NCBI RefSeq assembly: GCF_029840635.1
Contig: NZ_JAOCCU010000007.1
Coordinates: forward strand, 1 to 64,000
Origin: Mitsuaria sp. GD03876
GTDB lineage: Bacteria; Pseudomonadota; Gammaproteobacteria; Burkholderiales; Burkholderiaceae_C
Length of the DNA: 64,000 nt
Direction: 5' to 3'
Shown: piece by piece, positions 1-64,000 of the stretch
How positions within the stretch are numbered: position 1 is the first letter of the stretch
Layout: the number at the start of each line of letters is the position of its first letter
Translations under genes and position numbers: made by a program
The notes under the pieces: generated by a model
Told to the model about the DNA's origin: nothing
What the model saw: only the letters and a program-made list of their open reading frames with translations
The model's database searches: none

Positions 1-3000
1 CCGTCAGCCGCGTGCCGCGGCCTTCGCCGTCGCTGTGGGCGGTCACCGTGCCGCCGTGCGCCAGCACCAGGTGGCGCACGATCGACAGGCCCAGGCCGAG
101 GCCGCCGTACTCGCGGGTGCGGCTGATGTCGGCCTGCGTGAAGCGGTCGAACAGGCGCGGCAGCATCTCCACCGTCACGCCGATGCCGGTGTCGACGACG
201 GCCAGTTCCACCGTCGGCCCGATCCGGCTGAGCGACACGGTGATCCGGCCGCCTCGCGGCGTGAACTTCAGCGCGTTGCCGACCAGGTTCGCGACGATCT
301 GCTGCATGCGCCGCGCGTCGCCCTGGATGCGGTGTGGCTGCTGCAGCCCGGTGCCCGACAGCGTCAGGCCCTTGCCCTCGGCGGTCGGCTGCAGGCCCTC
401 GACGACCGTGCGCACGCAGCTGGCCAGGTCGATCGGGCGGGTCTCGAGCGTCAGGTGGCCCGAGGCGATGCGGGACACGTCCAGCAGGTCGTCGATCAGC
501 TGCGCCTGCGCCTGGCAGTGCTTGAGGATGGTGCCGATCGCGCGCGTCGCGGTCGCGTCGGCGAGCGCACCGCGTTCCTGCGCCTGTTTCAACACCGAGG
601 CCCAGCCCGAGATCACGTTCAGCGGCGCGCGCAGCTCGTGCGAGACCATGCCGAGGAAGTCGTCCTTGGCGGTGTTGGCGCGTTCGGCGTCGTCGCGGGC
701 ATGCTGGGCGGAGTCCAGCGCGCCGCGGAGTTCATGGATGTCCTGGAAGGCGATCACCGCGCCGTCGATGCGGTCGTCGGCGGTGCGGTAGGCCCGCACA
801 TTGATCAGCCACCAGCGGCCCTCGCTGTCCTGGTGCTCGTGCTCGACCGCGGACAGGCCTTGCACGGCGGCCTGGACCAGCTGTTCCAGGTGGCCGATCG
901 CGAAACGCGCGCTGACCTGCCCGACCGGCTGGCCGATCGCCTGGCCCACCGCCTCCGGCGCCAGTCCGAACAGCAGCGCCGCCTGCGGCGACGCGTGCCG
1001 CAGCCGCAGCTGGCGGTCCAGCAGCACCACCGGCAGCGGGATGCCCTCGACCAGGTTGCTGAGGTCGTCGTTGGCCTGGTCGAGCTCGTCGTTGCGCGAC
1101 TTGAGCTCCTCGTTCAGCGAGATCAGCTCCTGGTTGGCCGACTCGAGTTCCTGCTTGGCGCTTTGCAGCTCCTCGTTGGCGCTCTGCAGTTCCTCGTTGG
1201 TGCTGAGCATCTCCTCGTTGGCGGTGCGCAGTTCCTCGTTGGCCGACTCGAACTCGATCACCAGCGTGCGCAGCTGCGACTGGGTCGCCTCGAGTTCGTC
1301 GGACAGCGTCGTCACGGTGCGCTCGAGCTCGTCGACCCGCGCGCGGGCGCCACCTGGCGAGAACGGCGGCGTCGACATCGAGGCCGGCGTGTCGGCCGCG
1401 GCGTCCTCGGGCTGCGGCGCGAGCGTGACCAGGTAGTGGCGCAGCGCCTCGCCCGTTTCCAGCGGCAGGATCTCCAGCGCGTAGCGTCGGTCGTTGAAGG
1501 CCACGCGTTCGCGGCGCACCGGTTGCGCGGTGCGCTTGGCCTCGATCAGCGCGGTGCGCACCGGCACGTTGAGCTCGGCATGCAGCAGCCGCGGCAGCGC
1601 CAGCGTGGCCTCGCCGCTGGCCGGCGCGATGAAGGCGGCGACGTCGCCGCGGAACTGCACCACGTCGCCGTTCTCGTTGACGACGAACCCCGGCGGCACG
1701 TAGCGCGCCAGCGCGACGCGGTTGGCCGCCTCGCTGACGAGGTCGGGCGGGGGCGGCTGCGTGGCGCGCGGCGCGTCGCCGTCGCTGACCCAGGGGCGCA
1801 GCGCGTCGATCGGGAACAGCGGCCGCTGCCGGCGCGAGTTCGGCAGCTTGCGGTACAGGTGCGGCGCGCCGGCGTGCTCGAAGCCGTCGGCGACCGAGGC
1901 CGCCTCGGCGCGGCCCAGCAGCATGAAGCCGTCGTTGCGGCAGGCGTAGTGGAGCACCTCGAAGACGTGCTGCTGCGCTTCCTTGCGCAGGTAGATCAGC
2001 ATGTTGCGGCAGCTGATCAGCCCCATGCCGGAGAACGGCGCGTGGGTGAGCAGGTTGTGCCGCGCGAACACGCACATCTCGCGCAGGTCCTTGGCGACGA
2101 GGTAGCCGCCGGAGCTGGGCAGGAAGGCGGAGTCGCGGAACGACTGCGGCACGTTCTCCAGCGCCGCGGCGCTGTAGCGGCCGGCGCGCGCGGTCTCGAT
2201 CGAAGCCTCGTTGATGTCGGTGCCGAAGATCTGCACGCGGCGGTCGATGCCGTCGGCGTTCATCGCCTCCTTGAGCAGCATCGCGATGGTGTAGACCTCC
2301 TCGCCGGTCGAGCAGGCGGGCACCCAGATCCGGATCGGGTCGTGGCGCAGCGCCAGCAGCTTGGGCAGCACGACCTGGCGCAGCACGTTGACGAACTCCG
2401 CGTCGCGGAAGAACGCGGTCACGCCGATCAGCACGTCGTCGCGCAGCGCGGCGGCCTCGTAGGGATCGGCGCGCAGGAACTGCAGGTAGGCGGCGACGTC
2501 GCGGTCCTTCTGCAGCAGCACGCGGCGCAGGAAGCGCCGGCGCAGGTTGACGTCCTTGACGTAGCCCAGGTTCACACCGGCCTTCTGCTGCACGATGGTC
2601 AGCGCGGTCTCCAGCGCGTCGACGTCCTGCGTGCCGCCGTGCGCGCCGGCCAGGCCCGCCTCGCCATGCGGCTGGCCGAAGCGGCGCACCAGCGCCGGGG
2701 CGATCTCCTCGGGCGGCAGCACGTCGTCGACGAGGCCGGTGTTGATCGCCGCGACCGGCATGCCGTCGTGCGCGGCGGTGTGCGGGGCCTGCGCGATCGC
2801 CAGGCCGCCGGCGGCCTTCAGGTCGATCAGGCCGGCCGCGCCGTCCTCGCCGGTGCCCGACAGGATCACGGCGGCCGCGTCGACGTCCGGGTCCTGCGCC
2901 ATCGACGCCAGGCAGGCGTCGATCGGCAGGTGCAGCCCGGGCTGGCGGCGCGTCAGCCGGAAGTGGCCGTCCAGCGCGATGACGCCGGCGTTCTCCGGCA

Positions 3001-3256
3001 GCACGTAGACGCGGTCGTGCTGGATCTTGACCAGGTGTTCGAGGCGTTCCACCGGCAGCGCGGTGCGGTCCTGCAGGACCTCGGGGAGGTGGCTTTCCTC
3101 GTTGGGATCGAGGTGGGTGATCACCAGGACCGCGAAGCCCGCTTGGTGCGGTAGCGCACCGAGCACGGTGCCGAGCACGTCGAGGCTGCCGGCGGAGCCG
3201 CCGAGCACCACCACCCGCAAGGGCTGCCGCTCTTCAATGTCCACCCGGGATCCCAT
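1..3256 (-). CDS. CheB-CheR-PAS-histidine kinase fusion protein (3' end beyond window)
   Basis: Large chemosensory-type signalling protein; about 1085 residues are visible and the C-terminus runs off the window. The start at 3256 gives MGSRVDIEE. Order of domains: CheB methylesterase (about 12-190; catalytic Ser21 in GGSAGS, His48 in THLDP, Asp138 in GEDG), CheR methyltransferase (about 210-480, with the SAM-binding CSTGEE at about 313 and the C-R-N-M-L-I-Y signature), a coiled coil rich in NEEL repeats (about 640-730), a PAS domain, HisKA (His873 in SHELRAP) and HATPase_c (N box NALKF, DTGIG, GLGLGL). Such CheB/CheR/PAS/kinase hybrids are known and usually act apart from flagellar chemotaxis clusters; the signal is unknown. 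No CheA, CheW or MCP gene is nearby. It is divergent from dmeF, sharing a 126-bp spacer. A C-terminal receiver domain beyond the edge is possible but not visible. Confidence 0.93.
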   Translation of the reverse strand, partial: MGSRVDIEERQPLRVVVLGGSAGSLDVLGTVLGALPHQAGFAVLVITHLDPNEESHLPEVLQDRTALPVERLEHLVKIQHDRVYVLPENAGVIALDGHFRLTRRQPGLHLPIDACLASMAQDPDVDAAAVILSGTGEDGAAGLIDLKAAGGLAIAQAPHTAAHDGMPVAAINTGLVDDVLPPEEIAPALVRRFGQPHGEAGLAGAHGGTQDVDALETALTIVQQKAGVNLGYVKDVNLRRRFLRRVLLQKDRDVAAYLQFLRADPYEAAALRDDVLIGVTAFFRDAEFVNVLRQVVLPKLLALRHDPIRIWVPACSTGEEVYTIAMLLKEAMNADGIDRRVQIFGTDINEASIETARAGRYSAAALENVPQSFRDSAFLPSSGGYLVAKDLREMCVFARHNLLTHAPFSGMGLISCRNMLIYLRKEAQQHVFEVLHYACRNDGFMLLGRAEAASVADGFEHAGAPHLYRKLPNSRRQRPLFPIDALRPWVSDGDAPRATQPPPPDLVSEAANRVALARYVPPGFVVNENGDVVQFRGDVAAFIAPASGEATLALPRLLHAELNVPVRTALIEAKRTAQPVRRERVAFNDRRYALEILPLETGEALRHYLVTLAPQPEDAAADTPASMSTPPFSPGGARARVDELERTVTTLSDELEATQSQLRTLVIEFESANEELRTANEEMLSTNEELQSANEELQSAKQELESANQELISLNEELKSRNDELDQANDDLSNLVEGIPLPVVLLDRQLRLRHASPQAALLFGLAPEAVGQAIGQPVGQVSARFAIGHLEQLVQAAVQGLSAVEHEHQDSEGRWWLINVRAYRTADDRIDGAVIAFQDIHELRGALDSAQHARDDAERANTAKDDFLGMVSHELRAPLNVISGWASVLKQAQERGALADATATRAIGTILKHCQAQAQLIDDLLDVSRIASGHLTLETRPIDLASCVRTVVEGLQPTAEGKGLTLSGTGLQQPHRIQGDARRMQQIVANLVGNALKFTPRGGRITVSLSRIGPTVELAVVDTGIGVTVEMLPRLFDRFTQADISRTREYGGLGLGLSIVRHLVLAHGGTVTAHSDGEGRGTRLT

Positions 3257-3382
3257 GTGCTTTTGTCTGTGCGGCGGAGTCTAACGTGGCGGGATGACCG
3301 GTCCTGGGCAGGGACTCTGCCGATGCGCCGGCGCGCCAGGGGGATACTGCGCCGCCTCCGACTTCCCGCGCGCCGCATCGCC

Positions 3383-4390
3383 ATGGCTTCCTCGCTTTCC
3401 GCCTCCCCCTGGCAGCACACCCATGTCTTCGACGAAGGCAACCCGCTCGCGGCGCGCAACACGCGCTGGGCGGTGCTGCTGACGGTGGCGATGATGGTGG
3501 CCGAGATCGCCGGCGGGTATGTCTTCAACTCGATGGCGCTGCTGGCCGACGGCTGGCACATGAGTTCCCACGCCGTGGCGCTGGGCGTGTCGCTGCTGGC
3601 CTATGCCGCGGCGCGGCGGTGGGCGAAGGATGGACGCTTCGCGTTCGGCACCTGGAAGATCGAGATCCTGGGCGGCTACAGCAGCGCGCTGCTGCTGATC
3701 GGCGTCGCGGGGCTGATGCTGTGGCAGTCGGTCGAGCGGCTGATCGCGCCCACGCCGATCCACTACGACCAGGCGATCGCCGTGGCGGCGCTGGGGCTCG
3801 CGGTCAACCTGGCCTGCGCCTGGCTGCTGCGCGGCGACCACCATCACGGCCACGGCCACGGCCACGGCCACGGCCACGGGCACGGGCATGGCGGCCACGA
3901 GCACGGCGACGGCCACGCGCACGACCACGGCGATCACGCCCATGGGCATGACGACCTCAACCTCCGCGCCGCCTACCTGCACGTGCTGGCCGATGCCGCG
4001 ACCTCGGTGCTGGCGATCGTGGCGCTGCTCGGCGGCCGCTTCTGGGGCGCGGACTGGCTGGATCCGGCGATGGGCATCGCCGGCGCGGTGCTGGTGGCGG
4101 TCTGGGCGCGCGGGCTGCTGCGCGATGCGGGGCGCGTGCTGCTGGACGCGGAGATGGACGCGCCGGTCGTCGACGAGATCCGCGAGGTCGTCGCCGCCGC
4201 GCCGTGGCCGGCGGCGATCGCCGACCTGCATGTGTGGCGCGTCGGCCGGGCGCAGTACGCCTGCATCGTCTCGCTGGTGACCGACAGCCCCGACGCGCGG
4301 CCCGACGACGTCCGCCGGCTGCTGGCGGTCCACGAGGAACTTGTTCACGTCACCGTCGAGATCAACCGTCCCGAGCGCGCGACTGTCTGA
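3383..4390 (+). CDS. dmeF: CDF-family Co(II)/Ni(II) efflux transporter, DmeF-like
   Basis: Inner-membrane cation diffusion facilitator that exports divalent metals by proton antiport. The 335-residue protein starts at MASSLSASPWQHTH; an upstream in-frame start at 3257 would add a basic, non-homologous leader overlapping the promoter. The N-terminal HTHVFDEGN is typical of the DmeF branch. Six membrane segments are evident, with metal-site residues Asp and His in LLADGWHMSSHA (TM2) and His/Asp in HVLADAATS (TM5). Between TM4 and TM5 lies a very long His-Gly loop (alternating HG, about residues 150-190), a likely metal-binding buffer. DmeF proteins export cobalt and nickel; the metal cannot be proven from sequence. 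No DmeR repressor gene is adjacent. Confidence 0.9.
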   Translation: MASSLSASPWQHTHVFDEGNPLAARNTRWAVLLTVAMMVAEIAGGYVFNSMALLADGWHMSSHAVALGVSLLAYAAARRWAKDGRFAFGTWKIEILGGYSSALLLIGVAGLMLWQSVERLIAPTPIHYDQAIAVAALGLAVNLACAWLLRGDHHHGHGHGHGHGHGHGHGGHEHGDGHAHDHGDHAHGHDDLNLRAAYLHVLADAATSVLAIVALLGGRFWGADWLDPAMGIAGAVLVAVWARGLLRDAGRVLLDAEMDAPVVDEIREVVAAAPWPAAIADLHVWRVGRAQYACIVSLVTDSPDARPDDVRRLLAVHEELVHVTVEINRPERATV

Positions 4391-4445
4391 TCGGCGCCGC
4401 GCGGCTCGCCGGTGAGGTACCGGCGGGCCTCCACAATCGCGGCCC

Positions 4446-4586
4446 ATGAAAACCAACTACCTCCTCGCCGCCATCCTGGTCAGCAGCCTGGTCGGCGCCT
4501 TCGTGGCCAACCGTTCGATGAAGACCGCGTGCGCCGTCGCCTCCGGCGCGATCGCGCTCTATGCGCTGTTGCGCCAGGTGATCTGA
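4446..4586 (+). CDS. Small membrane protein (46 aa)
   Basis: Short ORF starting MKTNYLLAAILV and ending LLRQVI. It has two hydrophobic stretches (residues 4-21 and 28-43) separated by a short basic turn (NRSMK), so it could be a two-helix inner-membrane hairpin. It begins 56 bp after dmeF. There is no strong ribosome-binding site; support is the hydrophobic pattern and high third-position GC. Function unknown. Could be a chance ORF, but its composition is unlike the shadows around it. Confidence 0.5.
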   Translation: MKTNYLLAAILVSSLVGAFVANRSMKTACAVASGAIALYALLRQVI

Positions 4587-4818
4587 AGCGGCGTCGGGGC
4601 GCGTCGCGCCCGGCGGAAGTGGTGGATCTGATGGTGGATCTGATCGATCTGATGGAATCGCCGCCGGTCTTCACGCCGCCCTGATTCGCGCCTCGCCGCT
4701 TGGCCGCTGATCGCTGCCTTTCGTCCTTCCCCCTCCGGCATCCCCCCATCTCCACCCTATGGTGGGATGGCACTTGCACAGGCCCCCCTTGATAGTGAGG
4801 GTTCGTCAGGAGAGGACC

Positions 4819-5049
4819 ATGCGACAACGCTTCGCGCCCCCCGGGGGAGACCCCAGCCACCCGTTCAGCTCGGCCATGCAGCACATCCTGCGGCAGACCG
4901 AGTTGCTGCTGCAGCGGCGCATCCCGTTCAGCCCGTCGGGCTGGCCGATCGAGGAGCCGCCCGCGCTGGAGGGACTCGAGGTCACCGAGTCCACCTGGGA
5001 CGAGTGGACCGAGGCCATGGCCCATCAGAGCCGGTCGCCCGCACGCTGA
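4819..5049 (+). CDS. Hypothetical protein (76 aa)
   Basis: Starts at ATG 4819, preceded by a good Shine-Dalgarno (AGGAGAGG, 4 nt before the ATG). The product is soluble and acidic at the end; it contains an amphipathic helix-like part (QHILRQTELLLQRR, about 20-34) followed by a Pro-rich turn (PFSPSGWP) and an acidic WDEWTEAM tail. I do not recognise the family. An upstream ATG at 4759 in frame lacks a ribosome-binding site. Function unknown. Confidence 0.6.
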   Translation: MRQRFAPPGGDPSHPFSSAMQHILRQTELLLQRRIPFSPSGWPIEEPPALEGLEVTESTWDEWTEAMAHQSRSPAR

Positions 5050-5240
5050 TCGCCCGGACGCGGCCGCGGGCCGCGGAACTTGAATCCGAAATGCGGCGCG
5101 GGCGCCGCCCAGATTCCCCGCTCGGTGACGCAGTTCACCGAGTTCCCGACGACCGCTGAGATCGTCGCGCTCATCACGGCATGCGGACCGGCGGCCGCGG
5201 CGAAGAATCCGTTCACCCCAATGAACGAGAGCGCTTCGCC

Positions 5241-5489
5241 ATGCAAGTCAAGTCCTCCGCTTCCCCGTCGCCGGCGGTCCACGCCGGCGCCCCGGCCTCG
5301 GCCAGTGCCGCCAAGGGCGCCAAGAACGGCGCGCCCGATTTCTCCAAGATCCTGAACGACGCCAAGGCCGGCGCGCCGGCTTCCGCCGCGACCGCGCCGA
5401 TGGCCTCGCCACCGGCCGCCGCGACCAGTCCGGCCGCCGCGCCCGGCGCGCTGACGCTGGACACGGCCTCGCTGGCCGCCCGCGCCTGA
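5241..5489 (+). CDS. Ala/Pro-rich small hypothetical protein (82 aa)
   Basis: Begins MQVKSSASPSPAVHAG; over a third of residues are Ala, with Ser, Pro and Thr making most of the rest. A single ordered-looking stretch (DFSKILNDAK, about 33-42) is flanked by low-complexity linkers. There is no signal peptide. It heads a close run of four plus-strand genes (5241-7239) ending in a FlgH-like lipoprotein, so it is probably cotranscribed with them. Function unknown; composition resembles disordered flagellar or secretion accessory proteins, but that is only an impression. Confidence 0.5.
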   Translation: MQVKSSASPSPAVHAGAPASASAAKGAKNGAPDFSKILNDAKAGAPASAATAPMASPPAAATSPAAAPGALTLDTASLAARA

Positions 5490-5509
5490 ATCGCCGCCGG
5501 GAGTCCGTC

Positions 5510-5866
5510 TTGAGCAGCGTGCCCTTCCTGTCCGGCCTGGCCAATCTCGCCAGCGCGCTCGACGGCGGTTCGGCCGAGGGTGGCCGCGCCGCGTCGACCC
5601 GCCTGTCGTCGGGAGCCTCCCGCGGCGGCGGCGGCGCGGCCGGCCTGACGCTCGGGCCGGTGCTCGGCGTGACGGCCACGATCAGCGCCAAGGGCTTGCA
5701 AGCCCTGGCCGGCGATGCCGCGCACGCGGTCGGGACGGTGGTCGACACCGCCACCGACGTCGTCGGCGACACCGTCGGCGTGGTGGGCCACGTGGTCGGC
5801 AATGTCGTCGGCTACGGCGTGATGGCCGCGCTGGGCGGCGGCGCCGTGCTCGACGAGCTGGTGTGA
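5510..5866 (+). CDS. Gly/Ala/Val-rich hypothetical protein (118 aa), TTG start
   Basis: Uses a TTG start at 5510 with GGAG about 8 nt upstream; a GTG at 5519 is the alternative. The middle is Gly-rich (SRGGGGAAG) and the C-terminal half has glycine-zipper-like repeats (VVGDTVGVVGHVVGNVVG), which suggests membrane insertion or oligomerisation. There is no cleavable signal. It sits 20 bp after the preceding small gene and 7 bp before a lipoprotein gene. I do not recognise the family. Confidence 0.55.
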   Translation: MSSVPFLSGLANLASALDGGSAEGGRAASTRLSSGASRGGGGAAGLTLGPVLGVTATISAKGLQALAGDAAHAVGTVVDTATDVVGDTVGVVGHVVGNVVGYGVMAALGGGAVLDELV

Positions 5867-5873
5867 GGGCGCG

Positions 5874-6476
5874 ATGACGACATCCTCCTGCCGTTCCCGC
5901 CGCCGGTCCCGGCTCGCGCCGAGGCCGGGCGCGCGGGCCGCGTTGCTCGCACTGCTCGCGGTGGCTGCGCTGGGCGGTCTCGGCGGCTGCAGCGTCCTGA
6001 GCCCGATCCCCGCCTGGGAGCTGGTCAAGAGCGCGGGCACCGCGACCTCGACCGCGCTGGCCACGACGGCACCGGCCAAGGCCAGCAACACCGTGCATCA
6101 CGGCGACGCGCCGGTGCGCGTCGTGTGCATCGAGTTCAACCGCAACGCGCCGCTGGAGGACCTGGTCCCCGCGCTGCAGGCGGAGCTCAAGGGGCAGGGC
6201 GTGGACAGCCGGGTGTACGAGCCCGGCACCGGCCTGCAGCAATGCGGCGTGTGGCTGCGCTACGTCGCGACGATCGAATGGGGCGTGCCGCCGATGGCGA
6301 GCAACTACCGCGCCAACCTCAGCGCCGCGGCGCTGAGCCTGCACCGGGCCGACGGGACGCTGCTGTCCAGCAGCAGCTACGTCGCCGAGGAGAACTTCGG
6401 CCTGGCCCGCTGGGCCGGGACCCGCAACAAGATCGCGCCGGTCGTGAAGGCGCTGATCACCGGTTTCCAGAGCTAG
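5874..6476 (+). CDS. Putative lipoprotein (200 aa), possibly Sbal_3080-like
   Basis: An Arg-rich N-terminus, a hydrophobic h-region (ALLALLAVAALGGLGGC) and a lipobox LGGC at about residues 37-40 indicate export and lipidation. The mature domain contains VVCIEFNR, PALQAELKGQGVDSRVYEPGTG and a C-terminal KIAPVVKALITGF. This layout vaguely resembles the Sbal_3080 lipoprotein family (CI-x-N motif, then a paralogue-like beta repeat), but identity is too low to be sure. It lies between a glycine-zipper protein and a FlgH-like lipoprotein, so a joint envelope role is plausible. Function unknown. Confidence 0.7.
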   Translation: MTTSSCRSRRRSRLAPRPGARAALLALLAVAALGGLGGCSVLSPIPAWELVKSAGTATSTALATTAPAKASNTVHHGDAPVRVVCIEFNRNAPLEDLVPALQAELKGQGVDSRVYEPGTGLQQCGVWLRYVATIEWGVPPMASNYRANLSAAALSLHRADGTLLSSSSYVAEENFGLARWAGTRNKIAPVVKALITGFQS

Positions 6477-6489
6477 GGAGGGAGATGTG

Positions 6490-7239
6490 ATGCCGACGAA
6501 CGACTTGCCGCGCGCGTCCGACAGGGCCGCGCGCGCGACCGGCGCCATGAAGCAGGCGACGGCGCTGGCGCCGATGCTGGCGATGGCCGCGGCGATGCTG
6601 GGCGGCTGCTCGAGCGCGCCGCCCACGGTGCCCGGGCCGATGCTGGTCGCGCCGCCGCAGGCGCCGATGTACATCGAGCGGCCCAACAACGGCGCGATCT
6701 ACCAGCCCGGCATGGCGCCGACCTCGCTGTTCTCGGGCGAGAAGCGTCCCAGCGCGATCGGCGACACGCTCAAGGTCGACATCCAGGAGACGCTCAAGGC
6801 CACGCAGAAGCAGACCACCGACACCGCGCGCGACAACAAGCTGGCGGTGCGCGGACCGGGCGGCAAGAGCAACATCGGCGCGGTGGAGCGGCTGCTCAAC
6901 ATCGACGCGACGGCCTCGGGCAGCGACTCGTTCAAGGGCTCGGGCACGACCGAGACGGACAACAGCTTCGTCACGCAGGTGGCGGTGAGCGTGATCAACG
7001 TGTTGCCCAACGGCAACCTGCTGGTGGCCGGGGAGCGCAACGTGGGCCTGAACAAGGGCGTGAACACGCTGCGCTTCTCGGGGATCGTCAACCCGCGCGA
7101 CATCCGCCCCGGGAATGTCGTGGCCTCACGCGATGTCGTGAACGCGAGCCTGGAGAGCGTCGCGCAGGGGGATGTGTCGGAGGCCTCCTCGCGCAGCTGG
7201 CTGCAGCGCGTGCTGGCCCGGAGCCTGTCGATCTGGTGA
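6490..7239 (+). CDS. FlgH-like lipoprotein (flagellar L-ring protein homologue)
   Basis: About 249 residues, close to FlgH (about 230). The Shine-Dalgarno GGGAGG at 6477-6482 points to ATG 6490 (or GTG 6487); the typical signal peptide begins only at MKQATALAPM (6547), followed by lipobox LGGC. FlgH landmarks are SLFSGEKRPSAIGDTLKVDIQE, the central TETDNSFVTQVAVSVINVLPNGNLLVAGE and the C-terminal FSGIVNPRDI. FlgH forms the outer-membrane L ring around the flagellar rod. None of the normal neighbours (flgG, flgI, flgJ) are present; instead it follows a lipoprotein and two small proteins. It may be a second FlgH or a repurposed outer-membrane ring protein. Confidence 0.85.
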   Translation: MPTNDLPRASDRAARATGAMKQATALAPMLAMAAAMLGGCSSAPPTVPGPMLVAPPQAPMYIERPNNGAIYQPGMAPTSLFSGEKRPSAIGDTLKVDIQETLKATQKQTTDTARDNKLAVRGPGGKSNIGAVERLLNIDATASGSDSFKGSGTTETDNSFVTQVAVSVINVLPNGNLLVAGERNVGLNKGVNTLRFSGIVNPRDIRPGNVVASRDVVNASLESVAQGDVSEASSRSWLQRVLARSLSIW

Positions 7240-7407
7240 TCGACGCGCGGTCAAGCCGCAAACCGGACCGACGCCACCGGGCTTATCGACCGATCGGCGC
7301 GCGCGGTCCGCTTCTATAACCCACGATTCGCCGTCCTGGCATTCGCGAAGTTCCGTGCGTGGTGCGGAGGGCGGAGCCTTGTCCGGCGGACTTCATCCAG
7401 AACGAGC

Positions 7408-8175
7408 ATGAGCACGAGAGGGACACGAGCGCCGCACAGCGGCGGGCCGGAAACGGCGAGCGACGACTGGCTGGCCGATGGCCAGGTCCGGACGTATCGC
7501 CGCGGCCAGAAGATCATCGAGGCCGGCACCCCGCTGGCCGAGTGGATCGCCATCAGCGGCGGGGCGGCCTACCTGGCGGCCAAGGTCGCGGCGGACACGC
7601 GCGTGGCGGTGGCCGCGCTGTGGCTGGGCGACGTGATCGGGGCGGATTCGCCGCTGGGCAAGCTGGCGGCGCGCTACGACGTGACGGCGCTGGTGGACGT
7701 CACGACGATCCACATCCCGCTGCCGCGGATGAAGGACCCGCATGCGCCGCTGCGCGACGCGGCGACCGGCGAGCTGTACGCGGCGACCGCGTCGCGGCTG
7801 CAGGACCAGATCACGATGCGGCTGGCCGGCAACGGCTTCCAGCGCCTGGTGAGCGTGCTGGCGACGCTGGCGACGGCGCTGAGCAGCACGCCGCGGCCGG
7901 GCACGCTGGGCAACAGCCTGGCGCTACCGGTGTCGCAGGCGAGCATCGGGCAGTTGTCGGGGCTGTCGCGCCGGCAGACCTGGATCTACCTGGGCCAGCT
8001 GGCCGAGCGCGGCTGGAGCCGGACCTCGCGCACGAAGGTCACGCTCGAGGGCCTGAACGCGTGGCTGAGCCTGATGGGCGAGGTCGAGGCGCGCGGGCTC
8101 GAGTGCATCGCAACGGTGGAGCAGTGCGATGCGACCTTGTCGCGGCTGGCCAGTGGACGCGCCGGCTTGAAGTGA
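7408..8175 (+). CDS. Crp/Fnr-family transcriptional regulator
   Basis: The 255-residue protein has an N-terminal cyclic-nucleotide-binding-like beta-barrel (about 27-150) and a C-terminal Crp-type winged helix (about 165-235), with the recognition region SQASIGQLSGLSRRQTW followed by a short wing. The cNMP pocket lacks a clear RS/T-A phosphate-binding signature and there is no Fnr cysteine set, so the ligand is unknown. It lies 168 bp after the FlgH-like gene in the same direction and might control it or be cotranscribed. Confidence 0.82.
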   Translation: MSTRGTRAPHSGGPETASDDWLADGQVRTYRRGQKIIEAGTPLAEWIAISGGAAYLAAKVAADTRVAVAALWLGDVIGADSPLGKLAARYDVTALVDVTTIHIPLPRMKDPHAPLRDAATGELYAATASRLQDQITMRLAGNGFQRLVSVLATLATALSSTPRPGTLGNSLALPVSQASIGQLSGLSRRQTWIYLGQLAERGWSRTSRTKVTLEGLNAWLSLMGEVEARGLECIATVEQCDATLSRLASGRAGLK

Positions 8176-8256
8176 TGTCCCCGCGGCCCTCCGTGCCGGC
8201 GATGCGCGGGCACGGATCGCCGCGAGGCCCGCGCCGTCGCGCGCGGGCTGCCTGGG

Positions 8257-8802
8257 TCAGGCCGCGCCGAGGCGGATGTCGGCCGCCTTCGCCGCGCTCA
8301 TCGCCGGGCCGAAGCTGGTGAGGTTGCGCAGGATCAGCGTGTGGTGCTCGATGATCTGCGGCGCCGTGAGGTCGCCGTTGGCGATCGTCGTGTGGCCGTC
8401 CTCGACCAGCGTCACGCCGTAGCCGGCGCTCAGCGCGCGGCGGGTCGTCGTGTCGACGCAGAAATCGCTCTGCGCGCCGCACACGACCAGATGGTCGACG
8501 CCCAGGCCCTTCAGCACCGCGTCCAGGTCCGTCTTGTGGAACGAGTCCGGTGAGGTCTTGAACACGCGCCGGTCGTCGGCGTGCGCCTGCAGCCGGTCGT
8601 CGAGCTGCCAGCCCTCGCCGCCGCGGCGCAGCGGCTCCCAGCCATCCTCCTCGTGCTGCACGAACACGACCGGCGTGCCGGTCTCGCGCGCCCGCGCGAT
8701 CAGCTCGTTGACGCGGCCGATCACGGCGTCGACGTCGTGGCAGGCGTATTCGCCGGTGCACAGCGCGCGTTGGAGATCGATGATCAGCAGGGCAGTGGTC
8801 AT
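8257..8802 (-). CDS. Isochorismatase-like cysteine hydrolase
   Basis: The 181-residue protein starts at MTTALLIIDLQ; the upstream start at 8850 adds a poorly conserved leader. The catalytic triad of the isochorismatase/nicotinamidase superfamily is visible: Asp9 (IIDLQ), Lys82 (FKTSPDSF) and Cys115 (GAQSDFCVD). Family members hydrolyse nicotinamide, carbamoyl groups or isochorismate; this short version resembles generic cysteine hydrolases whose substrate is undefined. It is convergent with the Crp/Fnr gene and divergent from the epoxide hydrolase gene. Confidence 0.9.
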   Translation of the reverse strand: MTTALLIIDLQRALCTGEYACHDVDAVIGRVNELIARARETGTPVVFVQHEEDGWEPLRRGGEGWQLDDRLQAHADDRRVFKTSPDSFHKTDLDAVLKGLGVDHLVVCGAQSDFCVDTTTRRALSAGYGVTLVEDGHTTIANGDLTAPQIIEHHTLILRNLTSFGPAMSAAKAADIRLGAA

Positions 8803-9062
8803 GGGGCGAGGTCGTGGTTGACGGGGAAGCGGCCAGCATACGGCCGGCATCTGACGCGGCCGTTCGTCATCGCGGGTCCTCGCGGGTCATCGCGACGGGA
8901 CGGCCGCGCGGGACCGAAGCGTATGCCTGTGTATCCGGGGCGGGTCCGCACACAGGAGTCGACCAATCGACGGGGTCGATGACATCCCGTGGATACGCCA
9001 GGCCGATGGAATGCGTTCCGTGCCGAATCCCGGCTCGCTCGAACCCACTTCCACAGCGCCCC

Positions 9063-10385
9063 ATGAAAGCCAAGCACCACCTCCTGGCCGCCACCGCCGC
9101 CGCCATCGCCAGCACCTTCAGCCTGATCCTGATCCCGCTGCCGGGCCATGCGCAGACGCCCGCCGCGAGCGCCTCGTCCGCCGTCCAGCTCGACGGCGCC
9201 GAGGACACCGCGATCCGCCCCTTCACCGCCGCGATCCCGCAAGCCGCGATCGACGACCTGCGCCAGCGCATCGCCGCGACGCGTTTCCCCGACCGCGAGA
9301 CGGTCGGCGACCGCTCGCAGGGCGTGCAGCTCGACGGCTTCCAGTCGCTGGTCCGCTACTGGGGAACGGACTACGACTGGCGCAAGGCGGAAGCGACGCT
9401 CAACGCCTACCCGCAGTTCGTGACCCGCATCGACGGGCTGGACATCCACTTCATCCACGTGCGCTCGAAGCATCCCGGCGCGCTGCCGTTGATCGTCACG
9501 CACGGCTGGCCGGGCTCGGTCTTCGAGCAGCTCAAGATCATCGATCCGCTGGCCAATCCGACGGCCCACGGCGGCCGCGCCGAGGACGCCTTCGACCTCG
9601 TCATCCCGTCGATGCCCGGCTACGGGTTCTCCGGCAAGCCGACCGGCACCGGCTGGGGCCCGGAGCGCATGGCCCGTGCCTGGGACGTGCTGATGAAGCG
9701 CCTGGGCTACACGCGCTACGTGTCGCAGGGCGGGGACTGGGGATCGGTCGTCGCGCAGGCGCAAGGCCGGCTGGCACCGCAGGGGTTGGTGGGCATCCAC
9801 GTGAACATGCCGGCCACGGTGCCGTCGGACATCGCCGCCGCGCTGAAGGCCGGCAAGCCCGCGCCGGCGGGTCTCTCCGCGAAGGAGAAGGCCGCCTACG
9901 AATCGATGAACCGCCTGTACACGCGCGGCGGGGGCTACGCCGGGATGATGGTCACGCGGCCGCAGACGCTGGGCTACAGCCTGTCGGACTCGCCGTCGGG
10001 CCAGGCCGCGTGGATCTACGACAAGTTCGCCGACTGGACCTACAGCGGCGGCGTGCCGGAACGTTCGCTGTCCCGGGACGAGATGCTGGACGACATCTCG
10101 CTGTATTGGCTGACCAACACGGGAACGTCGGGCTCGCAGCTCTACTGGGAGAACAACACCAACAACTTCAACGTCGTCGAGCAGCGGACCCGCGAGATCA
10201 AGGTGCCGGTGGCGGTGACGGTGTTCCCGGGCGAGATCTACCAGGCGCCCCACTCGTGGGCGAAGAAGGCCTACCCGACGCTGAGCTACTTCCACGAGGT
10301 CGACAAGGGCGGCCACTTCGCCGCCTGGGAAGAGCCGGAACTCTTCGCGCGGGAACTGCGCGCGGCGTTCAAGCCGCTGCGTTGA
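9063..10385 (+). CDS. Exported epoxide hydrolase (alpha/beta fold, EHN domain)
   Basis: 440 residues with a Sec signal peptide (hydrophobic 8-26, likely cleavage after GHA, residue 30), so probably periplasmic. An N-terminal epoxide hydrolase domain (about 52-165) precedes the alpha/beta-hydrolase core. The oxyanion motif HGWPGS is at 147-152, the nucleophile is Asp225 in GGDWGS, and the catalytic His is His418 (KGGHFAAWEEP). Epoxide hydrolases open epoxides to diols through an Asp ester intermediate. The start at 9063 is chosen for the signal peptide; in-frame upstream starts run through non-coding sequence. Monocistronic; followed by an AT-rich dyad. Confidence 0.93.
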   Translation: MKAKHHLLAATAAAIASTFSLILIPLPGHAQTPAASASSAVQLDGAEDTAIRPFTAAIPQAAIDDLRQRIAATRFPDRETVGDRSQGVQLDGFQSLVRYWGTDYDWRKAEATLNAYPQFVTRIDGLDIHFIHVRSKHPGALPLIVTHGWPGSVFEQLKIIDPLANPTAHGGRAEDAFDLVIPSMPGYGFSGKPTGTGWGPERMARAWDVLMKRLGYTRYVSQGGDWGSVVAQAQGRLAPQGLVGIHVNMPATVPSDIAAALKAGKPAPAGLSAKEKAAYESMNRLYTRGGGYAGMMVTRPQTLGYSLSDSPSGQAAWIYDKFADWTYSGGVPERSLSRDEMLDDISLYWLTNTGTSGSQLYWENNTNNFNVVEQRTREIKVPVAVTVFPGEIYQAPHSWAKKAYPTLSYFHEVDKGGHFAAWEEPELFARELRAAFKPLR

Positions 10386-10420
10386 TGTGTGATCCGGTGG
10401 CGGAGTCGAGTCATTGCGAA

Positions 10421-10442
10421 GATAAACATTTTTGTTTAATCT
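10421..10442. promoter_or_regulatory. AT-rich inverted repeat after the epoxide hydrolase gene
   Basis: A run of A/T in otherwise GC-rich DNA. TAAACA, a TTTT loop and TGTTTA form a perfect 6-bp dyad extended by GAT/ATC with one bulge. It could be a weak terminator for the upstream gene or an operator/promoter for hicAB downstream. The sequence alone does not decide. Confidence 0.5.
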
Positions 10443-10493
10443 CGCTTGGCGTCTCGTGACCGATCGATGGAGATTCCTTCCCCGGAACTGACA

Positions 10494-10524
10494 GACGCCC
10501 CCACGATGGGGGCGTCGGCGTTTT
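10494..10524 (+). terminator. Rho-independent terminator upstream of hicAB
   Basis: GACGCCCCC, loop ACGAT, and GGGGGCGTC form a 9-bp GC stem, followed by GGCGTTTT. Its position after the epoxide hydrolase gene and before hicA insulates the toxin-antitoxin pair from readthrough, or may act as an attenuator in the hicAB leader. Confidence 0.8.
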
Positions 10525-10594
10525 GAAGAGGGATGGATCGCCACAAGCGCTTGGGTTCTCGCCAGACTTCATGCCTCCCGATGCGAGGCACTTC

Positions 10595-10777
10595 ATGAAG
10601 GCGAGCGAGTTCAAGCGATGGTTGCAGGCGCAAGGCGCGACGTTCGTCGAGGGAGGCCGGCACACCAAGGTGTTCCTGAACGGATACCAGTCCGTGATTC
10701 CCCGCCATCCGTCGAAGGAGATGAGAGAAGGCCTGCGGATGGCGATCCTTTCGCACCTTCGGATTCCACGAAAGTGA
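10595..10777 (+). CDS. hicA: HicA-family mRNA interferase toxin
   Basis: A 60-residue double-stranded RNA-binding-fold toxin. Start MKASEFKRWLQAQG; the catalytic His lies in GGRHTKVFL, followed by the PRHPSKEM basic segment typical of HicA. HicA cleaves mRNA and is neutralised by HicB. An upstream in-frame start (10523) would add 24 residues overlapping the terminator region and is not favoured. The hicB start codon is 8 bp downstream, with an in-frame GTG overlapping this stop (GTGA). Confidence 0.92.
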   Translation: MKASEFKRWLQAQGATFVEGGRHTKVFLNGYQSVIPRHPSKEMREGLRMAILSHLRIPRK

Positions 10778-10785
10778 GCCAGTCA

Positions 10786-11214
10786 ATGCTGCTGCGATAT
10801 CCAGCTCGAATCACGCCGGACGAGGACGGATTCCTCGTGGTGTTTCCGGACATTCCCGAGGCGGTCACCGGGGGCGACACCCTGGAGGATGCCCTGGAGA
10901 TGGCGGCGGACGCCCTGGCGACCGCCATGGATTTCTACTTCGAGGACAAGCGTCCTGTTCCCGAGCCCTCCCGGCTGAAGCGTGGCCAGGTGCTGATCGA
11001 CCTGCCACCGAGCATCGGCGCGAAGGTCCTGTTGCTGAACGAGATGTTGGCGCAAGGCACGCGCAACGCCGATCTCGCGCGCCTCATGAACGTCCGGCCG
11101 CAAGAGATCAATCGGCTGACCACGCTGAAGCACCCGACCAAGATCGACACGATCGCGGTCGCATTGAAGGCATTGGGGAAGCGGCTCGAACTGAGCCTCG
11201 CGGACGCTTGTTGA
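10786..11214 (+). CDS. hicB: HicB-family antitoxin with C-terminal HTH
   Basis: 142 residues: an N-terminal HicB partial RNase H fold (about 1-70; MLLRYPARITPDEDGFLVVFPDIPEA, then GDTLEDAL) and a C-terminal Xre-like DNA-binding domain (about 85-140; NADLARLMNVRPQEINRL). Neutralises HicA and represses its own promoter. ATG 10786 matches family N-termini; a GTG at 10774 overlapping the hicA stop would add four residues and fit translational coupling. Confidence 0.92.
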   Translation: MLLRYPARITPDEDGFLVVFPDIPEAVTGGDTLEDALEMAADALATAMDFYFEDKRPVPEPSRLKRGQVLIDLPPSIGAKVLLLNEMLAQGTRNADLARLMNVRPQEINRLTTLKHPTKIDTIAVALKALGKRLELSLADAC

Positions 11215-11233
11215 GGCCCGAGGCGTTCGCGCC

Positions 11234-14209
11234 TCAGAACTTGTAGTTCACCACCACCCGCAGCGCCCGGTTGTCTCCCCGGGCGCTGTTGGGCTTGTCG
11301 AGGTTGAGGTTGTCGCCGCCCAGGCGGTTGGCCGGCGCGCCGGCCGCCGGGGCGTTGCCGATCCAGTCGTCGAAGCCGTTGTAGTTGTCGGCGCCGAACA
11401 CGTTCAGCACGTCCAGCCGCAACCCGACCTCCTGCTGACCCCACTTGAAGCGCTTGCCCACGCTGATGTCCACCTGCCGGTAGCTCGGCGATTCGCCCTC
11501 TTGCAGGAAGCACTGCGGCGTGCCGCCGAGGCAGTTCGTCAGGCGCCGCGGAAAGCCGCTCGCGTACGTGCCCTTGGCCGAGAACGTCAGCCCCCACGGC
11601 AGCAGCTTGTCCGTCATGAAGGCGCCCACCAGCCGGTGCCGGTCCACCAGCGTGCTCGGGTTCCAGCCGCGGCCCGCGCGGCCGTAGGTCCAGTCGAAGG
11701 TGTCGTTGCTCCACTGCAGGTTGGTGGTCTTGGCGTCGCTGTAGGTGTAGGCCAGCGTCGCCGTCCAGCCGGAACTCGCCGTGTACGGCTTCTCCGCCTT
11801 CACGAAGATCGAATCGGTCCGCGTCCGGCCGATCGAATCGCCCAGCACCAGTTGCCCGTAGCCGTTCGGCCCTCCCCACAGCGGATCGATGCCCGACTGC
11901 TGCGCGAATCCGCCATTGGCGTCGCGGTTGCCGCTGAACCAGACGAACTGGTTCTTCGCCTCGATCCGGCTGATCGCGATCTCGCCGTTCCAGCTCGGCG
12001 TCAGCGCCTGGCGCAGCCCCAGGCTGAACTGGTCCGCGTAGGGCATCTTGAGATCGTTGCGGATCAGCCAGATCTCGCCGGCGGCGGCCTGGTTCTTCTG
12101 CAACTCGTCGAGCGCGTGGTTGGCCATCGTGCGGTCGTAGCTGCGGCCGTAGCCGCCGAAGACCACCGACTTGCGGTCGCCGAAGACGTCGTAGGAGAAC
12201 CCGACCCGCGGCGCGAAGGCGTTCTTGAACGCCCGGCGGGAATTGCCGTCGCTGATGTATTGCGAGATGTCGATGCCGCCCTTGGCCAGCGACTGCGCGT
12301 AGGTCTGTCCCGGCGGCGGCGTGAGGCCGTAGCGCGCCACGTCCGGCGCCATCAACGCCGCGATCCGGTCGGCCGGCGTCGCGTAGCCGTTGTTGAGCAT
12401 GTTGTCCTCGTAGTCCCAGCGGATGCCGAGGTTGAGCTCCAGCTTCTCGGTGACGCTCCAGTCGTCTTGCAGGTACAGCCCCCACTGCTTGTTCTTGAAG
12501 TTCGCCACCGCCGGCGCCGCCGCGCGCGTGATCCGGCACTGGTCACTGGAGGTGCCGTTGTTGGACACCGTCGTGCCGGTGCAGTTCGCGCCGTCCCAGT
12601 AGGGCAGGCCGGTCGTCGTGTCGATCAGCGTCTCGACCCGGTCGACCGAGTTGGCCGTGCCGCTCAGGTCGTAGCGCATGTCCTTGAGCTTCACGCCGCC
12701 CTTGATCACGTGGTCGTCGAGGCCGGTGAAGGTCAGTTCCTCCGAGAAGAAGGTGCCGCGCTGCTGGCGCCGTTGCGCGTCGGGCGAGCCGCCGTCCAGG
12801 ATCACGTCCTGCGACGTCGTCAGCACCTGCGGCGACGCGGTCGAGACCTTGTAGCGGACCAGCGGCGAGTCCGCCGCCGAGCGCGGATTCCAGACGTAGT
12901 CCTCGTAGCCGACGCGCGCCTCGCTGAGCCAGTCGCCACGCGACCACTCGTGCTTCAGGTCGACGCGCGTCTCGTCGTTGCGGCGCTCCTTGTCGTTGCC
13001 GGGCAGCGAGAGGTTGCGGTCCTCGGCGATGCGGTCGGTCTCGCGGCGCAGCCGCGCGCTCAGCGTCAGCCGGTGCTCGTCGTTGAGCTGCGCGTCGAGC
13101 TTGCCGAACAGCAGGTCCTCGTGGAACGGATCGACCTGGCTGCCTCGGCGCGCCCGCAGCCCCGGCACGATGCCGGCGTCGGGCAGCTTCTCGAAGTTCT
13201 GCCCGGCGATCTGGCGCGAGTCCTCGATCCGCTTGCCGTCGTAGGCGACGAAGAAATGCAGCTTGTCCTTGACGATCGGGCCGCCGACGCTGCCGCCGTA
13301 TTCGTACTTCTCCGACGCGGGCCGCGGGATGCCCTGGCGCTCGCGCTCTTTCTCGAGCGCGTTCATGCCGCGCCAGTTGGTGCCGGTGCGGTCGGCGTAG
13401 ACCTCGCCGTGGAACTCGTTGGTGCCGGACTTCGTCACCGCCGTGATCGCGGCGCTGCTGACCTGGTCGAACTCGGCCTTGTAGTTCTGCGTCAGCACCT
13501 TGTATTCGGAGATCGCCGACTGCGGGAACGGGTTGCCGCGCGAGTTGTCCTGGCCGCTCAGCCCGCCGCGCAGGATGTTGTTCTTCTGCCCGACGCCGTC
13601 GATGAACACGTTCAGGTGGTCGAAGTCCTGGGCGCCGGACTGCACCCGGCTCAGGCCGCTGGCGTCGCTGGAGAAGGCCACGCCCGGCGCGAGATCGGCC
13701 GCGCTGAGGAAGTTGCGGGTGTTCTGCGGCAGCGCTTCGATCATCCGCTGCGACACGACGGTGCCAAGCTGCGAGTCCTTGACGCCCTGGCGGATCGCGG
13801 TGCCCTCGACGGTCACCTTGCCGAGCTGGACCGCCTCGCCCTGCGCCGGCGTGGCGGACGCCGCCGGCAGGTCGAGCGCGGCGCTTTCGCCGACCGACAG
13901 CGTGAGGCGCTCGGTCTTGAGCGGCGCGCCATCGGCGCCGGCGACGCTGACGATGTACTCGCCCGGCGCCAGGCCGACCAGCGCGTAGCGGCCGTCGGCG
14001 CGCGTGGCGGTGCGGTAGCGGGCGCCGGTGGCGCTGTTGGTCGCCGTCACGGACAGGCCGCCGGCCGACATGCCGGCGGGCGCGGTGACCAAGCCGCGCA
14101 CGGTCGCGCGGCTGACCTGGGCGTGGGAGGGGGACAGGGCGCCCGCGCCCAGCAGCACCGCGACCGCGATGGCGAGGGCGTGATGGGTCGCGCGGGAGGT
14201 CGCGGTCAT
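11234..14209 (-). CDS. TonB-dependent outer-membrane receptor with carboxypeptidase-regulatory-like domain
   Basis: 991 residues. A signal peptide (cleavage after SHA, about residue 30) is followed by a carboxypeptidase-regulatory-like beta-sandwich (about 33-110), a plug (about 135-260; SQRMIEALPQNTRNFLSAADLAPGV) and a 22-strand barrel ending in the aromatic VVVNYKF. This architecture matches Oar/OmpA-related TonB receptors, which import large substrates or act in envelope adhesion and protease-linked traits; substrate unknown. No TonB/ExbBD genes are adjacent. It lies 10 bp downstream of the L,D-transpeptidase gene on the same strand, so the two are probably cotranscribed. Confidence 0.9.
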   Translation of the reverse strand: MTATSRATHHALAIAVAVLLGAGALSPSHAQVSRATVRGLVTAPAGMSAGGLSVTATNSATGARYRTATRADGRYALVGLAPGEYIVSVAGADGAPLKTERLTLSVGESAALDLPAASATPAQGEAVQLGKVTVEGTAIRQGVKDSQLGTVVSQRMIEALPQNTRNFLSAADLAPGVAFSSDASGLSRVQSGAQDFDHLNVFIDGVGQKNNILRGGLSGQDNSRGNPFPQSAISEYKVLTQNYKAEFDQVSSAAITAVTKSGTNEFHGEVYADRTGTNWRGMNALEKERERQGIPRPASEKYEYGGSVGGPIVKDKLHFFVAYDGKRIEDSRQIAGQNFEKLPDAGIVPGLRARRGSQVDPFHEDLLFGKLDAQLNDEHRLTLSARLRRETDRIAEDRNLSLPGNDKERRNDETRVDLKHEWSRGDWLSEARVGYEDYVWNPRSAADSPLVRYKVSTASPQVLTTSQDVILDGGSPDAQRRQQRGTFFSEELTFTGLDDHVIKGGVKLKDMRYDLSGTANSVDRVETLIDTTTGLPYWDGANCTGTTVSNNGTSSDQCRITRAAAPAVANFKNKQWGLYLQDDWSVTEKLELNLGIRWDYEDNMLNNGYATPADRIAALMAPDVARYGLTPPPGQTYAQSLAKGGIDISQYISDGNSRRAFKNAFAPRVGFSYDVFGDRKSVVFGGYGRSYDRTMANHALDELQKNQAAAGEIWLIRNDLKMPYADQFSLGLRQALTPSWNGEIAISRIEAKNQFVWFSGNRDANGGFAQQSGIDPLWGGPNGYGQLVLGDSIGRTRTDSIFVKAEKPYTASSGWTATLAYTYSDAKTTNLQWSNDTFDWTYGRAGRGWNPSTLVDRHRLVGAFMTDKLLPWGLTFSAKGTYASGFPRRLTNCLGGTPQCFLQEGESPSYRQVDISVGKRFKWGQQEVGLRLDVLNVFGADNYNGFDDWIGNAPAAGAPANRLGGDNLNLDKPNSARGDNRALRVVVNYKF

Positions 14210-14219
14210 GGACCGCGCG

Positions 14220-15071
14220 TCAGGCCGACGGACCGGCCTGGGCGCGGCGCATCTGCTCGGCGAAGACCTGTTCCAGCGACTTCTTCTCCGGCAGCACGTA
14301 GACGATGCCGCCGCGCTTGCCGAAGGTCGGCCACAGCGTCTGTTCGAAGAACTTCACCGGCATGTTGATGCAGCCGAAGCTGATGCGGTTGTCCTTGGGC
14401 GTCGGCGAGGCCAGTCGCTCCAGCCGGCGCTCGGCCGGATTGGTCGGACGCACGCGATGCATCGAGACGGCGGCGTCGTAGTCGACCCACAGCACGTCCT
14501 CGTGCGAGGCGTTCTTGCCCGGTTGCGCCACGAAGCGGCCAGCCGGCGTCGTGCGCTCGGACGGCCGGACCTGCGCGATCGGGCGCAGGCCGATGCCCGC
14601 GACGCTGTCGTCGCCGGCCGCGTAGCCGAGCAGCACCGGCGTGGTCGCCTGGAGCTTGCCGTCGGCGCTGAACACCAGGACCTGCGCCTGGCGCTTGTCC
14701 AGGATCGCGAACGGCCGGCCGTTGTGGTCCCAGCCCGCCATCACCCACTGGGCGAGCTGGCGAGCCTGCTTGGAAATCTTCTTGGTCGATCCGAAATCGG
14801 CCTTGCCGGTCCGCGGCACTGGCGCGGGGGCTTGGGCGACGGGATGGACCGCGGGAGGGGAGGACACGTGCCGGGCCACCACGGGCGCCGGACGCAGCTG
14901 CTTCATCACGAAGGTCGCCGCCGGCCAGGCCAGCAGCGCGCCGGCCAAGCCCAGCGCCAATCCCTGCACCGCCCAGCCGGCGCGCTCCCTGACGGGTTCG
15001 GACATCCACGACGGCACCGGGGGAGGTGGCGGCGGATCGCCGAGGAAGTACCCGCTGGAGGCGCGCAGCAT
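14220..15071 (-). CDS. L,D-transpeptidase (YkuD domain), membrane-anchored
   Basis: 283 residues. A short Pro-rich cytoplasmic N-terminus (six consecutive prolines), one membrane segment (about 33-58), a Pro/Ala linker and a YkuD domain (about 115-265). The nucleophile is Cys234 in ISFGCINMP; the conserved upstream His is in SMHRVRPTNP. These enzymes form 3-3 cross-links in peptidoglycan or attach proteins to it. A loop of about 20 residues precedes the SxGC motif, as in the ErfK/SrfK branch. Adjacent to the TonB receptor gene, hinting at a shared envelope role. Confidence 0.88.
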   Translation of the reverse strand: MLRASSGYFLGDPPPPPPVPSWMSEPVRERAGWAVQGLALGLAGALLAWPAATFVMKQLRPAPVVARHVSSPPAVHPVAQAPAPVPRTGKADFGSTKKISKQARQLAQWVMAGWDHNGRPFAILDKRQAQVLVFSADGKLQATTPVLLGYAAGDDSVAGIGLRPIAQVRPSERTTPAGRFVAQPGKNASHEDVLWVDYDAAVSMHRVRPTNPAERRLERLASPTPKDNRISFGCINMPVKFFEQTLWPTFGKRGGIVYVLPEKKSLEQVFAEQMRRAQAGPSA

Positions 15072-15126
15072 GGGAAGCTTTCAGGTGTCTGGCTTACCGG
15101 GGTTGGCGGCGTTCAGCGCTCACCGA

Positions 15127-15504
15127 TCAGTTGCGGTCGGCGCGCGGGGCCGGGGTGCCGGCGCTGGTCGGCTCGGTCGGCAGCGGATCCTGCTGCGACT
15201 GCGGCTGCTGGTTCTGCCACTGGTCCGAGGACTGCGGCTGGGCCTGCTGCGACTGCGCTTCAGGTTGCGTCTGCTGCGATTGGGCGTTCGGGTCGGTCGA
15301 CTGGGTCGACTGGTCCGCCGGCGTCATGCTCTGGTCGGCGGGCGCCTGCTGCTCGGTCTGCGTCGCGGGGTACTGCTGTTCCTGCGTCGTCTGCGGCTGG
15401 GTCGACTCCGTGGAGTTCTCGACTTGCGCATACGCCAGACCCAGCACGCTGGCGAAAGCGGTCAGGGCCACGGCACCGGTCACGAGGGATTTGGTCGCGT
15501 TCAT
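15127..15504 (-). CDS. Exported Gln-rich low-complexity protein (125 aa)
   Basis: A signal peptide (MNATKSLVTGAVALTAFASVL, cleavage after AYA near residue 26) precedes about 100 residues dominated by Gln, Thr, Ser, Pro and Ala with recurring QSQQ, DQS and QPQ units. No Cys, almost no hydrophobic residues: expected to be disordered in the periplasm or outside the cell. A strong Shine-Dalgarno (AAAGGAGA) precedes the ATG. Function unknown. Confidence 0.75.
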   Translation of the reverse strand: MNATKSLVTGAVALTAFASVLGLAYAQVENSTESTQPQTTQEQQYPATQTEQQAPADQSMTPADQSTQSTDPNAQSQQTQPEAQSQQAQPQSSDQWQNQQPQSQQDPLPTEPTSAGTPAPRADRN

Positions 15505-15974
15505 TCAGTCTCTCCTTTGGGCTAAGGGGCCGATCGGCGAGATCGGTTAGGACCTACTGTGGACCGTCCGGGGGGAGGCGTCCGTGGGCTGATGGCGCGA
15601 GGTCCTGTAGGACAAACGGCAGGTTTCACCCCGATACATCCGCCGATGGTCCGGGGGCAATCGGCCTTCCCGGACGTCCTTCGCCCGACCCCCGGGAAAG
15701 TCCGCCCGTGTCCCCCGGTGTGTCCCTGATTGCGCGCGCCAATCGCCCGAAGTACGCGATCCGTATGCACCTACCGCCCAGCGCACGATAGGAACCGGCT
15801 GTCGGTTTCGTGCGATAGATGTCCGTTTGCTATGTGGGGTTGTCAGCGGATGTCAATGAGTTGCGTCAATATCGCGCCCGCCGTGAGCGTTCTGCGCCAG
15901 AAATTTCAACGCGAAACAAGTAAGCGAGCCCTAACGGCTCGACGCGGCCGCTACCCATTGATTGAGGAGGACCC
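15505..15974. other. 470-bp intergenic region upstream of oxlT
   Basis: No convincing gene. Local GC falls in the last 150 bp (15820-15920), as expected for a promoter region serving the antiporter gene; the Shine-Dalgarno GAGGAGG lies at 15964-15970. Short ORFs here have poor codon use. Confidence 0.5.
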
Positions 15975-17645
15975 ATGTCTACTGTGCTGACCGACGCGAA
16001 CGTCGGATCCGCTGGCTCGAGCTGGCTGGACAAGGAGCGCACCATCGCCGCTCCTGGCTTCAACCGCTGGCTGGTGCCGCCGAGCGCGCTGGCCATTCAC
16101 CTGTGCATCGGGATGGCCTACGGCTTCTCGGTGTTCTGGCTGCCGCTGTCCAAGATGCTGCAGACGGCCGGCACCGGCGCCGCGTGCGGCAAGGACGTGA
16201 GTTTCTTCGCCCAGCTGTTCACCACCGAGTGCGACTGGAGCGTCGCGACGCTGGGCTGGATGTACACGCTGTTCTTCGTGTTCCTGGGCTGCGCCGCCGC
16301 GATCTGGGGCGGCTGGCTGGAACGCGCCGGTCCCCGCAAGGCGGGCCTGGTGTCGGCGCTGTGCTGGTGCGGCGGCATGCTGATCTCCGCGGTCGGCATC
16401 CACACCCACCAGTTCTGGATGATGATCCTGGGCTCCGGCGTGATCGGCGGCATCGGCCTGGGACTGGGCTACATCTCGCCCGTGTCCACGCTGATCAAGT
16501 GGTTCCCGGACCGTCGCGGCATGGCCACCGGCATGGCGATCATGGGCTTCGGCGGCGGCGCGATGATCGGTTCGCCGCTGGCGGTCGAGCTGATGAAGCG
16601 CTTCGCCACCCCGACCGACCCGGGCGTGACGCAGACCTTCGTCGTGATGGCGCTGGTGTACTTCGTGTTCATGGTCGCCGGCGCGCTCGGCTACCGCGTG
16701 CCGCCCAGCGGCTGGAAGCCCGAAGGCTGGACCCCGCCCGCGGCGCAGGTCAACAACGCCATGATCACGCAGCGCCACGTGCACGTGAAGAAGGTCTGGG
16801 GCATCCCGCAGTTCTGGCTGGTGTGGGTCGCGCTGTGCATGAACGTGTCCGCCGGCATCGGCGTGATCGGCATGGCCAGCCCGATGCTGCAGGAGATCTT
16901 CGGCGGCTCGCTGATCGGCGTGTCGGCCAAGTTCGCCGAGCTCGACAAGACGCAGCTGGCCGCCATCGCGGCGATCGCCGGCGGTTTCGCCGCGCTGCTG
17001 AGCCTGTTCAACATCGGCGGCCGCTTCGTGTGGGCGTCTCTGTCGGACAAGCTGGGTCGCAAGCTGACCTACACCGTGTTCTTCGTGCTGGGCGGCCTGC
17101 TGTACGCCAGCCTGCCGAGCAGCGCCGCCGCGGGCCACAAGCTGGCCTTCGTGGGCGCGGTCTGCGTGATCCTGTCGATGTACGGCGGCGGCTTCGCCAC
17201 CGTGCCGGCCTACCTGGGCGACCTCTTCGGCACGCAGTTCGTGGGCGCGATCCACGGCCGGCTGCTGACCGCCTGGGCGACCGCGGGCATCCTGGGCCCG
17301 GTGGTGATCGGCTACATGCGTGAATACCAGCTGGGCCTGGGCATCCCGCGCGAGCAGGTCTACAACCAGACCATGTACGTGCTGGTGGGCATGCTGGTGA
17401 TCGGCCTGATCGCCAACCTGCTGATCCGCCCGGTGGCCGACAAGCACTTCATGACCGACGCCGAACTGGCCGTCGAGAAGAAGCTGGCCCACGAGAAGGC
17501 CGCCGCCAGCGAAGTGGGCAGCGGCCCGGGCGCCGGCAAGGCGACGCCGGCGGCGCTGGTCGCGCTGGCCTGGCTGGCCGTCGGCATCCCGCTGGCCTGG
17601 GGCATCTACAAGACGCTGCTGACCGTGGCCAAGTTCTTCAACTGA
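15975..17645 (+). CDS. oxlT: Oxalate/formate antiporter (OFA family MFS)
   Basis: 556-residue inner-membrane transporter of the major facilitator superfamily. Twelve membrane segments plus a thirteenth at the C-terminus (about 525-545). Family marks include GLGLGYISPVSTLIKWFPDRRGMATG (in the TM5/loop region) and the second-half motif IGGRFVWASLSDKLGR. OxlT exchanges oxalate for formate, driving energy conservation from oxalate decarboxylation. An extra cytoplasmic tail of about 40 residues rich in Ala/Gly/Lys links TM12 to the final helix. The gene precedes a YdeP/FdhF-like oxidoreductase and fdhD, consistent with a formate or oxalate link; no oxc/frc genes lie in the window, so the real substrate stays open. 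Confidence 0.88.
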   Translation: MSTVLTDANVGSAGSSWLDKERTIAAPGFNRWLVPPSALAIHLCIGMAYGFSVFWLPLSKMLQTAGTGAACGKDVSFFAQLFTTECDWSVATLGWMYTLFFVFLGCAAAIWGGWLERAGPRKAGLVSALCWCGGMLISAVGIHTHQFWMMILGSGVIGGIGLGLGYISPVSTLIKWFPDRRGMATGMAIMGFGGGAMIGSPLAVELMKRFATPTDPGVTQTFVVMALVYFVFMVAGALGYRVPPSGWKPEGWTPPAAQVNNAMITQRHVHVKKVWGIPQFWLVWVALCMNVSAGIGVIGMASPMLQEIFGGSLIGVSAKFAELDKTQLAAIAAIAGGFAALLSLFNIGGRFVWASLSDKLGRKLTYTVFFVLGGLLYASLPSSAAAGHKLAFVGAVCVILSMYGGGFATVPAYLGDLFGTQFVGAIHGRLLTAWATAGILGPVVIGYMREYQLGLGIPREQVYNQTMYVLVGMLVIGLIANLLIRPVADKHFMTDAELAVEKKLAHEKAAASEVGSGPGAGKATPAALVALAWLAVGIPLAWGIYKTLLTVAKFFN

Positions 17646-17804
17646 GCTTGACCGCTTGTCCGCCGGCCGGCGCGGAAACGCCCGACCGGCTAGCATGACC
17701 CTCGCCCCGGCGGCCGTCGTTGCACGACGTCCACGGGGCGACTCCGTTTTCTGACCTCCCCGTTGGGCGAGGACCGGACGGACAGAACGATTCCGGAGGA
17801 CTCG

Positions 17805-20162
<2,358 letters not shown>

Positions 20163-20172
20163 GCCTGGCCGC

Positions 20173-20487
20173 ATGAACCGCGCCGACGCGCCCGCCGCCG
20201 ACGACCTCCAGGAGGAGGGCGACGACGGCGACATGGCCGCGCAGGCGCGTTTCGCGCTGGAGACGCTGGCGGAGCTGGACGGCGGCAACGGTGTCTCGCT
20301 GCCGCGGCTGGCCAAGCGCACGGGGCTGCGGGTGAGCGTGCTGCTGCGGCTCTACACGCTGATGAGCGAGGCCCGCGTCGGCGACGCGCAGGGACCCGGC
20401 TGGGTGCGCCTGCAGGTCGACGGGGATGGCCGCTGGATCGCGCGGATCACGCCGGCCGGGCGCGGCGACGAGGAGTCGGCCGAATGA
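20173..20487 (+). CDS. Small winged-helix-like protein between oxidoreductase and fdhD (104 aa)
   Basis: An acidic N-terminal 20 residues is followed by a helical region (AQARFALETLAELDGG) and an HTH-like segment (VSLPRLAKRTGLRVSVLLRLYTLM, about 39-62), then short beta segments (WVRLQVDGDGRWIARITPAG) that could form a wing. This resembles the DNA-binding part of IclR/MarR proteins without an effector domain. Located 10 bp after the oxidoreductase and 82 bp before fdhD in the same direction, so probably in that operon as a regulator or enzyme-maturation partner. Family not recognised by name. Confidence 0.65.
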   Translation: MNRADAPAADDLQEEGDDGDMAAQARFALETLAELDGGNGVSLPRLAKRTGLRVSVLLRLYTLMSEARVGDAQGPGWVRLQVDGDGRWIARITPAGRGDEESAE

Positions 20488-20500
20488 TCGCCCGCGAGTG

Positions 20501-20545
20501 GCCGGGAGGGCCAGGAACGCCGGGAACGCCGGGAAGGCCGGGAAG
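20501..20545 (+). repeat. Five 9-bp tandem repeats before fdhD
   Basis: Imperfect units of GCCGGGAAS: GCCGGGAGG, GCCAGGAAC, GCCGGGAAC, GCCGGGAAG, GCCGGGAAG. The array ends 24 bp before the fdhD start codon, in the spacer after the winged-helix gene. Unit length is a multiple of three but no gene seems to use it. Confidence 0.7.
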
Positions 20546-20569
20546 GCCCGCCGGCGAGGAGCCCACCGC

Positions 20570-21418
20570 ATGACGGTCTGCGACCTGCCCGATGGCGCCG
20601 GCGATGGCGCCGACGACGCGCCGCTGCCGTCCGCGCTGGTCGCGGTGCGGCCCGAGCGGCTCGGCGCTACGCGCGCGTCCGACGAGGAGTTCGTCGCCGA
20701 GGAGGTGCCGATCGCGCTCGAGTACAACGGGCTGTCGCACGCGGTGATGCTGGCGACGCCGCTGGATCTCGAGGACTTCGCGCTCGGCTTCTCGCTGACC
20801 GAGGGGCTGCTGGCGTCGCCGGCGGACCTGCTCGATGTCGAGGTCCGGACGCGGTCGAACGGCGTCGCGTTGCAGCTGCGGGTGACCGCGCGCTGCGAGG
20901 CACTGCTCAAGGAACGCCGCCGCAGCATGGCCGGCCGGACCGGCTGCGGGCTGTGCGGCACCGACAACCTGGACCAGGTCTTCCGTCCACCGCAGCGGCC
21001 GGTGCCGCCGCTGCCGGCGGGCCTGGACGATCCGCAGCGGCTGGTGCCGGCGCTGTCGCGCGCGATGCGGGAGCTCGCCGCGGCGCAGCCGCTGCAGCAG
21101 CGCACCGGCGGCATCCACGCGGCGGCCTGGTGCCGGCCCGACGGTGAGGTCGCGCTGGTGCGCGAGGACGTCGGCCGCCACAACGCGCTGGACAAGCTGA
21201 TCGGCGCGATGGCCAAGGGCGGCATCGACGCGTCGGCGGGATTCGCCGCGGTGACCAGCCGCGCGAGCTTCGAGATGGTCCAGAAGGCGGCGCTGGCCGG
21301 CATGCCGATGCTGGCGGCGGTCAGCGCGCCGACGCACCTGGCGATCCGCACCGCGACGGCCTGCGGGCTGCGCCTCGCCGGCTTCGTCCGCGACGGCCGC
21401 GCGACGCTTTACGCCTGA
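20570..21418 (+). CDS. fdhD: Formate dehydrogenase accessory sulfurtransferase FdhD
   Basis: 282 residues. Transfers sulfur from a cysteine desulfurase to the Mo-bisPGD cofactor, needed for active formate dehydrogenases. The functional cysteine pair is Cys126/Cys129 in TGCGLCG, equivalent to C121/C124 of E. coli FdhD. Also visible: DFALGFSLTEGL, REDVGRHNALDKLIG and SRASFEMVQKAA, all FdhD hallmarks. Start chosen at 20570 with GGAG nine bases upstream; upstream extension would read through the 9-bp repeats. Placement after the YdeP-like enzyme supports that enzyme as its client. Confidence 0.95.
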   Translation: MTVCDLPDGAGDGADDAPLPSALVAVRPERLGATRASDEEFVAEEVPIALEYNGLSHAVMLATPLDLEDFALGFSLTEGLLASPADLLDVEVRTRSNGVALQLRVTARCEALLKERRRSMAGRTGCGLCGTDNLDQVFRPPQRPVPPLPAGLDDPQRLVPALSRAMRELAAAQPLQQRTGGIHAAAWCRPDGEVALVREDVGRHNALDKLIGAMAKGGIDASAGFAAVTSRASFEMVQKAALAGMPMLAAVSAPTHLAIRTATACGLRLAGFVRDGRATLYA

Positions 21419-21425
21419 CGCGAAG

Positions 21426-21518
21426 ACCCTCACCCCCAACCCCTCTCCCTCTCCCCTTCTTCCTCTCCCTTTCTTCCTCTCCCTCTCCCGCGGGGCGGGA
21501 GAGGGCCGGGGTGAGGGT
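21426..21518. repeat. REP-like palindromic element between convergent genes
   Basis: Outer arms ACCCTCACCCC (21426-21436) and GGGGTGAGGGT (21508-21518) are perfect inverse complements. They enclose a CT-rich tract and an inner hairpin CCCTCTCCCGC / GCGGGAGAGGG (21481-21505, 3-nt loop). The same motifs recur at 58733-58889. Lies between the ends of fdhD and the convergent gene, so it may act as a two-way terminator. Confidence 0.8.
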
Positions 21519-21534
21519 GGGAGCGTGCCAGTCC

Positions 21535-22116
21535 TCAGAACTTGCAGGCCATGCCCAACTGGGCGGTGATGTCGACCTGCGCGCTGCCGTCGCTCTTGCG
21601 GCCGAGCTTGGACGGCATGCGGAAGCGCCCCGCGCACTCGGTCGCGTCGAGGCCCAGGCCGCGCAGCATCTGCTTCGGTCCTTCCATGCCGATGCTGAGC
21701 GCGTGATGCGCGCGCTTGGGCGGCGGGCCGATGGGCGCGCCTTCGCGTGGCAGCTCGACGACCCGCAGGTCCAACCCGCGATGCAGCATCACGCCGCGCT
21801 CGCCTTGGCCCGGCGCGGGGCCGGCGTCCGGCCGCAGCCGCGCGCGCAACGCGGCCAGCGAGGCCTGCAGCGCCAGCGGGCGGCGTGACGCGAGGTCGGT
21901 CGGTGCGGCCTCGGTCGCAACCGACTCGGCTGCCACCACGTCGGACGCCGAGGCGGCTGCGCCGACACCGGCACCGGCTCTGGCCGCAATGGCCGTGTTC
22001 ACGGCTGGTGGAAGGGGCGATGCAGCCGCCGGTGGCGCCGCCGCGGCGATGCCCGCCCATCCGAGCGCGACGAGCGCGCCGACCCGCCGCCATGTCTTCC
22101 GCGAGGGGTGTCCCAT
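21535..22116 (-). CDS. Exported hypothetical protein (193 aa)
   Basis: A signal peptide (MGHPSRKTWRRVGALVALGW, cleavage near AAA-AP, residues 25-28) precedes an Ala-rich linker (about 30-75) and a C-terminal region of about 100 residues with two Cys (ATECAGRF and the final MACKF) that could form a disulfide. No known domain recognised. It stands alone between the REP-like element and the ABC exporter operon. Confidence 0.6.
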   Translation of the reverse strand: MGHPSRKTWRRVGALVALGWAGIAAAAPPAAASPLPPAVNTAIAARAGAGVGAAASASDVVAAESVATEAAPTDLASRRPLALQASLAALRARLRPDAGPAPGQGERGVMLHRGLDLRVVELPREGAPIGPPPKRAHHALSIGMEGPKQMLRGLGLDATECAGRFRMPSKLGRKSDGSAQVDITAQLGMACKF

Positions 22117-22249
22117 GCTGTCCTCCAGCCTCCAAACCGCGAGTCCTCACGGTGCGCGGCGGCGCTGAAGGCGTCCTGAAGCCGGCCTGAAGCGCGGCTG
22201 AAGCTGGGATTGGGAGTTCCCCGTGGGCATGGGGCCTCCGAGGCGCGCC

Positions 22250-23455
22250 TCAGTCCAGGGTTTGCCGATATCGCATCAACGCGATCGTCCCGGCCACCAG
22301 CAGGAACACGAGCATCGGCCACAGCTCCGGCACGAGCTGCCCGAACGAGGTCCCCTTGAGCATGATCCCCCGCACGATGCGCAGGAAGTGGGTCAGCGGC
22401 AGCGCCTCGCCGATCGCCTGCGCCCAGCGCGGCATGCCGCGGAACGGGAACATGAAGCCCGACAGCAGCATCGACGGCAGAAAGAAGAAGAACGTCGCCT
22501 GCAGCGCCTGCAGCTGGTTCTTCGCCAGCGTCGAGAAGGTGAAGCCCACCGCCAGGTTGGCCAGCATGAACACGCCGATCATCGCCAGCAGCAGCGTGAA
22601 GCTGCCTGCCATCGGGATCTGGAACAGCAGCGCCGCGGCCAGCAGGATGACGCCCAGCTGCACGTAGCCCAGCACGATGTAGGGGAGGATCTTGCCGATC
22701 ATCACTTCCAGCGGCCGCACCGGCGTCGCCAGCAGGTTCTCCATCGTGCCGCGCTCGCGCTCGCGGGTCATGGCCAGGCCGGTCAGCATCACCATCGTCA
22801 TCGTCAGGATCGTGCCGATCAGGCCCGGGACGATGTTGTAGCGGGACAGCCCCTCCGGGTTGTAGCGCCGATGGATGCGCCATTCGAAGGGCATCGTCGA
22901 CGAGGCGCCGGGCAGCGCCGCCCCCTCCGTGGCGCCGGCGGCCGCCGCCGCCGCGGCGGGTCCCACGGGCCCGACGAGATCGCGCCGCAACGCCTGCGCG
23001 CCGAGCTGCGCCAGCGCCGCCAGCGCGTTGCTCGACGCGGACGGGTCGGTGGCGTCGACGCTGACCAGCACGGCCGGCTGCTCGCCGCGCACCACGCGGC
23101 GGGTGAAGTCGGGCGGGATGACGATCAGGAACTGCACCTCGCCGTCCTCGACCATCGCGTCGCCATCGCGTTCCGAGGCCGGGCGGGCCTGGACGCGGAA
23201 ATAGCCGCTCTGCTCCAGCGCCGCGACCAGGCTGCGCGCCATCGGCCCGCGATCCTGCGTGACGACGGCCGTCGGCAGCCCCTTGGGATCGGTGTTGATC
23301 GCGTACCCGAACAGCAGCAGCTGCAGGATCGGCACGCCCACCGCCATCGCGAAGGTCGGCCGGTCGCGCAGCATCTGCTGGACCTCCTTGATGAAGATCG
23401 CCAGCACCCGCGCCAAGCTGAAGCGGGAGGGACGGGTGGCGGGTTGCCCGGTCAT
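22250..23455 (-). CDS. ABC-2 type transporter permease (YhhJ/YbhR-like)
   Basis: 401 residues. One N-terminal membrane segment (about 30-48, VGVPILQLLLFGYAI), a large periplasmic domain (about 50-205) with an Ala-rich insert, then five membrane segments with the ABC-2 signature RERERGTMENLLATPVRPLEVMIGKILPY. Forms the channel of a drug or lipid exporter with the overlapping ATPase gene (ATGA, 4 bp) and the HlyD-like adaptor. The start at 23455 is set by this overlap. The operon has one permease, whereas YbhFSRG-type exporters have two. Confidence 0.92.
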   Translation of the reverse strand: MTGQPATRPSRFSLARVLAIFIKEVQQMLRDRPTFAMAVGVPILQLLLFGYAINTDPKGLPTAVVTQDRGPMARSLVAALEQSGYFRVQARPASERDGDAMVEDGEVQFLIVIPPDFTRRVVRGEQPAVLVSVDATDPSASSNALAALAQLGAQALRRDLVGPVGPAAAAAAAGATEGAALPGASSTMPFEWRIHRRYNPEGLSRYNIVPGLIGTILTMTMVMLTGLAMTRERERGTMENLLATPVRPLEVMIGKILPYIVLGYVQLGVILLAAALLFQIPMAGSFTLLLAMIGVFMLANLAVGFTFSTLAKNQLQALQATFFFFLPSMLLSGFMFPFRGMPRWAQAIGEALPLTHFLRIVRGIMLKGTSFGQLVPELWPMLVFLLVAGTIALMRYRQTLD

Positions 23456-24492
23456 CGCGGTCTCTCCTCGTCGGGCGCCTCGGGCCGGGGCGACGAAGAC
23501 GACGATGACGATGGTTGCGAGGGAGGGGGCCCTGGCGGTGGCACAGGGGTCTTCGGCGCGTCCTCGAAGTTGTCGGGGCTGCGGCTGATCAGGCTGATGA
23601 ACACGTCCTCGAGGTTGGCCTCGGCGCGGTCCCAGCGCAGTCCAGGTCGCTCGCGGAACGGCGCGATCGCCTGTTCCAGCGGGGCCTCGTCCTGCCCGGC
23701 GACATGCAGGCTGTTGCCGAACGCGGCGACGCTGAGCACCCCCGGCGCGCCGTTGAGCGCGGTCGACGCCTCGGTCAGCTGCTGCGGGTCGTCCGCGTGC
23801 AGCGCCCAGACCGTCAGGCCGGCCTGGTCGATGATCTCGCGTTGCGTGCCGCGCGCGAGCAGCTTGCCGTAGGCGATGTAGGCCAGCTCGTGGCACCGCT
23901 CGGCCTCATCCATGTAATGCGTCGACACCAGCACGGTGATGCCGTCGGCGGCCAGCCGGTGGATCTCGTCCCAGAAGTCGCGGCGCGCCTTCGGATCGAC
24001 GCCGGCCGTCGGCTCGTCCAGCAGCAGCAGCTTCGGGTCGTGCAGCAGGCAGGCGGCCAGCGCCAGGCGCTGCTTCCAGCCGCCCGACAGCGCGCCGGCG
24101 AGCTGGTCCTGGCGGGACTTCAGTCCCAGCCGGTCGAGCGCCTCGTCGACGCGGCGCGCCCGCGCGTCGAGCTCGAACAAGCGCGCGATGAAGTCCAGGT
24201 TCTGCCGGATCGACAGGTCCTCGTACAGCCCGAAGCGCTGCGTCATGTAGCCGACCTGGCGCTTGATCTCGCCGGCCTGCTTGCGCATGTCGAGGCCCAG
24301 GCAGGTGCCTTCGCCCTCGTCGGGCGTCAGCAGGCCGCAGAGCATGCGGATCGTCGTCGTCTTGCCGCTGCCGTTGGGGCCGAGGAAGCCGCAGATCCGG
24401 CCGCGTCCGAGCTGCAAGTCGACGTGGTCCACCACGGTCCGGCGGCCATAGCGCTTGGTCAGGCCGCGGACGTCGATGGCGACCTCGCTCAT
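23452..24492 (-). CDS. ABC transporter ATP-binding protein
   Basis: 346 residues. Walker A GPNGSGKTTT (about 38-47), Q-loop region YMTQRFGLYEDLS, ABC signature LSGGWKQR, Walker B LLLLDEPTAGVD, H-loop STHYMDEAE. The C-terminus extends past the domain with a Pro/Ser-rich tail including a run of seven serines. Energises the YhhJ-like permease. Start and stop both overlap the neighbouring genes by 4 bp, so the three genes are translationally coupled. Confidence 0.94.
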   Translation of the reverse strand: MSEVAIDVRGLTKRYGRRTVVDHVDLQLGRGRICGFLGPNGSGKTTTIRMLCGLLTPDEGEGTCLGLDMRKQAGEIKRQVGYMTQRFGLYEDLSIRQNLDFIARLFELDARARRVDEALDRLGLKSRQDQLAGALSGGWKQRLALAACLLHDPKLLLLDEPTAGVDPKARRDFWDEIHRLAADGITVLVSTHYMDEAERCHELAYIAYGKLLARGTQREIIDQAGLTVWALHADDPQQLTEASTALNGAPGVLSVAAFGNSLHVAGQDEAPLEQAIAPFRERPGLRWDRAEANLEDVFISLISRSPDNFEDAPKTPVPPPGPPPSQPSSSSSSSPRPEAPDEERPR

Positions 24493-25610
24493 GGACGGGC
24501 GGTCGAGGCGACCGGCGCGGTGGTTGCAGCGGACGGCGCGGTCGAGGCCGGTGCCGTGGGCGAAGCGGTCGGCGGCGCCGAGGAGGGCGAGGACGACGCG
24601 GCGTCGGTCGACACGATGGGTCGTACTTCCAGCGGCTGGCCTGGATGCAGCCGCAGCGCCTGCGACGGCTCGGGCCGCGCCTCGACCAGGAACACCAGCC
24701 GCGCGCGCTGGCTGTTGGAATAGATCACCGGCGGCGTGTACTCCGGCTGCGGCGAGATGTAGCTGACGCGCGCGGCGATCGGCGCGCCGCAGCCGTCGCA
24801 GCTCAATTGCACCGACTGGCCCTGCCGCAGCGACGCCAGTTCCGGCTCCGGCACGTAGAAGCGCGCCTTGCGCTGCGCCGGCGGCAGCAGCGACACGACC
24901 GGCTGGCCGGCGTTCACGTACTCGCCGACGCGATAGAAGGTGTCGTCGACCAGGCCGGCAGCGGGCGCGGCCTGCCGGGTCTGCGATTCGCGCCATTGCT
25001 GCTGCTCGAGCGCGGCCGACGCCGCGGCCGCGTTCGCGCGCGCGGCGGCCTGCTGGTCGGCGCGCGCCGGCAGCTCGGCCACGCGCAGCGAGGATTCGAG
25101 TTCATGCACCCGCTGGCGCGCCTGCGCGGCCGCGGCGCGGGCGTCGTCGAGGCGCGAGGCGGAAATGAAGCCCTGGCCGATCAGCTGTTGCTGCCGCGCC
25201 AGGTCCGAGTCGGCCAGCGCCGACTGCGCGCGCGCCTGCGCCAGCTGGGCGCGGCTCATCGCGATCTCGTCCGGACGGCGGCCCTTGGCGGCGTCGGCCT
25301 GCTCGGCGCGGGCGGCGGCCAAGCGGGCATCGGCCTCGGCGCGGGCGGCGCCGGTCGGCGTCGCGTCGATGCGGAACAGCGGCGCGCCAGCCTCGACGGT
25401 GTCGCCGCGCTGCACCGCCAGCGCCATCAACTGGCCGGCGACCGGCGCCGCGACGTAGACCGGATCGCCCTCCGCGTACCCGGACCAGGCCGGCGGCGGT
25501 TCCTTCGAGCAGCCGCCCAGCCAGGCGGCGCACGCCAGCAGCGACAGACCGATCGTTCCTTCTCTCCAACGGGGGAGGCGGTGCTTCTGGCGACGCGGCA
25601 TCTTGGGCAT
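24489..25610 (-). CDS. HlyD-family periplasmic adaptor lipoprotein of the ABC exporter
   Basis: 373 residues from MPKMPRRQKHRL, giving a basic N-terminus, hydrophobic segment and lipobox LGGC (ACAAWLGGCSKE). Starts at 25658 and 25679 are in frame but extend the basic region unnaturally. A biotinyl/lipoyl half motif (YVAAPVAGQLMALAVQRGDTVEAGAPLF) precedes a long Ala/Gln-rich coiled coil (about 95-215) and the second lipoyl half; the C-terminus is a Ser/Ala/Pro/Thr-rich tail. Resembles YbhG/YhiI. Bridges the inner-membrane exporter to an outer-membrane channel not encoded here. Confidence 0.9.
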   Translation of the reverse strand: MPKMPRRQKHRLPRWREGTIGLSLLACAAWLGGCSKEPPPAWSGYAEGDPVYVAAPVAGQLMALAVQRGDTVEAGAPLFRIDATPTGAARAEADARLAAARAEQADAAKGRRPDEIAMSRAQLAQARAQSALADSDLARQQQLIGQGFISASRLDDARAAAAQARQRVHELESSLRVAELPARADQQAAARANAAAASAALEQQQWRESQTRQAAPAAGLVDDTFYRVGEYVNAGQPVVSLLPPAQRKARFYVPEPELASLRQGQSVQLSCDGCGAPIAARVSYISPQPEYTPPVIYSNSQRARLVFLVEARPEPSQALRLHPGQPLEVRPIVSTDAASSSPSSAPPTASPTAPASTAPSAATTAPVASTARP

Positions 25611-25709
25611 TCGACGCGGGCTCCGGCGACGGGAAGGACGCAGTTTAGGACGGGACATCCCTGCCGCCGACAGGGGCAAGTCGCGGACCCAGCGCCGTTT
25701 CGATGACGG

Positions 25710-25733
25710 TCGACATTACATTATTCATGTCGA
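25710..25733. promoter_or_regulatory. Palindromic operator in the thiolase/HlyD divergent promoter
   Basis: TCGACAT and ATGTCGA are perfect inverse arms separated by an AT-rich 10-bp spacer (TACATTATTC). It lies 32 bp before the thiolase ATG and 100 bp from the divergent exporter start. The layout fits a dimeric repressor, such as a TetR-family one, covering the promoter. The regulator gene is not adjacent. Confidence 0.6.
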
Positions 25734-25764
25734 GCAACATTGAAAACGCTCCAAGGAGATCCGA

Positions 25765-26898
25765 ATGAAAGCGCTGATCGCCGCCTATGCCCGCACGCCG
25801 TTCACCTTCGCGAAGAAGGGGGCGCTGGCCCAGACGCGGCCGGACGACCTGGCCGCGCAGGCCGTGCGCGGGCTGCTGGCCCGCACCGGCATCGCGGGCG
25901 CGGACATCGAGGACGTGATCCTCGGCTGCGCCTATCCCGAGGCCGCGCAGGGCAACAACCTGGCGCGCATCGTCGGGTTGCTGGCGGGCCTGCCGCACAG
26001 CGTGCCCGGCATGACGGTCAACCGCTTCTGCGGCTCGTCGATGCAGGCGGTGCACATCGCCGCGGCCAACCTGGAGGCGGGGATCGGCGAGGCCTACCTG
26101 TGCGTCGGCGTCGAGTCGATGAGCTTCGTGCCGCAGGGCGGCTTCAACTTCTCGCCGCATCCGGCGCTGCAGGCGGACACGGACGCCTACATCTCGATGG
26201 GCGACACGGCCGAGAACGTCGCCGAGCGCTGGCAGGTCAGCCGGGCGGACCAGGAGGCGTTCGCGCTGGCCTCGCACCGCAAGGCGGCGGCGGCGCGCGC
26301 CGACGGCCTGCTGCGCGACGAGATCGTGCCGGTGCTCAATGCCGCCGGCGAGACGGTGGCCGAGGACGGCTGCATCCGTCCCGGCACGACGCTGGAGGCG
26401 CTGGCCGGGCTGAAGCCGGCGTTCCGGCCGGACGGCGTGGTCACGGCGGGGACGTCGTCGCCGCTGACCGATGGCGCGTCGGTGGTGCTGGTCTGCACGG
26501 AGGACTTCGCGCAACGCCATGGCCTGGCGCCGCTGGCGCGCGTCGTCAGCTTCGCCAGCGTCGGCGTGGATCCGGCGGTGATGGGCATCGGCCCGGTGCC
26601 GGCGACGCAACTGGCGCTCAAGCGCGCGGGGCTGTGGGCGGGCCAGATCGACGTGGTCGAACTCAACGAGGCCTTCTCGTCGCAGGCGCTGGCCTGCATC
26701 CGCGACCTGGGCCTGGATCCGGCGCGCGTCAACCTGGACGGCGGCGGGCTGGCGATCGGCCATCCGCTGGGCGCGACCGGCGCGCGCATCACCGGCAAGG
26801 CCGCAGCGCTGCTGCGACGCACCGGCGGCCGTTATGCCGTCGCGACGCAGTGCATCGGCGGCGGGCAGGGCATCGCCACGGTGCTCGAGCGGGTCTGA
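25765..26898 (+). CDS. Acetyl-CoA C-acyltransferase (thiolase)
   Basis: 377-residue thiolase. Acyl-enzyme nucleophile Cys89 (NRFCGSSMQAV), His333 in AIGHPLGATG and Cys363 in the C-terminal CIGGGQGIA are all present. Catalyses thiolytic cleavage of 3-ketoacyl-CoA in beta-oxidation or the reverse Claisen condensation. Slightly shorter than FadA-type enzymes (about 390). Good Shine-Dalgarno AAGGAG. The next gene is a short-chain dehydrogenase 91 bp downstream; no FadB partner is nearby. Confidence 0.93.
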   Translation: MKALIAAYARTPFTFAKKGALAQTRPDDLAAQAVRGLLARTGIAGADIEDVILGCAYPEAAQGNNLARIVGLLAGLPHSVPGMTVNRFCGSSMQAVHIAAANLEAGIGEAYLCVGVESMSFVPQGGFNFSPHPALQADTDAYISMGDTAENVAERWQVSRADQEAFALASHRKAAAARADGLLRDEIVPVLNAAGETVAEDGCIRPGTTLEALAGLKPAFRPDGVVTAGTSSPLTDGASVVLVCTEDFAQRHGLAPLARVVSFASVGVDPAVMGIGPVPATQLALKRAGLWAGQIDVVELNEAFSSQALACIRDLGLDPARVNLDGGGLAIGHPLGATGARITGKAAALLRRTGGRYAVATQCIGGGQGIATVLERV

Positions 26899-26989
26899 CC
26901 GCGCATTGGCTGTCGCGGACTCCCTCAAGGAACCTTAGAAAACCTCAGGTCGATCGTCATCGGCCGCTTTCATCCCTCAAGGAAACACC

Positions 26990-27691
26990 ATGGACCTCAA
27001 GAACACCGTCGCCTTCGTCACCGGCGCCAACCGCGGGCTGGGCAAGAGCTTCGTCAAGGCGCTGCAGGCCGCGGGCGTGAAGAAGATCTACGCCGCCGCG
27101 CGCGACCCGTCGACGATCGACCTGCCCGGCGTCGTGCCGGTGAAGCTGGACGTGAACCAGCCCGACCAGATCGACGCCGCGGTGCGCGCGGCGGGCGACG
27201 TCACGCTGCTGATCAACAACGCGGGCATCTCGCGCGGCACGCCGCTGCTGGGCGACAACGCCTTGTCCGCGCTGCGGGATGAATTCGAGACGAACGTCGT
27301 CGGTCCGCTGGCGCTGACGCGGGCGTTCGCGCCGGCGCTCAAGGAAAACGGCGGCGGCGCGGTGGTGAACGTGCTGTCGGTGCTGAGCTGGCTGAACCTG
27401 ACGGGCGCGGCGACCTATAGCGTGTCGAAGGCGGCGACCTGGTCGGTGACCAACGGCCTGCGGCAGGAGCTGAAGGGGCAGGGCACGTCGGTCGTCGCGC
27501 TGCACGTGGGCTTCATGGACACGGACATGACCGCGCGCCTGGACGCGCCGAAGGCCGATCCGCTGGACGTGGCCAGGCAGGTGCTGGACGCCGTGGCCAA
27601 CGGCCGCGACGAGGTCTATGCCGACGAGCTGACGCGCAGCGTGAAGGCGGGCCTGTCGGCCGAGGCGGGCAGCTACCGCGGCGGGGTCTGA
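26990..27691 (+). CDS. SDR-family oxidoreductase
   Basis: 233-residue classical short-chain dehydrogenase. NAD(P) motif TGANRGLG (11-18), NNAG (76-79), catalytic Ser about 130-133, Tyr143 and Lys147 (YSVSK). Asp/Arg choice after beta2 (AAARDPS) suggests NADP preference. Substrate unknown. Same direction as the thiolase, with its own leader, and ends at a strong bidirectional terminator. Confidence 0.92.
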   Translation: MDLKNTVAFVTGANRGLGKSFVKALQAAGVKKIYAAARDPSTIDLPGVVPVKLDVNQPDQIDAAVRAAGDVTLLINNAGISRGTPLLGDNALSALRDEFETNVVGPLALTRAFAPALKENGGGAVVNVLSVLSWLNLTGAATYSVSKAATWSVTNGLRQELKGQGTSVVALHVGFMDTDMTARLDAPKADPLDVARQVLDAVANGRDEVYADELTRSVKAGLSAEAGSYRGGV

Positions 27692-27702
27692 CCCGACAAG
27701 CG

Positions 27703-27742
27703 AAAAGGGCCCCGCGGCATGTCGCCGCGGGGCCCTTTTTCT
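27703..27742. terminator. Bidirectional terminator between SDR and dctM genes
   Basis: AAAAGGGCCCCGCGGC, loop ATGTC, then GCCGCGGGGCCCTTTTT: a stem of about 12 GC-rich pairs flanked by A- and T-runs. Works for both the plus-strand SDR gene and the minus-strand TRAP operon that converge here. Confidence 0.95.
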
Positions 27743-27750
27743 TCATGGGG

Positions 27751-29079
27751 TCATCCCACCAACCCGAGCGCCCTCGGCAACGCCAGCGACAGCGCCGGCC
27801 AGTAGGTGACGACGAGCAGGAAGCCCAGCATCGTCAGCAGCCACGGCCACACCGCGACGGTGAGCTCGGTGATCCCCATCTTGGTGATGCCCGATGCCAC
27901 GTAGAGGTTGAGCCCCACCGGCGGGTGGCACAGGCCGACTTCCATGTTCACCGCCATCAGGATGCCCAGGTGCACCGGATCGACGCCGAGCTTGGCCGCG
28001 ACCGGGAACAGGATGGGCGCCATGATCAGCACGATGGCCGCCGGGTCCATGAAGTTGCCCGCGCCCAGCAGGATCAGGTTGACCAGCAGCAGGAAGACGA
28101 ACAGCCCGAAGCCCTGCGCCGACATCCACGCCGCCATCGTCTGCGGGATCTGCTCCGAGGCCATCAGGAAGCTGAACAGCACCGCGTTGGTGATGATGTA
28201 CAGCAGCATCGAGCTCATCGCCGCGGCCTTCAGCAGCACCTTGGGCACGTCCTTCAGGCCCATGTCCTTGTAGACGAAGACCGAGATGATGAAGGCGTAC
28301 ACCGCCGCCACCGCCGCCGCCTCGGTCGGCGTGAACTTGCCGCTGTAGATGCCGCCGATGACGACGACGATCAGCATCAGGCCCCAGAAGCTGTCGCGGA
28401 AGGCCTTGAAGCGCTCGCCCCAGGTGGCCTTGACCATGCGCGGGTAGTCGTACTTCTTGGCGCGGTACCAGGTGGTCAGGCCCAGCAGCAGCGACAGGCA
28501 CACGCCAGGCACGACACCCGCCATGAACAGCTGGCCGACCGACGCGGTGCCGACGACCTCGCCGTTCGGGCCGGTGGCCGACATGCCGGCCGTCGCGATC
28601 GAGAACATCACCAGGTTGATCGACGGCGGGAACAGGATGCCCAACGCCCCGGACGTCGTGATCACCCCCGCCCCGAACTGCTTCGGGTAACCCTGCTTGG
28701 TCATCGCCGGCAGGATGATCGAGCCCACCGCCACCACCGTCGCGACCGACGAGCCGGAGATCGCCGCGAACATCGCGCAGGCCAGCACGCCCGCCAGGCC
28801 CAGGCCGCCGTACCAGTGGCCGATCATCGTCGTGGCGAAATGGATGATCCGCCGCGCCACGCCGCCATGGGTCAGGAAATTGCCGGCCAGGATGAAGAAC
28901 GGCACGGCCATGATCTCGAACTTCTCGATGCCGGTGAACAGCTTCAACGCGACCGATTCGATCGGCACGTTGGTCATCGTGAAGAGGTAGGTCAGGACCG
29001 TCAGGCCCAGCGAGATCGAGATCGGCATGCCGGTGAGCATCAGCACCACCAGCAGCGAGAAGATGATCAGCGTGTTCAT
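27751..29079 (-). CDS. dctM: TRAP transporter large permease (DctM)
   Basis: 442 residues, about 12 membrane segments. DctM landmarks include LTGMPISISLGL, FFILAGNFLTHGG, AAISGSSVATV, GILFPPSINLVM and MEVGLCHPPVGLNLYV. Couples sodium entry to import of the C4-dicarboxylate or related acid delivered by DctP. Start overlaps the dctQ stop (ATGA). Operon order dctP-dctQ-dctM. Confidence 0.96.
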   Translation of the reverse strand: MNTLIIFSLLVVLMLTGMPISISLGLTVLTYLFTMTNVPIESVALKLFTGIEKFEIMAVPFFILAGNFLTHGGVARRIIHFATTMIGHWYGGLGLAGVLACAMFAAISGSSVATVVAVGSIILPAMTKQGYPKQFGAGVITTSGALGILFPPSINLVMFSIATAGMSATGPNGEVVGTASVGQLFMAGVVPGVCLSLLLGLTTWYRAKKYDYPRMVKATWGERFKAFRDSFWGLMLIVVVIGGIYSGKFTPTEAAAVAAVYAFIISVFVYKDMGLKDVPKVLLKAAAMSSMLLYIITNAVLFSFLMASEQIPQTMAAWMSAQGFGLFVFLLLVNLILLGAGNFMDPAAIVLIMAPILFPVAAKLGVDPVHLGILMAVNMEVGLCHPPVGLNLYVASGITKMGITELTVAVWPWLLTMLGFLLVVTYWPALSLALPRALGLVG

Positions 29080-29732
29080 GCGCGATCTCCCTTCGAGGAC
29101 TTGAGCGCTTCCTCGGCGGTCTTGGCCGACGCGGCGGCCGCCACGTCGTCCTCGATGCCCTCGACATGGCCGTGGTCCGCGTGCGGCGCCTCGCCGGTGC
29201 GGATGAAATGCCAGCACACCTGCAGGAAGCGGAAGCACATCAGGTAGGACCCCAGCGGCACGCAGGAGTAGGCGATCCAGGTCGGGATCTCCAGGTCCGG
29301 CGAGGTCGGGCCCTCGAACAGGTCGGGGTTGTCGATGCCCAGCGCGTGCGTGAACGCGTAGTGCGCGCCGTTCTCCCAGACGAAGGTCGCGCCCAGCGTG
29401 CCGATGGTGGCGGTGAACACCGCGCCGGCCAGCAGGCTGAAGATCACCAGGTACTTCGCGTGACCGGGCTTGAGCTTGCGCACCAGCACGTCCACGCCGA
29501 CGTGGGTGCCGGCCCGCACGCCGTAGGCCGCGCCGAACTTGGCCATCCACACGAACATGTAGATGCACAGCTCCTGCGCCCAGCTGACGTCGATGCGGAT
29601 GATCGCGTCCTGCAGGTGCGGCACGCCGGCCAGGAAGCGGTGCAGCACCGCCATCGCGATGACCAGCGTCGCCGCGCCCATGAGGAAGGCGATGAGGCTT
29701 TCCTCCAATCGATCGAGCCATCTCAGCGACAT
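29076..29732 (-). CDS. dctQ: TRAP transporter small permease (DctQ)
   Basis: 218 residues with four membrane segments and the conserved SWAQELCIYMFVWMAKFGAAYGVR. The C-terminal cytoplasmic tail is longer than usual (about 45 residues, acidic then Ala/Lys-rich). Start at MSLRWLDRLEE is set by the GGAG just upstream; upstream starts would add a non-homologous leader. Overlaps dctM by 4 bp. Confidence 0.94.
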   Translation of the reverse strand: MSLRWLDRLEESLIAFLMGAATLVIAMAVLHRFLAGVPHLQDAIIRIDVSWAQELCIYMFVWMAKFGAAYGVRAGTHVGVDVLVRKLKPGHAKYLVIFSLLAGAVFTATIGTLGATFVWENGAHYAFTHALGIDNPDLFEGPTSPDLEIPTWIAYSCVPLGSYLMCFRFLQVCWHFIRTGEAPHADHGHVEGIEDDVAAAASAKTAEEALKSSKGDRA

Positions 29733-29856
29733 GGCGATCTCCTCGGGAGTGAGTCCGACGCAAGGTACGGACGAAAGAAATGCCGCGCCGCCGTGGGCCG
29801 GCGCGGCATGCAAGGTCGCCGGCGAGCGGCGACGTCTCAGGAAAGCGGGGAGCGGC

Positions 29857-30879
29857 TTACTTGGTCGGCGGGACGAAGCCGGCGGCCTTGTAGGCGGCCT
29901 CGACCGTGCCCTTGCCGACGCGGCCTTCCATCTCCTTGTGGACCGGCATCAGCGCCAGCTTCCACTCGTTGGTCTCGGCCGGCGTCAGCGTGTAGATCGT
30001 GGTCTTGCCGCTGGCCTTGATCTTCTCCAGCGCCTGCTGGTTCTCGGTCTGCGCGATCGCGTTGGCGTAGGTGGTGGCGTCCTTGACGCTGCTGTCCACC
30101 ACCGCCTTGAGGTCGGCGGGCAGGCCGTCGTAGAACTTCTTGTTGATGATCAGCGCGTAGGCCAGGTGGCCGTGGTTGCTCAGGGTCGTGTGCTTCTGCA
30201 CCTCGTAGGTCTTCTGCGTGTAGAAGTTGGACGGCACGCCCTCGGTGCCGTCGACCACGCCCGACTGCAGCGCCTGGTACAGCTCGGAGAAGGCCATCAC
30301 CTGCGGGATCGCGCCCAGCGCGCGCATCTGCGCGTCCAGCACCTTGGACGACTGGATGCGCATCTTCAGGCCCTTGAAGTCCGCCACGTGGTGCAGCGGC
30401 TTGTTGGCGCTCATGATGTGGAAGCCGTTGTCCCAGAAGGCAAGGCCCTTGATGCCCTTGGGCTCGAGCTTCTTGAACAGCTCCATGCCCAGCGTGTTGG
30501 TGGTGTTGCGGAACGACGCGTCGTCCTTGAACAGGAAGGGCAGGTCGAAGACCTCGAACTCCTTCACGCCCAGCGGCCCGAACTTGGCCAGCGACGGCGC
30601 CAGCATCTGCACCGAGCCGAGCTGCAGCGCCTCGAGCTCTTCCTTGTCCTTGTAGAGCTGGCTGTTGGGATAGACCTCGACCTTGAGCCGGCCCTTGCTG
30701 CGCTCTTCCGCCAGTTCCTTGAAGCGCTGCGCGCCCTTGCCCTTGGGCGTGTCGGGGGCGACGACGTGGCTGAGCTTGATCACGATCGGCGCCTGCGCGA
30801 AGGCGCTGGTCGTGGCGCCGAGGCCGGCGACGGCGAGGGCCGCGGCCAGCAGCACGCGGCGGGGGAAGGTGGCGGACAT
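29857..30879 (-). CDS. dctP: TRAP transporter solute-binding protein (DctP)
   Basis: 340 residues with signal peptide (MSATFPRRVLLAAALAVAGL, cleavage after AFA). DctP features: IKLSHVVAPDTPKG, the substrate-clamping Arg in LKMRIQSSKVLDAQ, and SELYQALQSGVVDGTEGVPSNFYTQK. Resembles C4-dicarboxylate (malate, succinate, fumarate) binders. The 124-bp gap to dctQ is normal for this operon. Divergent from dctS/dctR, with two candidate operators between. Confidence 0.95.
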   Translation of the reverse strand: MSATFPRRVLLAAALAVAGLGATTSAFAQAPIVIKLSHVVAPDTPKGKGAQRFKELAEERSKGRLKVEVYPNSQLYKDKEELEALQLGSVQMLAPSLAKFGPLGVKEFEVFDLPFLFKDDASFRNTTNTLGMELFKKLEPKGIKGLAFWDNGFHIMSANKPLHHVADFKGLKMRIQSSKVLDAQMRALGAIPQVMAFSELYQALQSGVVDGTEGVPSNFYTQKTYEVQKHTTLSNHGHLAYALIINKKFYDGLPADLKAVVDSSVKDATTYANAIAQTENQQALEKIKASGKTTIYTLTPAETNEWKLALMPVHKEMEGRVGKGTVEAAYKAAGFVPPTK

Positions 30880-30943
30880 GGGGTCTCCTGGTGTTCTCGG
30901 GATGCCGGTCCGCTCGCGAGGGGCGCGGGTGGCCGGAATGGAG

Positions 30944-30991
30944 CGGATTGTGGAAATCCGGTCCTGGCGCGACCAGTTGTGGACTTCCACA
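30944..30991. promoter_or_regulatory. Two operator-like dyads between dctP and dctS
   Basis: Dyad one: CGGATT-GTGGA-AATCCG (30944-30960). Dyad two: TGTGGA-CT-TCCACA (30978-30991). Both contain TTGTGGAnnTCC in the same orientation (30948 and 30977), 29 bp apart, about three helical turns. Likely binding sites of the adjacent FixJ-type regulator for dctPQM control. The assignment is inferred from position. Confidence 0.6.
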
Positions 30992-31053
30992 TTGGGGGAA
31001 CACGCAGCGCACGGGGCCCGGCGGGCCGTGCGACCAGCGCCTAGACTGCCGCC

Positions 31054-32973
31054 ATGGCCGTGCCCCGACGTCTCCTCCACCTGGTCAAGCGCGCGAGCTG
31101 GGCCTTGCCGCTGCTGCTGGCGCTGGCCTTCGCCGCGTCGGTCGGCGCGTGGCTGCGCCTGAGCGACATGCGCGACCTCGAGGAGGAACGGCTGACGCTG
31201 ATCGCCGACGCGCTGTCGCTGGAGGCGCGGATCTCGGACTGGCTCAACGCGGAGCACGCGGCGGTGGACCGGCTCGCGCAGCAGCTGCCGGGCGACGTCG
31301 ACGACAACGCGCTGCTGCGGCACCGCACCGTGGTCGACGGGCTGCGGCGGCTGTGGGTCAGCGTGACGGTGCTGGACGCCAACAACCGCGTCATCGCGCA
31401 TGTGCCGCAGCAGGTGCCGCAGACGGTCGCGCCGCAGCGCGAGCGCAGCGGCGTCAGCCTGGACGAGGGCGGATTGACCGCGCACTGGAGCGCGCCGCGG
31501 CCGCAGGGCGGGCGGCTGGTGGTGCGCTTCGCGCCGAGCGCGCTGCTGCGCCAGACGCTGCCGTGGTGGCTCTCCCAGAAGTACGACGTGCGCCTGGTCG
31601 ACGGCCTGGGCCAGCGGCTGGCGCAGACCGGCGACGCGCTCGCGTTGCCGGACACGCAGAGCTACCGCGTCAGCGTCGATCCGGCGATGCGCGAGACCTG
31701 GCTGGAACTCAACACCCGGGTGCCGCACCGGCCGTGGTGGTACACGCTGGCGGCGGCGTTGATGGGCGTGTTCATCCTGCTGTCGGCGCTGGCCAGCGCG
31801 ATGCTGCGGCGGCAGATGCGCGAGGTGCGCCGCGCCGAGGGCGAGGCCCGCACCGAGGCCGCCTGGCGGCGCGCGGTCGAGGACTCGCTGACGGTGGGCC
31901 TGCGCGGGCGCGACCTGGACGGCCGGCTGACGCATGTGAACCGCGCGTTCTGCGACCTGGTGGGCTACGGCGCGGACGAGCTGCTGGGGCGCCTGCCGCC
32001 GATGCCGTACTGGCTGCCCGACGAGATGGAGGACAGCCTGCGCCGGCACCGCCGCAACATGGCCGGCGGCGCGCCGCGCGAGGGCTACGAGGCGCGCTGG
32101 ATGCACCGCGACGGCAGCGTGCTGGACGTGATGATCTTCGAGGCGCCGCTGGTGGACGCCAACGGCCTGCAGATCGGGTGGATGGGCTCGATCGTCGACA
32201 TCAGCGCGCGCAAGCTGGCCGAGGACCGCGAGCGCCGCCGCACCGAGGCGCTGGCGCACCAGGCGCGGCTGAGCACGCTGGGCGAGGTGGCCTCGGCGCT
32301 GGCGCACCAGCTCAACCAGCCGCTGGCGGCGATCGCCGGCTACAACGCGGGCGCGCTGCGATCGCTGGAACGGGCCGGGCATCCGGACGACGACATCGTC
32401 ATGGAGGCGCTGCGCCGGCTGGGCGAGCAGGCGCAGGAGGCCGGGCGCATCGTGCAGCGCATCCGGGCCTTCCTGACGCGGCGCGCGCCGCAGCCCGAGC
32501 GCTGCGCGGTGCCGGAACTGGTGGCACGGGTGCTGGCGCTGCTCAAGCGCGACCTGAAGGGCGTGCGCGTCGACATCGCGTTGCCGCCCGAGCTGCCCGA
32601 GGTGCAGGCCGACGCGGTGCTGATCGAGCAGGTGCTGATCAACCTGGTCCGCAACGCGCTGGACGAGTTGCACGGCCGGCCGGCGCCGGCGGTGCGGATC
32701 GGGGCGCAGCGCGTCGGCGAGCGTTTCGTGCGGGTGGACGTGGACGACAACGGGCCGGGGCTGCAGGGACGCGGCATCGACCAGCTGACGACGGCGTTCT
32801 ATTCGACCAAGGCCGAGGGCATGGGCATGGGGCTGGCGATCTGCCGATCGGTGATCGAGGCGCACCACGGCGGCATGGAGGCCGGCGCGGGCGCGCTGGG
32901 CGGCGCGAGGATCAGCTTCACGCTGCCGCTGTGCGCGGCGCCGATCGATTCCAACAAGGAGGGCGCGCGATGA
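31054..32973 (+). CDS. dctS: C4-dicarboxylate-sensing histidine kinase (DctS-like)
   Basis: 639 residues. Two membrane segments (about 13-32 and 227-249) enclose a periplasmic sensor domain; a PAS domain (about 270-385) precedes the kinase core. His418 in ALAHQLNQPLAAIAGY is the phosphorylated residue, with NALDEL, DNGPG and GMGMGLAIC in the ATPase domain. The HQLNQPL box and PAS are typical of DctS/FixL-like kinases paired with LuxR-type regulators. Divergent from the TRAP operon it should control; overlaps dctR by 4 bp. Confidence 0.92.
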   Translation: MAVPRRLLHLVKRASWALPLLLALAFAASVGAWLRLSDMRDLEEERLTLIADALSLEARISDWLNAEHAAVDRLAQQLPGDVDDNALLRHRTVVDGLRRLWVSVTVLDANNRVIAHVPQQVPQTVAPQRERSGVSLDEGGLTAHWSAPRPQGGRLVVRFAPSALLRQTLPWWLSQKYDVRLVDGLGQRLAQTGDALALPDTQSYRVSVDPAMRETWLELNTRVPHRPWWYTLAAALMGVFILLSALASAMLRRQMREVRRAEGEARTEAAWRRAVEDSLTVGLRGRDLDGRLTHVNRAFCDLVGYGADELLGRLPPMPYWLPDEMEDSLRRHRRNMAGGAPREGYEARWMHRDGSVLDVMIFEAPLVDANGLQIGWMGSIVDISARKLAEDRERRRTEALAHQARLSTLGEVASALAHQLNQPLAAIAGYNAGALRSLERAGHPDDDIVMEALRRLGEQAQEAGRIVQRIRAFLTRRAPQPERCAVPELVARVLALLKRDLKGVRVDIALPPELPEVQADAVLIEQVLINLVRNALDELHGRPAPAVRIGAQRVGERFVRVDVDDNGPGLQGRGIDQLTTAFYSTKAEGMGMGLAICRSVIEAHHGGMEAGAGALGGARISFTLPLCAAPIDSNKEGAR

Positions 32974-33608
32974 GCGACCCACAGGCGACGGTCCACTTGG
33001 TGGACGACGAGGCGGCGGTGCGGGACGCGCTGGCCTTCCTGATGCGCTCGCACGGCTTGCGGGTCGAGCCGCACGCGAGCGGGCCGGCGTTGTTCGAGGC
33101 GCTGGACCGCGCGATCGAGCCGCACGGCTGCATCGTGCTGGATGTGCGGATGGAGCCGCTGTCGGGGTTGCAGGTGCACGACGAGCTGATCGCGCGCGGC
33201 GTGCCGCTGCCGGTGATCTTCCTGAGCGGGCATGGCGACATCCCGATGGCGGTGGACGCGATGCAGAAGGGCGCGATCGACTTCGTGGAGAAGCCGTTCA
33301 ACGACCAGGCGCTGGTGAACAAGGTGCAGCGCGCGATCGCGCTGGACATCCACCGCTGGCGCGAGTCCCGCGCGCACGCGGACGTGGCCGGCAAGCTGGC
33401 GAGCCTGACCGACCGGGAGCGCGAGGTGGCGGTGCTGGTGGCGGCGGGCAAGCTCAACAAGCAGGTCGCCGACGAACTGGGCATCGCGATCCGCACGGTG
33501 GAGGTCCACCGCGCGCGGGCGTTCACCAAGCTCGGCCTGCGCTCCGCGGCGGAGCTGGCGACCTTGCTGGAGCGGTTCGAGTTGAAGCGGGAGATGGGGG
33601 CTCAGTGA
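32970..33608 (+). CDS. dctR: FixJ/DctR-type response regulator
   Basis: 212 residues: receiver domain with Asp58 (IVLDVRMEP), switch Ser/Thr region and Lys in FVEKPF, and a LuxR-type HTH at the C-terminus (LTDREREVAVLVAAG, then GIAIRTVEVHRARAFTKL). Partner of the kinase encoded just upstream (ATGA overlap). Matches DctR of Rhodobacter, where DctSR activates dctPQM. Ends 7 bp inside the convergent antitoxin gene. Confidence 0.94.
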   Translation: MSDPQATVHLVDDEAAVRDALAFLMRSHGLRVEPHASGPALFEALDRAIEPHGCIVLDVRMEPLSGLQVHDELIARGVPLPVIFLSGHGDIPMAVDAMQKGAIDFVEKPFNDQALVNKVQRAIALDIHRWRESRAHADVAGKLASLTDREREVAVLVAAGKLNKQVADELGIAIRTVEVHRARAFTKLGLRSAAELATLLERFELKREMGAQ

Positions 33609-33901
33609 GCCGTCGCGGGGCGCGTCGTGAGTTCGACGCCCACCGCGCTGAGCACCGCCAGCAGCGTCTTCAGCGTTGGATTGCCGCTGGCACTGCAAGA
33701 GCGATAGAGGTGTTCGCGCGACAGGCCGGTCTGCGCGGCAACGGTCTTCATGCCCTTTGCACGCGCGACCACGCCCAGGGCATGGGCGACATAGGCCGCG
33801 TCGTTCGTCTTCAACGCTTCGTCCAGGTAGATCGCAATCTCTTCTTCTGACGAGAGCATCTCGGCGGGGTCGAAGGGAGAGAACTTTTCAGCCATCTTCA
33901 T
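33602..33901 (-). CDS. Xre/HigA-like antitoxin of type II TA pair
   Basis: 99 residues from MKMAEKFSPFDPAEM (MAEKF at 33895 is an alternative). The N-terminal acidic region (SSEEEIAIYLDEALKTND) is followed by a Cro/Xre HTH (about 48-95; GMKTVAAQTGLSREHLYRSCSASGNPTLKTLLAVLSAVG). This is the addiction-module antidote family paired with RelE/HigB-like toxins. Overlaps the toxin stop codon. Unusual order: toxin first, antitoxin second. Confidence 0.92.
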   Translation of the reverse strand: MKMAEKFSPFDPAEMLSSEEEIAIYLDEALKTNDAAYVAHALGVVARAKGMKTVAAQTGLSREHLYRSCSASGNPTLKTLLAVLSAVGVELTTRPATAH

Positions 33902-34163
33902 AGCTCCACTGTTGCGCCAAACGCGCTGCGGTCCTGATATCCGCAGACTGCGTGCTTTTGTCCCCCGCACAGAGCAGGACAACCAGGGTGTCGCCGTGCT
34001 GCTTGAAATAGACGCGGTAGCCCGGACCGTAGTGGATCCGCAGCTCGCTGATTCCTTCGCCGACGCTCTTCGCATCGCCCAGATGGCCGAAAGCCATGCG
34101 GTCAATGCGGGAGGTGATCAGTGCACGCGCTCGCCCATCACGCAGGCGTGACCACCAATGCAT
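33888..34163 (-). CDS. RelE/ParE-family toxin (phage Gp49-like HigB)
   Basis: 91 residues. Start MHWWSRLRDGRARAL at 34163; a GTG at 34193 would add ten residues, but the candidate -10 box lies only 14 bp from it. RelE-fold marks: RARALITSRIDRMAFGHLGDAKSVGEGISELRIHYGPGYRVYF and the C-terminal LLCAGDKSTQSADI. Presumed ribosome-dependent mRNA interferase neutralised by the overlapping antitoxin. Confidence 0.9.
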   Translation of the reverse strand: MHWWSRLRDGRARALITSRIDRMAFGHLGDAKSVGEGISELRIHYGPGYRVYFKQHGDTLVVLLCAGDKSTQSADIRTAARLAQQWSYEDG

Positions 34164-34200
34164 GAAGGATGAGGAGCGGGCAATGCGAAGCACCCCGAGA

Positions 34201-34220
34201 CAGTAGTTTATACGCTACTG
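34201..34220 (-). promoter_or_regulatory. TA operator palindrome with embedded -10 box
   Basis: CAGTAG-TTTATACG-CTACTG: perfect 6-bp arms. On the minus strand the spacer holds TATAAA (34207-34212), a likely -10 element for the toxin-antitoxin operon. The overlap suggests autorepression by the antitoxin or the complex. Confidence 0.7.
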
Positions 34221-34273
34221 TTTCGGGAATGATGCATTGATGCCGGGATGGTCGCTTCCGACCAAGTTGAAGG

Positions 34274-35503
34274 TCAGTCGGCCGACTTGATTACCAGTGA
34301 CACGTTGCTCCCGCCGAACGCGAAGGAGTTGCTGACCATCGCCTTGGACGGGTCGAACGGCCGCGGTTCGCGGATCACGTCGGCGATCTCCTCGAGCGCG
34401 CTGGCGCGCACATGGGCGCTGGGCGGCAGCTCGCCGCGGCGCAACGCCTGCACGCAGGCGACCAGCTCCAGCGCGCCGCCCGCGCCGATCAGGTGGCCGT
34501 GCAGCGCCTTGGTCGCGCTCACCGGCACGCCGCGCGGGCCGAACACCCGCGCCAGCGATTCGGCCTCGACCGCGTCGCCGACATCGGTCGCCGTGCCGTG
34601 CGCGTTCACGTAGCCGACCTCCGCCGGCTCGATCCCCGCGTCCTTCAGCGCCGCCCGCAGCGCGCGCTCCTGCCCGTCGGCGTCGGGCCGCGACAGGTGC
34701 ACCGCGTCGACGCTATGCCCGTAGCCGGCCAGCACGGCAAGCGCCGTGGCGCCGCGTGCGCGGGCGTGGGATGCCGTCTCGAGCACCAGCGCCGCGGCGC
34801 CTTCGCCCAGCACCAGGCCCTTGCGGGCATCGTCGAACGGCCGGCAGCTGCGCGAGGGATCCTCCGGATCCGCCGGCGCCATCACGCCCATCGCCATCCA
34901 GGCGCCCACCGACCCCGGGTTCAGCATCGCCTCCGAGCCGCCCACCAGCGCCATGTCCGCCCGGCCGTGGCGCAGCAGCATCAGCGCCTCGCCGATCGCC
35001 TGCGCCGACGAGGCGCAGGCATTGGAGATCGTCAGCATCGCCGCCTTCAACCCGTACTTCATCGCCAGGTGCGACGCGGCCGAGTTGCTCATCACCCGCA
35101 CCACCGAGTACGGATGGATGCGCGGCGGCGTCTTGGTCAGGTGCTCGGTGTAGGACTGCTGCAGCGCGTTGGACCCGCCCAGCCCGGTGCCCCAGGCGAT
35201 GGCCGAGCGCTCCGGCGCCACGGACGTCGCCGGCAGGCCGGATTGCGTCCAGGCCTCGCGCGCCGCCTGCAGCGCCATCAGGCTGTGCCGGTCGTGCAGG
35301 TTGCGCTGCGCCGGCGGCATGTCCTGGCCCAGCGGCTCGGTCACCGCCGCCGCCGCGAACGGCGGCACGCCGCGCGTCGGTTCGCCCGGCTGCAGCGCGA
35401 TCCCCGAGCGCCCCTGCGCCAGCGCGTCCGCGAGCGAGCCCGCGTCCGGGCCGAGCGCGCTGCACGCGCCGATGCCGGTGATCCATACCGCTTCCACGCT
35501 CAT
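34274..35503 (-). CDS. Beta-ketoacyl-[acyl-carrier-protein] synthase (FabF/KAS II-like)
   Basis: 409 residues. Condensing-enzyme triad Cys163 (NACASSAQ), His302 (NAHGTATD) and His337 (KALHGHLIGAGG), with Lys332 and GGSNVSL near the end. Condenses malonyl-ACP with acyl-ACP. It ends a three-gene run with a dedicated ACP and an alpha/beta hydrolase, away from the fatty acid synthesis cluster, so it probably makes a specialised acyl chain rather than housekeeping fatty acid. The start at 35503 is 14 bp after the acp stop. Confidence 0.93.
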   Translation of the reverse strand: MSVEAVWITGIGACSALGPDAGSLADALAQGRSGIALQPGEPTRGVPPFAAAAVTEPLGQDMPPAQRNLHDRHSLMALQAAREAWTQSGLPATSVAPERSAIAWGTGLGGSNALQQSYTEHLTKTPPRIHPYSVVRVMSNSAASHLAMKYGLKAAMLTISNACASSAQAIGEALMLLRHGRADMALVGGSEAMLNPGSVGAWMAMGVMAPADPEDPSRSCRPFDDARKGLVLGEGAAALVLETASHARARGATALAVLAGYGHSVDAVHLSRPDADGQERALRAALKDAGIEPAEVGYVNAHGTATDVGDAVEAESLARVFGPRGVPVSATKALHGHLIGAGGALELVACVQALRRGELPPSAHVRASALEEIADVIREPRPFDPSKAMVSNSFAFGGSNVSLVIKSAD

Positions 35504-35517
35504 GCGCGCGGCGCCCG

Positions 35518-35793
35518 TCAGGCGGCCACCGGCGCGGCCGTGCCGCCTCCGGCGCCCTTGGCGGCCAGCTGCTCGTCCACGATCGCGGCCAGGCCGGCGA
35601 TCGTCGGCTGCTTCATCGCCGTCTCGTGGTCGATCTCGATCAGGAACTTGTCCTCCACCGCGAACATGAAGTCGACCAGCATCAGCGAATCGAGGCCCAG
35701 TTCGGCGAACGTGACGTCGTTCTTCAGTTCGTCGTCCTTCATGCCCAGGTCGTGGCAGGCCAGACGGCGCAGTTCTTCAAGCGTGTTGCTCAT
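35518..35793 (-). CDS. Acyl carrier protein, dedicated to the adjacent ketosynthase
   Basis: 91 residues. The 4'-phosphopantetheine attachment Ser36 is in ELGLDSLMLVDF. Start at MSNTLEELRR; upstream start 35826 adds a non-homologous leader inside the hydrolase gene. The C-terminus has a Gly/Ala tail. Overlaps the hydrolase gene by 17 bp. Confidence 0.92.
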   Translation of the reverse strand: MSNTLEELRRLACHDLGMKDDELKNDVTFAELGLDSLMLVDFMFAVEDKFLIEIDHETAMKQPTIAGLAAIVDEQLAAKGAGGGTAAPVAA

Positions 35794-36700
35794 GGCGGAG
35801 GTCCTCGGTCGCGGGGGAAATGACAAAGCGTTCGGCCGGGTGCGCGACGGGCACCTGGCGCAGCAGGAATTGACGGGCTGCCTGCGTGACGGCGCCGCGT
35901 TCGTTATCGAGCGTCAGCATGTGATAGCTGTGATGGAACCAGTGCACCTCCGGGGTGGTCCCCAGGCGGCGCTGCAGTTCCAGCACGGAGCGCGGACCGC
36001 TGACGTCATCCTCGCTAGCATGCAACACGACGGCCGGCGTGTCGATCTCGTGAAGACGCGCACGCACGTGGCGGATCAGGCGCGAGGCCTGGTGCAGCGA
36101 CGCCGCCGGCAGCCGGTCGGCGCCGGCCGCGGAGACCTGGTCCGAGGTCATCGCCTGCGCCACCCACTCCCGCAGCCGCTCGTTCTTGATGCCGTAGGGC
36201 GGCGTCTCGCGGAAGGCCAGCCACTGCCGCAGCGGCGGCACGTAGGCCAGCGGCAGCAGCCGGCGCCAGGGCGAGACGTTCCAGCCGTCGAAATGCAGGC
36301 TGGTCGACAGCAGCATCAGCGCCGCGGCGGGGCGCTCCAGCGCCAGGGCCAGCGCCAGCACCGAGCCCATCGACAGTCCGCCCACGGCGACGCGCGCGTG
36401 CCGGGCGGCCAGCGCGTCGAAATGCGCGGCGGCCATCTCGACCCAGCGCTCGAACGCCGGCACCCGGCGGCGTCCCGGGGCGCGGGGCTGGCCCGCCAGC
36501 GGCGGCGCGACGCCATAGCCGTCCAGCGCGGGCGCTTCCACGACGTAGCCGGCCTCGCGCAGCGAGCGCGCCAGCGGCATCATTTCCAGCGGGTTGGCGC
36601 ACAGGCCGTGCAGCAGCAGCACCGCGGGGCGGGGATCGAGCGCCGCCGGCGACTCCGGCGTCGCGGATGCCGGGGACGGCGAGGGAACGGGTTTGAGCAT
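35777..36700 (-). CDS. Alpha/beta-hydrolase (thioesterase/lipase-like)
   Basis: 307 residues. Oxyanion motif HGLCANP (31-37), nucleophile Ser110 in GLSMGS, Asp in HASEDDVSGP, His in HHSYHML. The start at 36700 follows from loss of coding character upstream, where the shared operator lies. Monoacylglycerol-lipase/carboxylesterase-like; in this operon it may release or transfer the acyl chain from the ACP. A housekeeping esterase is the alternative reading. Confidence 0.88.
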   Translation of the reverse strand: MLKPVPSPSPASATPESPAALDPRPAVLLLHGLCANPLEMMPLARSLREAGYVVEAPALDGYGVAPPLAGQPRAPGRRRVPAFERWVEMAAAHFDALAARHARVAVGGLSMGSVLALALALERPAAALMLLSTSLHFDGWNVSPWRRLLPLAYVPPLRQWLAFRETPPYGIKNERLREWVAQAMTSDQVSAAGADRLPAASLHQASRLIRHVRARLHEIDTPAVVLHASEDDVSGPRSVLELQRRLGTTPEVHWFHHSYHMLTLDNERGAVTQAARQFLLRQVPVAHPAERFVISPATEDLRHEQHA

Positions 36701-36745
36701 GGGCGGCAGTCTGGCCAAGCTCGCTGTTGCGGACTTGACGCGAAG

Positions 36746-36789
36746 CTGTCGGAAACCTGTCGCCGCCTTTGCGCTCAGGTTTCTGACAG
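36746..36789. promoter_or_regulatory. 14-bp inverted repeat between ketosynthase operon and two-component operon
   Basis: CTGTCGGAAACCTG (36746-36759) and CAGGTTTCTGACAG (36776-36789): 13 of 14 positions complementary, 16-bp spacer. It lies 47 bp from the response regulator start and 46 bp from the hydrolase start, in a divergent promoter. A natural candidate for the binding site of the adjacent OmpR-type regulator. Confidence 0.65.
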
Positions 36790-36835
36790 GTCGCCGATTG
36801 GCCGGCGAAAGGCCCAAGGCTTATGCTGCCGCCCC

Positions 36836-37531
36836 ATGCGAATCCTCCTGGTCGAAGACGATGAGTTCCTGGCGGAATCCACCGCCCGGGCGCTGCGCTC
36901 GCAGTCCTGGGTCGTGGATGTCAGCGCCCGCGGCGAGCCCGTTCCGCTGTCGCTGCGGGAGGACCGTTACGACCTGCTGATCCTGGACATCGGCCTGGCC
37001 GGCATCGACGGCTTCGAGACGTTGCGGCGCGTGCGCGCGCAGGGCAGCACGACGCCGGTGCTGCTCCTGACCGCGCGCGACGCGGTCGAGGACCGCGTGC
37101 GCGGCCTGGAGGGCGGCGCCGACGACTACCTGGTCAAGCCCTTCGCGCTGAGCGAGCTGATCGCGCGGGCCCGTGCGCTGGTGCGCCGCAGCCAGGCGCG
37201 CACCGGCAACGAGCTGCGGCTGTCCTCGCTGCGCATGGACCTGGAGGCGCGACGCGCCTACATCGCCGAGGAACCGCTGGCGCTGTCCGCGCGCGAATGG
37301 GACGTGCTGGGCTTCCTGCTGGCGCGCGCCGGCAAGGTCGTGGCCAAGGAGCAGATCGCCTCGGCCAGCAACGGCTGGGAGCAGGGCGTCAGCGACAACG
37401 CGATCGAGGTCTGCGTCTCGCGCCTGCGCGCCAAGATCGAGCCCGCCGGGCTGCAGCTGCGCACGGTGCGCGGCCTGGGCTACCTGCTCGAAGAGATGCC
37501 CGGCGCGGGCGCGCCGGCGGCCAAGGCCTGA
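36836..37531 (+). CDS. OmpR-family response regulator (TctD/QseB-like)
   Basis: 231 residues: receiver domain with acidic pocket VEDDE, phospho-acceptor Asp51 (LILDIGLAG) and Lys in LVKPF, followed by a winged helix (about 128-222; ALSAREWDVLGFLLARAG, DNAIEVCVSRLRAKIE, VRGLGYLL). Followed 11 bp later by its kinase. Divergent from the hydrolase-ACP-ketosynthase operon and probably its regulator. Confidence 0.94.
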   Translation: MRILLVEDDEFLAESTARALRSQSWVVDVSARGEPVPLSLREDRYDLLILDIGLAGIDGFETLRRVRAQGSTTPVLLLTARDAVEDRVRGLEGGADDYLVKPFALSELIARARALVRRSQARTGNELRLSSLRMDLEARRAYIAEEPLALSAREWDVLGFLLARAGKVVAKEQIASASNGWEQGVSDNAIEVCVSRLRAKIEPAGLQLRTVRGLGYLLEEMPGAGAPAAKA

Positions 37532-37542
37532 CGCGCCGCGGC

Positions 37543-38940
37543 ATGACGCACGCGCCACGCCGGACCCGGGGCCGCTCCTTCAGCCTGAAGCAGCGGCTGC
37601 TGATCTGGCTGATGGTGCCGGTGCTGGTGGCGGTGCCGGCCGCCGGGCTGGTGCTCTACAACGTGATGCACGACACGGCGATCTCCTGGCTCGACCAGGC
37701 GCTGGGCGACACCGCGCTGTCCGTGGCCGGCCTGCTGCGCGAGCGCGACGGGCAGGTCTTCGTCGACGTCTCCGGCCCGACCGACCGCGCGCTGCGCTTC
37801 GACCGCACCGACCGCGTCTATTACCTGGTGCTGGACCCGGCCGGGGAAGTGCTGCTCGGCGACGCGCAACTGGCCACGCTGAAGCTGCCGCCGCGGCGGC
37901 CCAACGAGTGGTACTTCGCCGCCGTCACGCTGGACGGCGAGCAACTGCGGGCGGCGGCGCTGGGCACCCATTGCGGCCAGGCCCAGGTCTGCCAGGTGCT
38001 GGTGGCCGAGACCTTGAACAAGCGCGACGCGCTGCAGCAGCAGCTGGTGGCGGTGGTGGCGCTGCTGATCGGCGGCATGGCGATCCTGCTGGCCGCGGCC
38101 GGTTGGTGGGCCACCTACCGCGGCCTGCGCCCGCTGGCGCGGCTGAGCGCGGAGCTCGAGCAGCGCGACCTCGCCCGCCTGGAGCCGCTGCAGCACGACG
38201 TGCCCGGCGAGCTGCGTCCGCTGATCGCGGCCTTCAACCGATTGTTCGAGCGGCTGCGCCGCGCGTCCTCGGCGCAACAGGACTTCCTGGCCAACGCGGC
38301 GCACCAGCTGCGCACGCCGTTGACCTCGCTGCGCACCGAGATCGACCTGGCGCTGCTGGAGCCGCACGACCCGCAGGTCGAGCCGCTGCTCAAGCGGCTG
38401 CAGGGCTCGGTCGACCGCAGCGCGCGGCTGGCCACGCAGATGCTGTCGATCGCGCGCGCCGAGGCCGAGCCCGGCGGCCGGGAGCATCCGCTGGACCTGC
38501 GCGACATCGCGGCGCAGGTGGCCGAGGACTGGGTGCCGCGGGCGCTGCAGGCCGGCGCGGACCTGGAGTTCGAGCTCGAGAGCGCGCCGGCGCTGGGCCA
38601 GAGCTTCCTGCTGCGCGAGCTGCTGGCCAACGTGCTGCACAACAGCCTGAACTACGCCGGGCCGGGACCGCGCATCACGGTGCGCACCGGCTGCGACGAG
38701 GACTGGTCGCGGATGGAGGTCGAGGACAACGGCCCCGGCATTCCGCCGCACGAGCGCGAGCGCGCGCTGCGCCGCTTCGAGCGCGGCAGCGAGTCCAAGG
38801 GCACCGGGAGCGGGCTGGGCCTGGCGATCGCGCTGGACATCGCGCAGCGCCACGATGGGCGGCTGGAGCTGCTGGACGCGCTGGCGGGGCAGGGGCTGCG
38901 GGTGCGGCTGAGCCTGCCGAGGCTGCGCGCGGCGGCCTGA
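37543..38940 (+). CDS. Sensor histidine kinase with 2CSK_N domain (TctE-like)
   Basis: 465 residues. First membrane helix about 20-41, periplasmic 2CSK_N domain (WLDQALGDTALSVAGLLRERDG), second helix about 165-187, HAMP-like linker, HisKA with His254 (NAAHQLRTPL), then N box (NVLHNSLNY), DNGPGIPP and GSGLGLAIALDI. The N-terminal domain is shared by TctE, QseC and PmrB relatives that sense small ligands or cations; signal unknown. Periplasmic Cys pair (THCGQAQVCQV) may form a disulfide. Confidence 0.92.
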   Translation: MTHAPRRTRGRSFSLKQRLLIWLMVPVLVAVPAAGLVLYNVMHDTAISWLDQALGDTALSVAGLLRERDGQVFVDVSGPTDRALRFDRTDRVYYLVLDPAGEVLLGDAQLATLKLPPRRPNEWYFAAVTLDGEQLRAAALGTHCGQAQVCQVLVAETLNKRDALQQQLVAVVALLIGGMAILLAAAGWWATYRGLRPLARLSAELEQRDLARLEPLQHDVPGELRPLIAAFNRLFERLRRASSAQQDFLANAAHQLRTPLTSLRTEIDLALLEPHDPQVEPLLKRLQGSVDRSARLATQMLSIARAEAEPGGREHPLDLRDIAAQVAEDWVPRALQAGADLEFELESAPALGQSFLLRELLANVLHNSLNYAGPGPRITVRTGCDEDWSRMEVEDNGPGIPPHERERALRRFERGSESKGTGSGLGLAIALDIAQRHDGRLELLDALAGQGLRVRLSLPRLRAAA

Positions 38941-39073
38941 TCGCACGGCCCTGGGGCCGGCGCACGGTGCCGCGCGGGCGCCTGGCCATGGCGATGATCC
39001 GGCTCGCGATCCGACGGGCGATCCGGGAAAGGCCGCGCTTGGCCGCCGGCCGGGTGGCGGCGATCATCGCGCG

Positions 39074-39469
39074 ATGAGCATCCGCATCGTCCGACTCGGC
39101 GTCACGCCGCGCCTGCCCGACGAGGGCCCCCGCCTCGGCACCGTCCGCCGTCCGCCGCGTGGCGTCCGCAAGGAGGACTACGCCCGCCTGGACTACTACG
39201 ACAGCTGGTTGCCCCTGCTGTCGCCCAGCGCCGAGCTGATGGCCCAGGGCAAGGCCGCGGACGACGACAAGGCCTGGGCCGCGTTCGCGAAGGCCTATCG
39301 CAAGGAGATGAGCGAGGCCGCCCCGTCGCAGGTGCTGGACGCGCTGGCGGCGATGTCGCGCACGGCCAACCTGTCGATGGGTTGCTACTGCGAGGACCCC
39401 GCGCGCTGCCATCGCAGCCTGTTGACGCGGCTGCTCGAGGAACGCGGCGCGGAGCTACGCGTCGAGTGA
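39074..39469 (+). CDS. DUF488-family protein
   Basis: 131 residues. DUF488 landmarks: IRLG-like N-terminus, LDYYDSWLPLLSPS, KAYRKEM and CYCEDPARCHRSLL with conserved Cys/His/Arg. The family's function is unknown. Convergent with the retron reverse transcriptase; the two coding ends overlap by 15 bp. DUF488 genes are common, so a link with the retron is not assumed. Confidence 0.85.
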   Translation: MSIRIVRLGVTPRLPDEGPRLGTVRRPPRGVRKEDYARLDYYDSWLPLLSPSAELMAQGKAADDDKAWAAFAKAYRKEMSEAAPSQVLDALAAMSRTANLSMGCYCEDPARCHRSLLTRLLEERGAELRVE

Positions 39470-40933
39470 GCCGGAAGAGGACGCCGCATCGCGGTCGTCC
39501 CCGACAGGGGGATCCCCCGGACCGGGGCGATCTCCGCGGTCTCCTTGAGCGCCGCGATCGTCGAACCTGATCGCGTCGAACTGCCGCCGCAGCTTCTCCA
39601 TCCGCGACGGCGCGAGGAACTGCCCCGCCCAGGCGAGCCGCCCCAGCAGTGGCGCGCGCAGCGCCGCGTCGACCGACGCCATCGCGCCGAGCCGATGCAG
39701 TTCCGCCTTCAAGCGGTCGTAGTCCTCGCGCGGAAGGTTGGGCTTCTCGTTGACGACGACACCGGTCACCTGCTGCCGCCCGCCCGCCGGCATCGCGCGT
39801 GTCTTGTCGCGCCGCAGCCGGAAGCCTTCGTCCTCGACGATCGCCGCGACCCAGGCGCGCAGCCGGTCCTGGTCGCGGCGCAGCGTCGCCGGTCCGGAGA
39901 TCACCAGGTCGTCCGCGTAGCGCGAGTAACTCGCGCCGAAGCGTCCGGCCAGTCCCGCCAGTCGCAGGTCCATCGAGAACAGGCTGAGGTTGGCCAGCGC
40001 CGGCGAGGTCGGCGCGCCCTGCGGCAGATGCGGCGACGCCAGGCGCGTCGCGCCGTCGCGATCGATCGAGCCGTCCTCGCGCAGCCGCTCGCGCACCATG
40101 GCCGGCGTGCGCGCGGTGCACAGCGTCGTCAACCGCGCCACGACCGCGTCGCCGTAGCCCAGCGTGCGGAAGATCGCCGCCACGCGCGCCGCGCCCACGC
40201 TCGGAAAGAAGTCGCGCAGGTCGAATCGGATCACCACGTCCTGCCCGACGTGCATCGCCGCATGGCTGGCGACGTTGCGCCCCGGCACGAAGCCGTGCGC
40301 GGCCTCGTGGCAGGGCAGCGCGTTCAGCAGGCCGTCGAGCAGCCGCCGCTGCAGCGCGCGAAGGCGGCGCATCGGCGCCTCGATGAGGCGAAGGCCGCCG
40401 CGGCGCTTCGGGATCAGCAGGCAGCGGTAGTGGCGCGTCGCCTCGGCCCGCGGCCGCAGGGCCGTGGGGATCGCCTCGCGGAAACGCTGCGCCGGACCTG
40501 CGAACAGGTCGAGGTCATCGAGGCTCAGTCCGAGCCAGGCGGCGAGGTCCGCCTCGGTCGGCCAAGCCGGCAGCGCGAGGTGCTCGATCGCGAACGGCCT
40601 GGGCCGCATCCGCGACGGCCGCAGCAGCAGGCGATGCACCGCCGGACGCGGGAAGCGTTCGGGGTCGAAGCCGTCGAAGAAGGCCGTGGTGTCTTCCAGC
40701 ATCGTCGCGAGGCTGGCCACCGAGTGCGCGCGCCACACCGGTTCCGGCATCCGCGCCAGCTCGACGCACAGGGGTTTCAGCCACGGCCGGGCCTCCAGCC
40801 CCAGGCATTGCTCGGCGCGCGCCTGCAGCGACTCGGCCTCGCGGGCGCGCGGCCGGTGGTCGTCGGCCTGCAGCGCGCGGGCGAGCGCCAGGGCGATCCA
40901 TCGGGCATAGGTCAACGGCGCGGCAAGGGGCAT
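39455..40933 (-). CDS. Retron-type reverse transcriptase with N-terminal extension
   Basis: 492 residues. RT motifs in order: IPKRRGGLRLIEAP (174-187), HGFVPGRNVASHAAMH (213-228, near the retron NAxxH region), FDLRDFFPSV with catalytic Asp238, LPQGAPTSPALANL (303-316), YADD (339-342) and the retron signature VTG (389-391) in RQQVTGVVVN. The first 170 residues are an extension absent from short retron RTs (about 320 aa) but reminiscent in length of myxobacterial retron RTs (about 480). The C-terminus is a disordered Asp/Gly/Pro/Arg tail. The start at 40933 lies 27 nt after repeat a2 of the predicted msr-msd RNA; the ORF opens further upstream, but those starts fall inside the RNA. Should synthesise branched RNA-DNA (msDNA). 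No group II intron maturase or integrase domain is present. Confidence 0.93.
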   Translation of the reverse strand: MPLAAPLTYARWIALALARALQADDHRPRAREAESLQARAEQCLGLEARPWLKPLCVELARMPEPVWRAHSVASLATMLEDTTAFFDGFDPERFPRPAVHRLLLRPSRMRPRPFAIEHLALPAWPTEADLAAWLGLSLDDLDLFAGPAQRFREAIPTALRPRAEATRHYRCLLIPKRRGGLRLIEAPMRRLRALQRRLLDGLLNALPCHEAAHGFVPGRNVASHAAMHVGQDVVIRFDLRDFFPSVGAARVAAIFRTLGYGDAVVARLTTLCTARTPAMVRERLREDGSIDRDGATRLASPHLPQGAPTSPALANLSLFSMDLRLAGLAGRFGASYSRYADDLVISGPATLRRDQDRLRAWVAAIVEDEGFRLRRDKTRAMPAGGRQQVTGVVVNEKPNLPREDYDRLKAELHRLGAMASVDAALRAPLLGRLAWAGQFLAPSRMEKLRRQFDAIRFDDRGAQGDRGDRPGPGDPPVGDDRDAASSSGSLDA

Positions 40934-40960
40934 CGGCAAGGACGCGGCGAGGCAAGAGGT

Positions 40961-41120
40961 GACCCCCGGACGCCGCCAACTCACCGGTCTGGACCGGGAC
41001 GGATCCGCACGGACGTGCGGGGAGGTCCCGGCGCCGGATGTCCGACTGTGGAGAGCGCCGCGGGGCAACCCCGCGGCCGGAGGCGCGAACGCTTCCGAAG
41101 GCTTGGCGGCGTCGGAGGTC
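40961..41120 (-). ncRNA. Predicted retron msr-msd RNA
   Basis: A 160-nt segment bounded by inverted repeats. a1 is GACCTCCGACGCCGCCAA (41103-41120) and a2 is TTGGCGGCGTCCGGGGGTC (40961-40979). They pair over 18 bp with one bulged C and one G-U wobble; 11 bp are perfect. Directly after a1 is AGC, whose G (41102) is the expected 2'-OH branch point. Two msr hairpins follow back to back: CGGAAGCG-UUCG-CGCCUCCG (41078-41097, one mismatch) and GCCGCGGGG-UUG-CCCCGCGGC (41057-41077, 9 perfect bp). A longer msd hairpin (40994-41031) has outer stem CCGGGAC/GTCCCGG and inner stem CCGCAC/GTGCGG. Order msr-msd-RT is canonical. Not experimentally shown; inferred from structure and position. Confidence 0.85.
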
Positions 41121-41127
41121 GGCGGCG

Positions 41128-41157
41128 ATTATGGTGGCGGCGCGTGACGGCGTTCAA
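41128..41157 (-). promoter_or_regulatory. Candidate sigma70 promoter of the retron
   Basis: On the minus strand TTGAAC (41152-41157), an 18-bp spacer and CATAAT (41128-41133), the one AT-rich patch in this spacer. The predicted transcription start, 7-8 nt downstream, falls at the first base of repeat a1 (41120), as expected for a retron primary transcript. Confidence 0.72.
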
Positions 41158-41219
41158 GCGCGCGTCATGCGTCCGTCAAGCCGGCAAGGAACGCCGGGCC
41201 GTGGCCGGCCCGCGCGCCT

Positions 41220-42233
41220 TCAAGCCGCGCTCAACACCGCCTGCTTCGTCGCATTCGCCTGCAGCGGGATGTAGGCCTCGTCCGTTTCGGCGCGCTTGGC
41301 CTCGCAGCTGGCCACCAACTGCTTCTGCCACTGGCCGTGGCGGTCGAACAGCTCCGCGACCCAGTCGACGAACACCCGCAGCTTGGTGCTCAGGTGCCGG
41401 TTCGGCGGGTACACCACGTACAGCGGCAGCGGATCCGATTCCCAGTCGCACAGGAAGGGCACCAGCTCGCCGGCGTCGATGTGCGGCTTGATCATGAAGT
41501 AGGGCGCCTGGATCACGCCCAGCCCGGTCAGCCCGGCCGTCATGTAGGCGTTGCCGTCGTTCACCGACACCTTGTAGTGGCCGTAGATCTCGTAGCGCTG
41601 GCCGTTCTTGCTGTAGTCGAACGGGAAGCGCTTGCCCGTGCGCGTCGAGAAGTAGCTGACCACGTGGTGCTGGTCCGACTCCAGGTCCAGCGGATGCTGC
41701 GGCATGCCGTGCTGGCGGATGTACTCCGGCGACGCGCAGCAGCCGTACCCCCAGTCGCCGATGCGACGCGCCACCAGCGACTGGTCGGTGATCTCGCCGC
41801 CGCGCACGACGCAGTCGACGTTGTCGCCGATCAGGTCGACCGGCCGGTCCGACACGCCCAGGTCGATCTGGATGTCCGGATGTCTTGCATAAAACTCCGG
41901 AAGCGCCGGGATCAGCAGCAGCCGCGCCACGCTCGACGCGACGTCCACCCGGATGCGCCCCTTCGGCGCCGCGCGCGCATGCGAGACGGAACCCTCCAGC
42001 TCCTCGATGTCCGACAGCAGCCGCGTCACCCGCTCGTAATACGCGGCGCCATCGGGCGTCACGCTCACGCGCCGCGTCGTGCGGTTCAGCAGCTTGACCT
42101 TGAGATGGTCCTCCAGCGACTGGATCAGCCGCGTCACCGCGGTCTTGGGCAGGTCCAGCGATTCCGCCGCCCGCGTGAAGGTGCCCGCTTCCACGACGCG
42201 CGCGAAAGCCTGCATGGCATTGAGCTTGTCCAT
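41220..42233 (-). CDS. LysR-family regulator of the adjacent RND efflux operon (CeoR/BpeT-like)
   Basis: 337 residues: winged HTH (about 1-60; FTRAAESLDLPKTAVTRLIQSLEDHL) and a periplasmic-binding-like effector domain (about 90-295). Start MDKLNAMQAF. Divergent from an LlpE-like protein and RND efflux genes, the same arrangement of functions as CeoR and BpeT in Burkholderia, where the regulator activates the pump on chloramphenicol-, trimethoprim- or salicylate-like inducers. This specific assignment is from synteny. Confidence 0.88.
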   Translation of the reverse strand: MDKLNAMQAFARVVEAGTFTRAAESLDLPKTAVTRLIQSLEDHLKVKLLNRTTRRVSVTPDGAAYYERVTRLLSDIEELEGSVSHARAAPKGRIRVDVASSVARLLLIPALPEFYARHPDIQIDLGVSDRPVDLIGDNVDCVVRGGEITDQSLVARRIGDWGYGCCASPEYIRQHGMPQHPLDLESDQHHVVSYFSTRTGKRFPFDYSKNGQRYEIYGHYKVSVNDGNAYMTAGLTGLGVIQAPYFMIKPHIDAGELVPFLCDWESDPLPLYVVYPPNRHLSTKLRVFVDWVAELFDRHGQWQKQLVASCEAKRAETDEAYIPLQANATKQAVLSAA

Positions 42234-42364
42234 CCTGAACCCCTGATTGCGGCGTGCGCCGCGACTGCTTCCGAGACTGATGCCGACGCGCCCCCCGAGG
42301 GCGCGGTCCGATCGGAACGGCACGTCTTGCGCGTGCGCGAGGTCGCCATCCTGCCCGATCGATT

Positions 42365-42380
42365 GTTTCGTCGATGAAAC
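42365..42380. promoter_or_regulatory. LysR-type T-N11-A dyad
   Basis: GTTTC-GTCGAT-GAAAC with perfect 5-bp arms in the divergent promoter between the LysR gene and the llpE-like gene. Fits the T-N11-A consensus of LysR recognition sites; 110 bp from the llpE-like ATG. Confidence 0.6.
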
Positions 42381-42405
42381 GCTGATTCGCGTCGGGACCT
42401 GTTTA

Positions 42406-42420
42406 TCGGACGGCGTCCGA
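42406..42420. promoter_or_regulatory. Perfect 7-bp palindrome upstream of the efflux operon
   Basis: TCGGACG-G-CGTCCGA with a single central base, 26 bp downstream of the LysR-type dyad and directly before the AT-rich promoter-like stretch TCTCTAAATTTCG. Could be a second regulator site or a leader hairpin. Confidence 0.5.
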
Positions 42421-42489
42421 TCTCTAAATTTCGCTGCATTGCAACATGAACCGGCCTGCCCCCACGGGGAGCAGGCCTTTGCTCCCGCC

Positions 42490-43338
42490 ATGGATGCGCT
42501 GCCGCTCACCTCCTGCCACGACGACCTCCTGCCCGCCGGCGACGGCGTCGTGCCGGTGCGCGTGTACAAGGGTGCCGCACGCCGCAAGGACGCGCCGGTC
42601 GTCATGCACCTGCACGGCGGTGCCTTCACCGGCGGCGACCTGGACAGCGGCGAATGGGTGTCGCGGTTGCTGGCCGACGCCGGCGCGGTGGTGGTCGACG
42701 TCGACTACCCCACCGGCGACGACCAGGTCTTCCCCGCCGCGCTCAAGACGCTGGACGCGCTGCTGGCCGGCCTGCACAAGGCCCGCGCCAAGCTCTCCGG
42801 CAAGGGCGCCCCGCTGCTGGTCGCCGGCGAGGAAGCCGGCGGCAACCTGGCCGCGGCGCTGGCGCTGATGGCGCGCGACCAGGGCCACCGCAAGCTCGCC
42901 GGCCAGATCCTGATCGGGCCGATGCTCAACCCCTGCATGGCCACCGCCTCGCTGCGCCAGGCCGAGGCCGGCTACGGCGAATGCCGCTGGATGCAGGGCT
43001 GGCGCGCCTACCTCGGCCAGTGCGAGGACGGCGACCACCCCTACGCCGCGCCCGCCAACACCAGCCGCCTGGCGGGCCTGGTGCCGGCGCTGGTCGTCAG
43101 CAGCGAGGACGACCCGATGCGCGACGAGGCGCTGGCCTACGCCCGCGCGATGAAGCGCGCCGGCGTCCAGGTCCAGCAGGCGCTGATCCCCGGCGCCACC
43201 GGCTGGCCCTGCAGCCTGATGAAGCTGCCGTCGCTGGCCGCGCTGCAGCTGCCCTGGGCCGCGGCCTTGCGCCAGCGGCTCGCCGATTTCCTGTCCCTGA
43301 TCCCACCCGCCGGCAAGGCCCGGCTCCAACCGGCCTGA
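42490..43338 (+). CDS. LlpE-like alpha/beta-hydrolase-fold protein lacking catalytic residues
   Basis: 282 residues of the hormone-sensitive lipase type: oxyanion HGG is intact in HLHGGAF (40-46), the acid position is present (SSEDDPMRDEA). At the nucleophile elbow, where the family has GDSAGG, this protein has GEEAGG (113-118) with Glu115 in place of Ser, and the C-terminal motif where His is expected reads PGATGWPCS. It therefore looks like a pseudoenzyme. It opens the efflux operon, like LlpE in Burkholderia ceo/bpe loci. The first base of the operon's next gene is 49 bp downstream. Possible role in regulation or binding; unknown. Confidence 0.85.
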   Translation: MDALPLTSCHDDLLPAGDGVVPVRVYKGAARRKDAPVVMHLHGGAFTGGDLDSGEWVSRLLADAGAVVVDVDYPTGDDQVFPAALKTLDALLAGLHKARAKLSGKGAPLLVAGEEAGGNLAAALALMARDQGHRKLAGQILIGPMLNPCMATASLRQAEAGYGECRWMQGWRAYLGQCEDGDHPYAAPANTSRLAGLVPALVVSSEDDPMRDEALAYARAMKRAGVQVQQALIPGATGWPCSLMKLPSLAALQLPWAAALRQRLADFLSLIPPAGKARLQPA

Positions 43339-43387
43339 GGCCATCCCGAGAACTCCCAACGTCTACCCCCGTCCACGGAGCACCACC

Positions 43388-44638
43388 ATGAACAAGAAGA
43401 TCTTTGCCACCTCGCTGACCGCCGTCGCCGCGGTCGTCGGGGCCGTCGTCGTCGGCCTGCACAGCCAGCAGGCGGTCGCCAACCAGCCCTCGGGAGCGCC
43501 GCAGGCGATCCCCGTGTCCATCGCCACCGTCGCCGCCCAGGACGTGGCCGCCTGGGACGAGTTCTCCGGCCGCCTCGAGGCCGTCGAGCGCGTCGACGTC
43601 CGCGCCCGCGTCTCCGGCGCGGTGCAGTCGGTGCACTTCCGCGAAGGCGCGCTGGTCAAGTCCGGGGACCTGCTGATCACCATCGATCCCGCGCCCTACC
43701 AGGCCGAGGTCGACCGCGCCGAGGCGCAGGTGCTGGCCGCGCAAGCCCGCGTCAGCTACACGAAGAGCGAGCTGGAGCGCTCCACCCGGCTGTGGAGCGA
43801 GCGCGCCATCGCGCAGCGCGAGCTCGACGAGCGCAGCAACGCCTCCAACGAGGCCAACGCCAACCTGCGCGCGTCGCAGGCGGCGCTGCAGTCGGCCAAG
43901 CTGAACCTGGGCTACACGCAGGTCCGCGCGCCGGTGGCCGGCCGCGTCGGCAAGCTCGAGGTGACGCAGGGCAACCTGGTGGCCGCCGGCCCCGGCGCGC
44001 CGGTGCTGACGACGCTGGTCTCGGTCAGCCCGATCTACGCCAGCTTCGACGCCGACGAGCGCACCGTCGCCCGCGCCCTCAACGAGCTGCACGGCAACGA
44101 CAAGGGCGCCGTCGGCGGCCTGGGCGACCTGTCGAGCATCCCGGTGCAGATCGGCACGGCCGCGACCGCGGACACGCCGTTCAACGGCAAGCTGCAGCTG
44201 ATCGACAACCAGGTCGACGCCCGCAGCGGCACGGTGCGCGTGCGCGCGGTGCTGGACAACAAGGACGGCGCGCTGATCCCGGGCCAGTTCGCCCGCATCC
44301 GGCTGGGCCAGTCGAAGTCGCGTCCGGCGGTGCTCGTCAACGAGCGCGCGGTCGGCACCGACCAGAGCAAGCGCTTCGTGATGGTGGTCGGCGCGGACAA
44401 CACGCTGAGCTACCGCGAGGTGCAGCTCGGCGCCAGCGTCGACGGCCTGCGCATCGTCACCACCGGCCTGAAGGCCAACGAACGCGTCGTGGTCAACGGC
44501 CTGCAGCGGGTGCGCCCGGGCGCGCTGGTCGCGCCGACGGTCGTGCCGATGAACGCCAAGGCCGAGATCCAGGCCAAGACCGGCGCGGCCAAGGACGTGC
44601 AAGCCAAGGAAGGCGAGGCCAAGGCGGACAAGTCCTGA
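43388..44638 (+). CDS. RND efflux periplasmic adaptor (CeoA/BpeE-like)
   Basis: 416 residues with N-terminal signal/membrane anchor (about 7-28). Lipoyl halves (VRARVSGAVQSVHFREGALVKSGDLL and YTQVRAPVAGRVGKLEVTQG) enclose an alpha-hairpin (about 105-170); beta-barrel and membrane-proximal domains follow. The C-terminus is a charged Lys/Ala/Glu tail of about 30 residues. Links the RND pump to the outer-membrane channel encoded downstream. Confidence 0.95.
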   Translation: MNKKIFATSLTAVAAVVGAVVVGLHSQQAVANQPSGAPQAIPVSIATVAAQDVAAWDEFSGRLEAVERVDVRARVSGAVQSVHFREGALVKSGDLLITIDPAPYQAEVDRAEAQVLAAQARVSYTKSELERSTRLWSERAIAQRELDERSNASNEANANLRASQAALQSAKLNLGYTQVRAPVAGRVGKLEVTQGNLVAAGPGAPVLTTLVSVSPIYASFDADERTVARALNELHGNDKGAVGGLGDLSSIPVQIGTAATADTPFNGKLQLIDNQVDARSGTVRVRAVLDNKDGALIPGQFARIRLGQSKSRPAVLVNERAVGTDQSKRFVMVVGADNTLSYREVQLGASVDGLRIVTTGLKANERVVVNGLQRVRPGALVAPTVVPMNAKAEIQAKTGAAKDVQAKEGEAKADKS

Positions 44639-44686
44639 TCGGACGCCTCCGCTGAACGCCCTTCACAGTCGACTTGAAAGACTGAC

Positions 44687-47600
44687 ATGAATCTCTCCAA
44701 ATTCTTCATCGACCGCCCGATCTTCGCGGGCGTGCTGTCGGTGCTGATCTTCGTCGCGGGCCTGCTCGCGGTGCGGGTGCTGCCGATCTCGGAATACCCC
44801 GAGGTCGTGCCGCCCCAGGTCGTGGTCCGCGCGCAGTACCCCGGCGCGAACCCCAAGGTCATCGCCGAAGCCGTGGCCACGCCGCTCGAGGAATCGATCA
44901 ACGGCGTCGAAGGCATGCTCTACATGGGCAGCCAGGCCACCACCGACGGCCTCATGACGCTGACGGTCACCTTCAAGCTGGGCACCGACCCGGACAAGGC
45001 CCAGCAGCTGGTGCAGAACCGCGTCTCGCAGGCCGAGCCGCGCCTGCCCGAGGAAGTGCGCCGCCTGGGCCTGACCACGGTCAAGAGCAGCCCCGACCTG
45101 ACGATGGTCGTGCACCTGCTGTCGCCCAACGACCGCTACGACATGACCTACCTGCGCAACTACGCGGTGCTCAACGTCAAGGACCGCCTGGCGCGGATCC
45201 AGGGCGTGGGGCAGGTGCAGCTGTTCGGCTCGGGCGACTACTCGATGCGCGTCTGGCTGGACCCGCAGAAGGTGGCGGAGCACGGCCTGTCGGCCAGCGA
45301 CGTCGTCCAGGCGATCCGCGAGCAGAACGTGCAGGCCGCGGCCGGCGTGGTCGGCGCGTCGCCCGGCCTGCAGGGCATCGACCTGCAGCTGCCGATCAAC
45401 GCGCAGGGCCGCCTGAACAACGAGCAGGAGTTCGGCGACATCATCGTGAAGTCCGGCGCCAACGGCCAGGTGACGCGCCTGCGCGACCTGGGCCGCATCG
45501 AGCTGGGCGCGTCGGAATACGCGCTGCGTTCGCTGCTGGACAACAAGTCCGCGGTGGCGATCCCGATCTTCCAGGCCCCGGGCTCCAACGCGATCGAGAT
45601 CTCCAACAACGTGCGCGCCACGATGGCGGAGCTGAAGAAGGCGATGCCCGAGGGCGTCGACTACTCGATCGTCTACGACCCGACGCAGTTCGTGCGGGCC
45701 TCCATCGAGTCCGTCATCCACACGCTGCTGGAAGCGGTGGCGCTGGTGGTGCTGGTCGTGATCCTGTTCCTGCAGACCTGGCGCGCGTCGATCATCCCGC
45801 TGCTGGCCGTGCCGATCTCGATCATCGGCACCTTCGCGGTGATGCACCTGTTCGGCTTCTCGATCAACGCGCTGTCGCTGTTCGGCCTCGTGCTGGCCAT
45901 CGGCATCGTGGTGGACGACGCGATCGTGGTCGTCGAGAACGTGGAGCGCAACATCGAGTCGGGCCTCAGCCCGCGCGACGCGACCTACCGCGCGATGCGC
46001 GAGGTGTCGGGCCCGATCATCGCGATCGCGCTGGTGCTGGTGGCGGTGTTCGTGCCGCTGGCCTTCATCACCGGCCTGACGGGCCAGTTCTACAAGCAGT
46101 TCGCGCTGACGATCGCGATGTCGACGGTGATCTCGGCGGTCAACTCGCTGACGCTGTCGCCCGCGCTGGCCGCGATGCTGCTCAAGGGCCACGACGAGCC
46201 CAAGGACTGGCTGACCCGCGCGATGGACAAGGTGCTGGGCCGCTTCTTCGGCGGCTTCAACCGGCTGTTCAACCGCGGCGCCAAGGCCTACAGCGGCGGC
46301 GTCACCAAGGCGATCTCGCGCAAGGTGATCATGTTGGTGGTCTACGGCGGCCTGCTGGGCCTGACGGTGGGCCTGTTCAAGGCGGTGCCCAGCGGCTTCG
46401 TGCCGGCGCAGGACAAGCAGTACCTGATCGGCTTCGCGCAGCTGCCCGACGGCGCCACGCTGGACCGTACCGAGGACGTCATCCGCCGCATGAGCGAGAT
46501 CGCGATGAAGACCCCCGGCGTCGACCACGCGGTGTCCTTCCCCGGCCTGTCGATCAACGGCTTCACCAACAGCTCCAACTCGGGCATCGTGTTCACGCCG
46601 CTCAAGCCCTTCGACGAGCGCACCGGCAAGGGCCTGTCCGCGGGCGAGATCGCGGCCAACCTGAACGCGCAGTTCGGCCAGATCCAGGATGCCTTCGTCG
46701 TGATGTTCCCGCCCCCGCCGGTGCAGGGCCTGGGCACGACCGGCGGCTTCAAGCTGCAGCTCGAGGACAAGGGCGGCCTGGGCTACGAGGCGCTGGACCA
46801 GGCGGTCAAGGCCTTCATGGCCAAGGCCTACCAGACGCCCGAGCTGGCCGGCATGTTCACCAGCTACCAGGTCAACGTGCCGCAGCTGTACGCGAACCTG
46901 GACCGCACCAAGGCGCGCCAGCTGGGCGTGGCGGTGACGGACGTGTTCGACACGATGCAGATCTACCTGGGCTCGCTCTACGTCAACGACTTCAACAAGT
47001 TCGGCCGGACCTACACGGTGCGGGTGCAGGCGGACGCCGCCTACCGCGCGCGCGCCGAGGACGTGGGCCTGCTGAAGGTGCGGTCGGCCTCGGGCGAGAT
47101 GGTGCCGCTGTCGGCGCTGATGAAGGTCGAGCCGAGCTTCGGTCCGGAACGCGCGATGCGCTACAACGGCTTCCTGTCCGCCGACATCAACGGCGGCCCG
47201 GCGCCGGGCTATTCGACCGGCCAGGCGCAGGACGCGATCGCGCGCATCGCCGCGGAGACGCTGCCCCCGGGCATCAGCTATGAATGGACCGAGCTGACCT
47301 ACCAGGAGATCCTGGCCGGCAATTCCGCGGTGTGGGTCTTCCCCCTGGCGATCCTGCTGGTGTTCCTGGTGCTGGCCGCGCAGTACGAGAGCCTCTCGCT
47401 GCCGGTGGCGATCATCCTGATCGTGCCGATGGGCCTGCTGGCGGCGATGACGGGCGTGTGGCTCAGCAAGGGCGACAACAACGTCTTCACCCAGATCGGG
47501 TTGATCGTGCTGGTGGGCTTGTCGGCGAAGAACGCGATCCTGATCGTGGAGTTCGCCCGCGAACTGGAGTTCGCCGGCAGGAGTCCGCTGCAGGCGGCGA

Positions 47601-47950
47601 TCGAGGCGAGCCGGCTGCGGCTGCGCCCGATCCTGATGACGTCGATGGCGTTCGTGATGGGCGTGCTGCCGCTGGTGCTGGCCTCCGGCGCCGGCGCCGA
47701 GATGCGCAACGCGATGGGCGTGGCGGTGTTCGCCGGGATGATCGGGGTGACGGCCTTCGGCCTGTTCCTGACGCCGGTGTTCTACGTGGTGGTGCGCCGC
47801 CTCACCGGCAACCGCCCGCTGAAGCAGCACGGCGAGGTACCGCACGACGTGGAGGCCTTCGTCCAGCCCGAGCAGGGCGCGGGCCACGATTTCGGCCCGG
47901 GCGGCAATGCCCGGCCGCACCCGGCCGCGCCGCGCCACGAGCACGAGTGA
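44687..47950 (+). CDS. RND multidrug efflux permease, HAE1 family (CeoB/BpeF-like)
   Basis: 1087 residues, twelve membrane helices in two homologous halves. N-terminus [21 protein letters not shown]4 proton-relay Asp pair in [16 protein letters not shown], and [18 protein letters not shown] in the second half are HAE1 hallmarks. Exports amphiphilic drugs using proton motive force. The C-terminal tail is extended by about 30 residues with Pro/His/Gly. Central gene of a llpE-adaptor-pump-channel operon. Confidence 0.96.
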
Positions 47951-48044
47951 TCCCGCAACCGTGATCCGGACTCCCGGCGTCGATCCGACGCCGGGGCCGG
48001 CGGAGCCCTTCCCGAGTCGGGCGGGGCTCCAAGGAGTCGATGCC

Positions 48045-49460
48045 ATGAAAACGAAACTGATGATGACGACGCTGCTGGCCGCCCTGGTGCTGGCCGGTTG
48101 CGCGACGCCGCCGCCGATCGACGAGTCGCGCCTGCCGGCGACGCCGGCGGCCTTCAAGTCCCAGACCGCGACGGTGGGCGAGGCGCGCTGGGCGGTGGTG
48201 CCGCCGGCCGATGCCGAGCCGCGCGGCGACTGGTGGGTCGCGTTCGGCGATGCCACGCTGAACGACCTGATCCGCCGCTCGCTGGTGGGCAACACCGACC
48301 TGCAGGGCGCGGCGGCCCGGCTGGCGCAGGCGCGCGCGCTGCTGCGCATCGCCGATGCCGACCGCCTGCCGCAACTGGGCGCGAGCGCCGGCGCGGCGCG
48401 CGGCACGGTGGCCGGGCAGGGCCCGGCCGCGACGACGGTCTACAACGCCGGCCTGGCCGCGAGCTGGGAGGTCGACATCTCCGGCCGCCTGTCGCAGGCC
48501 AGCCGCGCGGCGTCGCTGGATGCGCAGTCGCGCGAGGCGCTGCTGCAGAGCACGCGGCTGATCGTGCAGGCGGACGTGGCGCAGACCTACCTGGCGCTGC
48601 GCTTCACCGACCAGGAGCGCCGGCTGGTGCGCGACACGGTGGCGGCCTATCGCGAGACGCTGGCGCTGACGCAGCGCCGCTACCAGGCGGGCGACGTCGC
48701 CGAGCTGGACCTGGCGCGGGTGCAGACCGAGGTGGCCGCGACGGAGGCCGAGGCGATCAGCCTGGACCGCCGCCGGGCCGAGCTGGAGAACGCGCTGGCG
48801 GTGCTGCTGGGCGAGCCGGCGTCGGGCTTCCAGGTCGCGGAGGACGTGGCGCTGGCGGCGCTGCCGGCGATCCCGGCGGGGCTGCCCAGCGCGATGCTGG
48901 CGCGGCGGCCGGACGTGGCGGCGGCGCAGCGCGGGCTGCTGGCCGCGCAGGCGCGGGTGGGCGTGGCGCAGGCCGCGTGGTTCCCGAGCCTGTCGCTGAC
49001 GGCCAACGGCGGCTATGCGTCGCCGGAGCTGAGCGACGTGTTCAAGTGGTCGGCGCGGGCCTGGTCGGTCGACGCGCTGCTGTCGCTGCCGATCTTCGAC
49101 GGCGGGCGGCGCAAGGCGGGCGTGGCGTCGGCGACGGCGGGCCTGGACCTGGCGATGTCGAGCTACCGGCAGCAGCTGCTGCAGGCGCTGCGCGAGGTCG
49201 AGGACTCGCTGAGCGGGCTGCGCACGCTGTCGCAGCAGGCGGACGTGCAGGGCCAGGCGGTGACCTCGTCGGTGCGGGCGACGGCGCTGTCGGACTCGCG
49301 CTACCGCAACGGGCTGGTGAGCCAGCTGGACCTGCTGGACGCGCGCCGCAGCGAGCTGCGCAACCGCCGCGCGGCGCTGCAGGTGCAGGCGGCGCAGTAC
49401 CAGGCGACGGTCGGGCTGGTGCGCGCGCTGGGCGGCGGCTGGCAGAACACGCCGGCCTGA
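48045..49460 (+). CDS. NodT-family outer-membrane efflux lipoprotein (OpcM/OprC-like)
   Basis: 471 residues; lipoprotein signal with lipobox LAGC (MKTKLMMTTLLAALVLAGC). Two OEP repeats form the TolC-like barrel and helices (LVGNTDLQGAAARLAQARALLR and ARRPDVAAAQRGLLAAQARVGVAQAAWFPSL). ATG 48045 follows AAGGAG; the in-frame upstream start at 47907 overlaps the pump gene. Completes the tripartite pump. Ends at a strong terminator. Confidence 0.95.
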   Translation: MKTKLMMTTLLAALVLAGCATPPPIDESRLPATPAAFKSQTATVGEARWAVVPPADAEPRGDWWVAFGDATLNDLIRRSLVGNTDLQGAAARLAQARALLRIADADRLPQLGASAGAARGTVAGQGPAATTVYNAGLAASWEVDISGRLSQASRAASLDAQSREALLQSTRLIVQADVAQTYLALRFTDQERRLVRDTVAAYRETLALTQRRYQAGDVAELDLARVQTEVAATEAEAISLDRRRAELENALAVLLGEPASGFQVAEDVALAALPAIPAGLPSAMLARRPDVAAAQRGLLAAQARVGVAQAAWFPSLSLTANGGYASPELSDVFKWSARAWSVDALLSLPIFDGGRRKAGVASATAGLDLAMSSYRQQLLQALREVEDSLSGLRTLSQQADVQGQAVTSSVRATALSDSRYRNGLVSQLDLLDARRSELRNRRAALQVQAAQYQATVGLVRALGGGWQNTPA

Positions 49461-49525
49461 CGGCCCGGGGCCGGGCAAGGCCTGGCCCCTGTCCTCGCGA
49501 TCGATCTTTACCGGTGTGCCCCGTT

Positions 49526-49553
49526 GGGCGTGCAGTGATGCACGCCCTTTTTT
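49526..49553 (+). terminator. Rho-independent terminator of the efflux operon
   Basis: GGGCGTGCA, loop GTGA, TGCACGCCC, then six T. A nine-bp perfect stem; classic intrinsic terminator 66 bp after the channel gene stop. Confidence 0.95.
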
Positions 49554-50035
49554 CATGCGCCAACAGTTCCAGTCAGCGCCCTGACTTGCCGGCGTGGGCG
49601 AGGGGGCGAATCGCACGAGTGGAGGCCATGGCGGCGTGACAACCGCCTGCCTAAGGTGACTGCCCCATCAACACAGGACTGGAGGAACGACATGGGGCGG
49701 GTAGTTGACGAACGGCGACAACGATCGACCGGACATCACGCCGCGCGCGACGTCGCGAGCGCATGCGGGGACGCCCTGGAACCTCGAGCGAGATCGCGCT
49801 TCGCCGATGCAGCGATCGGCAGCGCGTCGCCCTGGATGAGGCTCTCCGTGCTCGGGGTGGTGAGCTTGAGGCGATGTCGGCACGGCTCGCCAAGCGGTTT
49901 CCCTTCCGGGACCAGAAGGGCTCGACGCCGATCAGTGATTCCAATCAGCTTGATCGCAAAGAACTGGTGAGCGCGGCCGCATCAACACAAGTTCGTCTCG
50001 TTGAGCGGCACCGGGCGCATCGTTACCTTGGGCTG
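49554..50035 (+). other. Spacer before higB with a possible small ORF (49691-49969)
   Basis: No certain gene. ATG 49691 has a very good Shine-Dalgarno (GGAGG, 8 nt upstream) and opens a 92-codon frame (MGRVVDERRQRSTGH...), but the frame has poor coding character after about codon 50; another frame looks better from about 49830, as if a gene had decayed by frameshift. The GC content is lower than around it. It may be a remnant transferred with the HigBA module. Confidence 0.35.
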
Positions 50036-50305
50036 ATGTCGATCCAGTCCTTCGCTTGTCGGGAGACCGAGCGCCTCTTCACGATGGGGCGTTCGACGCG
50101 CTTCGTGAACGTGAGGGCAACCGCGGAGCGAAGGCTGGCGCAGCTCGACGCCGCACCCGCGGTCGAGTTCATGCGGACACCGCCGGGCAATGACCTCAAG
50201 TGGTACGAAGAGGCCTGGCACGTCAGAATCAACGACCAATGGCGGCTGACTTTCCGATGGGGGCTCGAAGGCCCCTTCGACGTCAAGATCGAGGATCCGC
50301 ATTGA
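50036..50305 (+). CDS. higB: HigB-family RelE/ParE toxin
   Basis: 89 residues from MSIQSFACRETERLF. RelE-fold marks: a helical N-terminus, RLAQLDAAPAVEFMRTPPGNDLKWYE (the LxxLPGN region typical of HigB/GraT), AWHVRINDQWRLTFRW and a final VKIEDPH. mRNA interferase bound to ribosomes, or GraT-like toxin. Toxin-first order with higA downstream. In-frame upstream starts (49763) read into the possible remnant. Confidence 0.92.
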   Translation: MSIQSFACRETERLFTMGRSTRFVNVRATAERRLAQLDAAPAVEFMRTPPGNDLKWYEEAWHVRINDQWRLTFRWGLEGPFDVKIEDPH

Positions 50306-50374
50306 AGGATGTGGAACCCGCCTTCGGGTATCGCCGACAGTGACTCCAGCCAGCAGAGACGAACGAGGTACGCA

Positions 50375-50680
50375 ATGTTCAGGAACGGAATGCGCCCGAT
50401 CCACCCCGGAGAAATCCTCTTCGAGGACTACATCAAGCCGATGGGCATCAGCGTCCATGCGCTATCGAAGGCGCTGCATGTGCCGTACTCGCGGCTGCGG
50501 GAGATCGTGGATGGCCAACGCAGCGTGTCTCCCGATACCGCGCTGCGGCTGGAGCGCTACTTCGGCAGCGATGCCCAGGGGTGGTTGAACCTGCAATCGG
50601 CTTACGACCTGCGTCGCGCGGAGAAGGCTGCGGGTCGCATCATCAAGCGCGACATCCGCCCGCTGGCGCTGGCGGCCTGA
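50375..50680 (+). CDS. higA: HigA-family addiction module antitoxin
   Basis: 101 residues, Xre HTH (about 14-75) with the HigA signature IHPGEILFEDYIKPMGISVHALSKAL and RLREIVDGQRSVSPDTALRLERYFG. Binds and neutralises HigB, and represses the operon. Start MFRNGMRP; Shine-Dalgarno CGAGG. A 69-bp gap follows higB. Confidence 0.94.
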   Translation: MFRNGMRPIHPGEILFEDYIKPMGISVHALSKALHVPYSRLREIVDGQRSVSPDTALRLERYFGSDAQGWLNLQSAYDLRRAEKAAGRIIKRDIRPLALAA

Positions 50681-50692
50681 AGCGTTGCTCGC

Positions 50693-50926
50693 TCAACAAT
50701 GCCCGCCGGCCCGCGCCCTGAACCGGCGCCAGCCGGCCCGCATCAGCCAGGTGCCGACGCCCGCGAGCAGCAGCACGATCACGAACGCGCCGCCGGCGCC
50801 CGCCGGCGCGGCCGCGTCCTCGCCGGCACCGATCAGCGGCCTGAGCGCGTTCACGCCCGCCACCACCGCCGCGATCCACAACACGGCTCCGCCCACCAAC
50901 TGCCCAAGGGCGACCAGCTTGTCCAT
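50693..50926 (-). CDS. Small two-helix membrane protein (77 aa)
   Basis: MDKLVALGQLVGGAVLWIAAVVAG gives a first membrane helix (about 7-26), a Gly/Ala-rich turn (AGEDAAAPAGAGG), then a second helix (FVIVLLLAGVGTWLMRAGW) and a basic C-terminus (RRFRARAGG). No known family. Stands between higA (convergent) and the hydrolase gene. Confidence 0.7.
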   Translation of the reverse strand: MDKLVALGQLVGGAVLWIAAVVAGVNALRPLIGAGEDAAAPAGAGGAFVIVLLLAGVGTWLMRAGWRRFRARAGGHC

Positions 50927-50985
50927 TCCAACACTCCGCGAGACGGCAAAGGGCGCAGCCTAACGGGCCCCGCGGCCATCCGCCG

Positions 50986-51933
50986 TCAAAGCCCTTCGAG
51001 GAGGAACGGCATCACCGCCGCCAGCAGCGCCTCCGGCGCCTCCTCCGGGATGTAGTGACCGCACGGCAGCTCGCCCCCGTCGACGTCCGCCGCCACGCGT
51101 CGCCATTCCTTCAGCGGGTCGAAGCACTTCGCCACCACGCCCTGCGCGCCCCAGTACACCCGCAGCGGCATCGCCAGCCGGGCGCCGCGATCGCGGTCCG
51201 CGCGGTCGTGCGCCAGGTCGATGCCCGCCGCCGCGCGGTAGTCCTCGCACATGCCGTGCGCGGTGCCGGGCAGCGCCAGCGCCCGCTGGTACTCCGCGAA
51301 GGCGCGCGGGTCGAAGGCCGCCGCGCCCGCATGCCGCCGTCCCATCGTCTCCATCGCGTAGGCCGCCGGATCTGCCCCGATCAGCCGTTCCGGCATCGGC
51401 GCCGGCTGGATCAGGAAGAACCAGTGCCAGTACGCCCGGGCGAAGGCCTCGGTGGTCTGCTCGTACATCGCCAGCGTCGGCGCGATGTCCAGCAGCGCGA
51501 GCCGCTCGACCGCCGCCGGGTGGTCCGCCGCCATCCGATGCGCCACGCGCGCGCCGCGGTCGTGCGCCAGGACGCGGCAACGCGCATGGCCCAGCGCCGC
51601 CATCACGCCGACCAGGTCCAGCGCCATCCGCCGCTTGCTGTAGTTGCCATGGTCCGCGTCGCCCGCCGGCTTCGTCGAGTCGCCATAACCGCGCAGGTCC
51701 GGCATCACGACGGTGAAGCGCGCCGCCAGCGCCGGCAGCACGCGATGCCAGATCGCCAGCGTCTGCGGATGCCCGTGGATCAACAGCAGCGGCGGGCCGT
51801 CGCCGCACACGCGCGCATGGACGCGCACGCCGGGCTCGACCTCGACGAACAGGCGCCGCGCGGCCGGCGGGAACAGCGCGTCGGCCGGATGCGGCGCGGT
51901 GACGAACTCGGCGGAAGGCGTGAAGGTGCTCAT
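50986..51933 (-). CDS. Alpha/beta hydrolase, haloacetate dehalogenase-like
   Basis: 315 residues. HGHPQT oxyanion turn (about 54-59), nucleophile Asp in AHDRGARVAHR, Trp in YWHWFFLIQP and catalytic His in PCGHYIPEE. HGHPQT plus HDRG plus the Trp pocket match fluoroacetate/haloacetate dehalogenases (DehH1, FAcD), which release halide from haloacetates; related epoxide hydrolases share the Asp nucleophile. Its start overlaps the upstream ltrA stop by 4 bp, so both are in one operon. Confidence 0.85.
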   Translation of the reverse strand: MSTFTPSAEFVTAPHPADALFPPAARRLFVEVEPGVRVHARVCGDGPPLLLIHGHPQTLAIWHRVLPALAARFTVVMPDLRGYGDSTKPAGDADHGNYSKRRMALDLVGVMAALGHARCRVLAHDRGARVAHRMAADHPAAVERLALLDIAPTLAMYEQTTEAFARAYWHWFFLIQPAPMPERLIGADPAAYAMETMGRRHAGAAAFDPRAFAEYQRALALPGTAHGMCEDYRAAAGIDLAHDRADRDRGARLAMPLRVYWGAQGVVAKCFDPLKEWRRVAADVDGGELPCGHYIPEEAPEALLAAVMPFLLEGL

Positions 51934-53171
51934 GGCCCGATGCTAGGCGCCTCGTCCTGCCCGGCGCTGTCGGGCACGAGACACCGGGCCCGCGAATGGC
52001 GTTCCCAGGCCGCCAGCGCCATCAGCACCGCGCAGGCGTAGGCGCTGGTCGCCACCGGCGGCCAGGCGCCGACGAAGGGTCCGGCGGCCGCCAGCACGAT
52101 CACCGCCACCGCGTGCGACCACGGCCAGCGCCCGACCACCGCGCGCTTGAACAGCCCCACGCCGGTCGCGTACAGCCCGACGCCGCCCAGCAGGCAGACC
52201 GCCGTGCGCAGGTCGGTGTGGCCGCCCGGATGCGCGAGCACGAACTCGTCCGCCGCCGCGTTGACGATGATCGCGGCCACGATCGGCAGGTGCAGATAGG
52301 TGTAGGCCAGCCGCGCCAGCCGCCCGGGGTCGTCGCTGTGGGCGATGCGGCCGGCGGCGAAGTCGTTGGTCGTGTCGAAGTACAGCCACCACATCGCCAG
52401 GCTGCCCGCGAAGGACACGAGGAAGGCCAGCAGCCCCGTGGCCGTCAGCGGCTCCGAGGCGAAGGTCGCGCCGGTCACCAGCAGCGACTCGCCCAGCGCG
52501 ATGATCACGAACAGCGCGCAGCGCTCGGCCAGGTGGCCGCCGGAGACGTTCCAGTCCGAGGTCGTCGACCGGCCCAGCCCCGGCACCGCGAAGCCCATCG
52601 ACGGCCCCACCACCTCGATCGCCAGCGCCGCCACCCACAGCGGTACCCGCAGCGTCGGGTCCATCGCGCCGGCGATCCACAGCGCCGCCGAGATCGTCAG
52701 CCAGGTGCCGATGCGCTGGAAGTTGCGCACCATCGTCACGTCGGCGCCGCGCACCGCCCAGAGGAAGAACAGCGTGCGCCCGAGCTGGATCGCCGCGAAC
52801 GAGCCGGCGAACATCAACGCGCGCTCGCCGAAGGCCTGCGGCAGCGCCGCCGACATCAGCAGCCCCGCCAGCATGATCGCGAACAGGCACAGCCGCACCG
52901 GCACGCGTTCCGGGTCCAGCCAGTTGGTCACCCATGAGGTGAAGATCCAGACCCACCACACCGCCAGCATCAGGAACCCGGTCTGCAGCACGCCGGCCAG
53001 CGAGAAGTGCCCGATCAGCGTGTGCGACAGCTGCGTGACGGCGAAGACGAAGACCAGGTCGAAGAACAGCTCGACGAAGGTGACCTTGGCATGCCCGTGC
53101 GGATCGGGCGGCCGCAGCAGCGGGATCCGGCCGGGCGCGGACGCCGCCGGGGAAGGGGGAATCGGAGTCAT
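51930..53171 (-). CDS. Low temperature requirement protein A (LtrA) family membrane protein
   Basis: 413 residues, about 11 membrane segments. LtrA signature at the N-terminus: VTFVELFFDLVFVFAVTQLSH, then AERCALFVIIALGESLL in the middle. LtrA was named from a Listeria mutant that cannot grow in the cold; biochemical function unknown. Start MTPIPPSPAAS is chosen as the ORF upstream overlaps the divergent gene's promoter. Operon with the dehalogenase-like gene. Confidence 0.92.
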   Translation of the reverse strand: MTPIPPSPAASAPGRIPLLRPPDPHGHAKVTFVELFFDLVFVFAVTQLSHTLIGHFSLAGVLQTGFLMLAVWWVWIFTSWVTNWLDPERVPVRLCLFAIMLAGLLMSAALPQAFGERALMFAGSFAAIQLGRTLFFLWAVRGADVTMVRNFQRIGTWLTISAALWIAGAMDPTLRVPLWVAALAIEVVGPSMGFAVPGLGRSTTSDWNVSGGHLAERCALFVIIALGESLLVTGATFASEPLTATGLLAFLVSFAGSLAMWWLYFDTTNDFAAGRIAHSDDPGRLARLAYTYLHLPIVAAIIVNAAADEFVLAHPGGHTDLRTAVCLLGGVGLYATGVGLFKRAVVGRWPWSHAVAVIVLAAAGPFVGAWPPVATSAYACAVLMALAAWERHSRARCLVPDSAGQDEAPSIGP

Positions 53172-53308
53172 CCCCGGACTGTCGCATGGGCGCCGGGCCC
53201 GTCCACCGGGGCCGATGCCAGCTTGACGCACGCCGCACGCCAGCGCCCATAATCGGCCGCACCGTCCGCGCTCTCGCGCCGCCGAGAACGACCTGCCCGA
53301 AACGTCGC

Positions 53309-55225
53309 ATGCGTGTTTCCGCCCAGACGATCCACCGCAGCAGCCTCGGTCGCGGCGTGGGGCTGCTGATGGCGGCGCTGCTGGCGATGGCGGTGATCGT
53401 CGCGCTGCTGGCCTGGCGGGCCCGCGCGACGCTGGACGACCTGCGCCGCGCCGACCGCATCAACGGCGTGCTGCCCGCGATGACGATGCTGATGGAGGAC
53501 CTGCTCAACGCCGAGACCGGCCAGCGGGGCTACCTCCTCACCCAGCGCGCGGGCTACCTGCAGCCCTACCGCGACGCGATGCGCAACCTGGAACGCCGCG
53601 TCGACGACCTGATGGCGCGCGACCAGGACCCCGCCCATGCCGCGCGGCTCGCCCGCGTCCGCGAACTGGTGCAGCTCAAGATGAACGAGCTCAGCCAGAC
53701 GATCCGGATGCACGACTCGGGCCGCCACGAGGAAGCGCTGGAACTGGTGTTCGGCGACCAGGGCCTGCACCACATGGACGAACTGCGCGACGTGCTGGGC
53801 GAGCTGACCTCGTCGCTGCGCGCCGAGCGCGCGGCGATCAGCGAGCGGCTGAGCCGCGAGGCCACCCACACCGAACTGCTGATGCTGGCCGGCCTGGCGA
53901 TGCTGGCGCTGTTCAGCGTGCTGGCGACGACGCAGGTGGTGCTGCGCTCGCGCGAGCTGCTGCGCGCGCAGAAGCGGCTCAAGGGCATCGCCGACAACGT
54001 GCCCGCGCTGATCTGCCACTACGACGGCCGCGGCCGGATCCGCTTCGCCAACGCCGAGGTGGGCCGGGTCTTCCACGTCGATCCGGCCGCGCTGGACGGC
54101 CAGACGCTGGAGCAGGTCCGCGGCAGCGCCAACGCCGCGCAGATGCAGCCCTTCATCGAACGCGCGCTGCGCGGCGAGGCCGTCGAGTTCGACGCCGAAC
54201 AGGTCATCGACGGCGAGACGCTGCACTTCCACCAGCGCTTCGTGCCCGAGATGGCCGGCGGCAAGGTCGAGGGCTTCTACGCCTGCTCGATGGACATCAC
54301 CGAGCGCAAGCGCGCCGAGGAACGCGTCGCCGCCAGCGAGCGCCGCATGAAGGCGGTCACCGACAACCTGCCGGTGTTCATCACCTACATCGACGCGCAG
54401 CGGCGGCTGCGCTACGCCAACGAGACGCTGCGGACCTGGTTCGGCCTGGACACGCAGGCCGCCATCGGGCTGCCGATCGACGAGGTCTTCGGACCCGCGA
54501 GCACCGGCCGGCGCAGCGCGCAGCTGGACCTGGCGCTCGGCGGGGAGCGGGTCGAGTTCGAGATCACCGAGACCATGCTGGGCAAGCAGCGCCACCTGCG
54601 CTCGATCTACGTGCCCGACGTCGCCGGGGACGGCCAGGTGCGCGGCATCTTCACGCTGTCCATCGACATCACCGTGATGAAGCAGGCCGAGGCGCAGCTG
54701 GCGCGGCTGGCCAGCTCGGACGCGCTCACCGGGCTGCCGAACCGGCGCGAGTTCGACCAGGCGCTGGCCGGCGCGCTGGCCCGCCAGCGGCGCCTGGCCC
54801 GCGAGGGCCGCGTGATGGCGCTGCTGTTCCTGGACATCGACCGCTTCAAGTCGATCAACGACACCCACGGCCACGGCGTCGGGGACACGGTGCTGCGCGA
54901 GTTCGCGGCGGTGCTGCGGCGCGCGGTGCGCGGCAGCGACCATGTGGCGCGGATCGCCGGCGACGAGTTCGTCGCGGTGCTGGAGGGCCTGAACCGGGCC
55001 GAGGAGGCCGAGCAGGTGGCCGCCAAGATCGTCGAGGCGGTGCGGGCCGCGCGGCCGGCGGACGTGGCGATCTCGGCCAGCATCGGCGTGGCCACGATCG
55101 CCGACGGCGAGGTCCCGGCGATGGACCTGATCGCGCTGGCCGACCGCGCGCTGTACCAGGCCAAGCACCAGGGGCGGGACGGCTGGGCGGCCTTGCGATG
55201 GCCCGGCCCGGACCAGCGCCGCTGA
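53309..55225 (+). CDS. CHASE3-PAS-PAS diguanylate cyclase
   Basis: 638 residues. Membrane helix about 17-37, CHASE3 periplasmic domain (about 50-180; LLNAETGQRGYLLTQ), second helix about 193-214, two PAS/PAC units (about 225-345 and 350-460), GGDEF domain (about 470-625). The active loop is RIAGDEF (about 548-554), AGDEF instead of GGDEF, a common functional variant; DALTGLPNRREF and DIDRFKSINDTHGH are intact. Makes cyclic-di-GMP in response to an unknown signal. No EAL domain. Confidence 0.92.
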   Translation: MRVSAQTIHRSSLGRGVGLLMAALLAMAVIVALLAWRARATLDDLRRADRINGVLPAMTMLMEDLLNAETGQRGYLLTQRAGYLQPYRDAMRNLERRVDDLMARDQDPAHAARLARVRELVQLKMNELSQTIRMHDSGRHEEALELVFGDQGLHHMDELRDVLGELTSSLRAERAAISERLSREATHTELLMLAGLAMLALFSVLATTQVVLRSRELLRAQKRLKGIADNVPALICHYDGRGRIRFANAEVGRVFHVDPAALDGQTLEQVRGSANAAQMQPFIERALRGEAVEFDAEQVIDGETLHFHQRFVPEMAGGKVEGFYACSMDITERKRAEERVAASERRMKAVTDNLPVFITYIDAQRRLRYANETLRTWFGLDTQAAIGLPIDEVFGPASTGRRSAQLDLALGGERVEFEITETMLGKQRHLRSIYVPDVAGDGQVRGIFTLSIDITVMKQAEAQLARLASSDALTGLPNRREFDQALAGALARQRRLAREGRVMALLFLDIDRFKSINDTHGHGVGDTVLREFAAVLRRAVRGSDHVARIAGDEFVAVLEGLNRAEEAEQVAAKIVEAVRAARPADVAISASIGVATIADGEVPAMDLIALADRALYQAKHQGRDGWAALRWPGPDQRR

Positions 55226-55252
55226 ACGGGGCGCTTCGGCGATGATGAAGCG

Positions 55253-56110
55253 ATGAAGATCCCACGTCCGCTGCCGGGCGTCCTGATCGCCGCAGTGCTG
55301 GGCCTGGGACTGTCCGCCGCCTCGACGGCCCTCGCGCAAGCGGGCGCCGCGTCTGCCAACAATTCCGCCGTAGCCTCCACGAAGGCGCCGCCGACATCGT
55401 CGACAGCATCGACGTCCCAGTCGACATCGGCGTCGACATCGACATCGACATCGACATCGGCGGCCGACGGCGGTCCTCGACCGCTGCGACCGCTGACCAA
55501 CGACACCGCCGAGCGCATCCAGGCCTGCACGCTGTGCCACGGGCCGCAGGGCCGCGCGACGCCGCAGGGCTACTTCCCGCGGCTGGCGGGCAAGCCGGCG
55601 GGCTACCTCTTCAACCAGCTGCAGAGCTTCCGCGACGGCCGCCGGCACCACGCGCTGATGGCGGGCCTGCTGCGCAACATGAGCGACGACTACCTGCATG
55701 AGATCGCCGGCTACTTCGCCGCGCTGGACGTGCCCTATCCGGCGCCGGCGCCCTCGGGCCTGACGACGGCGCAGCAGGCGCGGGCCGAGCGGCTGGTGAC
55801 GCAGGGCGATCCGTCGCGCAAGGTGCCGGCCTGCACCGCCTGCCACGGCAGCGCGATGGCGGGCCGCGAGCCGGCGACCCCCGGCCTGATCGGGCTGCCG
55901 CGCGATTACCTCGTCGGCCAGCTCGGCGCCTGGCGCAACGGCCTGCGCCGCGCGCATGCGCCGGACTGCATGGCCGACGTGGCCAAGGCGCTGTCGACGG
56001 ACGACATCGCCGCCGTCGCGAGCTGGCTCGCGGCGCGCCCGGCCGGCGCGCATCCAGAGCCGGTGTCGTCCGCGCCGTTGCCGGTCGCCTGCGGAGGGCT
56101 CGCGCCATGA
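55253..56110 (+). CDS. Diheme cytochrome c (c4-like) with Ser/Thr-rich spacer
   Basis: 285 residues. Signal peptide (cleavage after ALA, about residue 28), a disordered Ser/Thr/Ala spacer (about 30-75) encoded by hexanucleotide repeats, then two cytochrome c domains with heme sites CTLCH (92-96) and CTACH (194-198). Periplasmic electron carrier. Overlaps the following triheme cytochrome gene (ATGA), so they likely form one electron-transfer module. Confidence 0.9.
   Translation: MKIPRPLPGVLIAAVLGLGLSAASTALAQAGAASANNSAVASTKAPPTSSTASTSQSTSASTSTSTSTSAADGGPRPLRPLTNDTAERIQACTLCHGPQGRATPQGYFPRLAGKPAGYLFNQLQSFRDGRRHHALMAGLLRNMSDDYLHEIAGYFAALDVPYPAPAPSGLTTAQQARAERLVTQGDPSRKVPACTACHGSAMAGREPATPGLIGLPRDYLVGQLGAWRNGLRRAHAPDCMADVAKALSTDDIAAVASWLAARPAGAHPEPVSSAPLPVACGGLAP
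55421..55459 (+). repeat. Hexanucleotide tandem repeat inside the cytochrome gene
   Basis: Four perfect TCGACA units (55433-55456) with another copy at 55421, all in frame and coding Ser-Thr pairs. Six-bp units keep the frame, so slippage would only change spacer length. Confidence 0.75.
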
Positions 56111-57594
56111 GCGGCCCGAACGTCCCGGAGCGCGACTCGTCGCGCGGCACGTCGACCGGTGCATCGGACGCCGGGTCCTCGGCGGCGTCCGCGCCGATGA
56201 GGACCTTCGTGCGTGGCCTGATCGGCCTGGCGATCGCGGTGCCGCTGATGGCGCTGCTGCTGGTGGCCGGCGCCTGGTCGCGCGAGGCCTGGCTGGTGGC
56301 GCGGCCGGTCCAGCCCGGCGTCGGCGGGACGGACCCGGCGCTGCTCGCGCGCGGCGCCTACCTCGCGCGCATCGCCAACTGCGCCGGCTGCCACAGCCCG
56401 CGCGGCGCGGCGCCGATGGCGGGCGGGTTGCCGCTGGGCACGCCGTTCGGCACGCTGTTCAGCAGCAACCTGACGCCCGACGCGGAGACCGGCCTGGGCC
56501 GCTGGACCGCCGACGACTTCTGGCGCGCGATGCACCACGGCCGCAGCCGTGACGGCCGGCTGCTGTATCCGGCCTTCCCGTACACCAGCTACACGGCGAT
56601 GTCGCGCGAGGACGCCGATGCGATCTTCGCGTGGCTGCGACAGCTGCCGCCGGTGCGGCAGACCACGCCGGCGCACCAGCTCGGCTGGCCGTACCGGTGG
56701 CAGACCGCGCTCGCGGTCTGGCGGCTGATGTACTTCACGCCCGGGGACGCGCCCTCGCATGACGAGGCGCGCGAGCCAGGCACCAGCGTCCGCGGGGCGG
56801 AGGGCAGCGGAGACACCGCCCGCGCCATCGGCGCCAATGGCTCAAGCGGCTCAAGCGGCGCCAGTGGCGCCAGCGGCGCTGAAGCCCTGGCGGCGCGCGG
56901 CCGCTACCTGGTGCAGGCCGTCGGGCACTGCGCCGAATGCCATGCGCCGCGCAACCGGCTCGGCGCGCTGGAGGACGCGACCGGGCTGCGCGGCGGCTGG
57001 GTCGGCGTGCAGGGCTGGATCGCGCCGTCGCTGGCCGATCCGAAGGCGGCCGGGGTGCAGGACTGGACCGAGGCGGAGGTCAGCCAGTGGCTGCGCGCCG
57101 GTTGGTCGCCGCGCGGCGCTGCGCTGGGGCCGATGGCCGACGTGGTCGCGGAAAGCCTCCAGCACCTGAGCGAGGACGACGCCCGCGCGATGGCCGCCTA
57201 CCTGCACGGCCTGCCGCGCGAGGGCTCGCCCGCCGAGGCCTTCAAGCCGGCGCCGCCGGCGCAGATGGACCTCGGCCGGCAGGTCTACGCCAAGCACTGC
57301 GCCGACTGCCACGGCGACCAGGGGCAGGGCCGCCGGATCGACGGCCAGCCGGCCTATCCGCCGCTGGCCGGCAACCGGGCGGTGACGCTCGACGCGCCGC
57401 AGAACGTGCTACAGATGCTGGCCGGCGGCGGCTACGCGCCGACCACCGCGGCACATCCGCGGCCGTTCGGCATGCCGCCGCTCAAGCAGGTGCTGACGGA
57501 GGCCGAGATGGCGGCCGTCGCCACCGTCATCCGGCAGAGCTGGGGCAACCAGGCCCCGGCGGTGACCGAGCAGGACGTGCTGCGGCTCAAGTGA
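56107..57594 (+). CDS. Triheme cytochrome c (alcohol/aldehyde dehydrogenase cytochrome subunit-like)
   Basis: 495 residues. Membrane anchor about 37-58, then three cytochrome c domains with heme sites CAGCH (92-96), CAECH (275-279) and CADCH (398-402). The layout resembles the AdhB/cytochrome subunit of membrane-bound dehydrogenases, which passes electrons to quinone. A Gly/Ser linker (ANGSSGSSGASGASG, about 239-253) precedes domain two. No dehydrogenase subunit gene is adjacent; the only partner here is the diheme cytochrome. Confidence 0.92.
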   Translation: MSGPNVPERDSSRGTSTGASDAGSSAASAPMRTFVRGLIGLAIAVPLMALLLVAGAWSREAWLVARPVQPGVGGTDPALLARGAYLARIANCAGCHSPRGAAPMAGGLPLGTPFGTLFSSNLTPDAETGLGRWTADDFWRAMHHGRSRDGRLLYPAFPYTSYTAMSREDADAIFAWLRQLPPVRQTTPAHQLGWPYRWQTALAVWRLMYFTPGDAPSHDEAREPGTSVRGAEGSGDTARAIGANGSSGSSGASGASGAEALAARGRYLVQAVGHCAECHAPRNRLGALEDATGLRGGWVGVQGWIAPSLADPKAAGVQDWTEAEVSQWLRAGWSPRGAALGPMADVVAESLQHLSEDDARAMAAYLHGLPREGSPAEAFKPAPPAQMDLGRQVYAKHCADCHGDQGQGRRIDGQPAYPPLAGNRAVTLDAPQNVLQMLAGGGYAPTTAAHPRPFGMPPLKQVLTEAEMAAVATVIRQSWGNQAPAVTEQDVLRLK

Positions 57595-57617
57595 GCCGAG
57601 GGGCGTGACATCCACCA

Positions 57618-57650
57618 CGCGACAGGGGGGTCGGGAGACCCTCTGTCGCG
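57618..57650 (+). promoter_or_regulatory. Long hairpin after the cytochrome operon
   Basis: CGCGACAG and CTGTCGCG flank GGGTC/GACCC with loop GGGA; about 13 bp with one mismatch and one bulge. No U-run follows, so either a factor-dependent terminator of the cytochrome operon or a structure in the Hsp20 upstream region. Confidence 0.55.
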
Positions 57651-57696
57651 CGGCGGGCGCGGCATATGGGGACGCCGCCCCCTCGATTTCAAGATC

Positions 57697-57724
57697 TTGA
57701 AGCGCGGCTTGGCGCTCCTAGGTT
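57697..57724 (+). promoter_or_regulatory. Candidate promoter of the Hsp20 pair
   Basis: CTTGAAG (TTGAAG at 57697-57702), 16-bp spacer, TAGGTT (57719-57724). The CTTGAA part agrees with the -35 of sigma32 heat-shock promoters, but the -10 (consensus CCCCATNT) is only weakly matched by CTCCTAGGTT. The transcript would have a leader of about 50 nt. Confidence 0.45.
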
Positions 57725-57782
57725 GGGAGTCATGGCGGGCCCGCCCCGCCGCGAACCATCCGCGAAGCCAAGGAGCCCCGCA

Positions 57783-58259
57783 ATGTCCCGTCCCCTGTCC
57801 GCCCGTGCGCTGTTCAACGACCTCGACCGCTTCCAGCGCGAGATGAGCAGCCTGTTCGAGTTGTCCGCCGGCCGCGGCACGCCGCGCGGCGGCTATCCGG
57901 CCCTGAACGTCGGCCTGTCGCCGGAAGCGGTCGAGGTCTACGCCTTCGCCCCGGGCCTGGACCCGGCCACGATCGGCGTCGACCTGGACCGCGGCGTCCT
58001 GAGCCTGTCCGGCGAGCGCCTGTCGCCGCTCTCGCCGCCGGCCGCCGCCGGTTCCGCCACCGAGGGCGAAGCCGCCCCGCCCGCCGGCAAGACGTTGGTC
58101 CACCAGCGCGAGCGCTTCGCCGGCAAGTTCCGCCGCGTGGTCAGCCTGCCCGACGACATCGATCCGGAACAGGTGACGGCGTCCTACAAGGACGGCGTGC
58201 TGCGCGTCAGCGTCCAGCGCCGTCCCGCGCCGCAGCCGCGCCGCATCGATATCCACTGA
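57783..58259 (+). CDS. Hsp20/alpha-crystallin family chaperone
   Basis: 158 residues. Alpha-crystallin domain about 40-150 with YPALNVGLSPEAVEVYAFAPGLDP, a variable Ala/Pro-rich loop (about 80-100), RFRRVVSLP-like FAGKFRRVVSLPDDID and the closing ASYKDGVLRVSVQRR. Holds unfolding proteins under heat or stress. Start MSRPLSARALF after AAGGAG. First of two adjacent Hsp20 genes with different lengths, probably hetero-oligomerising. Confidence 0.93.
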   Translation: MSRPLSARALFNDLDRFQREMSSLFELSAGRGTPRGGYPALNVGLSPEAVEVYAFAPGLDPATIGVDLDRGVLSLSGERLSPLSPPAAAGSATEGEAAPPAGKTLVHQRERFAGKFRRVVSLPDDIDPEQVTASYKDGVLRVSVQRRPAPQPRRIDIH

Positions 58260-58285
58260 TCCGCCCTTCGAGACGAAAGCACACC

Positions 58286-58720
58286 ATGAGCACGACCGCC
58301 GTTCACACCCCCGCCGCCGACGCCGATCAAGTGTCCGCCTCGACGGCTTCGTCCACCGCCGCCGCGCAGGCCGCGCGCCGCCGCGACGACTACGCGATCC
58401 AGCCCGCCGTCGACGTCCTCGAGGACGCGCAAGGCATCACGCTGTACGCCGACCTGCCCGGCGCGCCGCGCGAGCAGCTGCAGCTGCGCGTCGACAAGGA
58501 CCGCCTGGTCATCGAGGCGGACATCCAGCTGGACCTGCCCGCCGGGCTGAAGGCCGGCCATGTCGAGGTGTCGCGCCAGTTCTACCGCCGCGTGTTCACG
58601 CTGAGCAAGGAGCTGGACGCCGACCAGATCGCCGCCGAACTGAACAACGGCGTGCTGCGGGTCCGCATCCCCAAGGCCGCGCATGCGCAGCCGCGCAAGA
58701 TCGAAGTCAAGCTGAGCTGA
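58286..58720 (+). CDS. Second Hsp20/alpha-crystallin family chaperone
   Basis: 144 residues. An Ala/Thr/Ser-rich N-terminal arm (about 1-30) precedes the crystallin domain (about 37-140; QPAVDVLEDAQGITLYADLPG, SRQFYRRVFTLSKELD, AELNNGVLRVRIPK). 26 bp after the first Hsp20 gene. Followed by REP-like palindromes. Confidence 0.94.
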   Translation: MSTTAVHTPAADADQVSASTASSTAAAQAARRRDDYAIQPAVDVLEDAQGITLYADLPGAPREQLQLRVDKDRLVIEADIQLDLPAGLKAGHVEVSRQFYRRVFTLSKELDADQIAAELNNGVLRVRIPKAAHAQPRKIEVKLS

Positions 58721-58732
58721 GACCTTCAGCCC

Positions 58733-58889
58733 CCTCTCCCGCAGTTGCGGGAGAGACCCTCACCCCCCGCCCTCTCCCGCGGTGCGGGAGAGGGAGCCAT
58801 GTGGCACCGGCTCGCTTTTGCGGGGCGACCAGCGCTCGGTCTCTCGCAACTCCCTCTCCCGCACTGCGGGAGAGGGCGGGGGTGAGGGT
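58733..58889. repeat. Cluster of REP-like palindromes between hsp20 and the YccS-like gene
   Basis: Three copies of the CCCTCTCCCGC / GCGGGAGAGGG hairpin (58733-58755, 58771-58794, 58852-58876). ACCCTCACCCC at 58756 pairs with GGGGTGAGGGT at 58879-58889, forming with the flanking hairpin arms a long inverted repeat (about 24 bp, one extra base). Same modules as at 21426-21518, and again between convergent gene ends. Confidence 0.85.
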
Positions 58890-58910
58890 CGTGGCAGTGC
58901 GCGGTGCCGG

Positions 58911-61037
58911 CTACTGCAGCCGCGACACCGGCACCTCGTCCGCCTCGGGCGGCGGTGCCGCCATCGCCTCGAAAGCGGCCTGCGCTGCCTGGCCCGCGCG
59001 GGCCGCGTCGTCCAGGCTCACCTGCATCCGCCGCCGCATCCACGGCCGCAGGTCCTCCAGCGGTCCGACGTCGGGCAGCAGGCTCCAGTCCTGCAGCGCC
59101 TGCACCGCGTGCGGCACCGGCTCGTCGCCGGCCAGCGCGCGCTGCAGCCGGCCCGCCGCCTCCGGCATCTCGGCCATGAAGGCCCCGTCCAGGTCCTTGG
59201 CCCGGCGCATCAGGCTCTGCCGCATCATCGACAGGTGGGCCATCAGCCGGTACCCGTGGTCCAGCACCGTGTTGAGTTCCTGCAGCGGCGGCCTTACGCG
59301 GCGCGGTTCCGCCGCGCTGCGCTGCAGCGCCGCCGACAGCGCCGCCAGCGCGTCGTAGGCCTGCCGCCGCGCCATCCGCTGCGCGAGCGCCCCGGCCGGC
59401 GTCATCGCCGCCGTCATCGCCTGCGTCGCGTACTTCTGCAACGCGTCGACCGAGCGCCTCAGCGCGCGCGGCAGGTTGCGCCGCTCCCACGACGGCAGCA
59501 CGTAGCTGAACGCCCAGGCCAGGATCGCGCCCAGCACCGTGTCGGCCAACCGTTCCGAGATCGCCATCCCGTGCGACGGATCGGCCAGGTGCGACTGCAG
59601 CAGCGCCATCACCGTCGCCGCGATCGCGGTGATCAGGTAGCGCCGCGTCACGAACGCATGCGCGATGCCCACCGCCACCTGCAGCACGACGATCCACAGC
59701 GTGATGTTCTGGATCTGCGCCAGCCCCAGCATCAACCCGCAGCCGATGGCCGTGCCGAGCACCCGCATGTTGCGCCGCTCCAGCGTCTGGTCCAGGCTGC
59801 CGCGCAGCACCACGGCCACCGACAGCACCAGCCAGTGCGGATGCGACGCCCAGGGCAGCGCCAGCGCGATGAAGTAGGCCGCCGACAGCGCCAGCGCGCT
59901 GCGCAGCGCATGCCGCATCACCGGCGAGTCCAGGTGCCATTGCGCCTTCAGCAGCCCCATCGGCCAGCCGACCGGCGTCACGAAATGGCGCAGCGGCCCG
60001 GCGTCCAGCGGCAGCGGCGGCAGCGGCTGCGCGATGTCCAGCGCCCGGCCCATCGCCAGCACCTCGCCGTCCAGGTGCGACAGCCGGTCCTGCAGCACCA
60101 GCTGCAGCCGCACGCGCGGATCCTGCGGCGGCAGGTCGGGCCAGCGCGTGGGCTTGACCGTGACCGTGGCCGGCGCGCGTTCGTCGAGCAGCGCGTCGCG
60201 GTACTCGTCCAGCAGCACCGACAGCGCCTTCAGCCGGCCGACCAGCTGCGCGCGCATCTCCTGCCCGAGCGGATCCTCGCCGAGCAGCTCCAGGTCGAGC
60301 CGGCTCGCCAGCATCAGGTCGCGCAGCTCGACGACGTGCAGCAGCACCGCGGCGCTGCGCGGGTCGGTCTTGGCGCGCGGGAAGACCTGGTCGCGCGCCG
60401 TCTGCAGCAGCTCGGCGAGCTGGGCCTCGTTGCCCAGCCAGTCGCGCATCGCATGCGCGGCGCCGCCGCTGCCCAGCAGCTCGGCGCGCGCGCCCAGCAG
60501 CCGCGACAGGCCGTGCAGCGCGTCGCCCAGCGCCAGCCGGTGGAAGCGGCGCTGCAGCACGGCGCTCGACAGCACGCTCCACGCCAGGTAGATCGCGATG
60601 CCCGCGGCGCCGCTGGCCAGCACGATGGGCAGCGGCTGCGGCGGCCACGCGAGCGCGAACACCATCGCCAGGATCGGCGCGAAGGACACCGGCCCCGCGC
60701 GCGGGCCCCAGCTCAGCAGCATCGCGCTGCCGAAGGCCAGCGCCGCGACGAATGCGCCCATCGCGGCGCGGTAGGGATGCAGCACCGCCACCAGGCCGAC
60801 CGCCAGCAGCGTCATCGCCCCGGCCGTCAGCACGCGGTTGCGGTTGCGCCGGACGCTGCCCGGCAGATCGGCCAGGCTGGCGCAGATGGCGCAGGCCATC
60901 GCCAGCTGCGAGGCGACGTGCGACAGCGCGGCCGGGGCCGCGTGCGACACGATCACCTGCACCAGCATCACCCCGAGGGCGACGCTGAAGCCGTTCCACC
61001 AGTGCGCCGGCCAGTGACGCCAGCGACCGGCCGCCAT
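58911..61037 (-). CDS. YccS/YhfK-like FUSC-family membrane protein
   Basis: 708 residues. Two membrane blocks of about five helices (about 12-160 and 385-505), each followed by a large cytoplasmic domain. The second block contains HPHWLVLSVAVVLRGSLDQTLERRNMRVLGTAIGCGLML, the FUSC/aromatic acid exporter signature. Proteins of this family may export aromatic acids or drugs, but roles are mostly unproven. Start ATG 61037 shares one base with the cphA stop (TGATG), so it is coupled to cyanophycin synthesis genes. Confidence 0.88.
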   Translation of the reverse strand: MAAGRWRHWPAHWWNGFSVALGVMLVQVIVSHAAPAALSHVASQLAMACAICASLADLPGSVRRNRNRVLTAGAMTLLAVGLVAVLHPYRAAMGAFVAALAFGSAMLLSWGPRAGPVSFAPILAMVFALAWPPQPLPIVLASGAAGIAIYLAWSVLSSAVLQRRFHRLALGDALHGLSRLLGARAELLGSGGAAHAMRDWLGNEAQLAELLQTARDQVFPRAKTDPRSAAVLLHVVELRDLMLASRLDLELLGEDPLGQEMRAQLVGRLKALSVLLDEYRDALLDERAPATVTVKPTRWPDLPPQDPRVRLQLVLQDRLSHLDGEVLAMGRALDIAQPLPPLPLDAGPLRHFVTPVGWPMGLLKAQWHLDSPVMRHALRSALALSAAYFIALALPWASHPHWLVLSVAVVLRGSLDQTLERRNMRVLGTAIGCGLMLGLAQIQNITLWIVVLQVAVGIAHAFVTRRYLITAIAATVMALLQSHLADPSHGMAISERLADTVLGAILAWAFSYVLPSWERRNLPRALRRSVDALQKYATQAMTAAMTPAGALAQRMARRQAYDALAALSAALQRSAAEPRRVRPPLQELNTVLDHGYRLMAHLSMMRQSLMRRAKDLDGAFMAEMPEAAGRLQRALAGDEPVPHAVQALQDWSLLPDVGPLEDLRPWMRRRMQVSLDDAARAGQAAQAAFEAMAAPPPEADEVPVSRLQ

Positions 61038-63625
61038 CAGGCTTCCCGGACGCGCTGGTTCAGATGCGCCAGGGCTTCCTCGACCTGGTCGACCAGCACC
61101 AGGCACAGGTCGCCCGGCTGCAGGCGTTCCAGCGCGCGGTCGATCGCGACGAACTCGCCGCGGATCTCCTCGATGTGCTTGGTCCGGGTCGCGCCCTTCA
61201 GGCCCTGCTGCAGCAGCGCCAGGACCTCGCCGTCCTCGCGTCCGCGCTGGCAGGCGTCCTGGAACAGGATGGCCTCATCGAAGGCCTCGCCCAGGATCTG
61301 CGTCTGGATGCGGATGTCCTCGTCACGCCGGTCGCCGGCGCCCGAGATCACCACCGAGCGCTTGTTGGCCGGCAGCGCCTGCACCGCCTGCACCAGCGCG
61401 CGCATCGCGTCGCCGTTGTGGCCGTAGTCGGCGATCACCGTCGCGCCGCGGTAGTCCATCACGTTGAAGCGGCCCGGCACGCTGTCCGGATCGCTCATGA
61501 AGCTGGCCAGGCCGCGCCGGATCGTGTCCCAGTCCAGGCCCACGCCCCAGGCGGCCGCGACCGCCGCCATCGCGTTCTCGTTCTGGAACGGGATCGCGCC
61601 GCCGCGGGTGAACGGGATGTCGCGCAGCGGGATCGATTCGCGCCACGCGCCCTGCGCCGCGACCAGCGCGTCGCCGTCCACGTAGACGCAGCGCTTGCCC
61701 TGCGCGCGGTGCGTGGCCATCAGCGGGTGATGGCGGTCGCTGGCGAAATAGATCACCTGGCCCGGGCAGACGTCGGCCATCCGCGCCACCACCGGGTCGG
61801 CCGCGTTGAGCACCGCGTAGCCGTTGGGCGCCACGTTCTGCACGATCACGCGCTTGACCAGCGCCAACTCGTCGACCGTGTTGAGGAAGTTCATGCCCAG
61901 GTGGTCGCCCTCACCCAGGTTGGTCACCACCGCCACCTGGCAGCGGTCGAAGCCCAGGCCCTCGCGCAGCACGCCGCCGCGCGCGGTCTCGAAGACCGCC
62001 GCCTCGACGTCCGGATGCATCAGCACGTTGCGCGCGCTCTTCGGGCCGGAGCAGTCGCCGCTGTCGGTCTGGCGGCCGTCGACGTAGACGCCGTCGGTGT
62101 TGGTCATGCCCACGCGCAGGCCCTGCGTCGCGAACATGTGCGCCACCAGGCGCGACGTCGTCGTCTTGCCGTTGGTGCCGGTCACCGCCACGATCGGGAT
62201 GCGGCCGTCCTCGCTGGCCGCGCCGCGGCTGCCGTGGCCGTAGATGCTGGAGATGATGGCCTCGCCGACGTCGCGGCCCTTGCCGTAGGACGGGCTCAGG
62301 TGCATGCGCAGGCCCGGCGCGGCGTTGACCTCGACGATGCCGCCGCTCTGTTCCTCGAGCGGCTTGTGCACGCTCTCGGCCACCACGTCGACGCCGCAGA
62401 CATGCAGCCCGACGACCGTGGCCGCCGCGATCGCGCGCGCCGCCACGTCCGGATGGACGTCGTCGGTCACGTCGGTGGCGGTGCCGCCGGTGGACAGGTT
62501 GGCGTTGTTGCGCAGGATCACGCGGCGGCCCTTGTCGGGCACCGACTCGGGCGTCAGGCCCTGCAGGTCCAGGCGCGCGATGGCGATGTCGTCCAGCCGG
62601 ATCTTGGTCAGCGAGGTCGCGTGGCCGTCGCCGCGGCGCGGGTCCTCGTTGACCTTGTCCACCAGCTGGCGCACCGTGTGCGCGCCGTCGCCGATCACGT
62701 TGGGCGGGTCACGGCGGGCCGCGGCCACCAGCTTGTCGCCGACGACCAGCAGCCGGTAGTCGCTGCCGGGCAGGAACTTCTCGACCATCACGGTGCCGAT
62801 CTCGTCGGCCGCCTTGTAGGCCATCTCCAGGTGCTCGCGCGTGGCGACGTTGACCGTCACGCCCTTGCCCTGGTTGCCGTCCAGCGGCTTGACCACCACC
62901 GGCAGGCCGATCTCCTGCGCGAGGGCCCAGGCCTCGTCGACCGACTCCACCGGCGCGCCGATCGGCACCGGCACGCCGGCGGACTGCAGCAGCCGCTTGG
63001 ACAGGTCCTTGTCCTGCGCGATCGATTCGGAGACGGCGCTGGTGGCGTCGACCTCGGCGGCCCAGATGCGGCGCTGCTTGACGCCCCAGCCCAGCTGCAC
63101 CAGCGAGCCCTGCGTCAGGCGGCGGTACGGGATGCCGCGCTTGACGGCGGCCTCGACGATCGAGCCGGTCGAGGGGCCCAGGCGGATGTCCTCGTCCGTC
63201 TCGCGCAGCGCCTTGACGGCGGCGTCGGCGTCGAAGGCGGTGCCGGCCTGGGCCGCGGCGATCAGCTCGACCGCCTTGTCGAAGGCGGCGCGGCCGACGT
63301 CTTCCTCGCTGTACTCGACGACGACCTGGTAGGTGCCGTCCTCGGACGTGGTGTGGGTGTGGCTGAAGGTCACCGGGCAGCCGGCCTGCGCCTGCAGCGC
63401 CAGCGCGGCCTGCTCCAGCACGTGGGCCAGCGAGATCGGCGACTTGGCGCTGCTGGCCGGCCGCAGCGGGCCGATGCCGGGGAAGCGTTCGCGCAGGCGG
63501 GCCTCGAAGCCCTCCATGTCGGCGAGGGCGCGCTCGGTCTCGCTGCAATGCACGACCGCCTCGATGGCGGTGTGGCGGCTCCACATGTTGGGGCCGCGAA
63601 GGGCGCGGGTGCGGGAGACTTCCAT
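61037..63625 (-). CDS. cphA: Cyanophycin synthetase
   Basis: 862 residues. N-terminal domain (about 1-160), ATP-grasp domain (about 220-470; PVVVKPLDGNQGKGVTVNV, EVNAAPGLRMHLSPS) that adds Asp to the chain, and Mur-ligase-like domain (about 480-862; P-loop TGTNGKTTT at about 482-490, DYGHNGDAMRALV) that adds Arg. Polymerises arginine and aspartate to cyanophycin, a nitrogen reserve. Start at MEVSRTRALRG. The second cphA-like gene lies 73 bp upstream on the same strand. Confidence 0.96.
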   Translation of the reverse strand: MEVSRTRALRGPNMWSRHTAIEAVVHCSETERALADMEGFEARLRERFPGIGPLRPASSAKSPISLAHVLEQAALALQAQAGCPVTFSHTHTTSEDGTYQVVVEYSEEDVGRAAFDKAVELIAAAQAGTAFDADAAVKALRETDEDIRLGPSTGSIVEAAVKRGIPYRRLTQGSLVQLGWGVKQRRIWAAEVDATSAVSESIAQDKDLSKRLLQSAGVPVPIGAPVESVDEAWALAQEIGLPVVVKPLDGNQGKGVTVNVATREHLEMAYKAADEIGTVMVEKFLPGSDYRLLVVGDKLVAAARRDPPNVIGDGAHTVRQLVDKVNEDPRRGDGHATSLTKIRLDDIAIARLDLQGLTPESVPDKGRRVILRNNANLSTGGTATDVTDDVHPDVAARAIAAATVVGLHVCGVDVVAESVHKPLEEQSGGIVEVNAAPGLRMHLSPSYGKGRDVGEAIISSIYGHGSRGAASEDGRIPIVAVTGTNGKTTTSRLVAHMFATQGLRVGMTNTDGVYVDGRQTDSGDCSGPKSARNVLMHPDVEAAVFETARGGVLREGLGFDRCQVAVVTNLGEGDHLGMNFLNTVDELALVKRVIVQNVAPNGYAVLNAADPVVARMADVCPGQVIYFASDRHHPLMATHRAQGKRCVYVDGDALVAAQGAWRESIPLRDIPFTRGGAIPFQNENAMAAVAAAWGVGLDWDTIRRGLASFMSDPDSVPGRFNVMDYRGATVIADYGHNGDAMRALVQAVQALPANKRSVVISGAGDRRDEDIRIQTQILGEAFDEAILFQDACQRGREDGEVLALLQQGLKGATRTKHIEEIRGEFVAIDRALERLQPGDLCLVLVDQVEEALAHLNQRVREA

Positions 63626-63698
63626 CTGTCGTCTTTCGGTTCGACTGTTCTTTGAAGAGGCGGAGGCGGGTCGGGCGGCCGGGGCGGCGGGCGCCGGC

Positions 63699-64000
63699 TT
63701 ACTTCGGCAGCTCCGGCACGAAGGTGTCCAGGCCGGCGGAGATCAGCTCGGGCGAGATGCCCATGGCCCAGGCGGTGGCGACGGCCGCCAGCACCGAGTC
63801 GGTGGCGATCTCCTGGCCGGCGGCGCGGAAACGCGCCTGCAGCGAGTCGACGTTGGCGCCGGAGGTCTCCGAGCCGCCCTGCGCCAGCATCGCGGCGCCG
63901 CCGCGCAGGAACACGCCGCGGCCTTCGTCGGCGCGGTGCGCCGCCAGCGCGGCGTTGCCGGCGTCCTGCGCGTAGAAGATCACCTCGCCGTCGGAGAGCT
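63699..64000 (-). CDS. Second cyanophycin synthetase (C-terminal part, 5' end beyond window)
   Basis: About 100 C-terminal residues are visible: LSDGEVIFYAQDAGNAALAAHRADEGRGVF, then AMLAQGGSETSG and a short closing segment LDTFVPELPK. This corresponds to the middle of the Mur-ligase domain of CphA; the protein ends early compared with the neighbour, lacking the final Mur domain part. Tandem cphA'/cphA pairs of unequal length are typical of betaproteobacteria. The start is outside the window. Confidence 0.85.
   Translation of the reverse strand, partial: LSDGEVIFYAQDAGNAALAAHRADEGRGVFLRGGAAMLAQGGSETSGANVDSLQARFRAAGQEIATDSVLAAVATAWAMGISPELISAGLDTFVPELPK

Follow-up and report, generated by a model that had tools for sequence, protein, structure and literature searches.

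We put the probability at about 0.9 that the locus described here, which lies in a window of 64,000 nucleotides (the whole stretch of DNA that was analysed), is a working retron, consisting of a reverse transcriptase (RT) and the branched msDNA that it would make by the mechanism set out below. A structured RNA of 160 nt is encoded on the minus strand (41120-40961) with its elements in the canonical retron order: a1 repeat, branching G, msr hairpins, msd and a2 repeat (Table 1). Direct support comes from the structure of this RNA and its conservation, an invariant G at the branch position, a -10-like box, the motifs and predicted fold of the RT, the joint occurrence of RNA and RT gene, and purifying selection on the RT.

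Table 1. Elements of the retron in the window and two degenerate relatives (positions of the relatives are those of their own loci)
Feature	Position	Strand	Basis or remark
-35-like TTGAAC	41152-41157	-	sequence
-10-like CATAAT	41128-41133	-	ends 7 nt before a1; 18-nt spacer from TTGAAC
a1 repeat GACCTCCGACGCCGCCAA	41103-41120	-	folding; covariation with a2 across 30 loci
Candidate branching G, AAGC context	41102	-	G in 30/30 loci
msr hairpin 1, UUCG loop	41078-41097	-	sequence; within genus consensus
msr hairpin 2, 9 bp, UUG loop, GGGG-NNN-CCCC core, abuts hairpin 1	41057-41077	-	30-locus pairing
Probable reverse-transcribed part (msd)	40980-41040	-	inferred from retron priming rules
msd hairpin, outer 8 bp, inner 6 bp at 41020-41005	40993-41032	-	sequence; consensus pairs with both-side changes
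Conserved box just 5' of a2, ACC and next G largely kept	40980-40989	-	alignment A1
a2 repeat TTGGCGGCGTCCGGGGGTC	40961-40979	-	folding; covariation with a1
Retron RT gene, 492 aa, ATG start at 40933	39455-40933	-	ORF and RT models
RT N-terminal extension, residues 1-165, mostly helical	40439-40933	-	predicted structure
RT fold, about residues 169-455, with YADD and VTG	39569-40429	-	domain search and predicted structure
Interrupted relative L101 (G283)	about 277-1813	-	RNA upstream still matches model; insert judged by eye
Decayed copy L103 (G301)	around 6860-7110		same chromosomal site as window retron

A preliminary description of the locus had named these RNA elements on a 160-nt minus-strand segment, and all of them were found at the places given, to within one base, and in the canonical order. 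The AGC with the candidate branching G lies directly after a1, the two msr hairpins with their UUCG and UUG loops do abut, TTGAAC and CATAAT stand 18 nt apart upstream of a1, and the RT gene opens with an ATG 27 nt after a2. Two details had to be amended. The repeats had been said to pair over 18 bp; the repeat pair itself holds, with 17 positions paired and one bulged base in the minimum-energy fold, from which the eighteenth A-U is absent because 40979 joins the inner helix. The msd hairpin is likewise present, with its ends corrected from 40994-41031 to 40993-41032.

The segment 41125-40955 folds at -104.2 kcal/mol, compared with -80.9 +/- 4.0 kcal/mol in shuffles (z = -5.80; 0 of 200 shuffles equally good), and the a1/a2 duplex, at -34.7 kcal/mol, was matched by none of 20,000 equally spaced pairs from the window. 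The same RNA is found upstream of relatives of the RT. We examined 32 upstream regions, 30 of which entered an RNA alignment (L018 and L035 were placed by hand); L016 and L020 were missed by the placement pattern and were later matched by both of the RNA models, R1 and R2. The 3' end of a1 reads CAA (CGA in three loci), and the next base is G in all 30. Hairpin 2 is paired in 269 of 270 cells over the 30 loci, and three of its nine pairs show double changes.

The a1 and a2 sequences diverge widely between loci, yet they match within each locus. The mean duplex energy was -30.2 kcal/mol with the locus's own partner versus -16.5 kcal/mol with swapped partners, and not one of 20,000 permutations was as good; with the four conserved inner pairs removed, the values were -22.2 and -12.3 kcal/mol, and again 0 of 20,000. 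The boundary of the repeats was picked by pairing among a few candidates of the CAAG/GTTG type, so this swap test is slightly favoured. In 21 of 30 rows, a1 had its one best partner in the a2 of its own locus; leaving out the conserved inner pairs lowered this to 16 of 30. Such counts are to be expected if close relatives share arms. When the arms were anchored at their CAAG and TTG ends and counted by position, 310 of 360 cells were paired, whereas 2,000 swaps never gave more than 264 and slides never more than 183; 79 cells were changed on both sides, against at most 47. RNAalifold, run on a plain MAFFT alignment of the 30 loci, returned 24 pairs, 15 of them with compensatory changes; that consensus contained no hairpin 1 and only four a1/a2 pairs. 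The size of hairpin 1 varies outside the genus, and the hairpin is present in the genus consensus.

All 30 loci have a box of the form nAnnAT that ends 1-7 nt ahead of the 19-nt a1 segment. It reads CATAAT in 15 and TAGAAT in five, and at eight other offsets it was found in 0-3 of the 30. The -10-like box of the window is thus part of a pattern common to all the aligned loci, from which it appears very likely that in all of them the transcript begins at a1 or close to it. The covariance model R2, used as a held-out test, was trained on 15 of the 17 rows from outside the genus (L014 and L018 were omitted); it found the window RNA at 40958-41123 (44.3 bits, E 4e-8) and matched 12 of the 12 other genus loci given to it, as well as L016, L020 and, weakly, L031. 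No report up to E 0.1 was obtained with R2 on L050, L022 and L025, three loci of another RT group. The preliminary description had staked its case on RT homologues carrying an upstream inverted repeat and on covariation in the stems; the former is seen in the 30 aligned loci and in the recovery of the window RNA by R2, and the latter in the swap test (0 of 20,000) and in the double changes of hairpin 2.

The RT is the sole RVT_1 match found in its own 6.36-Mb, 94-contig genome, and RVT_1 was the only domain over cut-off in a Pfam search of the protein. Of the PADLOC models, RT_other scores best for it (404 bits), ahead of RT_outgroup (383) and RT_XIII (294); each of the three also matches all 29 rows in the alignment of relatives. 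Among the NCBIfam retron models the best was St85, with 181 bits versus a cut-off of 235; all of these models stayed below cut-off, and the RT therefore lies outside those named subfamilies. The locus had been called previously unlisted. With respect to Rfam this holds for the RNA, as no match was found at the gathering score and a lenient score gave chance matches only, and an earlier listing of the RNA in the retron classification literature (Mestre 2020) is possible. It does not hold for the RT, which falls within PADLOC RT_other and RT_outgroup, so that its lineage is already covered there.

For the RT protein alignment A2, proteins came from 28 of 31 loci, L081 and L082 having been dropped for broken frames and L071 for a start-codon artefact; L076, with a doubtful N-terminus, was kept in A2 and omitted from A3. 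YADD is present in 29 of 29 RT rows. A VTG after the catalytic core is a motif of retron RTs, and that position reads VTG in 16 of the 29 rows and in the window, ITG in six, VCG in four, and VAG, VCH and VCN in one each. Region X is HEAAH in 19 of the 29 rows, the window among them, and its final H is altered in seven. As reported in PMC6868368, 14 of 16 validated retrons have NAXXH at region X and the other two deviate at the N, so NAXXH is usual and not strict; judged by sequence, HEAAH departs from it further than the validated exceptions do, which counts against a textbook retron RT. AlphaFold2 predicts a retron-like RT fold (mean pLDDT 85.8, pTM 0.65), and retron entries take the first 18 places in Foldseek, with Ec86 at the top and a TM score of 0.82 by target for 7v9u. 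In 12 comparisons within the genus, dN/dS of the RT ranged from 0.23 to 0.42; the RT is under purifying selection.

About 165 residues precede the RT fold in the window RT, and 138-214 do so across the 29 rows. The length of this N-terminal extension differs between rows, and its conservation is no more than moderate. Comparison with solved structures gave no convincing match, and no known toxin fold or family was found in it; the N-terminal part alone matches PADLOC RT_outgroup and RT_other weakly, with E values of 2e-5 and 7e-5.

In the mechanism that we propose, the promoter just upstream would start the RNA at a1, and the RNA would fold so that a1 pairs with a2 and G41102 sits at the inner end of that stem. 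The RT would bind the folded RNA, and the 2'-OH of G41102 would serve as the primer for DNA synthesis starting immediately 5' of a2 on the RNA, such that the msd hairpin would be copied into branched single-stranded msDNA of roughly 60-75 nt. The steps from priming to branched DNA are modelled on retron biochemistry as described in PMC6868368 and PMC8989520. The branch context in the window is AAGC, unlike TAGC, which is given in PMC6868368 as the commoner one. That the window instead holds a decayed retron, no longer making DNA, appears improbable: decayed copies do exist in the genus (G301) and in the family (G283), but in the window the RNA stems, the branch G, the YADD and the open frame are all intact, and dN/dS is well below 1. 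We give almost no weight to the alternative that the RT is of a non-retron kind (a DRT, a DGR or a group II intron) and has an unrelated structured leader. The RVT_1 domain is common to such systems, but the scores of the retron models exceed those of the group II and DRT models by far, no other kind of entry appears among the top 18 Foldseek rows, and the order a1/G/msr/msd/a2 is that of a retron.

In one scan the nearest named relatives were Mitsuaria chitosanitabida, a Rubrivivax metagenome-assembled genome and Roseateles noduli, at 76-78%. RT matches with E <= 1e-60 occur in 13 of 16 genomes of the Roseateles/Mitsuaria genus, to which the window belongs, and matches with E <= 1e-30 in 34 of 299 family genomes, some of these belonging to another RT group; in a class-wide sample of 369 genomes with few family members, the only match at E <= 1e-70 was the window's own. 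Model R1 matches 22 of the 299 family genomes, and in 21 of them the match lies just upstream of an RT match from the E <= 1e-30 scan, on the same strand; in the remaining genome (G283) it lies upstream of an RT frame that is interrupted by what is, by eye, a transposase-like insert. Thirteen of the 34 RT-positive family genomes had no R1 match, and when R1 was run on loci from nine of those 13, the sole match was a weak one in G086 (L031). Most of the other R1-negative RT genomes look like members of a second RT group, one member of which was scanned with PADLOC.

This second RT group comprises L050 (820-3030, minus strand), L049, L051, L052, L022, L024-L030 and L037. Its stop-to-stop frames run to 586-791 aa, and their RT part resembles the window RT at about 40-46%. 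RT_XIII was the best PADLOC model for L050, the sole member scanned, with 577 bits. By eye, the last ~60 residues look like a two-helix membrane tail in 13 of 15 loci, the exceptions being L031 and L038, and L050 ends in a hydrophobic tail. R1 gave no convincing match on the available flanks of this group, and none for L050. We consider that a membrane-tailed type XIII-like retron RT merits a study of its own.

Within the genus, the RNA is present in 14 of 16 genomes, namely the 13 that bear the RT and G301. In G301, a1 and the msr hairpins are kept and the msd, a2 and most of the RT are lost, and this decayed copy is flanked by the same LysR gene (97%) and DUF488 and kinase genes. As the RT is absent or decayed in three of the 16 genus genomes, it is dispensable. 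A search of 50,697 phage records with the RT at 1e-40 gave no match, and a plasmid collection searched at the same threshold gave six matching records, none covering 80% of the query.

An upstream LysR gene is common to eight genus loci including the window, and a kinase gene lies downstream in seven of the eight, the contig of L055 being short. At a second site, five other genus loci share a gene on the left, and four of these five are followed by a glutathione-transferase-like gene (by eye). In the RT tree the genus forms one clade (100/100), and its two deepest rows, L058 and L059, are both at the LysR site, which suggests that this site is probably the ancestral one (fork support 89/83). 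Identity to the window at the LysR site is 90-98% for LysR, 80-89% for the kinase and 66-78% for the RT; the RT evolves faster than its neighbours there but, by its dN/dS, under constraint. A hand count over 32 loci gave 24 in which the first mechanically called ORF beyond the RT runs on the opposite strand. We also note a gene for a DUF488-N3a protein (39074-39469, plus strand) that is convergent with the RT gene and overlaps its last bases; this gene is also found at two of the seven other LysR-site loci and in L103. A likely RND-type efflux pump pair (adaptor and transporter, by eye) is encoded near the retron at 43388-47950 on the plus strand.

Across 32 oriented loci no neighbour was conserved beyond local synteny and no non-RT cluster occurred in more than nine loci, in a test built on sequence clusters, which unrelated effectors would escape. 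A tripartite type would have an associated effector gene or a fused known effector domain; the 32 loci showed no such conserved neighbour and Pfam no known effector domain, though an unrecognised or distant effector is conceivable. The element looks like a two-part one, RT and msDNA with no adjoining toxin gene, kept at fixed sites in the genus. The preliminary description had noted that several retrons are anti-phage systems; as a suggestion for this locus that goes beyond the evidence, for there is no local support and no effector gene travels with the retron among the 32 loci. Retrons typically comprise an effector, according to PMC12548924; PMC8867640 mentions retrons that lack a clear effector gene, and Retron-Bth1 is described as one in PMC12548924. 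Since effector-less retrons are already in print, the absence here is unusual and not new in kind.

The possible functions may overlap, and all are compatible with a working retron. One reading, to which we give somewhat less than even odds, is that of a vertically inherited, truly two-component lineage of this bacterial family that has no dedicated toxin, and in which the msDNA would act through the N-terminal helical domain of the RT or in a non-defence chromosomal role. Taken more narrowly, the element could be a two-part defence retron whose effector is the N-terminal helical domain of the RT, released or activated when a phage disturbs the msDNA. The 138-214 residues ahead of the RT fold in 29 rows and the want of a separate conserved gene beside the RT in 32 loci fit such a domain, and the RT diverges faster than LysR and the kinase at the LysR site, as conflict genes often do; against this stand the variable length and moderate conservation of the extension and its lack of any known toxin fold or family, and we regard it as a possible but doubtful account. 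We are similarly doubtful of an ordinary tripartite defence retron with its toxin encoded elsewhere, or too variable for a neighbour test that works on sequence clusters and would miss unrelated effectors. An effector is indeed typical of retrons (PMC12548924), but in those 24 of 32 loci the RT is followed by an ORF on the other strand, and in the window it is the DUF488 protein that faces the RT. Slightly less probable again is a non-defence role, in which a chromosomal, vertically kept msDNA would serve a housekeeping or stress function: the fixed sites within the genus, the purifying selection on the RT and the empty search of the phage records agree with it, but the distribution is patchy (22 of 299 family genomes) and the retron is missing or decayed in some members of the genus.

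To our knowledge, the function of effector-less retrons with a long RT N-terminus has been open since msDNA was found in myxobacteria. The lineage described here, in a genus that is not known to be pathogenic, offers a defined RNA family that goes unrecognised by Rfam. Its orthologues occupy a fixed locus, where a naturally decayed copy is found as well, and these two features make the question of function testable. It may also supply a new RT/RNA pair with which DNA could be made within cells.

Of the known systems, PADLOC RT_other and RT_outgroup provide the best two models for the window RT; both are broad, and their PADLOC rows give no RNA or effector. Retron type XIII comes third, with the 294 bits of RT_XIII for the window RT as against 577 bits for the genus RT L050. 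The closest solved RT is that of Ec86 (Eco1), a retron whose RNA plan, a1-G-msr-msd-a2, is also that of the window RNA. Ec86 has an effector (title of 7v9x), and none is seen beside the window RT. The Ec86 chains are of 309-349 residues, compared with 492 here.

We know of no effector beside the myxobacterial retrons. One of these, Mx162, is described in PMC6868368 as having a 241-nt transcript and a 162-nt DNA, whereas here the RNA is of 160 nt and the expected DNA of 60-75 nt. Mx65 has GAGC at its branch (PMC6868368), as do the relatives L013 and L015. Compared by description, the myxobacterial retrons Mx162/Mxa1, Mx65/Mxa2, Sa163 and Ne144 have an extended RT N-terminus, as the RT does here, and like the present lineage the myxobacterial retrons are common in, and probably vertically inherited within, their host lineage (PMC6868368).
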